Below the pieces are notes generated by a model. That model had not been told where the DNA came from. It saw only the letters and a list, made by a program, of their open reading frames with translations, and did not search any database. Source: Deltaproteobacteria bacterium (GTDB lineage Bacteria; Desulfobacterota; GWC2-55-46; DRQE01). From it: a stretch of DNA of 43,120 nucleotides. The DNA lies in the NCBI GenBank assembly GCA_015492245.1, contig WGFM01000035.1, positions 1 through 43,120 on the forward strand, read 5' to 3'. Positions 1 through 43,120 of the stretch are shown piece after piece. The translations under genes were made by a program, and so were the position numbers. The number at the start of each line of letters is the position of its first letter. Positions within the stretch are counted from its first letter, which is position 1.

Positions 1-158
1 TACTCCAGATACACGATGAGCTTCTGCTGGAAGTGAGAGAGGACGCCCTCGACAGGGTCAAGGCCGTGCTCAAAGAAGAGATGGAGGGGGTTGTGGAATT
101 GAGCGTGCCCCTTGAGGTGAAGGTTGGGGTTGGCAGGAACTGGCTCGAGGCGGGTTGA
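1..158 (+). CDS. polA: DNA polymerase I, C-terminal end (partial)
   Basis: The frame enters from the left edge (first full codon at 3) and ends with TGA at 156-158, giving 51 residues. They read LQIHDELLLEV at the start and VGVGRNWLEAG at the end. The HDE motif is the family A polymerase motif C (palm-domain catalytic His-Asp-Glu), and the closing 'V(D/K)VGVG.NW.EA' pattern is the usual PolA C-terminus. The enzyme fills gaps and removes RNA primers during replication and repair. No hairpin terminator is evident after the stop, and the sequence becomes AT-richer at once, so this is the left border of the accessory block. Identification is firm although the gene is cut. Confidence 0.93.
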   Translation, partial: LQIHDELLLEVREDALDRVKAVLKEEMEGVVELSVPLEVKVGVGRNWLEAG

Positions 159-350
159 ACAGTCCATAGCCCCTCTCAGATTTTTATGGAAAGGGAATAT
201 GGTTGTGAATTAGTTTCTTATAGTTAACCTCTTTTATGAGCCAGTCACACCCAAATATCTCTACCCTTTAGCACACTGGAGAGTTAATAGGAAAAGGCCA
301 GAAGTTTCAGAATATGTTCTGACAATACAGGGGCTCGACAAACTTTCCAA

Positions 351-698
351 GTGCTGTGGACTCAATATGTTGGCAGACTACTATTTTTATCAGAAAGACT
401 CCGTGAAAGGAACGAGCCTATGTGTCTGATGCGTCAAGGTATGGACATGCAAGGAATATTTCCTTGGCTTGTCAAAGAAGCGCTTGGTCTTCTGGAGTGT
501 TCCACCTATGGTTCGTATCACAGGGGCTTTGAGGATGCAGAGCGCAAGTTCAGGTTCAGCTTTCCCTGTGCAAGATGTGGTGAGGATGTGATTATCTCAA
601 ACAGCACAGCGGAGATTGAAGAGGTAAGGGAGGTTTTGAAGAGGATGGGTTATACCCACGAGCAGTGCCCGAAAACAGCAGAAGAGGTGGTCGAATAA
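351..698 (+). CDS. Hypothetical protein with zinc-ribbon-like cysteines
   Basis: The open frame begins with GTG at 351. In-frame ATGs at 420, 429 and 444 are equally plausible and none has a convincing Shine-Dalgarno, so the true protein is about 85-115 residues. The C-terminal half has the spacing FPCARCG followed about 30 residues later by THEQC, i.e. C-x2-C ... H-x2-C, which could bind one zinc. I do not recognise the family. A second frame, open without a start from about 220 to 430, overlaps the 5' part, so the gene may be the frameshifted remainder of something longer. It sits just after polA in AT-richer DNA. Confidence 0.4.
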   Translation: MLWTQYVGRLLFLSERLRERNEPMCLMRQGMDMQGIFPWLVKEALGLLECSTYGSYHRGFEDAERKFRFSFPCARCGEDVIISNSTAEIEEVREVLKRMGYTHEQCPKTAEEVVE

Positions 699-802
699 TG
701 AAGGGTAAGAAAGCCAAGTCCTGTGTCTTCTGGATGGGTAAGGTGTCTCTTGAAGACCAGGATCCGCAGGGAAGAGAGGAGTGGGTAAGGCTTTCTGGAT
801 AG
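698..802 (+). CDS. Small hypothetical ORF coupled to the preceding gene (34 aa)
   Basis: The ATG at 698-700 overlaps the stop of the upstream gene (TAATG), an arrangement typical of translational coupling. The predicted 34-residue peptide is MKGKKAKSCVFWMGK followed by an acidic stretch ending VRLSG. It has one cysteine, no membrane segment and no recognised family. The overlap is the main support; a chance ORF of this size is quite possible. The 264 bases up to the methylase gene hold only short AT-rich frames, including a 28-codon ATG frame from 871, and nothing I can name. Confidence 0.25.
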   Translation: MKGKKAKSCVFWMGKVSLEDQDPQGREEWVRLSG

Positions 803-1066
803 GGATGTTACACCCACCATAGATTTTTTTACACTTATGGTTTCGTATTCTGCCTTTTTAGGGTGGTAAGATGTATATGTCTGTTTCCAAAAAATACGTT
901 TTAAGACTTGAAAAAACTCTCTCAATAGTCTATAAAAAGATTCAAGGCATATGGTGGTGATGTAAACGGGGCGTGGAGAAGCGATGAACATTAATAGTGG
1001 TAATAGTAGAGCTTTTTTTGCTTGTTTCAGACTTTGGAGTAAAGTAAAACGGCACGGTAATCAGGG

Positions 1067-2038
1067 ATGGGTGGAAGAAAACTCATAGACGATAAACATC
1101 ATGCTCTCGAAGGCCTACAAGCGGAAATTCCTCTTTACTTCGAACTCGTAAAACAAAAGCAACTTCGCAAAAAGGTACTCGCTATTAGATGGTATGGGGG
1201 GAAATATTCACATCTTGATTGGATTTTGCCTCTACTTCCGCAAACCAAACACTTTTGCGAGCCATTTGGCGGTTCAGCTTCTATTTTACTTAACAAAGAA
1301 CCTTCTCCTATCGAAACCTATAATGATATAGACGGAAATCTTGTTAATTTTTTTCGAGTATTACGGGATAAGCCAGAAGAACTTATATCGAAACTTTACC
1401 TGACACCTTTCTCAAAGGAAGAGTTTATTAAGGCATGGGAAAATCGTACCAATCAAGAACTGTCCGATGTTGAAAGGGCCAGGTTGTTCTTCATAAGAGC
1501 CGAACAAGTCAGAATAGGACTTGCTCAGAGAGCTACCCCCGGGAGATGGGCATGGTGTAAACTTACTAGTAGAAGGGGAATGGCTGGTGCCGTATCAAGA
1601 TGGTTGTCTCGTATAGATACTCTGTGGATAGTTGCCGATAGACTCAGAAGAGTTCAAATAGAACATGACGATGCCTTCAAAGTTATAAAAAGATACGATT
1701 CCACTGACACTCTTTTTTATCTTGATCCTCCGTATATACATGAATCTCGTACCGATAAAAATTCTTATAAATTTGAAATGACAGAAGAAGAACATATCAA
1801 ATTAGCCAAACTTTTGCATTCTGTTAAAGGAAAAGTCGCTTTGTCTGGATATAGATCGCCTTTAATTGATAGTCTCTATCAAGACTGGTTGAGGATAGAT
1901 GCGCCAGATAAGACTATACATTCATCCAAAGCCATAAGAAAAGAATCCTTATGGTTGAACTATTCGCTCGAAGAAATAGAAAGTCATGAAGAACTCATCC
2001 AAGACTTCAAAAAGAAAGGCTTTTTCTTCTCTCGTTGA
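1067..2038 (+). CDS. D12-class adenine-specific DNA methyltransferase
   Basis: The predicted 323-residue protein has the hallmarks of the D12 (Dam/DpnM/EcoRV type) N6-adenine methyltransferases. RWYGGKYSHL is at 41-50, the AdoMet-binding CEPFGGS is at 64-70 and the catalytic DPPY is at 220-223, the alpha-class order. About 40 extra residues precede the WYGGK motif. The start is uncertain because no strong ribosome-binding site precedes the ATG at 1067. The product should methylate adenine in the recognition sequence of the partner enzyme encoded immediately downstream (the frames overlap by 53 bases), protecting host DNA. AT-rich codon use contrasts with the chromosomal core and suggests horizontal acquisition. 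The recognition site cannot be read from the sequence. Confidence 0.9.
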   Translation: MGGRKLIDDKHHALEGLQAEIPLYFELVKQKQLRKKVLAIRWYGGKYSHLDWILPLLPQTKHFCEPFGGSASILLNKEPSPIETYNDIDGNLVNFFRVLRDKPEELISKLYLTPFSKEEFIKAWENRTNQELSDVERARLFFIRAEQVRIGLAQRATPGRWAWCKLTSRRGMAGAVSRWLSRIDTLWIVADRLRRVQIEHDDAFKVIKRYDSTDTLFYLDPPYIHESRTDKNSYKFEMTEEEHIKLAKLLHSVKGKVALSGYRSPLIDSLYQDWLRIDAPDKTIHSSKAIRKESLWLNYSLEEIESHEELIQDFKKKGFFFSR

Positions 2039-3128
2039 AGAAGGAAGACGACTTTTAGAGGAATCGTGGAATAACGCCGAATCATTTCAAGAAGTTCGAC
2101 TACCTTCCCGCATAAAACAAAACATAGAGAGTGTCTTTGAGTCCAAGTTTGTAAAGAGTTTCAGATATGCCTTGATAACCCAGATTGTTGCCAAGCTTGT
2201 TGCTACTGACATAGATATTTTCAGCATACAGGCGAAGGATGAACCAATATCTAAAGAGAAAAAGAGCTTCGATGCCAGGACCTTCTGCAAAAATGTTGTG
2301 GTATGGTTCGAAAGAAAACACCTTCATAATCTATTGGGAAGGTCTTCTGATCCTTATGTCAGTAAACCGTTAAGAAAATCAAGACTCTATATAAGCGACA
2401 GTAGCATAAAAGATCCTACAGCTTTGAGAACGTTGATAGAAATATTGACTTATACAGAGGAGCAGATTGAATGTGGTAAACATGAAAATGCCTTTGCTGT
2501 TTTGTATTATATTCTTTGTGTATTAAAAAGAAGATTGGAAATGAATTTAGAACCGCCTTCTGGACTGGAAGATAAAGAGATACCACCAGGTGTTTTAACT
2601 GGAATTGTAAAAAAATTCCAAGAAGGTTCATCTTCTCTTGGGAGCAAACCCCAATATACGATATATTCTCTTCTTATAGCCTTTAATAATATCGCTAGAA
2701 TCTATAATTGTATAAAAATGAAGAGTGCAACTACTTCTGATTCTTCTTCAGGTAGTAAGGCAGACATAGAAGTTTATGATAAGGAAGGCAAATTGAAAAT
2801 TGCCATAAGTATAACAGATAGGCTTTCCAAGGAGAAGCTGGAAAGTGAATCAATAAAAGCAAGAAATGCTGGAATAAAAGAGCTTATGATTATAGCTAAT
2901 GTTATTAGTGATGAGGTTGAGTCCGTGGATCCTCAAGTATATTTTCCATTGTATTATAAACATTATTCTATAAGCGAATATTTACAAATGATGGTATGGT
3001 CTATAAATGCTGATGTTCGTACCAGATTCGTGAAAGAGATGTATAATACTTTGAAGAAATATGGAGAGATAGATAATCTTCGTCTGTGGCATCAGCTTGT
3101 GATCCAATATATTTGTCCTGAAGTATAA
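1986..3128 (+). CDS. Probable type II restriction endonuclease partner
   Basis: The predicted protein has 380 residues; its ATG at 1986 lies inside the 3' end of the methylase gene, so the two are probably co-translated. Position and shared base composition make it the endonuclease of a type II restriction-modification pair. The segment around residues 97-130 (ARTFCKNVV, then SSDPYVSKPLR) resembles what I remember of SacI-like endonucleases, an uncertain assignment. A possible nuclease core lies at 258-276, where SKADIEVYD is followed by a hydrophobic strand (KIAISITD), as in D-(x)n-E-x-K folds. The usual lysine of that motif is not evident, so catalytic residues are not assigned. The frame is intact with no internal stop. 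An alternative is a non-nuclease accessory protein of the methylase. Confidence 0.65.
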   Translation: MKNSSKTSKRKAFSSLVEEGRRLLEESWNNAESFQEVRLPSRIKQNIESVFESKFVKSFRYALITQIVAKLVATDIDIFSIQAKDEPISKEKKSFDARTFCKNVVVWFERKHLHNLLGRSSDPYVSKPLRKSRLYISDSSIKDPTALRTLIEILTYTEEQIECGKHENAFAVLYYILCVLKRRLEMNLEPPSGLEDKEIPPGVLTGIVKKFQEGSSSLGSKPQYTIYSLLIAFNNIARIYNCIKMKSATTSDSSSGSKADIEVYDKEGKLKIAISITDRLSKEKLESESIKARNAGIKELMIIANVISDEVESVDPQVYFPLYYKHYSISEYLQMMVWSINADVRTRFVKEMYNTLKKYGEIDNLRLWHQLVIQYICPEV

Positions 3129-3286
3129 TCGTAAAAGATAAAAGGGTTACTGTCTGATTTTAGGGCAAGAAGTAATTGATTTAATTGATTCATGGCTTTT
3201 GGATATTAGTGAAAAAGGTTAAAAGGGGATCGAAGAGTCAATCCCATTTTTAGTTGAAATTCTGTAGCGGCTCCATTTACATATCA

Positions 3287-3312
3287 GGGACTGTCCACCG
3301 AACTGTGTAAAT
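3287..3312 (+). repeat. Left terminal inverted repeat of the IS256-family element
   Basis: It starts GGGACTGTCCACCG and continues AACTGTGTAAAT. It aligns without gaps to the reverse complement of 4527-4552, matching at the first nine bases and at an inner AACTGTGTAA block. The transposase promoter would lie just inside it. Confidence 0.85.
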
Positions 3313-3346
3313 GATAAACTGAGTATAAAACACAGGAGGTGGACAG

Positions 3347-4516
3347 ATGGTAAAGGAGAAGAAGGCACCAGGGCCTGAGGAGGTAAGAGCCCGTCTTAAG
3401 GAGCTCGTTCAGAAGACCCTTCAAGAGGCCCTCGAGGCAGATCTCGAGGATTTTCTCGGCTACCCCAAACATCACAGAACCGACAACCCCAACTCCAGAG
3501 GTGGCTATACTTCCAAGACCGTAAGGACAGATACAGGGGAAGTGGAACTCCATGTCCCAAGAGACCGCAATAGCGAGTTCGAACCCCAGCTTGTAAAGAA
3601 ACGCCAGACGGTTCTTGGAGAGCTTGAAGACAAGATAATAGCCCTGTACTCCAAGGGGATGACCACGAGAGACATCCAGCAGATACTGGGAGACATGTAT
3701 GGTATGGAGATAAGCGCCTCGCTGATATCGAGGCTTACTGACAGGATACTACCGAGGCTCGAGGAGTGGCAGAAGAGACCTCTGCAGGCTGTATATTCTG
3801 CCATCTGGTTTGATTGCATCTTTTATTCTGTGAGGGAGGAAGGCAGGGTACAGAAGAAGGCGATCTATGTGGTCATAGGGCTTGGTCTGGATGGCAGGCG
3901 TGAGCTTCTGGGTTTCTGGATAGCCAGCACCGAGAGCAAGGGTTTCTGGCTTGGGGTGTTGAATGATCTGAAGTCACGAGGTGTCAGGGATGTGTTCATA
4001 TTCAGTGTGGATGGGTTGTCAGGGATTGAGGATGCCATAGGAGCCTGTTATCCCAGGGCTGATGTCCAGAGGTGTGTGGTACATCAGATAAGGAACTCTT
4101 TGAGGTATGTATCATGGAAGGAGAGGAAGGAGCTTGCAAGGGACCTCAAGCTCGTCTATGGTGCCAGTACTGTTGATGAGGCATCTTTACAGATGGACAG
4201 ATTTGAGGAGAAGTGGTCTGTGAGGTATCCCCATGTGGTCAAGTCCTGGAGGGTCAACTGGGGTTCTCTTACGAGGTATTTCGACTATCCTGTGGAGATA
4301 AGGAGGATGTTGTATACTACGAATATCGTGGAGAGTGTCAACTCGAAGTTCAGGAAGGCGACTGGCTCGAGGAGGGTATTTCCCTCTGATGAGAGTGTGC
4401 TAAAATGTCTGTATATGGCGGCACTTGAGCTTGAGAGGAAGTGGTCCCGGCCTGTAAGGGACTGGGCTTCTATCTACAGCCAGCTTGCCATTCTCTTTGA
4501 GGATAGGATACAATGA
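3347..4516 (+). CDS. IS256-family (mutator-type) transposase
   Basis: The 389-residue protein matches IS256 transposases in length and motifs. The DDE residues can be placed at the Asp of IWFDC, the Asp of FSVDGLSG and the Glu of TTNIVESVN. The family signature with Cys and His (VQRCVVHQIRNSL) lies between the last two. A helix-turn-helix-like N-terminal segment (GMTTRDIQQIL) fits end binding. The ATG at 3347 is preceded by a good ribosome-binding site (AGGAGGT, 6 bases away). The frame is complete, so the element is potentially active. It catalyses cut-and-paste or circle-forming transposition of this IS. Confidence 0.95.
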   Translation: MVKEKKAPGPEEVRARLKELVQKTLQEALEADLEDFLGYPKHHRTDNPNSRGGYTSKTVRTDTGEVELHVPRDRNSEFEPQLVKKRQTVLGELEDKIIALYSKGMTTRDIQQILGDMYGMEISASLISRLTDRILPRLEEWQKRPLQAVYSAIWFDCIFYSVREEGRVQKKAIYVVIGLGLDGRRELLGFWIASTESKGFWLGVLNDLKSRGVRDVFIFSVDGLSGIEDAIGACYPRADVQRCVVHQIRNSLRYVSWKERKELARDLKLVYGASTVDEASLQMDRFEEKWSVRYPHVVKSWRVNWGSLTRYFDYPVEIRRMLYTTNIVESVNSKFRKATGSRRVFPSDESVLKCLYMAALELERKWSRPVRDWASIYSQLAILFEDRIQ

Positions 4517-4526
4517 GGGAAAAACT

Positions 4527-4552
4527 ACTTACACAGTTTATGAGACAGTCCC
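4527..4552 (-). repeat. Right terminal inverted repeat of the IS256-family element
   Basis: The reverse complement reads GGGACTGTCTCATA then AACTGTGTAAGT, pairing with 3287-3312 (about 20 of 26 positions identical). The transposase stop codon at 4514-4516 lies just inside it. Confidence 0.85.
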
Positions 4553-4652
4553 CACTTTGGACCTCCTCCAGTGTATCGGTTGGTATATTACACCACAAAA
4601 GTGCAGCCACAAGGGGTACCGACATTATAAACTTTGGTTCTAGGAATCATCG

Positions 4653-4937
4653 TTATAGTTCTATGACCCCTGCAACAAGTTTGTAGCATCGCTCGGCTTT
4701 AAAACCGCCTGGTGGAGCCCAAGGACCGGCAAGGCTTATTGTAAGAACACAGTCTTTTCCGATTTCTTCGTTATTATTTAGCCTAGCTACAATTTCCGGG
4801 TAATCAACTTTTAAATAAAGGACATTCCCTGAGCCATCATTAAATATAGCTCTCCAGCGGTTTCTTCTCCAATTATCTCTTTTGAAACTCACATCTGTCC
4901 GAATGAGTTGTAGTGATTTCCACTCCTCAAAAGGCAT
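4653..4937 (-). pseudogene. Orphan C-terminal gene fragment, function unknown
   Basis: Read from the ATG at 4937, this gives 94 residues beginning MPFEEWKSLQLIRTDVSF and ending LVAGVIEL. The same frame stays open upstream to about 4973, where it meets a stop beside a GC spike (CGCGACCGCG) inside otherwise AT-rich DNA. The ATG has no ribosome-binding site and lies inside the last codons of the truncated ATPase in another frame. The simplest reading is the 3' end of a different gene joined by deletion to the broken ATPase. I recognise no family; WRAIFND and AGPWAPPGG suggest a beta-rich C-terminal domain, but that is a guess. Confidence 0.4.
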
Positions 4938-5371
4938 AACCTCAAGAACCTTTGGATCGACGCGGTCGCGTTATTTGAGTGCAATATTATGGTGTCATCC
5001 TTACCTTTATCATCAAAGCATTTCTGCTCCAGTCTTCTTTGGCCTTTGCTATCGCCAATCTCATAGCGCGTATATTTAAAGGAAAAACCATAAATGGTTG
5101 ATGGATCAGCATGCTTGTATTTTTGATATTGGAGAGGAGTATCAAAGGAAAGGGATATTTCAATGTCTCTTTCTGCATCTCTTAAATAGACATCGTTTTC
5201 ATCAAACGAATTAACCGAGACCCAATCACGACCAAGGACTTTATAGATGGCAATAAGAATATTGCTTTTACCAGCATTATTAGGGCCGACAAGCGCACAA
5301 ATTTGAGGTAGCTCTATGTTAAGCTTCTCGATAGAACGAAAATTCTTTATGAAGAGACGTTTTATTCTCAT
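4889..5371 (-). pseudogene. Truncated AAA ATPase (OLD/RecF-like N-terminal domain)
   Basis: The first about 135 of 160 residues are a clear SMC/OLD-type ATPase N-terminus. MRIKRLFIKNFRSIEKLNIE is the usual beta-strand opening and GPNNAGKSN at 29-37 is the Walker A loop. A full member has 350-600 residues with a Q-loop, signature and Walker B; none is present here. After about residue 135 (DDTIILHSNN) the frame runs into the unrelated 3' fragment and stops. The ATG overlaps the stop of an HsdS remnant (ATGA), a layout known from type I restriction loci that carry an accessory ATPase gene. Presumed non-functional. Confidence 0.75.
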
Positions 5372-5475
5372 ACCTCTCTTTTCACAAACTTCTCCGCTTC
5401 CTTAAGCCTCAACTCGCCTGAGATGAGCTTGGGCAGAAGTACGTTATAATGATGAAGTGACTCATACTTTATTCT
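5368..5475 (-). pseudogene. HsdS (type I restriction specificity subunit) C-terminal remnant
   Basis: This 35-codon open stretch ends with TGA overlapping the ATG of the AAA fragment. Residues NVLLPKLISGELRLKEAEKF match the very conserved C-terminus of type I S subunits (usual form LLPKLISGEL.V..AE). The rest of the about 400-residue gene, including both target-recognition domains, is missing: upstream the frame hits TGA at 5476-5478 and the sequence becomes a nucleotidyltransferase remnant. It is too short to be listed by a gene caller but is a readable fossil of a lost type I restriction system. Confidence 0.72.
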
Positions 5476-5681
5476 TCAGTTTCGATTATAATATCGATAG
5501 TCCTGTCTATCTCCTCTCCGGGGTTCACTTCTCCATCAAGAATCACCACATCTATATCCGGATCCTCTGTAGCCTAACTCTGTGCCCATGAGCCAAAAAG
5601 TACAACACTTTTAAGGCTTTCAACATAAAGGGAAGTAACTCGTGTTTTAAGCTCTTTAAGTACGGAATTTAAGTCTTTCAT
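5469..5681 (-). pseudogene. Minimal nucleotidyltransferase (MNT/MntA-like), broken by an in-frame stop
   Basis: From ATG at 5681 the frame reads MKDLNSVLKELKTRV, then VVLFGSWAQS, then TAG (5574-5576), then ATEDPDIDVVILDG, ending at TAA 5469-5471. GS-x(n)-D-x-D is the active-site signature of DNA polymerase beta-type minimal nucleotidyltransferases. These pair with HEPN proteins in MntA/HepT toxin-antitoxin modules, where MntA AMPylates the HEPN toxin. The stop falls between the GS and DxD motifs, so no active enzyme can be made without readthrough. No HEPN gene is nearby. AATAACCTCC just upstream, read on the minus strand, is a good ribosome-binding site (GGAGG), consistent with a once-expressed gene. 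Confidence 0.75.
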
Positions 5682-5903
5682 TACAATAACCTCCTTTAAT
5701 CCAAAGCCATTTTACCATACCTGTCCCCAAATTCAATCAGCCAACAATAATTACAAGTCTTTTTTAAAAAATAACAAAAGCTTCCTTTCACCAATGTGAT
5801 AAGAATCCACCATAAAACCCAAAAATCTAATGTAACCAAACATTACACCCCCATCCACTCACACCCTCGGGTTATTCCTCACCATCACCTCATCCCACCC
5901 AAC

Positions 5904-5921
5904 TGTGATAAAATTATCACA
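5904..5921. promoter_or_regulatory. Perfect 18-bp palindrome, candidate operator
   Basis: The sequence is TGTGATAAAATTATCACA: two 8-base arms around a central AA. A related half-site (TGTGATAAG) occurs at about 5797-5805. The half-site TGTGA resembles CRP/FNR family sites, but the spacing (8 bases between TGTGA and TCACA instead of 6) does not fit CRP. The regulated gene is unknown; no intact gene lies within 400 bases. Confidence 0.4.
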
Positions 5922-6054
5922 ATTGGATGGAAAATATGGAATTATTGGAATCATCGGAATGCCACATAACTCTTTGATTCTAAAGGCAAAAAGGGGAAAC
6001 CAGCCGAAAGTCAGGACCCTTGGATTTTTCCCTTTTTCGGTCTCATAACCTGAA

Positions 6055-6145
6055 GGTAGCAGGGTCAGTATCTGCGCTTTATTGATAGAAAAGGAGGCTG
6101 ATTTCTTAATGAATCTTGAATTTATTGAAACATGACTCTGCTACC
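6055..6145. repeat. Inverted repeat, 12 of 13 bp paired, 65-base spacing
   Basis: Arms GGTAGCAGGGTCA (6055-6067) and TGACTCTGCTACC (6133-6145) are complementary with one mismatch. The enclosed 65 bases carry AAAGGAGG and an ATG opening an eight-codon frame. Such a structure could sequester or expose the ribosome-binding site, or be the ends of a tiny mobile remnant. I cannot decide. Confidence 0.4.
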
Positions 6146-6351
6146 AGGCTTCCTAAATGGGATACATTACTTCCTTGTCTATCCCAAAGTAGAAATTAAG
6201 ATATGCCTTTTACCAGAAGTGGTTGTGGTTTCGCAGATAGTGCTTATCATCGATAAACCGTAGGCTCTTTTTCTGTAAGGGGCTTTTTATAGGGCTCTAC
6301 TTTGAAGCACTGGCTTCTCCTCCATCCCTAAAACAGAAGTAGGCAAGACCC

Positions 6352-8324
<1,973 letters not shown>

Positions 8325-8340
8325 AACAATCACCTCGGGT

Positions 8341-10371
8341 CTACTGTATCTCTACAAACCCACTGGTATCATCCCCTATCGCCTTTTTAAGAGGTCTTTG
8401 CTGTGGTTGTGTGGTCTCGTTCCTTTCGTCTTCTTTGTATGGTTGCCTTATGGGTGTTATCCTTGCATCCGGCTCTTCAAGGTGTTCCTGGGCCAGAGGC
8501 TGTGCGGATTCGATACTCTCCATCAGTTGAAAGTTGCCCACAAGGTTTAAAAGCTGTCTGGCCTGTGCGGACATCTGTTCACTCGCTGCAGAGGATTCTT
8601 CCGCGAGGGTTGCGTTCTTCTGGGTTATCTCATCGAGCTGTGCTATTGCCTTGTTCACCTGCTCCACTCCACCTGCCTGTTCCTGAGAGGCCGCACTTAT
8701 CTCTGCGATAAGGTCTGTAACCTTCTTAACACTCACTATTATCTCTTCAAGTGTTGCCTGCGTGGTTTCTGCAAACTGTGCGCCCCCTTCTGTCTTTGAG
8801 AGATTCTCTTTTATAAGAGATGTAATCTCCTTTGCTGCCTGGGCACTGCGCTGGGCAAGGTTTCTCACCTCAACGGCCACCACCGCAAATCCCTTGCCCT
8901 GCTCCCCGGCCCTTGCTGCCTCCACTGCCGCATTGAGGGCCAGTAGATTGGTCTGGAATGCTATCTCCTCTATAACATTGATTATATCGGAAATCTTTTT
9001 ACTGCTGTGCTTTATCTCGTTGATAGCCTCCATCATCCTGCCCATTACATTTCCACCATCTTCGGCCTTGTTTCTGCATTCTGTAGCAAGTTTGTTCGCC
9101 TCTTTAGCGGTATCGGCATTCTGTTTGACCATACTTGCTATCTCTTCCATGGTTGAGGCGGTCTCTTCCACAGAGCTTGATTGCTCGGTTATCCTCTGTG
9201 AGAACTCTGTATTGCCTTTTGCAAGCTGGCTCGATGCAAGAGACAGCTGGCTTGCTCCGTCCCTTATCTGGCTTATCATCCTGTTGAGGTTCTCCCTCAT
9301 GGTATTAACGGTCTCTGCCAGCTGGCCGAGTTCATCCCTTGTCCTTACCTCAAGGGGCTCGCCCTTCAGATTGCCATCGGCAACACCTCGGGCTGTCTCT
9401 GCTATCTTCTTCACAGGTTTTATTATATTCCATGACAGATAATACCACCCTATGCCGAATACCACAAAAGTTATAACGAGGAAGACAATCTGCATGGTCC
9501 ATGACCTGTCTACCTTCGCCCTGCTTGCGTTCTCGTACATCTTTACAGCTGCGTTCATCTCTTTGAGAAGGGGCAGGTTGTTTGCCAGTATATAATCTAA
9601 ATATCCATTCGCCCTTTTTGTAACATCTACCAGCTTCTCTATATTGGCTTTAAAGGGCTTCCAGCTTCTCACTATATTATGTAGCTGGGCCAGTATCTCT
9701 CCATCCCTTATGGGCTCAAGCCCGAGTTCCCTGTCTCCGTTTATGAATCCATTAACAACCCTGTCGAAAAGCGTTACCGTAGAAAGTAGCTCCTTCGGGC
9801 TTGCCCCATTTGATGCAAGGGCGAGTGCCTCTTTGGTCATCTTCTGGCTCAGCATCCTCTGCCTGCCAGCCATGTTTATAACAGCAGGCTCCATGCCCCT
9901 TGATTCCATCATGCTGACCAGCCTGTTTGCCTCCTCGAGCAACGCTGTGTTGTTCGTAAGAAGATATTTGTAGATACCATTTCGCTCCTCGCTTGCTGTA
10001 ACAAGTTCCTGGAGATTCTTTCCGAACTCTTTCCACAGGCCCTGGACCTTGTTAAGCTGTGCAACTATGGCCGGTTCAGTTGTCGGGGGTATTCCCTGTT
10101 TCGGATCTCCGGATATCAGGGTTTCAAGACTCTCTTCAAACAGGTTGACCGTTGCAAGCACCGAGGCGCTGTCTATTCTGCCCTGCTCGAAGGCAAATAC
10201 CTCTTTGGTCATCTTCTGGCTCAGCATCCTCTGTCTGCCAGCTATGTTTATAAGCTGTGCATCGCTTTTACTGGAATTTATAGCCCAGAAGGTAGAGCCT
10301 ATGGTTGCAAGGATAAGCACTATAAAACCACCAAGTATCAAGCCGAGTTTGAATCTTATACTCCTTTTCAT
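8341..10371 (-). CDS. Methyl-accepting chemotaxis protein with tandem PilJ-type sensor
   Basis: This 676-residue receptor has a membrane anchor at about 8-30. The periplasmic region contains two copies of the PilJ/NarX-like helix motif ([16 protein letters not shown] at about 42-57 and [16 protein letters not shown] at about 166-181). A second membrane span follows at about 295-315, then HAMP, then a long signalling coiled coil with the conserved hairpin tip ([24 protein letters not shown]). PilJ-type domains are found in receptors for type IV pili and nitrate/nitrite sensing. The ligand here is unknown. The two sensor copies are nearly identical at DNA level over 54 bases, so they arose by internal duplication or were recently homogenised. 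A strong AAAGGAGG site precedes the ATG. The C-terminus (SGFVEIQ) lacks a CheR-binding pentapeptide. Confidence 0.94.
9828..9881. repeat. Internal direct repeat in the PilJ-type receptor gene, copy 1
   Basis: These 54 bases match 10200-10253 at 52 positions, 372 bases (124 codons) apart. They encode the second [14 protein letters not shown] helix. Both differences are C/T changes. Confidence 0.85.
10200..10253. repeat. Internal direct repeat in the PilJ-type receptor gene, copy 2
   Basis: Partner of 9828-9881 (52 of 54 bases identical). It encodes the membrane-proximal copy of the PilJ helix motif. The flanking sensor sequence has diverged far more than this block. Confidence 0.85.
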
Positions 10372-10448
10372 GGCATTCCTCCTTTATTGCTCTGAGTTTG
10401 AACATGTTCTTTCAACCGTACCGAGGGCTCTCATCTGCATTTTCGGGC

Positions 10449-10982
10449 TTATAGCCTATACTCTTTGTGGTCTGTTTTCTCGCAGGTTGTGGTATCGTCA
10501 TGTGCCTCTTTGAGTTGCTTTAGCTCCTCGTCCGAAAGGAGCCTTTCTACATCGAGCAGTATCACAAGCCTCTCGCCTATCTTTCCCATCCCCTTGATGA
10601 ACTCGGTTCTTATTCTGGAACCAAACGATGGTGTGGGCTGGATATTGTCCTGTGAGATACTTATCACCTCTGAGACGGTATCCACAATAATGCCAAATAT
10701 CCTGTCGTCCACCTTCAAAATTATTATACATGTGCGGTCTGTATACTCTGCCATTGCAAGCTCGAATCGTGCCCTCAGGTCTATTACTGGCACAACTATA
10801 CCCCTGAGATTTATGACCCCCTTTATAAAGTCTGGAAGATGGGGAACCCTTGTTATGGAAGAAAGTCCTATTATCTCCTGCACCTTAAGAATCTCAATCC
10901 CGTATTCCTCATCGCCCAGACAGAATGTAACAAACTGGGTGCCATCCACTGTAACCGTAAAATCACACCCCTTATCTGCCAT
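10449..10982 (-). CDS. cheW: Chemotaxis coupling protein CheW
   Basis: CheW docks chemoreceptors to CheA in the signalling array. The 177-residue protein is a single CheW domain: FVTFCLGDEEYGIEILKVQEI opens the first beta-barrel and VPHLPDFIKGVINLRG is the most conserved block (NLRG loop). An extra C-terminal tail of about 25 polar residues follows the domain. The ATG has a clear AAGGAGG ribosome-binding site. It lies between cheA and the PilJ-type receptor, so scaffold, kinase and receptor are co-transcribed. Confidence 0.95.
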   Translation of the reverse strand: MADKGCDFTVTVDGTQFVTFCLGDEEYGIEILKVQEIIGLSSITRVPHLPDFIKGVINLRGIVVPVIDLRARFELAMAEYTDRTCIIILKVDDRIFGIIVDTVSEVISISQDNIQPTPSFGSRIRTEFIKGMGKIGERLVILLDVERLLSDEELKQLKEAHDDTTTCEKTDHKEYRL

Positions 10983-11010
10983 GACAGTTCCTCCTTTTCA
11001 TACAAGGGTC

Positions 11011-13041
11011 TCAACAACATATACTTCTTTTTATGATTCCCCCACCATCGATTATCAGGGCGACCTCTCCATCACCCAGTATTGTTGCACCTGCTATGCC
11101 TGTTATGCCCTGCAGACACCCCATACTCTTTATCACCACCTGCTGTTCCCCCAGGAGCTCATCCACGAGCAACCCGTAGTGCTTTCCATCTATAGATACA
11201 ATGACAACGAGTGCACACCAGGGCCTTTCCTCCAGGGGCTTTATGCCAAAGACCCTGTGAAGCCTTACAAGAGGCACGAACCTTCCCCTGAAGTCTATAA
11301 CCTCTCCCCTGTTCTCAACTGTCTTGAGTTCTTCTGGCAGAGGTCTTTTAGATTCAAGAACAGTTGTTATGGGTATGATGAATTTTTCGCTGCCCACCCT
11401 GACTATAAGTCCATCTATTATGGCGAGTGTAAGTGGCAGTCTGAGTGTAAACCTTGTGAAGGCCCCCTCACGGCTTTCGATAGAGACGGCACCCCCCATC
11501 GCCTCCATGTTTCTCTTTACCACATCCATCCCCACTCCCCTGCCAGAAACATCGGTAACCTTATCGGCAGTGGAAAAACCCGGGGCAAATATCAGCTCAT
11601 ATATCTCATCGTCTGGAATACTCTTTCCATCTTCAATGAGTCCTTTCTCCACAGCCTTATGCAGTATCTTCTTTCTATCTATACCCCTGCCATCATCCTC
11701 TACGGTTATTACCACCTTGCCTCCCTCGTGAAAGGCGTTTATACGCACAACCCCTTCCTCTGGTTTTCCACTATTTCTTCTCTCCTCAGGGGTTTCTATC
11801 CCGTGGTCTACAGCATTTCTCAGAAGATGGGTCAACGGGTCTGCAAGCCTCTCTATGACAGTTTTATCGAGCTCTGTGTCCTCTCCCGATATGAGGAGAC
11901 CTATCTTCTTCTCTCTTTGAGCCGCAAGGTCTCTTACAAGGCGTTTAAATCTGGTGAAGATGTTACCCACGGGTAGCATCCTTATGGACATAACCCGTTC
12001 CTGAATGGCCATTGTATTTCTCTTAAGCTGTGAGATAGATTTTTCCAGAAGCCCTGCCCTCTCACCGGTTAGACCTGAACTCAACTGGTTTATGATGGTC
12101 TGGGTTATGAGCAACTCTCCTACAAGGTTTACCAGTTGCTCTACCTTGTCTATATCCACCCGTATGGTTGAGGATTCTCTGCCATGGACATGGTGGGACT
12201 GCATTGCGGGTCTTACGGAAGGATGCTGTGTGCTGCCATGTCCTTTCTGGGAGACCCTCCTATCCCTTCTTGATGTTCCGTCATCAGCAGATTCAGAGGG
12301 TATCAGCCTGGTTATCTCCACATGGCTTCTGTCCTTCACGAACTCGAAGACACTCTCTACAACCTCTACGCTTTCCTTTGATACAAGGTGCATATCCCAC
12401 GATAGATAGCACAATTCCGGGTCGATCTCTTCGAGCTCCATGGGTCTGCTGAAATATGGTTTTATGCTTATAGGGTCTCCCAGTTCCCGGAGTTTTCTTA
12501 TGAGCCTTAAGGGGTCCATACCCCGTTTAAGTATCTCCTGGTCGGGCTTGAACACTACGCGCAACAGCCCTGTATCGGTGGGGTGTGATGGCCTGTTATT
12601 TTTATGGCAGGCCCCTTCTCTATGTACGGTGCTATCGGTTTCTGTATGGCCAGGCAGTGAGCTTACTTTTCTTAGCACATCCTTCATGTTGTCTGGAGCA
12701 GGTTGCCCCTTTTTGGCAGATTCAACAAGGTCCTTTATGCAGTCGACTGACTCCAGAAGTATGGAGGCAAGCTCGTCCGTAAAACTCATCTCACCGTTTC
12801 TGAGTCTGTCCAGGACAGTTTCCATCCTGTGGGTAAAGGAGTATATATCGTCGAAACCGAGACAACCGCTGTTACCTTTTATTGAGTGGACAGATCTGAA
12901 AAGGGCATTGAGGAGCTCTTTGTCATCGGGGTTTTCTTCGAGTTCCATTATGAAGCCCTCCATGCTGGAGATATGGTCCTCGCACTCTGCAAAGAAGCTC
13001 TCTTTTATCTTGGAAGTGTCGATGGTGAAACTGTCAGGCAT
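11011..13041 (-). CDS. cheA: Chemotaxis histidine kinase CheA
   Basis: The 676-residue kinase starts with an HPt domain whose phosphorylated His52 lies in LFRSVHSIKGNSG. A P2-like CheY/CheB docking domain follows at about 158-250. The dimerisation helices (IDKVEQLVNLVGELL, about 300-360) precede an ATP-binding domain with N box (LLRNAVDHGIE), G1 (DDGRGID) and G2 (GRGVGMDVV), and the protein ends in a CheW-like P5 domain. It autophosphorylates under receptor control and passes phosphate to CheY and CheB. The order and length are those of an ordinary class I CheA. The intergenic gap to cheY is only 38 bases. Confidence 0.96.
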   Translation of the reverse strand: MPDSFTIDTSKIKESFFAECEDHISSMEGFIMELEENPDDKELLNALFRSVHSIKGNSGCLGFDDIYSFTHRMETVLDRLRNGEMSFTDELASILLESVDCIKDLVESAKKGQPAPDNMKDVLRKVSSLPGHTETDSTVHREGACHKNNRPSHPTDTGLLRVVFKPDQEILKRGMDPLRLIRKLRELGDPISIKPYFSRPMELEEIDPELCYLSWDMHLVSKESVEVVESVFEFVKDRSHVEITRLIPSESADDGTSRRDRRVSQKGHGSTQHPSVRPAMQSHHVHGRESSTIRVDIDKVEQLVNLVGELLITQTIINQLSSGLTGERAGLLEKSISQLKRNTMAIQERVMSIRMLPVGNIFTRFKRLVRDLAAQREKKIGLLISGEDTELDKTVIERLADPLTHLLRNAVDHGIETPEERRNSGKPEEGVVRINAFHEGGKVVITVEDDGRGIDRKKILHKAVEKGLIEDGKSIPDDEIYELIFAPGFSTADKVTDVSGRGVGMDVVKRNMEAMGGAVSIESREGAFTRFTLRLPLTLAIIDGLIVRVGSEKFIIPITTVLESKRPLPEELKTVENRGEVIDFRGRFVPLVRLHRVFGIKPLEERPWCALVVIVSIDGKHYGLLVDELLGEQQVVIKSMGCLQGITGIAGATILGDGEVALIIDGGGIIKRSICC

Positions 13042-13079
13042 CCTGAAGCTCCATTTGAAAAGATGGTTTGAAGTGTTCC

Positions 13080-13448
13080 TTATGGCATAACCATGTCTAC
13101 AACCTTAAGCAATTGCTCTGGTGTAAAGGGCTTCACTATCCATCCTGTAGCACCGGCTGCCTGTCCCTCTCTTTTTTTCTCTTCCATGGACTCTGTGGTG
13201 AGCATCAGTATGGGGATGTACCTTTTACCCGTCAATCCCCTCACAGCCTTTATGAACGATATGCCATCCATCTCTGGCATATTAAGATCAGTAATAATCA
13301 TATCGGGGTTGAGCCCGTTCTTTAGTTTTTCAAGGGCCTCTTTACCATCACATGCTTCAACGACCGAATAGCCCCTGCTCTTCAGTGTAAACCCCACCAT
13401 CTGTCTCATAGTTTGGGCATCGTCTACAATGAGTATGGTCTTTGCCAT
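13080..13448 (-). CDS. cheY: Single-domain response regulator CheY
   Basis: This is a 122-residue stand-alone receiver. The acidic pair is at Asp9-Asp10, the phospho-acceptor is Asp54 (MIITDLNMP), Thr lies in LMLTTES at about 84, and Lys in WIVKPF at about 106. It has no output domain, so it acts by binding a partner, classically the flagellar switch. It lies directly upstream of cheA. Dephosphorylation would depend on an unusual phosphatase because no CheZ, CheC, CheX or FliY gene is in the operon; the next gene upstream carries a CheZ-like motif. Confidence 0.95.
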   Translation of the reverse strand: MAKTILIVDDAQTMRQMVGFTLKSRGYSVVEACDGKEALEKLKNGLNPDMIITDLNMPEMDGISFIKAVRGLTGKRYIPILMLTTESMEEKKREGQAAGATGWIVKPFTPEQLLKVVDMVMP

Positions 13449-13467
13449 AGCACCATTCCTTTCTTAC

Positions 13468-14721
13468 TTAGAATAACACCACATTGTTTCCAACCCTGTC
13501 ATCCCCTGTTTCTCCTTCCTGTGGAGACAACTCTCTCTGTCCCCCATCGGCAACTATCTTGAGCGTTGCTCTCTCTTTCTCCATGGTGTATTGTTTTGCA
13601 AGGTTTTCCAGTCTCTTTTCTATGGTATTGATTTCCTTAAGGTTCTTTTTGTCGGCATTAAGGAGCATCTCCATTTCGCTCTTCATATCCTCAAGTGGTG
13701 TTATCACATGCTCTATCCTCTGTCGTGTTATGTCCTGAAACTGCAGGGATGTAATTATGGAGGATATGTCGGTGGCTATGAACCTGCTGCCTTCAAGGAG
13801 CATATCAACCGATCTTTCGAGCTCTTTGTGGATATGTCTTATATCGTCGAGCAGCTGTGTTATTCTTGTCTTCGTCCTTTCTGCCCCTTCTATATCCTTT
13901 GCTGCCATATCCTTTATCCTGTGCGATGCCTTTTGTATGTGTTCCTGTATCTTCTTTATCACATCCTTTATCATGGTGCTTGCCGAGGCTGATCTTGAAG
14001 AGAGTCTTCGTATCTCTTCTGCCACTACAGAGAATCCCCTTCCGGCCTCTCCTGCCCTTGCCGCCTCTATGGCTGCATTGAGTGCAAGAAGGTTTGTCTG
14101 GTCAGCGATGAACTCTATGTCCTCCATTGTCTCCGATATTCTGCGCACATTTTTTGCAAGGTCATCCATTTCATCAACTGCCTTCAAGAGAGACATTGAG
14201 GCATTGACCGCCTCTTCTGCCATCTCCTCCAAGCTGTTACCTGTAAGATTCAACACCCCTTCTATACTCAGCCCCTTGTCGCTGGTATTGTTTTTTGCCC
14301 TGATTGTATTTAGTGCAGTGTTTGTCTGGTCATCAGCCTTCCTTGCTATATCCTGAAATCTCGCACTGATATCAAGGGCTGCCTGTTCTGTGTACTCTAC
14401 TGCTTCTTTAAGCTGTTCGTTCAACACTGGTATGAGCTTGACGCATCCCTGCATAACAGAGTCAAACAGGGTGTTTTTCTCTTCCATCTTGAGCCGATGG
14501 TCTTCCTCTTCTCTCTCAATCCCCGCGATCCATTCTGTCAGGCTTCTTCTCATAAGAAGGTAAAGAGCAAGACTCGCCAGAAGCCAGAAACATATGGCAA
14601 CAACAATAGCGGCACTGCTTTGCACAAAGGGAAGCAAGACTGCCAGGGGAATGGCAAAAAGTATGCCTCCCAAGACGAAGGTCTTCAGCTGTGCCCTTTG
14701 AACATCGGCTCTGTTATCCAT
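13468..14721 (-). CDS. Sensorless methyl-accepting protein with CheZ-like FQD-x3-Q motif
   Basis: The 417-residue protein has two adjacent membrane spans (about 15-33 and 38-57) with almost no periplasmic loop and no HAMP domain. A cytoplasmic helical signalling domain follows, with a chemoreceptor tip at 207-230 ([22 protein letters not shown]). Near the C-terminus, 327-334 reads LQFQDITRQ. The D330-x3-Q334 spacing is the same as the catalytic Asp and Gln of CheZ (FQDLTGQ in E. coli). A related FQDIARK lies at 122-128. Without a sensor loop it may read membrane or cytoplasmic state, or serve as an array adaptor. Phosphatase activity is inference from the motif. It lies between the STAS gene and cheY. 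Confidence 0.85.
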
Positions 14722-14776
14722 CCCCTTCTTCCTTTAAGAACCTGGGATTAAGACCATGGGATACAAATACCCCTTG

Positions 14777-15085
14777 TTATTCATATACATGTGTAAGCCC
14801 TAATGTTTCCGAAAGACCCGCATCATCCATTGCCCTGAGCACTTCATCGGATGGCTCGACAATAGACAGCCTTCTTCCCGCTTTTCTCATCCTGTAATCT
14901 GCCATAAGGAGTATCTGAACCACCGCAGTACCAATAGACTCCACCCCTCCCATATGGATTGCCGTAAGTTCATCCATGTTGTCCATCACATGTTTCAGCA
15001 AAACCGGAGCCTCCTCTATGGATAGTCTTCCCTCCATTACAAGCTGTATGCCACCATCTTCCTGTCTAATGGTTATCATACTCAT
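14777..15085 (-). CDS. STAS-domain protein
   Basis: This 102-residue protein is a single STAS domain (anti-sigma-factor antagonist fold) with the usual opening strand (GGIQLVMEGRLSIEEAPVLLKHV). The phosphorylation-site loop reads GGVESIGTAVVQIL, where the Ser before IGTA corresponds to the regulatory serine of SpoIIAA-like proteins. It is first in the chemosensory operon. STAS proteins in such clusters are thought to scaffold or to exchange phosphate with receptor or kinase complexes. The partner here is unknown, and no anti-sigma kinase gene is nearby. Start ATG 15085 or the second in-frame ATG two codons later. Confidence 0.88.
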   Translation of the reverse strand: MSMITIRQEDGGIQLVMEGRLSIEEAPVLLKHVMDNMDELTAIHMGGVESIGTAVVQILLMADYRMRKAGRRLSIVEPSDEVLRAMDDAGLSETLGLTHVYE

Positions 15086-15122
15086 TGCCAGTCTCTTAGA
15101 GGTCTATTGATTACAGTTTTAT

Positions 15123-15151
15123 TTATCGGTTCCATATAGTATCTGTGTTTA
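15123..15151 (-). promoter_or_regulatory. Candidate flagellar sigma-28 promoter of the chemosensory operon
   Basis: On the minus strand the sequence ACCGATAA (15130 to 15123) matches seven of eight bases of the sigma-28 -10 element GCCGATAA. TAAA occurs at 15151-15148. The gap is 17 bases instead of the usual 15, so the -35 match is weak. It lies about 37 bases upstream of the STAS start codon. If correct, the operon belongs to the late flagellar regulon. Confidence 0.35.
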
Positions 15152-15228
15152 TAGGGAAAAGGGTGTATTTTCAGGATAGTCGGTGGGTTGATTTGAGGGT
15201 AGTCCTGGGGATTAGCCACTTTATGAGG

Positions 15229-15888
15229 TCAATCAACTTTCGTCATGCCCTTGCGTATGGCTATCTTTACAAGTCCTGCGATGTCTTTAACATGGAGCTT
15301 TTTCATAATATTTACCCTGTGTGTTTTCACCGTAGAAGTAGATATATATAGTTTGGAGGCTATCTCCTTTGTGGTGGCTCCCTCTGCAATAAGTCTTAGA
15401 ATCTCCCTTTCTCTCTGGCTGAGGGTATCGAAGGGTTCTTCCGGGGTTGTCTTTCTGAGTGTGTCCACAAAATCTTCCATAAACTCATCCACTATCTGTG
15501 GGCTTACATACTGTCTGCCACCCACAACCTTTTCTACGGCCTCTACGATTTCCCTTGGAGCAGTTCCCTTGAATATGTAACCTTTTGCGCCTGCCTTAAA
15601 GGCCTCTATTATACATTGTTTATCGTAGTACATTGAGATTATTAACACCCTTGTTGAAGGAATCTCTGTGGTTATCAGTTTCGTTGCCTGTATGCCATCT
15701 ATATTGGGCATGGATATATCCATCAATACAATGTCGGGCCTGAGGGCCAGCACACCCTTTACAGCGGATAATCCATCCATGGCCTCACCCACAATGATAT
15801 AGCGTGGAAGGGTCGAGAAGATATGTTTTATACCCTCTATTATCACGGGGTGATCATCCGCAACAAATATCTTTATCCTCTGCTCCAT
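15229..15888 (-). CDS. NarL/FixJ-family response regulator
   Basis: The 219-residue protein has a receiver with Asp57 (DIVLMDISMP) and Lys at about 107 (YIFKGTAP). A LuxR-type helix-turn-helix follows at about 155-210 (LSQREREILRLIAEGATTKEIASKLYISTSTVKTH in part). Phosphorylation would promote dimerisation and DNA binding. No histidine kinase is adjacent, so it is an orphan; CheA of the neighbouring operon or a distant NarX-type kinase could feed it. It is transcribed in the same direction as the che operon, ending 143 bases before it. Confidence 0.93.
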   Translation of the reverse strand: MEQRIKIFVADDHPVIIEGIKHIFSTLPRYIIVGEAMDGLSAVKGVLALRPDIVLMDISMPNIDGIQATKLITTEIPSTRVLIISMYYDKQCIIEAFKAGAKGYIFKGTAPREIVEAVEKVVGGRQYVSPQIVDEFMEDFVDTLRKTTPEEPFDTLSQREREILRLIAEGATTKEIASKLYISTSTVKTHRVNIMKKLHVKDIAGLVKIAIRKGMTKVD

Positions 15889-16409
15889 AGAAGATATATT
15901 TCCACGACGATGGATTTAAACCATCTTTAATCCCTGTAAATGTTTGTCTACAACACCCCTGGCAGAGAACCAACCCATCGCTACTGCACCGTTGCGGTAT
16001 GCTGTACATATACACCTTATTGTCTATCAGCACTGAAAAGATAAATAAAATCTGCGGGAAGAAAACTATCAAAGGACTGAGTGATCAAATTGCATACTGT
16101 TTGTAAGAATATATAGAGAAATAATTTGTCCAAAAATTATACAAACTATTTAATGTTTTTTACCAGAATTTACACAATTTGTCAATCTTTCTGGGTTCAT
16201 TCTCGGTTTAGAAATATCACACCACAGGCACGGGCTTCCCCTGAATGCAGGCAGGACATTGATGGAGAAGTCTTCAAGGGGTTTTACCTGAAGCCGAGAC
16301 GGGTCGGTTTATGGACAAACCCAAAAGATGCACTTGTTCAGTTGCCCTCTCCCACATTGTCTTTCCTCCCCTGCCTGCTATACTTTGATAAAACCCGTGG
16401 AGGTGGGTT
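15889..16409. other. Intergenic region without a recognised gene
   Basis: About 500 bases. The first part (to about 16200) is AT-rich and contains no long frame on either strand. The second part is more GC-rich and contains a 62-codon minus-strand frame (16274-16462) without ribosome-binding site, which I do not accept as a gene. A good sigma-70-type promoter lies at its right end (16357-16384). No tRNA or known riboswitch is visible. Confidence 0.5.
16357..16384 (+). promoter_or_regulatory. Sigma-70-type promoter upstream of a 21-codon ORF
   Basis: TTGTCT (16357-16362), 16 bases, then TATACT (16379-16384). The predicted start of transcription is near 16391, just ahead of a GGAGGT ribosome-binding site. 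It would serve the small ORF at 16410 and possibly the PepSY operon beyond. Confidence 0.5.
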
Positions 16410-16475
16410 ATGAAACGGATAGGGTTATCTTTCATGTGTCCGGGTCTGATGGAAAACAACACGACCCCGGCGTGA
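16410..16475 (+). CDS. Possible 21-residue small protein or leader peptide
   Basis: GGAGGT at 16399-16404 lies five bases before ATG 16410. The peptide MKRIGLSFMCPGLMENNTTPA ends at TGA 16473-16475. Promoter, ribosome-binding site and start codon are all in correct order and spacing, which is more than expected by chance for such a short frame. It has a mildly hydrophobic centre with one Cys. No homologue is known to me. It lies 220 bases upstream of the PepSY gene and could be a regulatory leader or an independent small protein. Confidence 0.35.
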   Translation: MKRIGLSFMCPGLMENNTTPA

Positions 16476-16583
16476 AAGCCCGGCCTCTGTTGCAGCCAGG
16501 CTTATGTGATTCAAAGTTGCAATCCCTTGACAAACAACTTCTTTGCTCATCATTTTGCCCCTGCTATCTACAAAAAACTCCTC

Positions 16584-16615
16584 TAATCTTCCTTTAATCT
16601 TCCCCTTTTTATAAT
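16584..16615 (+). promoter_or_regulatory. Response-regulator-type promoter of the PepSY operon
   Basis: Two identical direct repeats TAATCTTCC (16584-16592 and 16595-16603) are 11 bases apart start to start, one helical turn. They are followed seven bases later by TATAAT (16610-16615). The -35 position carries no consensus and is covered by the repeats. This is the architecture of promoters activated by OmpR/PmrA-type regulators. The operon itself encodes such a regulator (17943-18620), so autoregulation is the natural inference. Transcription should start near 16622. Confidence 0.6.
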
Positions 16616-16653
16616 GAAGCTGTAGAACAGGGATGCATCCCCTGAAAGAACAG

Positions 16654-16670
16654 GGCCATCCTCGATGGCC
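16654..16670 (+). other. 5' UTR hairpin before the PepSY gene
   Basis: GGCCATC CTC GATGGCC forms a perfect 7-bp stem with a 3-base loop, followed by an A-rich stretch and the AAAGGAGG ribosome-binding site at 16681. It has no U-tract, so it is not a terminator; it may stabilise the mRNA or tune initiation. A shorter palindrome GGGATGCATCCC lies just upstream (16630-16641). Confidence 0.45.
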
Positions 16671-16697
16671 AAAAAAACAAAAAGGAGGTACGGAAAG

Positions 16698-17165
16698 ATG
16701 GATAGAAAGACATTTCTTATGGCCACAATCATAACGGTGCTCACCCTGTCTGTAGTGCCAGCGTTTGCAGCAAAGAAGAGTGCCATAACTCTTGAAGAGG
16801 CGGTAAAGATAGCCAGAGAGCACGCACCAGGGGAACTGATAAAGGTCGAGCGCGAACGGGGGCTTTACGAGGTAAAGCTCCTAACGCAGGAGGGAAAGAG
16901 GGTAGAACTCTACATCGATGCCGAAACCGGAAAGGTTGTCCACGACAAGGCTAAAGGCATATCATTCGATGAAGCAGTTGCCACTGCCAAAAAGGCCACA
17001 CCTGGTGAGGTCATTAAGGCAGAGTATGAAAGGGGTAGATACGAGATAAAGATAAGGCAGGATGACGGAAGCCTTACAGAACTCTACATAGATGCATCGA
17101 CCGGCGAAATCACAAAGAGCGAGCAGACCAGGGACTACTACAATGACGATGAAGACGACGATTGA
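16698..17165 (+). CDS. Secreted protein with two PepSY domains
   Basis: The start at ATG 16698 has AAAGGAGG nine bases upstream and gives a signal peptide (MDRKTFLMATIITVLTLSVV, cleavage after AFA). An upstream in-frame ATG at 16665 has no such support. The mature part is two tandem PepSY repeats (about 30-80 and 88-140), each with A..A....PGE.(I/L)K.E.ERG.YE and ending ELYIDA.TG. The tail is acidic (NDDEDDD). PepSY domains are thought to bind or inhibit peptidases, or to sense in the cell envelope. Genes of this type often precede b-type cytochromes and two-component pairs, as here. It may be the extracytoplasmic sensor or ligand of the downstream kinase; that is inference. Confidence 0.88.
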   Translation: MDRKTFLMATIITVLTLSVVPAFAAKKSAITLEEAVKIAREHAPGELIKVERERGLYEVKLLTQEGKRVELYIDAETGKVVHDKAKGISFDEAVATAKKATPGEVIKAEYERGRYEIKIRQDDGSLTELYIDASTGEITKSEQTRDYYNDDEDDD

Positions 17166-17174
17166 TACACCAAC

Positions 17175-17211
17175 CCGCAGGGGCTTCGGGTCTCTTCCGA
17201 AGCCCCTGCGG
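17175..17211 (+). terminator. Strong hairpin between PepSY and cytochrome genes
   Basis: CCGCAGGGGCTTCGG and its exact complement CCGAAGCCCCTGCGG form a 15-bp perfect stem with a 7-base loop. It is followed by A6-C-T5 rather than an immediate T-run, so it is a poor intrinsic terminator. It more likely protects the upstream mRNA and lowers expression of the cytochrome and regulator genes relative to the abundant PepSY protein. Confidence 0.5.
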
Positions 17212-17242
17212 AAAAAACTTTTTCCAAGGGAGGGATGACAGG

Positions 17243-17935
17243 ATGAAACCTGAAAAATGGGACAACAAAGAGGAGCCTGTAGCCATAGAGGTGTGGGACT
17301 GGCAGACAAGGGTTCTTCACTGGCTCAATGCCATACTTGTAACAGGCCTTGTTGTGCTAATACTCGGTGCAGAGGCAGTCGAAGAGTTCGGCCTTGGTGA
17401 GGCCACAGAGGACTGGTTCAAATCGATACACGCACAGGTTGGAAGAATCTTTGTCCTGACCCTTACGCTTCGCATATTGTGGGGCTTTGTGGGCAACCGC
17501 TATGCCCGGTGGTCTGACATGCTCCCTTTCACAAGGGAAAAAGGCCGTGCCGTAGTGGAGAACATGAAGTGGTATCTTTCGGGATTTCGTGGCAGGGCAC
17601 CCGTTCATATAGGGCATAATCCCCTTGCCTCGCTATTCTACATGGCGCTGTTTGCGGTGCTTCTGGTGCAGGCACTCACTGGGCTTCTGCTTGCTGGCAT
17701 GGAGTTCAACATGTTTCCTGCAAGCCTCGTTACCTCTGGCCTTGGTGAGGAGGCCATGGAAGAGCTCGAAGAGGCCATAGAGGAAATACATGCGTTAGGC
17801 CTGTGGTTTGTGATATTCTTCTTCATGGCCCACCTGACAGGCCTCCTCACCCACCACCTTTTCGACAGGGGAGGGCTTCTGGGCTCCATGGTGCATGGTA
17901 AAAAATATTTCAAGAAGGGCGAATTGGGGCTATAA
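17243..17935 (+). CDS. Cytochrome b561-type integral membrane protein
   Basis: The 230-residue protein has four or more membrane spans. Conserved histidines lie in RVLHWLN (first span), SIHAQVGR and MAHLTGLLTHH, the pattern of prokaryotic b561 / Ni-hydrogenase-type cytochrome b subunits that carry two haems and shuttle electrons between quinol and a periplasmic partner. The ATG at 17243 follows a GGGAGGG site. A longer upstream reading from 17162 would pass through the hairpin and is rejected. A charged loop with several Glu residues (EEAMEELEEAIEEI) lies before the last span. It is co-oriented with PepSY and the two-component genes, suggesting a redox-related signal. Confidence 0.88.
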   Translation: MKPEKWDNKEEPVAIEVWDWQTRVLHWLNAILVTGLVVLILGAEAVEEFGLGEATEDWFKSIHAQVGRIFVLTLTLRILWGFVGNRYARWSDMLPFTREKGRAVVENMKWYLSGFRGRAPVHIGHNPLASLFYMALFAVLLVQALTGLLLAGMEFNMFPASLVTSGLGEEAMEELEEAIEEIHALGLWFVIFFFMAHLTGLLTHHLFDRGGLLGSMVHGKKYFKKGELGL

Positions 17936-17942
17936 TCTTGCC

Positions 17943-18620
17943 ATGCGCGTAATACTTGTAGAAGACGAAAGAGAACTTGCCCATAGCATAAAGAAGGGGC
18001 TCGAGGAAGGGGGCTACAGCGTGGATGTTGCCTACGATGGCGAGGAAGGTCTCTACATGGCAGAGAACTTCCCTGCAGACGTGATCGTGCTGGACATAAT
18101 GCTTCCCCACACAGATGGCCTTACCATACTCAAGACGATCCGCTCCAAGGGCATCAAGACCCCTGTGCTGCTTCTTACGGCAAGGGATGCACTCTCCGAG
18201 AAGATAAAGGGGCTCGATACAGGGGCTGATGATTACCTTACAAAGCCCTTCGAGTTTGCAGAGCTTGTTGCGCGCATACGCTCGCTCTTAAGGCGCACCG
18301 CAGAGGTGAAAGAGGCCATCATCCGCATAGATGACCTCGAGATAAACACCGCAAGCCACGGGGTAAGACGCGCAGGCCGGCCCATAAGGCTTTCGGCAAG
18401 GGAATACTCCATCCTTGAATACCTTGCCTACAGGAAAAATACCGTTGTAAGCCGCACCGAGATAACGGAACACATATACGATGAATCCTTCGACAGGGAC
18501 TCGAACATAGTGGATGTCTACATAAACTACCTTCGCAAGAAGATAGACCGTGGGTTTAAGAACAAACTGCTCCATACCGTAAGGGGTGCAGGCTACATCC
18601 TGAAGGAGCCGGAGAGATGA
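17943..18620 (+). CDS. OmpR/PhoB-family response regulator
   Basis: The 225-residue protein has a receiver with phospho-acceptor Asp51 (VIVLDIMLP), Thr in LLLTARD and Lys in YLTKPFEF. A winged-helix output domain follows with the usual RLSAREYSILEYLAYR and VDVYINYLRKKID. The chosen ATG (17943) lies seven bases after the cytochrome stop and gives the canonical MRVILVEDE start. The stop overlaps the kinase start (ATGA). It is the likely activator of the direct-repeat promoter at 16584-16615. Confidence 0.95.
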   Translation: MRVILVEDERELAHSIKKGLEEGGYSVDVAYDGEEGLYMAENFPADVIVLDIMLPHTDGLTILKTIRSKGIKTPVLLLTARDALSEKIKGLDTGADDYLTKPFEFAELVARIRSLLRRTAEVKEAIIRIDDLEINTASHGVRRAGRPIRLSAREYSILEYLAYRKNTVVSRTEITEHIYDESFDRDSNIVDVYINYLRKKIDRGFKNKLLHTVRGAGYILKEPER

Positions 18621-20002
18621 ACCTGCTTTTTTCCTCCATAAAGGGCAGGCTTCTTGCTCTCTTTCTTTCGGCGTTCTTCGTTGTCCTTACAGGGCTGGGA
18701 TTTTTTCTCTACAACAAGCTGGAGGGGATTGTCATAGGCTCGATAGACAATCATCTGCACTCCGAGGTGCAGCTCATTGCAGGTCTCCTTGAGACCGAAG
18801 AAGAGGGCCCTGAGCTTGAGCTTTCAGAGGCTGCCATCGGCGATTATGCCACCCCCCTTTCAGGCCATTACTATCAGGTGGTCCTGCCTGATGGAAGGGT
18901 GCTTGCCCGCTCTCCCTCTCTCTCCATACCAGGCAAGAGACTACCCCATGTCAGGGGGATACTCCTTGAACCCGTCTATACAACGGCAACAGGGCCCCGT
19001 GGTGAACCACTGAGGCTTCTTGCCCAGTCCTTCAGACTTCCTGACGGCGAGGTGGTAACCATCGAGGCAGCGGAAAGCCTGGAGGAGGCATACGAACTCT
19101 TAAGACTTTTCAGGAACACCCTGCTTGTGGTCTTTCCCGCGGTATTCATAATATCCGGGCTTGGTGTGCTTTTCATAATCGTCTGGTCTTTAAGGCCACT
19201 TGAACGGTTCTCAAAGAAGATCGGCACCATTACAGAGCGTAACCTCAACGAGAGGATAGAGGAGACCAGGGGGTCTGAACTGAGCTCCCTTGCAAAGAGC
19301 TTCAACACCATGCTCTCGCGCCTTGAAGAGTCCTTCGAGCGGCAGAAACGCTTCTTCACAGACGCCTCCCACGAGCTCAGAACCCCAACGGCTGTAATAA
19401 AGAGCGTGTGCGATGTAACCCTTTCAAGGAAGAGAACCGCCGAAGAATACGAGGAGGCACTTGAAAAGATAAAACAGGCTACAGAAAGGCTTTCAGGGCT
19501 TATAGGCCGCCTGCTCGAGGTCTCAAGGCTTGAGGGAAAACTATCTTCCCTCAAGCTTGAGGAGGTAGACCTAAAAGACCTTACAGAGGATGTGGTAAGG
19601 CTCCTTGATCCCGCCGCTGCAAGTAGCAATATAGCCATAGGGCTTAAGGGTGATGGGGTCAAGGTCCATGGCGACAGGGAGCGGCTTACCGAGGCCATAA
19701 AGAACATCGTCGATAATGCAATAAAGTACAACCGTCCTGGCGGAAGGGTGGATATAGAACTTGAAAAGAAGGATGGCTGGGCAATGATAATCCTAAGGGA
19801 TACTGGCATGGGTATACCGCAGGACAAATTGTGTCGTATCTTCGAGCGCTTCTACCGTGTGGAAGAAAGCCGCAAAATCGGTGGAACAGGGCTTGGCCTT
19901 TCCATAGCAAAGAGCATAATAGATGCCCACAGGGGAAGAATAGAGGTTGAAAGTGAGCCCGGTGTGGGCACAACCTTCAGGGTGGTGCTGCCGAAAAGAT
20001 AG
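18617..20002 (+). CDS. Sensor histidine kinase
   Basis: The 461-residue kinase has membrane spans at about 11-32 and 168-191, enclosing an extracytoplasmic domain of about 135 residues. HAMP follows at about 192-245, then HisKA with His252 (FTDASHELRTP) and HATPase_c with N box (NIVDNAIKYN), G1 (RDTGMGIP), F box (ERFYRVE) and G2 (GTGLGLSIA). It is translationally coupled to the regulator by an ATGA overlap. The sensor region has no recognised domain. With PepSY and cytochrome genes in the same unit, an envelope or redox stimulus is plausible. Confidence 0.95.
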   Translation: MNLLFSSIKGRLLALFLSAFFVVLTGLGFFLYNKLEGIVIGSIDNHLHSEVQLIAGLLETEEEGPELELSEAAIGDYATPLSGHYYQVVLPDGRVLARSPSLSIPGKRLPHVRGILLEPVYTTATGPRGEPLRLLAQSFRLPDGEVVTIEAAESLEEAYELLRLFRNTLLVVFPAVFIISGLGVLFIIVWSLRPLERFSKKIGTITERNLNERIEETRGSELSSLAKSFNTMLSRLEESFERQKRFFTDASHELRTPTAVIKSVCDVTLSRKRTAEEYEEALEKIKQATERLSGLIGRLLEVSRLEGKLSSLKLEEVDLKDLTEDVVRLLDPAAASSNIAIGLKGDGVKVHGDRERLTEAIKNIVDNAIKYNRPGGRVDIELEKKDGWAMIILRDTGMGIPQDKLCRIFERFYRVEESRKIGGTGLGLSIAKSIIDAHRGRIEVESEPGVGTTFRVVLPKR

Positions 20003-20075
20003 TCCTCGTAGAGGATAACCCCTGCCTCCCACCGGAGTTGTTTAAAGATATGTAAATAAGGACCCTTTTGCGGGC

Positions 20076-20103
20076 TTGTTATTAAAAACTTCTTGAATAA
20101 AAT
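20076..20103 (+). promoter_or_regulatory. Candidate promoter of the Fic remnant
   Basis: TTGTTA (20076-20081), 16 bases, TAAAAT (20098-20103). Only 12 bases separate the -10 from the ATG at 20116, so the transcript would carry a leader of about six bases. Confidence 0.4.
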
Positions 20104-20115
20104 CCGGGGTTATCT

Positions 20116-20550
20116 ATGGGGCGTAGAAGTGGTATCTTTGTAACTCAGCCTGGTGGTTACAAGGCTTTTGTGCCCCATCCTATGCCGCCCAGGCCTCCTG
20201 TAGTGATAGACGAAAAAACGCAGGTGCTGCTCTCACGAGCAGACAGAGCGCTTGCACGACTGGATGGCATTTCTTACATACTGCCTGACCCGGACCTTTC
20301 TGTCGCAATGTACATAACAAAGGAAGCATTGCTAAGCTCCCAGATCGAAGGAACACAGGCTTCCCTCGTTGATGTATTGGAGTTCGAGGCTGGCGAGCGA
20401 AGTTTCAAAAGTGAAGATGTAGAAGAAGTTATGAACCATATTAAGGCAATGAGTTACGGGCTGGACAGGCTCAACGATATTCCTATGTCAAGGAACTCAA
20501 CCATGAAGGGCTCTCTCCTCAGCCCTCCACCAGAAGCCTGCCATCCTTAA
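20116..20550 (+). pseudogene. Fic-family protein truncated to its N-terminal domain
   Basis: Residues 1-125 are a typical Fic N-terminal domain (GGYKAFVPHPMPP, then ITKEALLSSQIEGTQASL). The S74-x3-E78-G79 motif is the inhibitory helix ([S/T]xxxE[G/N]) that blocks the active site of Fic AMP-transferases. The catalytic Fic core with HPFxxGNGR, which should follow over about 200 residues, is absent. After about 20490 the sequence runs into the 3' end of the opposing aminopeptidase gene, and the frame ends there with about 18 unrelated residues. A deletion is the likely cause. What remains is regulator without enzyme. Confidence 0.8.
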
Positions 20551-21649
20551 GTAGCGTTGACTTTCCTTCTTTCCCTTCAAGCTCCACCGTTGGCTCGAAG
20601 AAGACGAAGTCCTGGTGGAAGGGCACCTTCACGGTGCCACCAAAGGTGGAGTTGTCTCCAAGGGCTATGTGTATGGTGCCGAGTATCTTCTCGCTCTCAA
20701 GTATGTTGTCGGGCTTGGTTGCCCGTGGGTTGGTGCCTATGCCGAGCTCTGCGATGTTGCCTGTAAGGGGGTTTTCAGAAAGTGCCCTTCTCAACTTTCC
20801 TGCAAAGGGCTCGTCGCCTTCCACGCCGATGGCTCTGCCATCTTTCACCATGATGACCACATCTCTTTCGAGCCTTCGTGTGGGTGCCCACTTGAGCACG
20901 AGCCTGCCACAGGCTGTGCCCTCTATGGGAGCAACGAAGACCTCGCCTGCAGGAAGGTTGCCATAGGAGCCAGGCTCTGTCAGTATTCCATCGTCTATCT
21001 TCACGGGCCGTCCCTTTATGGAAAACCTCATATCTGTGCCATGGGGTGTTGTTATGTGCACAAGGTCTGCCACTGAAAGCCTTTCTTCTATCCTCTCACC
21101 GAGTCTCTTCATCTCATACCAGTCCACCTGCATGGCGCCATGGAGCATGCTTTCTTCGAAAAGGGGCATGCTGGCATACCTTGAGAGCCCGCTTTCGGTA
21201 AGGAGCTTACGGAATCTGGTATGGGTTGTGGAGTAGTTGGAAAGGGCCACCACGCAGTCTGCCGCATATTCCCTGTACTCTCTTACAATGGAGTGGGCAA
21301 TCTTGAGCTCTTCGTCTGATATGGTTTTGTCAAGAAGCCCATTTACAAGCCCCTCTCTTTCAAGCTCTTCCATACATCTCTGGCCGAAGGCAACCTTCCA
21401 CAGGCTGCGGGGTGGTTCTGCCCCGTGGGAGCCAACGGCAGGAAACTCCTCATAAATTGCCCTAAGCCCCATTCCATCTGCCACATCCTTGAGCCTTCTT
21501 GCAACAAAGCGCAGGCCATCCCTGCGTGTCCTTTCATCTTCTGAGACAGCTTCATCGGTGCCCACAAGGTCAGTGAACAGGAGCACCCTTTCATCCTCTT
21601 TGACCCCCAGGTTTACTGTGAGTACATTTCTTAATACCTCTTCGTCCAT
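20519..21649 (-). CDS. M29-family metallo-aminopeptidase
   Basis: The 376-residue protein resembles the thermophilic aminopeptidases AmpS/AmpT (family M29), which remove N-terminal residues from peptides using two metal ions. Candidate ligands are in order: Glu in LPAGEVFVAP, Glu in AELGIGTN, His in GTIHIALGD, and His-Asp in FHQDFVF. The N-terminal half is more divergent than usual. The ATG at 21649 has GGGGAGG upstream and a consensus promoter about 40 bases before it. The 3' end overlaps the Fic remnant, and the final residues (STLLKDGRLLVEG) look natural, so this gene is probably complete. Confidence 0.85.
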   Translation of the reverse strand: MDEEVLRNVLTVNLGVKEDERVLLFTDLVGTDEAVSEDERTRRDGLRFVARRLKDVADGMGLRAIYEEFPAVGSHGAEPPRSLWKVAFGQRCMEELEREGLVNGLLDKTISDEELKIAHSIVREYREYAADCVVALSNYSTTHTRFRKLLTESGLSRYASMPLFEESMLHGAMQVDWYEMKRLGERIEERLSVADLVHITTPHGTDMRFSIKGRPVKIDDGILTEPGSYGNLPAGEVFVAPIEGTACGRLVLKWAPTRRLERDVVIMVKDGRAIGVEGDEPFAGKLRRALSENPLTGNIAELGIGTNPRATKPDNILESEKILGTIHIALGDNSTFGGTVKVPFHQDFVFFEPTVELEGKEGKSTLLKDGRLLVEG

Positions 21650-21696
21650 ATCTGTGCCTCCCCATGGTTTATAGAGCCTTCGGGACTCTAAACTAC

Positions 21697-21725
21697 ATAT
21701 AACCCCTTTTCTTCTGGCCTGTCAA
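21697..21725 (-). promoter_or_regulatory. Promoter of the M29 aminopeptidase gene
   Basis: On the minus strand TTGACA (21725-21720), 17 bases, TTATAT (21702-21697). It gives a leader of about 40 bases with a GGGGAGG ribosome-binding site. It is divergent from the gcvT promoter 20 bases away. Confidence 0.6.
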
Positions 21726-21743
21726 CAGGGCCATTTTTTTTCT

Positions 21744-21771
21744 TTGACAATACTGCTTGTTTTGATAATAT
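21744..21771 (+). promoter_or_regulatory. Promoter of gcvT, start-codon proximal
   Basis: TTGACA (21744-21749), 16 bases, TAATAT (21766-21771). Only 11 bases lie between it and the ATG at 21783, and no Shine-Dalgarno sequence is present (GAAACCCACG), so the mRNA should have a leader of about five bases. No glycine riboswitch is present. Confidence 0.5.
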
Positions 21772-21782
21772 TGAAACCCACG

Positions 21783-22892
21783 ATGCAGGTAAAGTCCACA
21801 CATAGAAATACACCACTTTTTGAGATACACAAAGCCCTTGGCGCACGGCTCATGGAGTTTGCAGGCTTCCAGATGCCCGTTGAATACGAAGGCATAATAA
21901 AAGAGGCCCTTGCGGTGCGCACGGGCTGTGGCCTGTTCGATGTAAGCCACATGGGCCAGATTCAGCTTACAGGCCCCGGAGCCCTTGAGTTTCTCCAGCT
22001 TGTTACAACGAATGATGTGGCCTGCCTTCGAGATGGGCTCTGCCAGTATACACTTGTATGTAACGACCATGGGGGCATAGTGGACGATGTGATACTCTAC
22101 AGGCTCTCTTCCGAGAGATTTCTCCTCTGTGTGAACGCCGTAAATAGAGAGAAGGTCCTTGCATGGCTTGCAGACAGGGCGCCCTCTTCTGTCATGGTAG
22201 AGGATGTAAGTGGGGGCTACGCCCTTATAGCCCTTCAGGGCAGAAGGGCACAGGATGTGCTCGCTCCTATTGGCACACCGAAGCCCTCTTCTATAAAGAG
22301 GTTTCGCTTCTCCTGTGGCAGGGTGGCAGGCAGGGGGGCCATAATCTCAAGAACCGGCTATACCGGTGAAGATGGCTTCGAGTTCTATGTAGACCCCTCT
22401 GATGCAGAAGCTGTGTGGGATGCCCTCATGGAAGAGGGTAGAAGATACCATATAAGGCCCTGTGGGCTCGGGGCAAGAGATGTGCTGAGGATAGAGGCAG
22501 GGCTGCCACTCTACGGAAACGAGCTTACAGAGGAGACCAGCCCCATCGAGGCAGGGCTATCAAGGTTCGTCAAGATGGACAAGGAGTTTACAGGTAAGGA
22601 GACAATAGAAAAGCAGCTTAAAGAGGGTATCTCCAGGACGCTCGTGGGCTTCGAGATGGAGAAAAAGGTCATACCAAGAAAGGATTATCCCATAGAGAGG
22701 GATGGCCATACAATAGGAAGGGTTACAAGCGGCACATGGTCTGCTGTGCGTGAGCGGGCAATAGGCATGGGCTATATAGACAGGGCTTTTGCAACCCCTG
22801 GTGCCCCTGTAGAGGTGGAGATAAGGGGCAGGCTACACAGGGCTTCTATAAGAAGATTACCCTTTTACAGACCTTCACAAAAGACTACTTGA
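21783..22892 (+). CDS. gcvT: Glycine cleavage system T-protein (aminomethyltransferase)
   Basis: GcvT takes the aminomethyl group from lipoylated GcvH, releases ammonia and forms 5,10-methylene-tetrahydrofolate. The 369-residue protein starts MQVKSTHRNTPLFEIHKALG. It shows the conserved FDVSHMGQI, the folate-binding Asp region of the TTNDV segment (QLVTTNDV), SRTGYTGEDGFEFYV and a C-terminal GRVTSGTWSAVRERAIGMGY barrel. An in-frame TTG at 21744 is part of the -35 element and is not a start. The unit continues with gcvH and gcvPA. Confidence 0.95.
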   Translation: MQVKSTHRNTPLFEIHKALGARLMEFAGFQMPVEYEGIIKEALAVRTGCGLFDVSHMGQIQLTGPGALEFLQLVTTNDVACLRDGLCQYTLVCNDHGGIVDDVILYRLSSERFLLCVNAVNREKVLAWLADRAPSSVMVEDVSGGYALIALQGRRAQDVLAPIGTPKPSSIKRFRFSCGRVAGRGAIISRTGYTGEDGFEFYVDPSDAEAVWDALMEEGRRYHIRPCGLGARDVLRIEAGLPLYGNELTEETSPIEAGLSRFVKMDKEFTGKETIEKQLKEGISRTLVGFEMEKKVIPRKDYPIERDGHTIGRVTSGTWSAVRERAIGMGYIDRAFATPGAPVEVEIRGRLHRASIRRLPFYRPSQKTT

Positions 22893-22952
22893 CATAGCCG
22901 CAAATTTGGTGAAGATATAATATACAAAACCAAAAGAAAGGAGAGGTGCTTT

Positions 22953-23342
22953 ATGGATTTTCCGCGAGACCTTAAATACACTAAAGAGCACGAGTGGGTG
23001 CGTGAGGAAGATGACAACACCGTTGTGGTGGGCATTACCGACTACGCACAGGACTCCCTTGGCGATGTGGTCTATGTGGAACTGCCACAGGAGGGTGGCA
23101 GTGTAACGAAGAACGAGCCCTTTGGTGTGGTGGAAAGTGTAAAGGCTGTCTCTGACCTCTACTCGCCTGTTACAGGCACTGTTGTGGAGGTCAACGATGC
23201 CATAATAGACAGCCCCGAGGCCATAAACGAAGACCCCTACGGCGATGCATGGATGATAAAGGTGGAGCTTGCAAGCCCTGAAGAGCTGGGCGACCTTCTT
23301 ACAGCCGAAGAATACCAGAACTACATTGAAGAAGAAAAGTAA
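22953..23342 (+). CDS. gcvH: Glycine cleavage system H-protein
   Basis: GcvH carries the reaction intermediates on a lipoyl arm. The 129-residue protein has the usual fold. YTKEHEWVRE lies near the N-terminus, ITDYAQDSLGDVVYVELP comes next, and the lipoyl lysine Lys64 is in GVVESVKAVSDLYSP. An AAAGGAGAGG site precedes ATG 22953. A TATAAT (22916-22921) in the 60-base gap to gcvT suggests an additional internal promoter. The final codon is followed directly by the TTG start of gcvPA. Confidence 0.97.
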   Translation: MDFPRDLKYTKEHEWVREEDDNTVVVGITDYAQDSLGDVVYVELPQEGGSVTKNEPFGVVESVKAVSDLYSPVTGTVVEVNDAIIDSPEAINEDPYGDAWMIKVELASPEELGDLLTAEEYQNYIEEEK

Positions 23343-24707
23343 TTGAGGCGCGACTATCCATACATACCACACACCGATGAAGACATCCGCAGGATGTGTT
23401 CTGTCATCGGTGTGAAAAGCCTGGAAGAACTCTTAAGCCCCATCCCAGAGGAGGTAAGACTCTCTAAGGAGCTCTCCCTTCCCGAAGGACTCACAGAGAA
23501 GGATGTAAAGGAACTCCTTGCATCCATAAGTGAAGAGAACAGGGCGACTACCAGATACGCATCCTTTCTCGGTGCCGGGGCATATAACCACTACATACCC
23601 TCTGCACTGAAGCACCTGCTATCAAGAGCAGAGTTATACACCGCTTACACACCCTACCAGGCCGAGGTAAGCCAGGGCACCCTTCAGGCCATATTCGAAT
23701 ATCAGACCCTCATGTGCCAGCTCACAGGGCTCGAGGTGAGCAATGCCTCTCTTTATGACGGAGCGAGCTCCCTTGCAGAGGCGGTGCTCATGGCACAGAG
23801 GATTACAGGCAGAGACAAGGTCGTTATAAGTTCCTCTGTGCATCCCGAATATCGCCAGGCAGTTAGAACTTATCTTTCTGCCCAGGCCAATTGCATAGTG
23901 GAGACCCTCTTCTGCACCGAGCGCGGTATAACCATACCAGAGGCACTTGAAAAGGTGGTGGATACAGAGACCGCCTGTGTGGCTGTGCAGAGCCCCAACT
24001 TCTTTGGCTGTATAGAAGAGCTCGAAAGTATGGGCAGGATAGTCCACCACAAGGGCGCCCTCTTCATAGTCGCCGTGGCAGAGCCACTTTCACTCTCTGT
24101 TCTTCGTCCCCCTGGCCAGTTCGGTGCGGACATCGTCTGTGGAGAGGCCCAGTCCTTTGGCAACCCCCTGGGGTTTGGTGGCCCCTATGTCGGCTTTCTT
24201 ACCACAAGAAGGGAATTTCTCAGGCAGGTTCCTGGAAGAATCGTTGGCCAGACCGTGGACAGAGACGGCAGGCGTGCCTTCACGCTAACCCTTTCGACCC
24301 GTGAGCAGCACATAAAACGCGAGCGTGCCACCTCGAACATCTGCACCAACGAGAGCCTTTCTGCCCTTGCCTGCGCAATCTACCTTGCACTTCTGGGCAA
24401 AGAGGGGCTCAAACAGTGTGGCAGGACAAACCTCGCTGCCTCGAGTTACCTTAAAAAGGCACTCTCCAGTATAGATGGCATCCAGATAGCATTCACCTCT
24501 CCAACATTCAACGAGTTTGTGATGACAGTAGAGGATGCACCCTCTTTTCTTAAGGCCCTGCTGAAAGAAGGGATAATCGGTGGGCTCTGTATGGAAGGGT
24601 TCTATCCAAACCTTAAGGGGGCCGTGCTTGTTACCGTAACAGAGATGAACTCGCGCACAGAGCTCGACCGCTACATCCGGTGTGCTACCGCCTTCTGCCG
24701 GGACTGA
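23343..24707 (+). CDS. gcvPA: Glycine dehydrogenase (decarboxylating) subunit 1
   Basis: The 454-residue protein is the N-terminal half of the split P-protein: YIPHTDEDIRRM opening, FLGAGAYNHYIPSALKHLL, TAYTPYQAEVSQGTLQAIFEYQT and YDGASSLAEA are all GcvPA hallmarks. The start is TTG immediately after the gcvH TAA. The partner subunit GcvPB, which holds the pyridoxal-phosphate lysine, normally follows at once but is absent; the next gene is plsY on the other strand, overlapping by 23 bases at the 3' ends. The enzyme needs GcvPB from elsewhere in the genome. Confidence 0.95.
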   Translation: MRRDYPYIPHTDEDIRRMCSVIGVKSLEELLSPIPEEVRLSKELSLPEGLTEKDVKELLASISEENRATTRYASFLGAGAYNHYIPSALKHLLSRAELYTAYTPYQAEVSQGTLQAIFEYQTLMCQLTGLEVSNASLYDGASSLAEAVLMAQRITGRDKVVISSSVHPEYRQAVRTYLSAQANCIVETLFCTERGITIPEALEKVVDTETACVAVQSPNFFGCIEELESMGRIVHHKGALFIVAVAEPLSLSVLRPPGQFGADIVCGEAQSFGNPLGFGGPYVGFLTTRREFLRQVPGRIVGQTVDRDGRRAFTLTLSTREQHIKRERATSNICTNESLSALACAIYLALLGKEGLKQCGRTNLAASSYLKKALSSIDGIQIAFTSPTFNEFVMTVEDAPSFLKALLKEGIIGGLCMEGFYPNLKGAVLVTVTEMNSRTELDRYIRCATAFCRD

Positions 24708-25290
24708 AGCGGTTTTCCTCTCCTTTTAAAAGCCTTCCTATATTGTCCCTGTGTTTTATCATCACCAGCACGGAGACCACCACGGCAATCCACACATACT
24801 CTTCCTTTCCGCCCACAAGATAGATGAAAAGGGGCAGCACCACCGAGGCAGCCATGGAGCCAACCGATACATACCGTGTAATCGCAACAAGGACTGCAAA
24901 CACCAGGGCACTCAAAAGAAGGGGTAGTGGTGCTATGGGCAGAAACATCCCACAGGCCGTTGCAACACCCTTTCCACCCCTGAAACCCAGGAATATGGGG
25001 AAGAGATGCCCTGTAAACGCACCAAGCCCTGAAAGGCCCACCCACAGGGGTTCAAGCCCCACCCCCATGGCAACGAGCACAGGCACCGCGCCCTTGAGCA
25101 TGTCTCCTGCAAGGGTTATGATGCCTGCCTTCCTGCCTGCAACCCTTGTTACATTGGTTGCCCCTATGTTTCGGCTCCCGCTCTGGCGGGGGTCTGCCCC
25201 ACCGAACAGCCTTGCCACAACCACACCAACGGGCACGGAACCCAGAAGATAGCCGAAGACAACCATCCCTGTAGCCATTACCATGCTCAT
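24685..25290 (-). CDS. plsY: Acyl-phosphate:glycerol-3-phosphate acyltransferase PlsY
   Basis: PlsY makes lysophosphatidate from acyl-phosphate and glycerol-3-phosphate in the inner membrane, the first step of phospholipid synthesis. The 201-residue protein has about five membrane spans and the three conserved blocks: LGSVPVGVVVARLFG followed by D-RQSGSRNIGATNVTR, the glycine-rich FRGGKGVATACG, and the C-terminal IKHRDNIGRLL. Several ATGs lie close together at the start. The glmS stop is only a few bases upstream, so it is the last gene of glmU-glmS-plsY. The 3' end overlaps gcvPA on the other strand. Confidence 0.95.
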   Translation of the reverse strand: MSMVMATGMVVFGYLLGSVPVGVVVARLFGGADPRQSGSRNIGATNVTRVAGRKAGIITLAGDMLKGAVPVLVAMGVGLEPLWVGLSGLGAFTGHLFPIFLGFRGGKGVATACGMFLPIAPLPLLLSALVFAVLVAITRYVSVGSMAASVVLPLFIYLVGGKEEYVWIAVVVSVLVMIKHRDNIGRLLKGEENRFSPGRRR

Positions 25291-25293
25291 GTG

Positions 25294-27114
25294 TTATTCC
25301 ACTGTAACGCTCTTTGCAAGGTTTCTTGGCTGGTCCACATCGGTCCCCTTGAGCACCGCTATATGGTAGGCAAGAAGTTGCAGGGGCACAACCATGACTA
25401 CGGGCATAAGGTGGTGGATGGTGCGTGGCACCCTTATGACATCCTCTGCCAGCTCTATGGCCTCTGTGTTGTCCCCATCCACCACACATATGAGTCTGCC
25501 ATCCCTTGCCCTTACCTCTTCCATATTGGCCAGTATCTTTGGATACAGCTCGTCCTCCGGGGCGAGCACCACCACAGGCATCTGTTCATCTATAAGGGCT
25601 ATCGGGCCGTGCTTCATCTCGCCTGCAGGGTAGCCCTCTGCATGGATGTAGGAGACCTCCTTCAGCTTCAACGCACCTTCGAGCGCTATGGGATAGTTTA
25701 TGCCCCTTGCAAGGTAGAGGAAGTTTCCGTAGCCCGAGTACTTCTTTGCTATCCCCTTTATGGCGGGCTCTGTGGCAAGGGCCTCCTCCACCTTCGATGG
25801 TATGGCAAGAAGCTCGCCTATAAGTTCCATACCCCGGTGCTTCTCTATAATATGCCTCATTCTACCCATATGTAGTGCCAGAAGAAAGAGGGCTACAAGC
25901 TGTGTCGTAAAGGCCTTTGTGGAGGCAACCCCTATCTCGGGGCCTGCATGGGTGTAGAATGTCCAGTGGCTTTCCCTTGCAAGGCTACTTTCAACCACAT
26001 TGGTTATGGCCACCACCTTTGCCCCCCTCTTCTTCGCCTCTCTTACGGCCGAAAGGGTATCAGCGGTCTCACCTGACTGGGATATGGCAACCACAAGGGT
26101 CTTTTCCGTTACAAGGGGGGAACGGTAGCGAAACTCGCTGGCAAGGTCTACCTCAGTGGGTATGCGGGATAGCTCTTCGAAGAGAAACTTTCCCACAAGC
26201 CCTGCGTGCCAGGATGTGCCACAGGCCACTGTGTAGAGCCTGTCTATGGTGGATGTATCTATGTTGAAATCATGAAGGAACACATCTGCCTCTTCCTCAA
26301 GAAGGAGCCCCCTGAATGTATCTGTTGTGGCACGGGGCTGCTCAAATATCTCCTTCTGCATGAAGTGCCGGTAGCCTCCCTTCTCTGCCATGACAGGGCT
26401 CCAGTCTATGCTCTTAACAGGCTTTCTGGCCTCCCTGCCCTCATTGTCCCTTACCCTCACCCCTGAGGCTGTAACCACCGCCATCTCCCCGTCATCGAGA
26501 AAGATTGCCCTTGTTGTTATATCGAGTATGGCGGGCAGATCCGATGAGAGTATGGCCTCGCCAGATGCCAGGCCAACCACCAGGGGGCACTCCTTTCTTG
26601 CACCTATGACTTTATCGGGCTCCCGGGTGCTTATAACGGCTATGGCATAGGAGCCCCTTACAGGTCTCAATGCCTCTCTTACGGCCTCTTCGAGGCCTCC
26701 CCTCCTTTCGAGCTCCCGGGCGATAAGGTGGGCGAGGACCTCCGTGTCGGTCTCTGAGCTGAAGCTCACACCCTCCCCTTTGAGCTCCTCTTTGAGCTCA
26801 AGGTAGTTCTCCACAATACCGTTGTGAACCACTGCCACGCCGTCCACCATGTGTGGGTGGGCGTTCTCCTCTGTGGGTCTGCCATGGGTTGCCCAGCGGG
26901 TGTGTCCTATGCCTATGTGGCTTCCTGCGGGGCTCTCTTTTACTCTATCCACAAGGTTGGCTATCTTTCCGGGGCTGCGGTATCTTACAAACTGCCGCCC
27001 ATCTATGACCACGAGCCCCGAGGAATCATAGCCCCTGTACTCAAGCCTCTTGAGCCCCTCTATTATCACATCCATCGCCTTTCTGGGGCCTATATAGCCA
27101 ACTATGCCACACAT
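25294..27114 (-). CDS. glmS: Glutamine-fructose-6-phosphate aminotransferase (isomerising)
   Basis: GlmS converts fructose-6-phosphate and glutamine into glucosamine-6-phosphate. The 606-residue protein has the N-terminal nucleophile Cys directly after Met (MCGIVGYIG) in a type II glutaminase domain to about 240 (with GHTRWATHG). Two SIS isomerase domains follow (VACGTSWHAGL, ISQSGETADTL, then EGYPAGEMKHGP) and the usual AKSVTVE C-terminus. It follows glmU by seven bases, so the two consecutive hexosamine enzymes are co-expressed. No glmS ribozyme is seen upstream, and the tight spacing leaves no room for one. Confidence 0.97.
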   Translation of the reverse strand: MCGIVGYIGPRKAMDVIIEGLKRLEYRGYDSSGLVVIDGRQFVRYRSPGKIANLVDRVKESPAGSHIGIGHTRWATHGRPTEENAHPHMVDGVAVVHNGIVENYLELKEELKGEGVSFSSETDTEVLAHLIARELERRGGLEEAVREALRPVRGSYAIAVISTREPDKVIGARKECPLVVGLASGEAILSSDLPAILDITTRAIFLDDGEMAVVTASGVRVRDNEGREARKPVKSIDWSPVMAEKGGYRHFMQKEIFEQPRATTDTFRGLLLEEEADVFLHDFNIDTSTIDRLYTVACGTSWHAGLVGKFLFEELSRIPTEVDLASEFRYRSPLVTEKTLVVAISQSGETADTLSAVREAKKRGAKVVAITNVVESSLARESHWTFYTHAGPEIGVASTKAFTTQLVALFLLALHMGRMRHIIEKHRGMELIGELLAIPSKVEEALATEPAIKGIAKKYSGYGNFLYLARGINYPIALEGALKLKEVSYIHAEGYPAGEMKHGPIALIDEQMPVVVLAPEDELYPKILANMEEVRARDGRLICVVDGDNTEAIELAEDVIRVPRTIHHLMPVVMVVPLQLLAYHIAVLKGTDVDQPRNLAKSVTVE

Positions 27115-27121
27115 ATTCTTG

Positions 27122-28501
27122 CTATTCCCTCGAGTTTCTCTTTCTTACCCAGCCATTTATTGTCTTCTGCTCTGGTCTCGACAGGGCGAGTGCTCCCGCT
27201 GGCACATCCCTGGTTATGGTGGAGCCTGCCCCTATGTAGGCATTCCTGCCCACTGTAACAGGGGCTACCAGCTGGGTATCGCTACCTATGAAGGCACCGT
27301 CCTTTACGATGGTTCGGTGTTTCCTCCTGCCATCGTAGTTGCAGGTTATGGTGCCTGCCCCTATGTTAACACCCTTTCCTATGGTTGCATCACCAATATA
27401 GGAGTGGTGGTTTGCCTTTGTTCCTTCCTTTATGTGGCTGTTCTTTACCTCCACGAAGTTTCCTATACGCACGCCCCTGTCTACCCTGCACCCGGGCCTA
27501 AGCCTTGCAAAGGGCCCTATGGTGGCCTCCCGGCCTATCCTGGAGGCCTCTATAACTGTATAGCTCCTTATGGTGGTGCCATCACCTATGCGCGAGCCCT
27601 CTATCCTTGCGCCCTCCTCTATGGTGCACCCCCTGCCTACTACAGTATCTCCATAAAGACATGCCCCGGGCTGTATCACCGTATCCCTGCCCACCTTTAC
27701 ACCATGGTCTATGTATGTGCTGGAGGGGTCCTTTATGGTAACCCCTGAGAGCATGAGCCCTTCGAGTATCCTCTCTTGCATCGCCCTCTCTGCCTCCGAA
27801 AGCTCCACCCTGGTGTTAACCCCCATCACCTCCACAGGGTCGCTATGGGTGAGGGCAGAGACCTTTCCTCCCTCCTCAAAGGCTATCTGTATAAGGTCTG
27901 TAAGGTAGTATTCTTTCTGCCTGTTGGTTCTGCGAAGCCTTCCCAGGCTTTTCCCCAAAAACTCCGAGCAGAAGAGATATATGCCGGCGTTCACCTCTGA
28001 TATTGCCCTTTCCTGTCCCTTGATGTCCTTCTCTTCCACCACACCACATACCCTGCCCTCTTCGTCCCTCAACACACGACCGTATCCATGGGGTTTTTCC
28101 ATAATGGTGGATACAAATGTAAGGGTGTTCTTCTCCCTTCTGTGAAACCTCACGAGTGCCTTAAGTGTGGTTGTGGTAATAAGGGGCACATCGCCTGACA
28201 GCACGAGCACATCTCCCCTGAACCCCTTGAGAGGCTCCATGGCACATGCCACAGCATGGCCCGTGCCAAGTTGCTCTGGCTGGTGGGCAAAAAGAAGGGA
28301 GCTGTCTTTGAATATCCCTTTCACCCTCTCTCCGTCATGCCCCAAAAGAACGACTATCCTTTCAGGCCTCAGGGGTCTTACGCTCTCGAGCGGATACCTT
28401 CCCATGGGCACACCACAGAGAGGATGAAGCACCTTGGGTAATCCGGAGCGCATCCTTTTTCCCTTACCACCTGCGAGCACTATGACCGATAGGGCCTTCA
28501 T
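27122..28501 (-). CDS. glmU: Bifunctional UDP-N-acetylglucosamine pyrophosphorylase / acetyltransferase
   Basis: GlmU makes UDP-GlcNAc for peptidoglycan and lipopolysaccharide. The 459-residue protein has an N-terminal uridyltransferase domain (LAGGKGKRMRSGLPKVLHPL, with QLGTGHAV and VLSGDVPLI). The C-terminal left-handed beta-helix has hexapeptide repeats and the acetyltransferase residues around NFVEVKNSHIKEG and NHHSYIGDA. The C-terminus is slightly shorter than in E. coli. The ATG at 28501 has no ribosome-binding site, and its -10 box is only ten bases away. First gene of its operon. Confidence 0.96.
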   Translation of the reverse strand: MKALSVIVLAGGKGKRMRSGLPKVLHPLCGVPMGRYPLESVRPLRPERIVVLLGHDGERVKGIFKDSSLLFAHQPEQLGTGHAVACAMEPLKGFRGDVLVLSGDVPLITTTTLKALVRFHRREKNTLTFVSTIMEKPHGYGRVLRDEEGRVCGVVEEKDIKGQERAISEVNAGIYLFCSEFLGKSLGRLRRTNRQKEYYLTDLIQIAFEEGGKVSALTHSDPVEVMGVNTRVELSEAERAMQERILEGLMLSGVTIKDPSSTYIDHGVKVGRDTVIQPGACLYGDTVVGRGCTIEEGARIEGSRIGDGTTIRSYTVIEASRIGREATIGPFARLRPGCRVDRGVRIGNFVEVKNSHIKEGTKANHHSYIGDATIGKGVNIGAGTITCNYDGRRKHRTIVKDGAFIGSDTQLVAPVTVGRNAYIGAGSTITRDVPAGALALSRPEQKTINGWVRKRNSRE

Positions 28502-28511
28502 AATCTAAAAA

Positions 28512-28541
28512 ATTATACCAGAGGACAGGTTTTTCCTACAA
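28512..28541 (-). promoter_or_regulatory. Promoter of glmU, start-codon proximal
   Basis: On the minus strand TTGTAG, 18 bases, then TATAAT at 28517-28512. Ten bases separate it from the ATG, which predicts a leader of about four bases. Confidence 0.5.
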
Positions 28542-28602
28542 GCAATAAAATCTTAAAAAAACCTCTTTCTCTCTGCCACATATTCTGCTATATATTTCAT
28601 CT

Positions 28603-29154
28603 ATGACTGTAACCAGAGAGGATATAGAGAGTCTCTACAAGGACATAATGCGTCTCAAGCGGGAATACGAGCAGTACTTCAGCCGCATCCTTGACCGTGA
28701 ACCGATTGACCTGAGAAAAGCTGTTGAAAGGGCCATCCTTCGCTACACCTCCACCCCCATAAACAACACGGCCCTTAAGTTTCGTCTGAACACAGTGGTT
28801 GCAACCTTCAACTCTTACAGGCAGTACTGGAACCGCATGCTTCGTGCCATGGAGGAGGGCCGCCTTAGGAGAAGCCCTGAAACAGGCGCTTTCGTCTCTG
28901 CTGAAAAACCATCGCCCCAGAAGGAGAGCCGACCTCCTTCGGATCCACTCAAGAAGGTCTACGAAGAGTATATTGCCCTCAAGAAACAACACCATGGGTC
29001 TGCAAAGGATATTTCCTTCGAAAAGTTCAAGAAGACCCTGGAGGAACAGAAAAAGAAGCTCCAGAAGAGCCATGGGCTGAAGGATGTGGAGCCCCGAACC
29101 ATCGTAAAGGACGGCAAGGTGCGCATAGCCTTTGTTACGAAGAAGCCCTCTTAG
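28603..29154 (+). CDS. MXAN_5187 C-terminal-domain-like protein
   Basis: The 183-residue soluble protein has an N-terminal helical domain (about 10-85) with YEQYFSRILDREPIDLRKAVERA in part and YRQYWNRMLRAMEEGR. This is the pattern I associate with the MXAN_5187 C-terminal domain of myxobacteria and related groups; its function is unknown. A proline/serine-rich linker (about 100-115) leads to a basic helical C-terminus. The ATG has no ribosome-binding site, but a TATATA box ends eight bases upstream. The stop overlaps the atpC stop on the other strand by four bases. Confidence 0.6.
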   Translation: MTVTREDIESLYKDIMRLKREYEQYFSRILDREPIDLRKAVERAILRYTSTPINNTALKFRLNTVVATFNSYRQYWNRMLRAMEEGRLRRSPETGAFVSAEKPSPQKESRPPSDPLKKVYEEYIALKKQHHGSAKDISFEKFKKTLEEQKKKLQKSHGLKDVEPRTIVKDGKVRIAFVTKKPS

Positions 29155-29564
29155 TCCCGCCTGCTGCCTGCAAGCTCGAGCTGGAGTTTGAGAAACTCCA
29201 CCCTCTCTTCTGCCTTTCTGTATTCGGGCTCGTCCTCTTTAAGCCCTGAAAGCGTTGCCTCTGCCTCTTTGAGCTCTTCCTTTACCCTGTCCATCTGGAC
29301 ATCTTCTCTTCTTACCGCCATATTTACGAGAAGGTTTGTCCTGTCAGGCCAGACCTCTGCGAAACCACCATCCACAACATAGGTCTCGCTTTCTGTGGCA
29401 TTTTTCCATACAACCCTGCCCGGCTTGAGGGTGGTTATAAAGGGGGTGTGCTCCCTCAACACCCCGAATTCTCCATCCCTTCCCGGGGCTGTAACCTCTT
29501 CCACCTCTTTTGAGAGCACCACCTTCTGGGGGGTTACTATCTCGAGCAAAAAGACACCTGCCAT
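29151..29564 (-). CDS. atpC: ATP synthase F1 epsilon subunit
   Basis: Epsilon is part of the rotor stalk and inhibits ATP hydrolysis. The 137-residue protein has the N-terminal beta-barrel (LLEIVTPQKVVLSKEVEEVTAPGRDGEFGVL) and a C-terminal helical hairpin (about 85-135). Length is normal. It is last in the atp operon, five bases after atpD. Confidence 0.95.
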   Translation of the reverse strand: MAGVFLLEIVTPQKVVLSKEVEEVTAPGRDGEFGVLREHTPFITTLKPGRVVWKNATESETYVVDGGFAEVWPDRTNLLVNMAVRREDVQMDRVKEELKEAEATLSGLKEDEPEYRKAEERVEFLKLQLELAGSRRD

Positions 29565-29568
29565 CTTT

Positions 29569-31017
<1,449 letters not shown>

Positions 31018-31884
31018 TTATCCTTTAAGCGCCTCTGCTCCACTTATAATCTCCATAAGCTCTTTTGTGATGGCTGCCTGGCGGGCACGATTGAAGTCCA
31101 GGGTGAGCTTGTTTATCATCTCACCTGCGTTTCTTGTTGCGGCATCCATGGCGGTCATCCTTGCACCATGCTCGCTGGCAGCTGTCTCGAGAAGTGCCCT
31201 GAAGACCTGAAACTCCACATACTTTGGCAGAAGCTCTGCCAGAACCTCTTCTTCGGAGGGCTCAAAGAGTATGCCCTCTGCCTTCTGCTCCTCTTCCTCT
31301 TCCTTCTCTTCTGTGGCCAGGGGTAGAATACGCTCTATTACAGGGCGCTGGCTCAGGGCAGAGCGGAACTCACTATATATAATGTATACCTCGTCTGTGC
31401 GGTCTTCCTTGTAGTCCTTTATAAGGTCTTCTGCTATCTGGTGGGCAAAACTGTAGCTGGGCCGTGCGATACCGATGGAGCGCGTCTTTACTATGTTAAC
31501 ACCTCTTCTTTTGTAGTGCTCGAGGGCGCGCCTGCCCACAAGATAGTAGCCAACATCGAGCTCGGGGTTCTCCTCTACAAACCTTTCTGCCCTTCTTATG
31601 AGGTTGGTGTTGAACCCTCCGCACAGGCCCCTGTCGGAAACAAAGGTGGCAAGAAGCGCTCTGCCCTTTCCGGCCTTCGAGAGAAAATCATTACTCTCTG
31701 GCATCACCCTTGCGGAAAGGGAGTTCACAAGCCCCTTTATCTTCTCTGCATAGGGGCGTGCACTGAGTATGTCCTCCTGTGCCCTTCTCAGCTTGGCAGC
31801 TGCCACCATCTTCATGGCCTTGGTTATCTGCTGGGTGTTCTTTACACTCTTTATTCTTCTCTTTATGTCCCTTAGGGTTGCCAT
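31018..31884 (-). CDS. atpG: ATP synthase F1 gamma subunit
   Basis: This is the central rotor shaft. The 288-residue protein has the conserved N-terminal helix (ATLRDIKRRIKSVKNTQQITKAM) and the long C-terminal helix (GARMTAMDAATRNAGEMINKL). The region around 195-215 contains an acidic insert (EEKEEEEEQKAE) in the globular domain. AAGGAGG lies six bases before the ATG. Confidence 0.97.
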   Translation of the reverse strand: MATLRDIKRRIKSVKNTQQITKAMKMVAAAKLRRAQEDILSARPYAEKIKGLVNSLSARVMPESNDFLSKAGKGRALLATFVSDRGLCGGFNTNLIRRAERFVEENPELDVGYYLVGRRALEHYKRRGVNIVKTRSIGIARPSYSFAHQIAEDLIKDYKEDRTDEVYIIYSEFRSALSQRPVIERILPLATEEKEEEEEQKAEGILFEPSEEEVLAELLPKYVEFQVFRALLETAASEHGARMTAMDAATRNAGEMINKLTLDFNRARQAAITKELMEIISGAEALKG

Positions 31885-31921
31885 AATCCTCCTTGTCCAA
31901 TGGCGCCTGTCTTACCGGGCA

Positions 31922-33430
31922 CTACTCTGCAACGAATGTCTCCTTGAGCTCATCGAGGGCCCTGTTCATCTTCTCCTTGAGATCCTGGGTGAGCTCCTTT
32001 TTGGTCCTTATCTCTTCGAGTATCTCAGGGTGTTTGCCCTCAAAGAACTGGTAGATTTCCTGCTCGTACTTTGCAAGGGCCGTTACCGGATAGTCATCCA
32101 CATAGCCGTTTGTTGCAGCGTATATGAGGAGCACCTGTTTTTCAACTGGAACAGGGCTGTATTGCTTCTGCTTGAGTATCTCGACGAGCCTGCTGCCCCT
32201 TGCAAGAAGCCTCTGGGTGGTGGGGTCGAGGTCGCTTCCGAACTGTGCGAAGGCTGCAAGCTCACGATACTGGGCGAGTTCAAGCCTCAAGGTGCCTGCA
32301 ACCTGCTTCATGGCCTTTATCTGTGCGCTACCGCCCACACGGGAGACCGAAAGACCCACATTTATGGCAGGTCTCACGCCTGAATAGAAGAGGTCGGACT
32401 CGAGGTATATCTGCCCGTCTGTAATGGATATGACATTTGTGGGTATGTATGCGGAGACATCACCTGCCTGTGTCTCGATAATCGGAAGGGCGGTGAGCGA
32501 ACCTCCACCGAGCTCGTCCTTGAGCTTTGCAGCCCTCTCGAGAAGCCTTGAATGGAGGAAGAACACATCCCCGGGGTATGCCTCTCTGCCAGGTGGGCGC
32601 CTCAGGAGAAGCGAGAGCTGCCTGTATGCAACGGCGTGTTTCGAGAGGTCGTCGTATATGACAAGGGCGTGCATGCCGTTGTCCCTGAAGTACTCACCTA
32701 TGGTGCAGCCCGTATAGGGTGCGAGGAACTGTAGGGGGGCAGGGGTGCTTGCCGTTGCAGAAACGACCACCGTGTAGTCGAGGGCTCCTGCCTCACGAAG
32801 CTTTTCAACAAGCAGTGCCACGGTGGACTGCTTCTGCCCCACCGCCACATATATGCAGAACACATCCTGACCCTTCTGGTTTATAATGGTATCGATACAT
32901 ATGGCGGTTTTACCTGTCTGGCGGTCTCCTATTATGAGCTCACGCTGTCCCCTTCCTATGGGTATCATGGCATCTATTGCCTTTATACCTGTCTGCAGGG
33001 GCTCTTTAACAGGCTTTCTGACCACTATTCCAGGGGCCTTTACCTCAACCCTTCTGGATTCCTTGGCACCTATGGGGCCCTTGTCGTCAAGGGGTCTGCC
33101 CAGCGGGTCTATGACTCTGCCCATGAGCTCTCTTCCCACAGGCACCTGAACTATCTTGCCTGTTCTACTTACCGTATCTCCTTCTTTCACATCGTGGTCA
33201 GAGCCGAATATTGCAACGCCCACATTGTCTTCTTCCAGGTTGAGCACCATGCCGTAGATGTTTCCTGGGAATTCCACAAGCTCTCCTGACATGGCACGCT
33301 CAAGCCCGTAGATTCGTGCTATACCATCGCCTATAGAGATAACCGTGCCTATCTCTGCAAGGTCTATTTCTTTCTCGTAACCCTTTATCTGTTTCTTAAT
33401 AAGCTCGCTTATCTCCTCTGCCTTAAACAT
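31922..33430 (-). CDS. atpA: ATP synthase F1 alpha subunit
   Basis: Non-catalytic nucleotide-binding partner of beta. The 502-residue protein has Walker [28 protein letters not shown], and the arginine finger in [11 protein letters not shown]- and C-termini are standard ([29 protein letters not shown]). It lies one base after the atpH stop. Confidence 0.98.
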
Positions 33431-33431
33431 A

Positions 33432-33980
33432 TCAGCTCACTCCTTCCAGTAATTTTTCTTTCATCCTTTCAAGCTGTGTCTTTATGCTACCATCGAATAT
33501 GGTATTGCCTATCTTTATGATCAATCCGCCTATAAGGCTGGGATTCTGGCGGGTTGAGAGAACAACCCTGTTGCCACTTTCCTTCTCTATCTTCTCTTTT
33601 ACGGCCCTCACCATCTCCTCTTCCACGCCCTTTGCCACCTCTACCGTTACGCGGATTCTGCCCGAAAGCCTGTCCTCCATCTGCGAGTACTGTTTCGAAA
33701 TCTCTTCAACAAGCCTTATGTGGCGTCTTTCGACAAGAAGCGATAGAAACTTTACCACCACAGCTGAAAGTGTCAATTCCTTTGCGAGCTCTTCCACTAT
33801 GGCCTTTCTCGTCTCTATTCTGTACATGGGGTTAAGGAGCACCTTGTAGAGTGCAGGGGCTGTGCCGAATACAGCCGCCACCTTTCTGAGTTCCTCTCCG
33901 TACTGTTCGTATCTATGCTCCTCTTTACCTATATCTATGAGTGCCTCTGCGTATCTCTTTGCAAGGGTGGTCTTGCGCAT
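33432..33980 (-). CDS. atpH: ATP synthase F1 delta subunit
   Basis: Delta (OSCP) joins the stator stalk to the top of F1. The 182-residue protein has the six-helix N-terminal domain ([14 protein letters not shown]) and the conserved C-terminal beta strand block ([28 protein letters not shown] in part). The ATG overlaps the upstream stator gene as TGATG, so delta and the b'-b product are made together. Confidence 0.95.
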
Positions 33981-34939
33981 CAGTTAAGCTTCAACCTCTC
34001 TATATATGTCTTTATTATTCTTTCCTGGTCCTCCCTTGTTATGTTCTCTTCCAGTATGCTTCGGGCCATCTCGACGGCGCCATCAACCACTTCTCTCTGC
34101 ACACGCATACGGGCCTTTCTTACCTCCTGCTCCACACTTCTTCTTGCCTGCTCCTTGAGGGTCTCCACCGTATGGTGTGCCTCTTTTATTATCCTGTCTC
34201 TTTCTGCCTCTGCCTCCTCTATTATGCGCCTTCTGACCTCTTCCATCTTCTTCTCAAAGCCTGCCATCTTCTCCTTGTATTCTTTCAGCTTCTCCTCTGC
34301 CTCTTCCTTTATCCTTCGAGCCTCTTCTATGGCGCCCCTTATCTTCTCCGCCCTTTCTTCAAGAAGCCCCTTTATCCACCTTGTCCATACATACCATCCA
34401 CCTATAGCAAGCAGTATAAAGTTGAGTATCTTCCAGCCCATACCACTTGAGCCCTCTTCACCCCCTCCACCTGCAAACACAACCCCTGGTGTAAGCATCA
34501 CAGGGAGCAGGAGTGCGAGCCTTCTGTCCAGTATCTTCTCTGCGATCGTTCTGGAAAGAGCGGGTATATTCTCCTTGAGGCTCTGGATTATGCCCTTTTC
34601 TGTTATCTCAAGTTCTTCTCTTGCCTTACAGAGTTCGGCCTGTGCCTCTATTCGGGCCTTTTCAACGATGGAATTGCTCTCTGCCACCGCCTTCTCCCTT
34701 ATGCGTGCCCTCTCTTCCTGTGCCTTTGCCACACCCTCTTTGAAGCGCCTGTCGTATTCTTCGAACCCCTGCCTTGCGCTCTCCTCGATATCTTCTGCCT
34801 CTTTGAGTGTTCCCTCGGTTCGCTCTTTTCTCTCATCGAGTGTATCCATGACGGGCCTGTAGAGCAGCCTGTTGAGCACATAGAGAAGCACAAAAAACAC
34901 CGCTATCTGGTATAGAAGTGATTGGTCTAAACTTATCAT
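33980..34939 (-). CDS. atpF: ATP synthase stator, fused b' and b subunits
   Basis: Normal b-type subunits have about 140-190 residues with one N-terminal span; this frame has 319. Residues 1-138 are a complete b' subunit (span at about 8-26, then an amphipathic coiled coil ending SRTIAEKILDRR). Residues 139-157 (LALLLPVMLTPGVVFA) look like the signal peptide that precedes b in related bacteria, followed by GGGGEEGSSG, a second membrane span (about 170-188) and a second coiled coil to 319. No stop or frameshift separates the halves, and no good internal ribosome-binding site is visible. The two coiled coils could pair within one chain, or signal peptidase could cut after VFA (about 34469) to release separate b' and b. 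First gene of the operon, with GGGGGT upstream of the ATG. The ring subunits a and c are not encoded here. Confidence 0.9.
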   Translation of the reverse strand: MISLDQSLLYQIAVFFVLLYVLNRLLYRPVMDTLDERKERTEGTLKEAEDIEESARQGFEEYDRRFKEGVAKAQEERARIREKAVAESNSIVEKARIEAQAELCKAREELEITEKGIIQSLKENIPALSRTIAEKILDRRLALLLPVMLTPGVVFAGGGGEEGSSGMGWKILNFILLAIGGWYVWTRWIKGLLEERAEKIRGAIEEARRIKEEAEEKLKEYKEKMAGFEKKMEEVRRRIIEEAEAERDRIIKEAHHTVETLKEQARRSVEQEVRKARMRVQREVVDGAVEMARSILEENITREDQERIIKTYIERLKLN

Positions 34940-34989
34940 CCCTTTACCCCCTTTGACAGAGAGAAGCGAAACTTAAACAATTAAGCGTT

Positions 34990-35020
34990 TTTTACTAACA
35001 CATATGGAAGGGAAAGTCAA
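34990..35020 (-). promoter_or_regulatory. Weak candidate promoter of the atp operon
   Basis: On the minus strand TTGACT (35020-35015) lies 17 bases before TAGTAA. The -10 match is poor. A small palindrome CTTAA-N4-TTAAG follows at about 34973-34986. Transcription from the ilvE side is also possible because no terminator is evident between the units. Confidence 0.25.
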
Positions 35021-35067
35021 GGGATATGTTCCCTGCGAAAATGCCCCCACAGACCGGAGGCCCCTGT

Positions 35068-35982
35068 TCATATCCATCTGAGCCAGTGGTTATACTGGGT
35101 GTTCTTTCCTCTTACCGTCTCGAAGAAGACCTTCTGTATGAGCTCTGTTATTGGCCCTGGCCTTCCTTTGCCTATTCTTCTGTCGTCCACCTCTCTTATG
35201 GGCGTTATCTCCGCGGCCGTGCCCGTAAAGAAGGCCTCGTCTGCCATGTACAGCTCATCCCTTGTGAACCGCTCTTCCACCACCTCTATGCCAATGTCCC
35301 AGCCTATCTCCATGACAGAGTCCCTGGTAATCCCCCTGAGTATGGATGTAAGAGGTGGGGTCTTGAGCACACCCTCTTTTGCTATGAATATGTTCTCGCC
35401 ACTGCCTTCGCTCACAAAGCCGTCTGGATCAAGCATTATGGCTTCGTCGTATCCACATGAGACCACCTCTCTTTTTGCCAGTATGGAGTTAACATAGTTG
35501 CCCACTATCTTTGCCTTGGTCATGGCCACATTCACATGGTGTCTTGCAAAGGAGGAGACCTTTGCCCTTATGCCCTCTTTTATACCCTCTTCACCAAGGT
35601 ATGCACCCCACTTCCATGCGGCAATGGCCACATCCACAGGGTTGTCTCGTGGATAAAGCCCCATGTTGCCATAGCCTATGAATGCTATGGGCCTTATGTA
35701 TGCCTCTTCGAGTCCGTTTACCTTCAGGGTATCCACTATGGCCTGGTTTATCTCTTCTTTCGAGTAGGGTATCTCCATCTGTGCCACATGGGCAGAGGCA
35801 AAGAACCTTTCTGTGTGGTCTTCGAGCCTGAAAAGTGCACTTCTTCCCTCATCTGTGCGGTAGCACCTTATGCCCTCGAACACACCGAGCCCGTAATGCA
35901 GCGTGTGGGTGAGCACATGCACCCTTGCCTCGTCCCAGCCCACAAGCCTTCCGTTAAACCATATCTTCTCTGTCTTTTCCAC
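35068..35982 (-). CDS. ilvE: Branched-chain amino acid aminotransferase
   Basis: It transfers the amino group between glutamate and the keto acids of Leu, Ile and Val. The 304-residue class IV PLP enzyme has the pyridoxal-phosphate lysine at Lys158 ([12 protein letters not shown]), [11 protein letters not shown] near the N-terminus, the EGSGENIF loop and [12 protein letters not shown]. All are normal for IlvE. It follows the L,D-transpeptidase gene by 14 bases and is last in the long mnmG-to-ilvE run. Confidence 0.96.
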
Positions 35983-35996
35983 CCTTTATGTCTCCT

Positions 35997-36695
35997 TTAA
36001 TCGTTTATAGGCTCTATCTTTATTGTCCTCCAGCTTCGGTCTGCCAGAAGATAGACCCTCTTTCGTCCATCCTCTACCACCGCCATGTCCCTTAAAGAGA
36101 CGAACCCCTGCCAGCCCTTTCCATCTATCAGGCCTGCCTTTTTCAGCTCTTCAATCCTCTGCCCACCGTCCTTAAGCTCTGCCTCCCTTACCACCACGAT
36201 GGGCGTAACCCTTAGCCTTACGATGGCCTTTATCCTCAGGAAGTCTTCGTCTGTTGTAACCACACAACCTCTTGTATCTCTGGGTATGTTTATGCGCTCT
36301 GGCTCATCCGTTGCATGGAGCCATATACCATATCCGCCCTTTCCTTTCAACCTGTCGAAGGGGTTGGGATAGTCCATAACGAGGGCGCCCACACCGTATC
36401 TTCTGTGGAGCCCTCTGCCATCTATGTATTCGGTAAAGAAGTATATACCCTCGGGAGTCTTGAGGTCTCCTTCTCTCTGCTTGTCTCCTTCCTTCTTTCC
36501 CGTTGTAACCCTGTAGGTAGAGACAGGCCTCAACCTGTGGTCATATACGGTGAGGGTGTGCCTGTCCTTTTCCACAACAATAAGGTGCCCACCTTCTTTT
36601 ATTGCTGCAAATACCTCCTCTGCACCGGCCTTCATGTTATACAGTAGAAGAATTGCTACCACAACTACTGTTGCAACAGAGAGCCTTGTCCCCAT
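35997..36695 (-). CDS. L,D-transpeptidase (YkuD family), exported
   Basis: The 232-residue protein starts with an uncleaved or cleavable signal segment (about 5-22). The YkuD domain follows at about 37-170 and the catalytic motif is His127 (IWLHATDEP) with Cys144 (TRGCVVT). Such enzymes cross-link peptidoglycan through 3-3 bonds or attach lipoproteins. The last 60 residues form a small extra domain (KKAGLIDGKGWQGF) of unknown role, perhaps substrate binding. It is eight bases from the bactofilin gene, a pairing that fits local wall shaping by a cytoskeletal scaffold. Confidence 0.9.
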   Translation of the reverse strand: MGTRLSVATVVVVAILLLYNMKAGAEEVFAAIKEGGHLIVVEKDRHTLTVYDHRLRPVSTYRVTTGKKEGDKQREGDLKTPEGIYFFTEYIDGRGLHRRYGVGALVMDYPNPFDRLKGKGGYGIWLHATDEPERINIPRDTRGCVVTTDEDFLRIKAIVRLRVTPIVVVREAELKDGGQRIEELKKAGLIDGKGWQGFVSLRDMAVVEDGRKRVYLLADRSWRTIKIEPIND

Positions 36696-36703
36696 AGAAG
36701 CCC

Positions 36704-37057
36704 CTATGTGCCCGTCCTTTTTACCTCTTCGCTCTTTTCTGTCATGATGCAGTTTCCGTCGAAGAGCACACCCTCGCTTATTATGAGGGTGGGGGTTCTT
36801 ATATCTCCGTGGACCCTTGCCGGTGCCCTAAGTTCCACCTTCTCCTTGGCGGCAATTGTGCCGTGCACCTCGCCCGACACCACGATGTCTCCCACACTCA
36901 CCTCGCCTTCAACCCGTGCACCTTCACCCACAAGAAGGGTGCCATCGCTTAGAATCTCTCCTTTGAATGAGCCATCTATCCTTGCGGTGCCCTCGAAGCT
37001 CATCCTTCCCTCTATGTGCATCCCCTTGCATATGACACCCACTATCTCTGAAGCCAT
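36704..37057 (-). CDS. Bactofilin
   Basis: Bactofilins polymerise without nucleotide into filaments that localise wall enzymes and chromosome-segregation proteins. The 117-residue protein is almost all a right-handed beta-helix with repeated glycine-spaced turns (GTARIDGSFKGEI, GARVEGEVSVGDIVVSGEVHGTI). The N-terminus has no membrane segment. Lying directly after parB and before a cell-wall transpeptidase, it recalls myxobacterial BacNOP with ParABC, where bactofilins position the segregation machinery. Confidence 0.92.
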   Translation of the reverse strand: MASEIVGVICKGMHIEGRMSFEGTARIDGSFKGEILSDGTLLVGEGARVEGEVSVGDIVVSGEVHGTIAAKEKVELRAPARVHGDIRTPTLIISEGVLFDGNCIMTEKSEEVKRTGT

Positions 37058-37099
37058 CTTAGCCTCCTCTTTTTTTTTGAATAATCCTGCTTGTGCTCT

Positions 37100-37945
37100 T
37101 TATCTGCCAGTGTTTCTTAGAAGCCCTATTATGCGTTCCCTTTCTTCAGGGGTGTAGAACTCTATCTCTATCCTGCCCCTGCCGCTTCGCTCCCTGAGGC
37201 TCACCTTCGTTCCCAGTATCCCCTTGAGTTCCTCTTCGAGCCCCCTTGTGTGTATGTCCTTTGCTTGATGGCCGCGCCCCCCTTTTTTCTTCCCTTCTGC
37301 AAGCCTTCTTACAAGCCTTTCGGTCTCCCTTACAGAAAGCCCCCTGGCCACAACCTTTCTTGCAACCTCTCTCTGGAGGGCCCTTTCCGTAAGCCCCAGT
37401 ATTGCCCTTGCATGCCCCATGGTGAGGCGTCCGGCCGACAGCTCTGTTTTGACCTCATCGGGTAGCCTCAATAGCCTCAGATAGTTTGCCACCGTTGCCC
37501 GTTCTTTGCCCACCCTCCTTGCCACCTCTTCCTGCGAGAGGCCGAACCCTGTGAGCACCCTGTAGGCCGTGGCCTCCTCTATGGGATTGAGGTCTTCGCG
37601 CTGGATGTTCTCTATGAGTGATAGCTCAAGGGCCTCCTCATCGCCTGCCTCCATGACCACGAGGGGCACCTCCTTGAGACCCACCAGACGGGCTGCCCGA
37701 AGCCTCCTTTCGCCTGCAATGAGTTCATAGCCATCCCCCTTTTTTCTTACCACAAGGGGCTCTATAATGCCCTTCTCCTCTATGGAGGCCGCAAGCTCTC
37801 TGATGGCATCTTCGTCAAAGACCTTCCGGGGCTGGCTCTTGGAGGGATAGATTTTTTCAATACTACACATGAAGAGTTTTCTGTCCTCTTCCTTCTTCTC
37901 CCCTATCAGTGCCGAAAGTCCCCTGCCCAGCGCCTTCTTCTTCAT
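37100..37945 (-). CDS. parB: Chromosome partitioning protein ParB
   Basis: ParB is a CTP-dependent clamp that loads at parS and spreads. The 281-residue protein starts at ATG 37945 (MKKKALGRGLSALIGE), chosen over an upstream start because it overlaps the parA stop as ATGA and gives the classic N-terminus. The CTPase/ParB box follows (LVVRKKGDGYELIAGERRLRAARL), then the parS-binding helix-turn-helix (LSQEEVARRVGKERATVANYLRL) and a C-terminal dimerisation segment. Confidence 0.96.
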   Translation of the reverse strand: MKKKALGRGLSALIGEKKEEDRKLFMCSIEKIYPSKSQPRKVFDEDAIRELAASIEEKGIIEPLVVRKKGDGYELIAGERRLRAARLVGLKEVPLVVMEAGDEEALELSLIENIQREDLNPIEEATAYRVLTGFGLSQEEVARRVGKERATVANYLRLLRLPDEVKTELSAGRLTMGHARAILGLTERALQREVARKVVARGLSVRETERLVRRLAEGKKKGGRGHQAKDIHTRGLEEELKGILGTKVSLRERSGRGRIEIEFYTPEERERIIGLLRNTGR

Positions 37946-38706
37946 ACAACCACACTCCGTCTTTTTAGCATCTCCCGTGCAAGGTCCATGTAGCTTGCAC
38001 ACCCCCTGGAGTTTATGTCGTAGAGGATTATGGGTTTTCCAAAGCTCGGTGCCTCGCTCAACCTCACATTCCTGGGTATCACCGTTGCGAAGACCTTCTC
38101 AGGAAAATACCTTTCAACCTCTTCCGAGACCTGCCGGGAAAGGTTGTTCCTTCCGTCGAACATTGTGAGCACTATGCCCTCTATGTATAGACCGGGGTTG
38201 AAGCGCTCCTTTATAAGCTCTACTGTGCGAAGCATCCTGGAGACCCCCTCGAGGGCATAATACTCGCACTGTAGCGGTATGAGCACAGAGTCCGAGGCCG
38301 TAAGGGCGTTGACCGTAAGAAGCCCGAGAGATGGCGGACAATCTACGAACACAAAGTCGAACCCCTCTTTTATGCCCTCGATGGCCTCTTTTAGCCTGCC
38401 TTCACGCCCCTCCTCGTCCACAAGCTCAACCTCGAGGCCTATAAGGTCGATGGTAGAGGGCAGAATCTTCAAAAACGGTATCTCCGTTGGATGTATGGCC
38501 TCCTCTGGCGTACAGCTACCGCTTATCACCTCGTATACCCCCCTTTCTGCCTCCACACCCACCCCGCTTGTGGCATTACCCTGGGGGTCGAAGTCCACAA
38601 GCAACACCCGCCTCTCTGCCACCCCGAGGGCTGCAGAAAGGTTTACCGCAGTGGTGGTCTTGCCAACACCGCCTTTCTGGTTTGCAATGGAGATTACGAT
38701 GCCCAT
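37942..38706 (-). CDS. parA: Chromosome partitioning ATPase ParA (Soj)
   Basis: ParA binds DNA non-specifically in its ATP form and moves ParB-parS complexes. The 254-residue protein has the deviant Walker A KGGVGKTTTAVN near the N-terminus, Walker A' (LLVDFDPQGNATSGVG) and Walker B (FVFVDCPPSLGLL). It has no N-terminal helix-turn-helix, so it is the chromosomal type. It ends ATGA into parB. A consensus parS site lies 58 bases upstream of its start. Confidence 0.97.
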   Translation of the reverse strand: MGIVISIANQKGGVGKTTTAVNLSAALGVAERRVLLVDFDPQGNATSGVGVEAERGVYEVISGSCTPEEAIHPTEIPFLKILPSTIDLIGLEVELVDEEGREGRLKEAIEGIKEGFDFVFVDCPPSLGLLTVNALTASDSVLIPLQCEYYALEGVSRMLRTVELIKERFNPGLYIEGIVLTMFDGRNNLSRQVSEEVERYFPEKVFATVIPRNVRLSEAPSFGKPIILYDINSRGCASYMDLAREMLKRRSVVV

Positions 38707-38763
38707 GAACCTGAAGAGTTTAACATAGAAGCCTGCAGGTTTTCCACCAGTTTTTTCTGCAAA

Positions 38764-38779
38764 TGTTCCACGTGGAACA
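38764..38779. promoter_or_regulatory. parS site 1 (perfect palindrome)
   Basis: TGTTCCACGTGGAACA is an exact 16-bp palindrome matching the bacterial parS consensus tGTTNCACGTGNAACa. It lies in the short gap between the rsmG stop and the parA start. ParB bound here could also repress parA-parB. Confidence 0.93.
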
Positions 38780-38787
38780 CCCCCAGG

Positions 38788-39417
38788 CTACAACACCTCT
38801 TTTACCACCACAAGGCTCTTTTCCGCAGAAAAGGGCACTTCCACCTCATAACAGCTCAGCCCTTCTCTTTCAAGCCCCTCTCTCTCCTTTGGGCTTCTCA
38901 GGTTTAGTATAAGCCCGCCACTTTTTACAAAGGGTCCTGCGAGCCCTGAAAACTCCCTGAACCCCGCAACGGCACGGGAGGCCACGCAATCCATGGCATT
39001 GCGGTATCTCTCCACAAGCTTCGGGTCTTCTGCCCTCGATGGCTCCACCACGACGCCTTCAAGCCCAAGGGTGCGTATGATGTGGCGCAGAAAGTGGCAC
39101 TTCTTTCCGACACTCTCTACAAGCACCACCCTGAGGGCTGGAATGGCTATCTTCAGCACAAGCCCCGGAATGCCGGCACCAGTGCCTATATCCATGAGGC
39201 TACCTCTGTCCCTTACAAACCCTGCAAGCACAAGGGAGTGGAGCACAAGCCTTACGGCAATCTCCCTTTCTCCCCTTACGGCTGTAAGGTTTATCCTCTC
39301 TGACCAGCGCCCAAGCTCCTCTATATAAAAGCAGAGCCCCTCCGAGGCCTCCCGGTCCATCTCCACACCGAGCCTCTTGGAACCCTCTTCGACAAGCCAT
39401 ACTATCCCCTGTTTCAA
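38788..39417 (-). CDS. rsmG: 16S rRNA (guanine-N7) methyltransferase RsmG
   Basis: RsmG methylates G527 of 16S rRNA. The 209-residue protein has the substrate motif INLTAVR and the SAM-binding loop [11 protein letters not shown]. It begins with TTG at 39417, overlapping the mnmG stop as TTGA. The gidA-gidB (mnmG-rsmG) pair next to parAB is the usual origin-proximal order. Confidence 0.94.
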
Positions 39418-41315
39418 CCCCCTGCTGCCTCCAGCTTCTTAAGGTAGACCATCAGGATGCTCAATGCTGCTGGCGTAACCCCGGGTATGCGGGATGCCTG
39501 CCCGAGGGAGGCAGGCCTTATGCGCTCGAGCTTCTCACTTACCTCCCTCGACAGCCCTGGTATCTGCCTGTAGGAAAGTGTATCTGGAAGCCTCACCCTT
39601 TCCATCTCCTCGAGGCGGGCCGCCTCTTCGAGCTGGCGTCGTATGTAGCCCTCGTATCTGACCTCGGTCTCAACAAACGCCCTCACATCTGCCGGCATGC
39701 CCATCGTGTAGGGGGTCTCATCCGGAAAGAGTGTCTCCACAAGTCTCAAAAGTTGTGCGCCAGGTCTTCTCAGTAGCTCCTTGAGGGTGGTGGGTTTTTT
39801 CACCGTGCCCGCACCACAGGCCTCGAGAGCCTTCAGGGTGGCTGCATCTGGATAAAGCACCTTTCTTTCAAGAAATCCCATGAGTTCTGCCACCTTCTGT
39901 CTTTTCTCCTCGAACCTCCTGTATCTATCTTCATCCACAAGCCCCACAGAGTGGCCAATCTCCTGAAGGCGCCAGTCTGCGTTGTCCTCTCTCAGGAGGA
40001 GCCTGTATTCCGCCCTTGAGGTAAAGAGCCTGTAGGGTTCCTGTGTGCCCTTTGTTACAAGGTCATCTATCATGACCCCTGTGTAGGCATCCTGCCTTTT
40101 AAGCACAAGAGGAGGGCTTCCCTTAAGCCTCATCGCTGCGTTTATCCCTGCCACAATGCCCTGGGCTGCGGCCTCCTCGTATCCGGAGGTGCCGTTTATC
40201 TGGCCTGCGAAGAAGAGGCCCTCTATCTCTCTTGCCTCGAGGGTGTGTCGGAGCCGGGTTGGCTCTATGTAGTCGTATTCTATGGCATACCCTGGCCTTA
40301 CTATCTCCACCTCTTCGAGCCCTGGTATGGTGCGGAGCATCCTTGTCTGCACATCCACAGGCAGGCTTGTGGACAGGCCGTTGGGATAGACCTCCTGGGT
40401 GTGCCACCCTTCGGGCTCAAGGAAGACCTGGTGGCGCCCCTTTTCTGGAAACCTTACCACCTTGTCCTCTATGGATGGACAGTATCTGGGCCCTGTGCCC
40501 TCGATCCTGCCGCTGAAAAGGGGCGAGCGGTCGAGGGAGGACATTATTGTCCTGTGGGTGTCCGCGTTGGTATAGGTTACATGGCATGCAAGCTGGGTCT
40601 GAATGACCCCTTCTGTATCGAGTGAAAAGGGCCGTGCCCCTGGATCTCCGGGCTGCTCTGCAAGGCGGGAGTAGTCTATTGTTCTGCCATCGAGCCTCGG
40701 GCATGTGCCTGTCTTGAGCCGTCCCATCCTGAAGCCCAGCCCTTTCAGGGATGCCGAGAGTCCCACACTTGGCGGATCCCCTGCCCTTCCGCCAGGGTAG
40801 TTTTCAAGCCCTATGTGGATGAGCCCCTTGAGGAATGTGCCCACCGTAACCACCACACATGGGGCAAGAAACCTCTCGCCTGTTGCAAGCTCCACACCCT
40901 TTATGCGCCTGTCCCCCTTTTCTTCCTCCACAAGCAGCCTTTCCACCATGCCCTGCCTCAGGTAGAGCCCCTCTGTGTTCTCAAGGGTCATCTTCATGTA
41001 GAGCCTGTAGAGGGTCCTGTCTGCCTGCGCCCTCGTTGCCCGCACTGCCGGGCCCTTGCTCTCGTTAAGCGTTCTGTACTGCACCGCTGCATGGTCTGCG
41101 GCACGGGCCATCTCTCCGCCCAGGGCGTCTATCTCTCTCACAAGGTGTCCCTTTGCAACACCCCCTATGGCAGGGTTGCAGGACATCTGCCCTATGGTGT
41201 CCAGGTTCATGGTTACCATGAGGGTCTTGAGCCCGAGCCTTGCACAGGCAAGGGCTGCCTCGCAGCCCGCATGGCCGCCGCCTATGACTATCACATGGTA
41301 GTTCTTTTCCTTCAT
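39414..41315 (-). CDS. mnmG: tRNA uridine-5-carboxymethylaminomethyl modification enzyme MnmG
   Basis: With MnmE it modifies U34 of several tRNAs using FAD and methylene-tetrahydrofolate. The 633-residue protein starts at ATG 41315 ([21 protein letters not shown], the FAD-binding Rossmann motif). It has ATPPSVGLS-like and TYTNADTHR segments, and ends in the MnmE-binding helical domain ([29 protein letters not shown]). An upstream in-frame start at 41354 would read through parS and is rejected. mnmE is not adjacent, unlike many genomes; an M23 peptidase gene is divergent instead. Confidence 0.96.
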
Positions 41316-41318
41316 AAT

Positions 41319-41334
41319 CGTTCCACGTGAAACA
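41319..41334. promoter_or_regulatory. parS site 2, in the mnmG leader
   Basis: CGTTCCACGTGAAACA matches parS at 15 of 16 positions (the first base is C instead of T). It ends four bases from the mnmG ATG, within the predicted 5' UTR. ParB binding and spreading here could block mnmG transcription. Confidence 0.85.
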
Positions 41335-41355
41335 TTGTTCAGAAGAACAGGCAAT

Positions 41356-41385
41356 ATTTTATCTCATCTTATCAAAGTGTGTCAA
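41356..41385 (-). promoter_or_regulatory. Promoter of the mnmG-rsmG-parAB operon
   Basis: On the minus strand TTGACA (41385-41380), 18 bases, TAAAAT (41361-41356). It predicts a leader of about 34 bases containing parS site 2. In the remaining divergent intergenic region (41386-41600) I see no consensus DnaA boxes, so the replication origin itself is not in this gap. Confidence 0.6.
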
Positions 41386-41600
41386 ACAGGCTCCCTGTGG
41401 CTGCGGCAACGCTGTCCACAGACGCGTAACATGGTGGCACACGGTGTTTCGCCTAACCAGTTGATTTTGTTCTAAAGATCCTGCAACGGCTGTTCGGCGC
41501 AGGGCAGACTCCTCTGGCAGGGCATTTGTTGTGTCTGGGAAGGGGTGTTGTTGCTTTTCCGGGGCCGGCGAGATATTATGGTCCATACTGCTTAAAAACC

Positions 41601-41630
41601 TTGACAGGGTTGCCTTCTTTGTCCTAATAT
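41601..41630 (+). promoter_or_regulatory. Promoter of the M23 peptidase gene
   Basis: TTGACA (41601-41606), 18 bases, TAATAT (41625-41630). Fifteen bases lie between the -10 and the ATG at 41646, giving a leader of about eight bases with at most a weak AGGG. Confidence 0.55.
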
Positions 41631-41645
41631 CATTAGGGCGGTCTT

Positions 41646-42923
41646 ATGCAATTTTACTTTCGAAACAGAGAGTTTCCTGCAAGAAGAAAACCCCCCTGGA
41701 AGAGGAAGGCCCTGTACCTCTTTCCTGCGATAATCTTCCCCCTGCTCCTGCTCTACATAATACCGCCACAGCCAGAAAGCAGGGAGCAATCGCCCCCACC
41801 GATCAAGGTAGACATGGAGAGCTTCAAAAAACGCCCCCCCACCTTCACCTCCATAGAGCGAACCATAAGGAAAAACGAGACCCTCTACGGGCTTCTACTT
41901 TCCGAGGGGCTTACAACCCCTGAGGTGGTCGAGGTACTGGGGGTTATGGAAAAGCTCTATGACCCAGGAAGGATACTTCCTGGCAGCAAGATAAGGCTTT
42001 CGAAAAACGGCGATGGGCTGAGAAGGATAGAGTATCTCTACAACGGGCTTGATGGTGTGTTTGTGGAAAAGCAGGAGGGGCTCTGGAGGGCCGGAAAGTT
42101 CAAGGTGCCAAGAAAAGTGGTGCTTGCCACGGCAGAGGGCAGGATAGAAAACTCTCTGTACGAGGCAGGAAGAAAAACCGGCATACCGCCAAAGGCTATA
42201 ATGGAACTTTCGGACATATTCGCCTGGCAGATAGACTTCTCCACAGACATGAGAAAGGGTGATACCTTCCGCCTCCTCTACGAGGTGATAGTGGCAGAGG
42301 GAAGAACCATCGGTGTGGGAAAGGTGGTTGCTGCAGAGCTTGTAAACGCTGGCAGGAGCCATGTGGCCATACACTACAGGGGTGAATACTACGACCCGGA
42401 GGGCAGGGCCCTTCGAAGGGTGCTCCTTAAGTCCCCCCTCAGATACAGGCGTATATCCAGTTATTTCACCAAGCGCAGGTATCATCCCATTCTCAAGAAG
42501 TATCTTCCCCACCATGGTGTGGACTATGCTGCACCCTATGGCACCCCTGTTGAATCGGCTGGAGACGGCAGGGTTCTGTTTGCAGGCTGGAAGCGGGGTT
42601 ATGGGTACTATGTAACGATAAAACACAATGCCACCTACTCCACTGCCTATGGACATCTGTCGAAGATAAAGCGGGGAATAAAACGGGGCAGGAGGGTAGA
42701 ACAGGGCGAGGTCATAGGCTATGTGGGCTCAACAGGGCTTTCAACAGGCCCGCATCTACACTACGAGGTAAGGGTGCGTGGCAGGGTGGTAAACCCGCTT
42801 TCAATAAAGGTAGAGCCTGTAAGGAGCCTTCGTGGCAAGGCCCTTGCAGAGTTCAACGAGGTAAAAGAAGAACTCCTTGCCACACTCTACAGAAAGACCA
42901 CCACCCTGGCCATGGGCAGATAG
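41646..42923 (+). CDS. Membrane-anchored M23 metallopeptidase (peptidoglycan endopeptidase)
   Basis: The 425-residue protein has a basic N-terminus and one membrane anchor (about 23-40, LYLFPAIIFPLLLLYII). A LysM/OapA-like segment at about 68-125 (IRKNETLYGLLLSEGL) and a middle domain (about 140-270) precede the LytM domain. Zinc ligands are visible as H-x3-D in HHGVDYA (about 300) and HLHYE near 378. The architecture is that of MepM/Csd3-type D,D-endopeptidases, which cut peptide cross-links to let the wall grow. The conserved G.GYYVTI.H....TAYGHL stretch is intact. Transcribed divergently from mnmG. Confidence 0.93.
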   Translation: MQFYFRNREFPARRKPPWKRKALYLFPAIIFPLLLLYIIPPQPESREQSPPPIKVDMESFKKRPPTFTSIERTIRKNETLYGLLLSEGLTTPEVVEVLGVMEKLYDPGRILPGSKIRLSKNGDGLRRIEYLYNGLDGVFVEKQEGLWRAGKFKVPRKVVLATAEGRIENSLYEAGRKTGIPPKAIMELSDIFAWQIDFSTDMRKGDTFRLLYEVIVAEGRTIGVGKVVAAELVNAGRSHVAIHYRGEYYDPEGRALRRVLLKSPLRYRRISSYFTKRRYHPILKKYLPHHGVDYAAPYGTPVESAGDGRVLFAGWKRGYGYYVTIKHNATYSTAYGHLSKIKRGIKRGRRVEQGEVIGYVGSTGLSTGPHLHYEVRVRGRVVNPLSIKVEPVRSLRGKALAEFNEVKEELLATLYRKTTTLAMGR

Positions 42924-42988
42924 GCTCACTCCACAAGACCCTTTCAGCCCAAGATTTTCTTCTAACAAAACAACTCCTTTTAAAACCC

Positions 42989-43020
42989 TTGACCCTGCAC
43001 CATGGTTCAGGGTGTATAAT
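42989..43020 (+). promoter_or_regulatory. MerR-type promoter with operator in a 20-bp spacer
   Basis: TTGACC (42989-42994) and TATAAT (43015-43020) are 20 bases apart, longer than the optimal 17. The spacer is filled by a near-perfect 22-bp palindrome, ACCCTG-N10-CAGGGT (42992-43013), with one mismatched pair. Long spacer plus ACCC...GGGT dyad is the signature of MerR/ZntR/CadR/PbrR-type promoters, where the activator twists the DNA to realign the -35 and -10. The gene that follows is itself a MerR-family regulator, so autoregulation is expected. Confidence 0.8.
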
Positions 43021-43027
43021 TGTGTTT

Positions 43028-43120
43028 ATGGAACGGTCCTTCACCATAGGCACCCTTGCAAAAGCCGCAGGATGCAGGGTAGAGACCATACGCTACTACG
43101 AGCGAAGAGGGCTCATAACA
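43028..43120 (+). CDS. MerR-family transcriptional regulator (partial, N-terminus)
   Basis: The 31 residues in the window read MERSFTIGTLAKAAGC then VETIRYYERRGLIT, the MerR winged-helix DNA-binding domain in its most conserved part. The rest, including any metal-binding cysteines, lies beyond the right edge. The operator sequence resembles those of heavy-metal responders (Hg, Pb, Cd, Zn), which suggests but does not prove a metal ligand. The ATG begins eight bases after the -10 box, so the mRNA is predicted to be leaderless. Confidence 0.92.
   Translation, partial: MERSFTIGTLAKAAGCRVETIRYYERRGLIT

Follow-up and report, generated by a model that had tools for sequence, protein, structure and literature searches.

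Which protein removes the phosphate from CheY in a chemosensory operon that encodes no recognised CheY phosphatase, and could a receptor-like protein encoded beside cheY do so itself? The phosphate of Escherichia coli CheY lasts long enough to need CheZ. Some chemosensory systems are without a recognised CheY phosphatase, and a 2008 survey, which detected no CheZ in Geobacter, concluded that these bacteria must use a mechanism independent of CheZ (PMC2577667). We analysed one such operon in a 43,120-nucleotide contig of a Deltaproteobacteria bacterium (hereafter the window; WGFM01000035.1). Our comparisons suggest that the receptor-like protein is probably a chemoreceptor–phosphatase hybrid, that is, a CheY-P phosphatase embedded in a receptor, and that its family could supply the activity that such systems seem to lack.

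The operon runs in the order STAS, hybrid receptor, cheY, cheA, cheW, methyl-accepting chemotaxis protein (MCP), cheR and cheB (Table 1). The preliminary description gave the receptor gene the correct coordinates, 13468–14721, and needs correcting as to strand, since the frame runs on the minus strand (14721–13468). It had named cheY as the very next gene, which Pfam (Response_reg) confirms at a distance of 19 bases downstream, and had seen no CheZ, CheC, CheX or FliY in the operon, with which the gene list and Pfam agree and which holds genome-wide as well. The signalling domain scored 113.6 bits against PF00015 (cut-off 34.6). Hydrophobic stretches at about residues 12–34 and 36–57, with almost no loop between them, and a Pfam listing of 16 families (E up to 10) that held neither HAMP nor a sensor domain both bear out the earlier view of two membrane spans without a periplasmic domain or HAMP; Pfam gave no match to CheC or CheX domains in this protein either. 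An AlphaFold2 monomer of modest confidence (pLDDT 69.2, pTM 0.32) consisted of long helices, 3–29 and 36–145 among them. Two fold searches aligned it with solved chemoreceptor hairpins, chemoreceptors ranking first, and CheZ was absent from the best 50 matches listed in each of these searches with a one-chain, modest-confidence model. The protein thus resembles MCPs (PF00015) in its full signalling domain with tip and in its hairpin model, and differs from usual MCPs in lacking a periplasmic domain and HAMP and in the apparent CheZ-like bundle of its membrane-proximal stalk; HAMP and a sensor domain are usual in MCPs, not universal.

Table 1 Features of the hybrid receptor gene and its operon (positions in the window; residue counts from the wider alignment unless stated).
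Feature	Position	Strand	Basis
Hybrid receptor gene, 417 aa	13468..14721	(-)	ORF list and Pfam
Two membrane spans, residues about 12–57, barely any loop	14551..14688	(-)	Sequence; model helices
N arm, residues 97–120, resembles first CheZ helix (P98, L104, T111, A114, A115, I118)	14362..14433	(-)	Profile scans with controls and HHalign
FQDIARK, residues 122–128, second FQD, D124 variable	14338..14358	(-)	D124 16/108
MCP signalling domain, residues 168–321	13759..14220	(-)	Pfam PF00015, E 1.1e-32
C arm, residues 318–345, resembles catalytic CheZ helix	13687..13770	(-)	Profile scans, PDB search, HHalign
F328-Q-D330-I-T-R-Q334, DxxxQ pair	13720..13740	(-)	D/Q on D143/Q147 of E. coli CheZ; 30/30 family members
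Y378-T-M-E-K-E-R384, conserved after the bundle	13570..13590	(-)	Y378 110/111, M380 110/111, R384 108/111
C-terminal N-V-V-L-F, unlike the CheZ tail, in part of the family	13471..13485	(-)	F417 69/111, gap 41/111
STAS-domain gene, upstream	14777..15085	(-)	Pfam
cheY, presumed substrate	13080..13448	(-)	Pfam Response_reg
cheA	11011..13041	(-)	Pfam
cheW	10449..10982	(-)	Pfam
Ordinary MCP, PilJ-type N-terminal domains and HAMP	8341..10371	(-)	Pfam; two PilJ-type matches
cheR	7458..8333	(-)	Pfam
cheB	6352..7461	(-)	Pfam

We then assembled the family. Searching 59 sampled genomes with the whole protein returned ten genomes with a close relative, the window's own included, and a more distant group; taking a single protein from each genome in order of rank, we aligned 30 family members. 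Scanning named genomes with the single window protein gave no match; a C-domain profile scan gave 296 relatives of 520 matches to the pattern QFQDI[VTL]RQ, the letters of which are conserved there by selection, and 80 were kept. The wider alignment (n = 111) comprises the 30 proteins, 71 of the 80 (six on contigs equal in length to ones already included, and three no longer than 300 aa, were left out) and 10 motif-bearing ORFs.

The preliminary description had rested on LQFQDITRQ, in which D330 and Q334 have the spacing of the CheZ catalytic residues; F328-Q329-D330-I331-T332-R333-Q334 reads as described, and its D330 and Q334 align with D143 and Q147 of E. coli CheZ. Q327, F328, Q329, D330 and Q334 are kept in 30/30 family members, which the whole-protein search had fetched blind to the motif. 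D330 and Q334 are also invariant in the wider alignment (111/111), where 81 of the 111 sequences were picked for having the motif (71 from the scan whose pattern contains it, and the 10 further ORFs). V339, outside the motif, and Q329, immediately before D330, likewise reach 111/111, and T111 reaches 107/108. The similar FQD that had been noted at 122–128 does exist, and its conservation (I125 108/108, F122 81/108, Q123 38/108, D124 16/108) fits a structural helix motif; a second active site at F122–D124 was rejected on the low counts for D124 and Q123.

Might the DxxxQ motif, too, be structural, marking the coiled coil of a receptor subfamily and involving no phosphate chemistry? Receptor and CheZ are both helical hairpins, and the distance from the first residue of the tip pattern to that of the motif is 116 residues in every one of the 71 members, out of 80, that have a recognised tip pattern. 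Helical-wheel calculation, as distinct from a structure, however, places D330 and Q334 on the polar helix face as in E. coli CheZ (97–178 degrees from the hydrophobic face, varying with stretch and pitch, compared with 129–173 degrees for D143/Q147), where packing needs no invariance. Furthermore, F-x-D-x-x-x-Q is absent from 14 ordinary MCPs of the same loci, which also gave no CheZ match. We therefore consider a purely structural motif highly unlikely.

Likeness to CheZ extended beyond the motif. The Pfam CheZ model PF04344 matched residues 253–371 of the hybrid receptor with an E value of 9e-4 and 19.6 bits, below the cut-off of 30.7, and the NCBIfam CheZ model gave an E value of 1.3e-4 and 21.6 bits (cut-off 350). 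Among the family members, 17/30 matched the Pfam model at E up to 0.01, the best at 3.8e-7. Searching 177,635 PDB sequences with the C-domain profile ranked E. coli CheZ second (E 0.049) in an ungapped alignment with D/Q on D143/Q147, positions obtained by counting along that alignment, and the same profile reached soluble CheZ proteins of other genomes at E values down to 2.9e-8. The N-arm profile alone found no CheZ in the PDB. The other arm of the receptor hairpin, P98–I118, matches the remaining CheZ helix: P49, L55, V58, T62, A65 and A66 of E. coli CheZ correspond to P98, L104, A107, T111, A114 and A115 of the window protein, and residue 107, A in the latter, is V in 91/108 of the family alignment.

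Ungapped profile scans (24 columns) compared three family sets with 30 CheZ of the same class. The two best windows fell on the C arm (322–345, first set) and the N arm (97–120), in the order of CheZ, and neither window was seen for the 14 ordinary MCPs in the same scans. The family sets are not wholly independent, because six loci of the named set also belong to the first. A second CheZ set consisted of 23 soluble proteins fetched by the C-domain profile, whereby likeness to the C arm was selected and likeness to the N arm was not; at least 3 of the 23 (L178, L193, L205) look nearly alike, and one (L199) is without a Pfam match. Against this set the N arm scored 27.2, 21.4 and 29.3, higher than the maxima of 40 column shuffles (20.4, 17.3 and 15.0). 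An N-arm regular expression proved too strict, matching 3/30 CheZ, 8/10, 19/20 and 25/80 family sequences, and 1/18 ordinary MCPs.

HHalign against CheZ gave 96–99% for the N and C arms joined (ordinary-receptor control 2–4%) and 89–98% for the C arm alone (control 0.4–10%), the C-arm likeness being 9–13% with the motif masked. The first N-arm comparison, with a control at 78%, was confused by MCP-like N-terminal extensions of three CheZ (L032–L034), and was redone with trimmed CheZ and with the second CheZ set. The N arm alone reached 52–85% against the second set (control 1.4%), and 11–76% against the class CheZ set (control 36%), the latter not clearly above control. These results strongly suggest that the helices of a CheZ-type bundle lie on either side of the MCP signalling hairpin, with homology to both CheZ helices in order and register. 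Long-helix profiles often match by chance, as the control N arm at 36% illustrates, yet conservation over many phyla and the agreement of two separate helices in one register make a fortuitous likeness to CheZ extremely improbable, and refute it as far as sequence can. A chance motif was likewise rejected, on the 30/30 conservation and on the profile scans and HHalign comparisons with their controls. The three CheZ with extensions (L032, L033, L034) are 410–444 aa long, and the extensions resemble HAMP-type sequence of ordinary MCPs.

Compared with CheZ (PF04344; E. coli CheZ, PDB 1kmi), the hybrid shares both active-site hairpin helices, their order and register, a DxxxQ pair predicted on the polar face, and a gene by cheY. 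Unlike CheZ, it has an MCP signalling hairpin for the hairpin turn, membrane spans and, just ahead of the catalytic Q, R333 instead of the G of most CheZ. Comparison of the tails revealed that VDxLLxxLG, the CheY-binding helix of CheZ, is absent from the window protein, which ends in NVVLF; in its stead the family shows Y-x-M-E-x-x-R and, in part, a C-terminal N-V-x-L-F. We did not file the protein as CheZ because it falls short of two defining features, the Pfam cut-off and the CheY-binding tail; its signalling domain makes it an MCP, and if it is a working phosphatase it would presumably work like CheZ. Alternative C-termini, CEIWDxPS and PEPEIW, replace NVxLF in L086, L091, L094, L141, L157 and others.

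These differences bear on whether the CheZ-derived bundle binds CheY-P and hardly hydrolyses it, either docking CheY at the array or giving CheY-P a feedback route to the receptor. Docking and hydrolysis are equally compatible with the homology and gene order, and R333 and the missing tail set the family apart from most CheZ. Invariance of exactly the two catalytic residues is, however, more than docking needs, and the objection from R333 is weakened because soluble CheZ that exceed the Pfam cut-off (L201 and L203) carry R before the catalytic Q together with the usual tail. We accordingly regard docking without appreciable hydrolysis as unlikely. Three soluble CheZ (L201, L203, L204) read YQDxARQ, with R rather than G before the catalytic Q and the usual C-terminal tail.

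Gene order points to CheY as the substrate of the putative phosphatase. The next recognised gene is cheY in 87/90 loci; two of the exceptions (L084 and L141) end there, and one (L120) has cheA next. The sampled genomes already contain six of the 80 named loci; counting these once, cheY is next in 81/84. Another response regulator, CheB-P or an upstream LuxR-type regulator, might instead be dephosphorylated, as genes for CheB and a LuxR-type regulator lie close by; LuxR-type matches on the same strand occur in 18/88 loci counted, far fewer than have cheY next, and we judge this alternative to be most improbable. Among 74 CheYs (the window's and 73 from the 80 loci), D, T and K of the active site are kept in 74/74, D+2 is N in 72/74 and T+2 is E in 74/74, N and E at these positions being the pair of E. 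coli CheY. Positions D+2 and T+2 have been described as influencing dephosphorylation (PMC8510515). The STAS gene was found, among the 90 family loci, only within the same genus (L074 and L079, one contig). Short MCPs of 374–395 aa without the DxxxQ motif lie further down the same operons in L070, L072 and L075. Elsewhere in the window, positions 16665–20002 carry a run of genes named by eye: one for a small exported protein containing two similar repeats, then one for a cytochrome b561-like protein, then a regulator/kinase pair.

We searched for other CheY phosphatases across the window genome (1.88 Mb, 35 contigs, rated 100% complete). The sole PF04344 match was the hybrid receptor itself (E 1.6e-4, below the cut-off), and PF04509 (CheC), which also covers FliY, and CheX each gave 0 matches; no other recognisable CheY phosphatase is thus encoded there. 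The genome has FliM/FliN and a second che system with a second cheA on contig C21 (L068, 13715–15841), where cheR, cheY, cheA, cheB, motA and motB were named by eye and only CheY was Pfam-scanned. This flagellar che locus has no cheZ, and its cheY–cheA gap is 42 bases. In relatives such as G002, G003, G007, G055 and G058, a CheZ match lies just upstream of a cheA match in the same contig and orientation, and a loss of the flagellar-locus cheZ in the window's lineage is therefore likely.

CheZ above the cut-off occurs in 41/59 sampled genomes, and a close relative of the window protein in 10/59, the window genome included. Simple replacement of CheZ was rejected, since 7 of these 10 genomes also carry a separate above-cut-off CheZ; it is missing from the window genome, from its sole sampled congener (G001, rated 92% complete) and from G021 (81%). 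None of the ten has CheX or CheC.

The earlier proposal that the receptor itself dephosphorylates CheY stands in part. It gains from the homology to both CheZ helices, the conserved D/Q pair with its polar-face placement and the fixed position by cheY; against it are the sub-cut-off Pfam score, the absent C-terminal CheY-binding helix, R333, the low masked C-arm value, the weakness of the N arm alone, the separate CheZ in 7/10 genomes and the modest-confidence model. Should the receptor act as a phosphatase, the two membrane spans would pass straight into the coiled-coil stalk, the membrane-proximal part of which would be the CheZ-type bundle, and the MCP signalling hairpin, of a kind that binds CheW and CheA in other MCPs, would connect the two CheZ helices where CheZ itself has a hairpin turn. 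Because MCPs, like CheZ, form dimers, a receptor dimer would complete the CheZ four-helix bundle near the membrane. In that predicted three-dimensional geometry, D330 and Q334 would face outwards, activate water and hydrolyse the phospho-CheY encoded by the next gene. With the receptor as a presumptive array member, the signal would be terminated at the array, its site of production by CheA, through hydrolysis of CheY-P on that receptor or on neighbouring ones. Signal termination would then occur inside the receptor itself, the CheZ fold would be linked with the receptor fold, and a single protein may contribute both to switching the signal on and to switching it off. Because the CheA-controlling tip and the candidate phosphatase site share one coiled coil, stalk shifts might also switch kinase activation and CheY-P hydrolysis oppositely, with input from the membrane only and no ligand sensor. 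We offer this as a tentative and rather doubtful extension; if true, the receptor would govern both push–pull arms, like a bifunctional histidine kinase.

DxxxQ is an established catalytic motif of CheZ and HisKA_3 kinases (PMC3510030, PMC7750401). Similarly to HisKA_3 histidine kinases such as NarX (PMC3510030), the hybrid carries DxxxQ on the helix bundle of a membrane protein; unlike them, it has neither a phosphorylatable H before D (Q329 instead) nor an ATPase domain. CheC/CheX fusions to CheA have already been published in leptospires (PMC10542144), and likewise place a CheY phosphatase module inside a core array protein, although theirs belongs to another phosphatase family and is joined to the kinase, not the receptor. 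We found no report of CheZ inside a receptor in the open-licence literature, and passages of PMC9321776 and PMC5596200 make no mention of one; a report elsewhere is possible.

The 80 added loci lie on contigs labelled Nitrospira, Thermodesulfovibrio, Geobacter, Deltaproteobacteria, Spirochaetes, Deferribacteres, Chitinispirillaceae and others, and a plasmid search gave one weak match. Two-span anchoring is not universal, because many Nitrospira members had one membrane span or none in a simple hydropathy test. In a second subfamily (L012–L031), many members carry a three-cysteine pattern (C-x6..9-C-x3-C) following the DxxxQ helix, which might form a metal or redox site. Four proteins of about 600–700 aa (L180, 1079–3100; L181, 750–2540; L182, 1238–3331; L183, 714–2540) represent a second hybrid architecture, in which two partly degenerate, MCP-like hairpins enclose F[QH]DITRQ and the sequence has the same ending, Y-x-M-x-x-x-R ... 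G-D-N-[VI]-[ED]-[LF]-F, as the family; Pfam MCPsignal matches were obtained on L181 and L182.

Follow-up and report, generated by a model that had tools for sequence, protein, structure and literature searches.

The window analysed here (the whole stretch of DNA, 43,120 nucleotides) carries a single reading frame in which subunit b' of the ATP synthase is followed by subunit b, and this arrangement raises two questions: whether the frame is a real gene, and how the two arms of one stator could be obtained from one chain. Polyproteins are rare among bacterial complexes, and the arrangement also bears on how cells set the b':b ratio at 1:1. We report that the b'-b fusion is a real gene of single origin, present order-wide, and that its product is, judging from the sequence, most likely cleaved.

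The fused gene and its neighbours

The frame starts with ATG, ends with TGA and has neither a stop codon nor a frameshift inside; the delta, alpha, gamma and beta subunit genes come immediately after it. The features of the region are as follows.

33980..34939, minus strand: fused b'-b ATP synthase gene, putative polyprotein (319 amino acids plus stop; open frame; two PF00430 stretches)
34520..34939, minus strand: b' subunit, residues 1-140 (aligns with separate b' and with chloroplast b', 6fkf_p; AF2 helix 6-135)
34472..34519, minus strand: predicted internal signal peptide core and c-region, residues 141-156, LALLLPVMLTPGVVFA (column analysis of 43 relatives; rule scan with shuffles)
34469..34474, minus strand: predicted signal peptidase I cut between Ala156 and Gly157 (conservation at -1 and -3; -2 unconstrained)
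Source fusion after the predicted cut, from the residue following AXA: GGGGEEGSSGMGWK
33983..34471, minus strand: predicted mature b subunit, residues 157-319 (aligns with mature separate b and with 6fkf_b; AF2 helices 182-318)
33432..33980, minus strand: delta (OSCP) subunit gene (PF00213, E 7e-45; start overlaps the fusion stop by one base)
31922..33430, minus strand: alpha subunit gene (PF00006/PF00306/PF02874)
31018..31884, minus strand: gamma subunit gene (PF00231)
29569..30996, minus strand: beta subunit gene (PF00006 and PF02874)

The initial annotation had placed the fused gene at the correct positions, 33980-34939, but had left out its strand. The overlap between the fusion stop and the delta start reads TGATG on the minus strand (33978-33982), which suggests coupled translation of the two genes. 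The delta domain PF00213 is absent from the fused chain, delta having its own gene at 33432-33980. Searches of the source genome, which covered families of interest, found the fusion as the only b-type gene, and the F0 a subunit gene lies on a different contig. Beyond the window, two adjacent frames of 585 and 457 amino acids (G000:C20:23823-26026) are about 29-31% identical to the alpha subunit over part of their own length; they resemble V/A-type ATPase subunits A and B, and the source genome may have this second rotary ATPase besides the F-type one.

Two complete subunits in one frame

Within the frame, a complete b' subunit comes first, then a signal-peptide-like segment, then a complete b subunit. 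PF00430 (ATP-synt_B) matches the chain with 119 bits in two stretches, one in each half, and in a profile search the family profile matched chloroplast b' (6fkf_p) at positions 2-137 and chloroplast b (6fkf_b) at positions 174-313. These matches bear out the initial annotation, which had described a 319-codon frame made of b', a segment followed by GGGGEEG, and b. The b' half aligns end to end with the separate b' of other orders, which has 142 amino acids. As read off the sequence, this half has an N-terminal membrane span (about residues 5-28) and then one long helix to about residue 135, and the b half has a short Gly-rich outer end, a membrane span (about residues 169-187) and a long helix. 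The AF2 monomer model contains a continuous b' helix of 130 residues (6-135), mostly of high confidence, and helices between residues 182 and 318 in the b half. Because the junction (137-178) is disordered in this model, with pLDDT < 50, and a Foldseek search of the model against the PDB gave only weak matches to unrelated coiled coils, the model does not tell how the two halves pack against each other. In short, the frame is a genuine fused gene that encodes both b' and b, the stator subunits of the F-type ATP synthase.

Distribution and origin of the fusion

Of the 48 genomes of the same order, 42 carry a stop-free fusion, with 43 copies that span seven families. The nearest relative, of the same genus, is 87% identical, the frame being kept open there and in 40 further genomes, and the fused copies diverge down to 36-38% identity within the order. 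That the frame might be an assembly or sequencing error joining two genes is next to impossible in the face of 43 copies in 42 genomes of seven families, including the single-contig assembly G016, and we reject it. The initial annotation had proposed that relatives be compared for a stop codon between the halves, and this comparison disposes of such an error. In a tree of the 43 fused copies and 10 sets of separate genes, all the fusions fall on one side of a 100/99 branch, and the fusion thus has one origin on the tree. The relatives named in a search of the genome collection with a seven-row alignment are uncultured Deltaproteobacteria, many of them from groundwater.

Six genomes of the order gave no match. 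In three of these (G033, G047 and G005) the alpha gene stands at a contig end, so that the b'-b gene lies off the contig; in the other three (G003, G008 and G046) no clear F-type alpha was found. G003 and G008, which belong to the same family and whose assemblies are more than 90% complete, have neither a clear F-type alpha nor a b gene, and it is possible that they have lost the F-type enzyme or that their assemblies have gaps. One genome, G013, holds two close fused copies (L021 on C12 and L043 on C113), which represent either a duplication or mixed strains in the assembly.

In the other orders of the class, every sampled genome with a match has two separate genes. A phylum-wide sample of 395 genomes contained 14 with a stop-free full-length match, all of them members of the order, and none was found in the 381 sampled genomes outside it; the relatives from outside the order whose sequences were translated (L066-L068, L071-L074 and L076) are not fused. 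A further 14 sampled genomes outside the order have b' and b in the same frame, parted by just one stop codon (G409, G072, G336, G112, G436, G347, G418, G332, G408, G219, G243, G383, G266 and G348) and are, by their sequences, one stop-loss away from a polyprotein. In G055 the TAA that ends b' is directly followed by the in-frame start ATG of b, which shows a possible route to the fusion.

The junction and its predicted cut site

Where b' and b are separate in other orders of the class, the b gene starts with a signal-peptide-like segment, just as the initial annotation had noted for several deep-branching Gram-negatives. The separate b' ends in ..AEKILERKVA, at the place where the hydrophobic core of the fusion begins, and the separate b has a long n-region, a hydrophobic core, FAA or a similar motif, and then EEGGH... 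In the fusion the end of b' runs straight into the core, and the stop, the start codon and the n-region of b have been lost. The hydrophobic segment in the middle of the frame had been given as residues 141-157; the segment itself stands, but it ends at residue 156, and GGGGEEG begins at 157.

Signal peptidase I substrates follow the -3/-1 rule. Of the 43 fused copies, 41 have Ala and two have Gly at position -1, position -6 is Pro in 38, and position -3 is small or aliphatic in all except one misaligned row, where a Glu appears because the row is shifted by two (the real site there reads ALA followed by S). Position -2 is free and holds F, L, S, R, K, E or N, even charged residues. The core is uncharged in all 43 copies, and a basic end is kept before it. 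These features together form the pattern of signal peptidase I substrates and not that of a plain membrane span. The mean pairwise identity of the -1 column is 0.91, versus 0.32 for the core and 0.34 for the mature start; it is 0.47 for the b' coil and 0.52 for the b coil, so that the segment, by its sequence, evolves fast, in the manner of signal peptides. With a simple self-made signal-peptide rule, a scan placed a site within the middle segment in 40 of the 43 copies (38 at the aligned column), compared with a mean of 7.9 when the segment residues were shuffled. The rule found no site in the b' spans of the 43 copies and also fired near the b span in six of them; AXA is still kept in the three copies that fail the scan, whose c-region is acidic or polar. 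The conservation of the site is in part a legacy of the separate b, from whose signal peptide it descends, but passive retention is unlikely, since the copies diverge within the order down to 36% identity.

The proposed cut and its alternatives

On this evidence, we consider it likely that the fusion is a polyprotein cut by signal peptidase I into b' and b at 1:1. This had been one of two readings in the initial annotation, and it is strongly favoured by the conserved signal peptidase I site, the lack of a conserved internal start and the descent from a b that bears a signal peptide. It might be supposed instead that b is translated separately from an internal codon, the long chain being a by-product, and in many members an in-frame ATG does occur a little ahead of the b span, 10-17 codons past the predicted cut. 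However, the 43 copies have no conserved in-frame start codon between the b' end and the b span: an ATG, GTG or TTG occurs upstream of the core in 20 of them, six of these with a Shine-Dalgarno sequence, and neither the position of the start nor the Shine-Dalgarno is conserved, while L014 and L020 have no ATG, GTG or TTG at all between the b' end and the b span. Moreover, separate translation would leave nothing to hold the frame open order-wide, whereas the linker stretch, which varies from 30 to 40 residues, changes in whole codons only. The lack of a conserved internal start and the whole-codon length changes mean that ribosomes have to translate b' first in order to reach b, and an internal start, for which we see very little chance, was rejected.

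The other reading in the initial annotation was an uncut stator of two strands, in which the middle segment would be a permanent return span and the chain would pass the membrane three times. The segment is hydrophobic and rightly placed to bring the chain back across the membrane, and such a chain would likewise fix a 1:1 stoichiometry. Geometry is against it: the end of the b' helix (to residue 135 in the AF2 model) lies about 107 residues x 1.5, or about 160 Å, from the membrane exit, but the 33 residues from there to the b span, even when stretched, cover no more than about 116 Å, including the segment that needs the membrane. By this arithmetic, the uncut chain could not form a normal parallel stalk. 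Nor does a permanent span need Ala at -1 with a free -2. Geometry and site conservation together disfavour the uncut stator, which we regard as unlikely. There is also barely any likelihood that a cytoplasmic or other protease, rather than signal peptidase I, makes the cut at the b' end; that end must be freed somehow, but the sharpest conserved column between the helices is the -1 position of signal peptidase. Another protease may, on the other hand, act as a second step after signal peptidase I.

A proposed route of processing

If the polyprotein is cut by signal peptidase I, the b' span would insert first, from outside to inside, and its coil would remain in the cytoplasm. The internal segment would then take the role of a signal peptide whose n-region is the basic end of b' (..ILDRR), and would send the short Gly-rich start of b outside. 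Cleavage after Ala156 would free mature b with its N-terminus outside, the same state as in relatives that make b as a precursor of its own with a signal peptide, and would give two chains in a fixed 1:1 ratio. A signal peptidase I gene (LepB; PF10502 at C2:102735-103322) is present in the source genome.

The end of the b' half aligns with that of chloroplast b', which in the chloroplast enzyme lies near the top of F1. A second step would be needed because b', once cut, would keep about 16 hydrophobic residues at the end that binds near the top of F1 in known enzymes. More speculatively, this signal-peptide remnant on the b' C-terminus would be removed by the candidate RseP, allowing b' to reach the top of F1. 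An RseP gene, with HELGH and two PDZ domains, is found in the source genome. Remnant signal peptides are cleared by RseP, most of whose substrates are oriented with the N-terminus inside (PMC10470546); it is a candidate because the remnant on b' would have the orientation of its usual substrates. A two-step processing of the stator polyprotein in the whole order, by signal peptidase I and then by intramembrane proteolysis with RseP, is put forward tentatively, as a possibility somewhat short of even. If it is true, secretion and membrane quality-control proteases would be obligatory assembly factors of the ATP synthase.

Genes welded together with a kept cut site in a whole order provide a natural test for selection on stator stoichiometry or on the order of assembly. 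It is predicted that blocking signal peptidase should stop ATP synthase assembly in bacteria of this order.

Comparison with known systems

The literature searched yielded no account of a b'-b fusion, which does not prove that none exists. The closest counterparts are the separate b' and b genes (atpX and atpF) in other orders of the class and phylum (titled Deltaproteobacteria), which encode the same subunits in the same order. The separate b starts with what looks like a cleavable signal peptide, its AXA preceding the same mature start as in the fusion, and the separate b' ends at the same residue as the b' half. They differ in that the separate genes have a stop and a new start, whereas the fusion has lost both and the end of b' would serve as the n-region.

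A stator fusion that has been described is that of delta and b in mycobacteria and Gordonia (PMC5709465). Like the b'-b gene, it is a fusion within the peripheral stalk of an F-type ATP synthase (PMC5709465; 7jg5_d). It joins b to delta, however, with the second b separate, and the b-delta chain is present in solved structures. To our knowledge, this fusion has no internal signal peptide. In the core-E1 precursor of HCV, signal peptidase cuts and an intramembrane protease then frees the first protein (PMC5402940). There the signal peptide of the second protein forms the end of the first, as proposed here for b'-b, but the system is viral and eukaryotic and is a mechanistic analogue only, with no common descent. 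In FbcH of Bradyrhizobium japonicum, cytochrome b and cytochrome c1 are made as one precursor, the second part of which is freed by signal peptidase at an internal signal sequence. As a polyprotein of a respiratory complex, FbcH is the nearest bacterial precedent for the way in which the b'-b fusion would work, although it belongs to the bc1 complex and joins two unlike subunits, not two arms of one stator.
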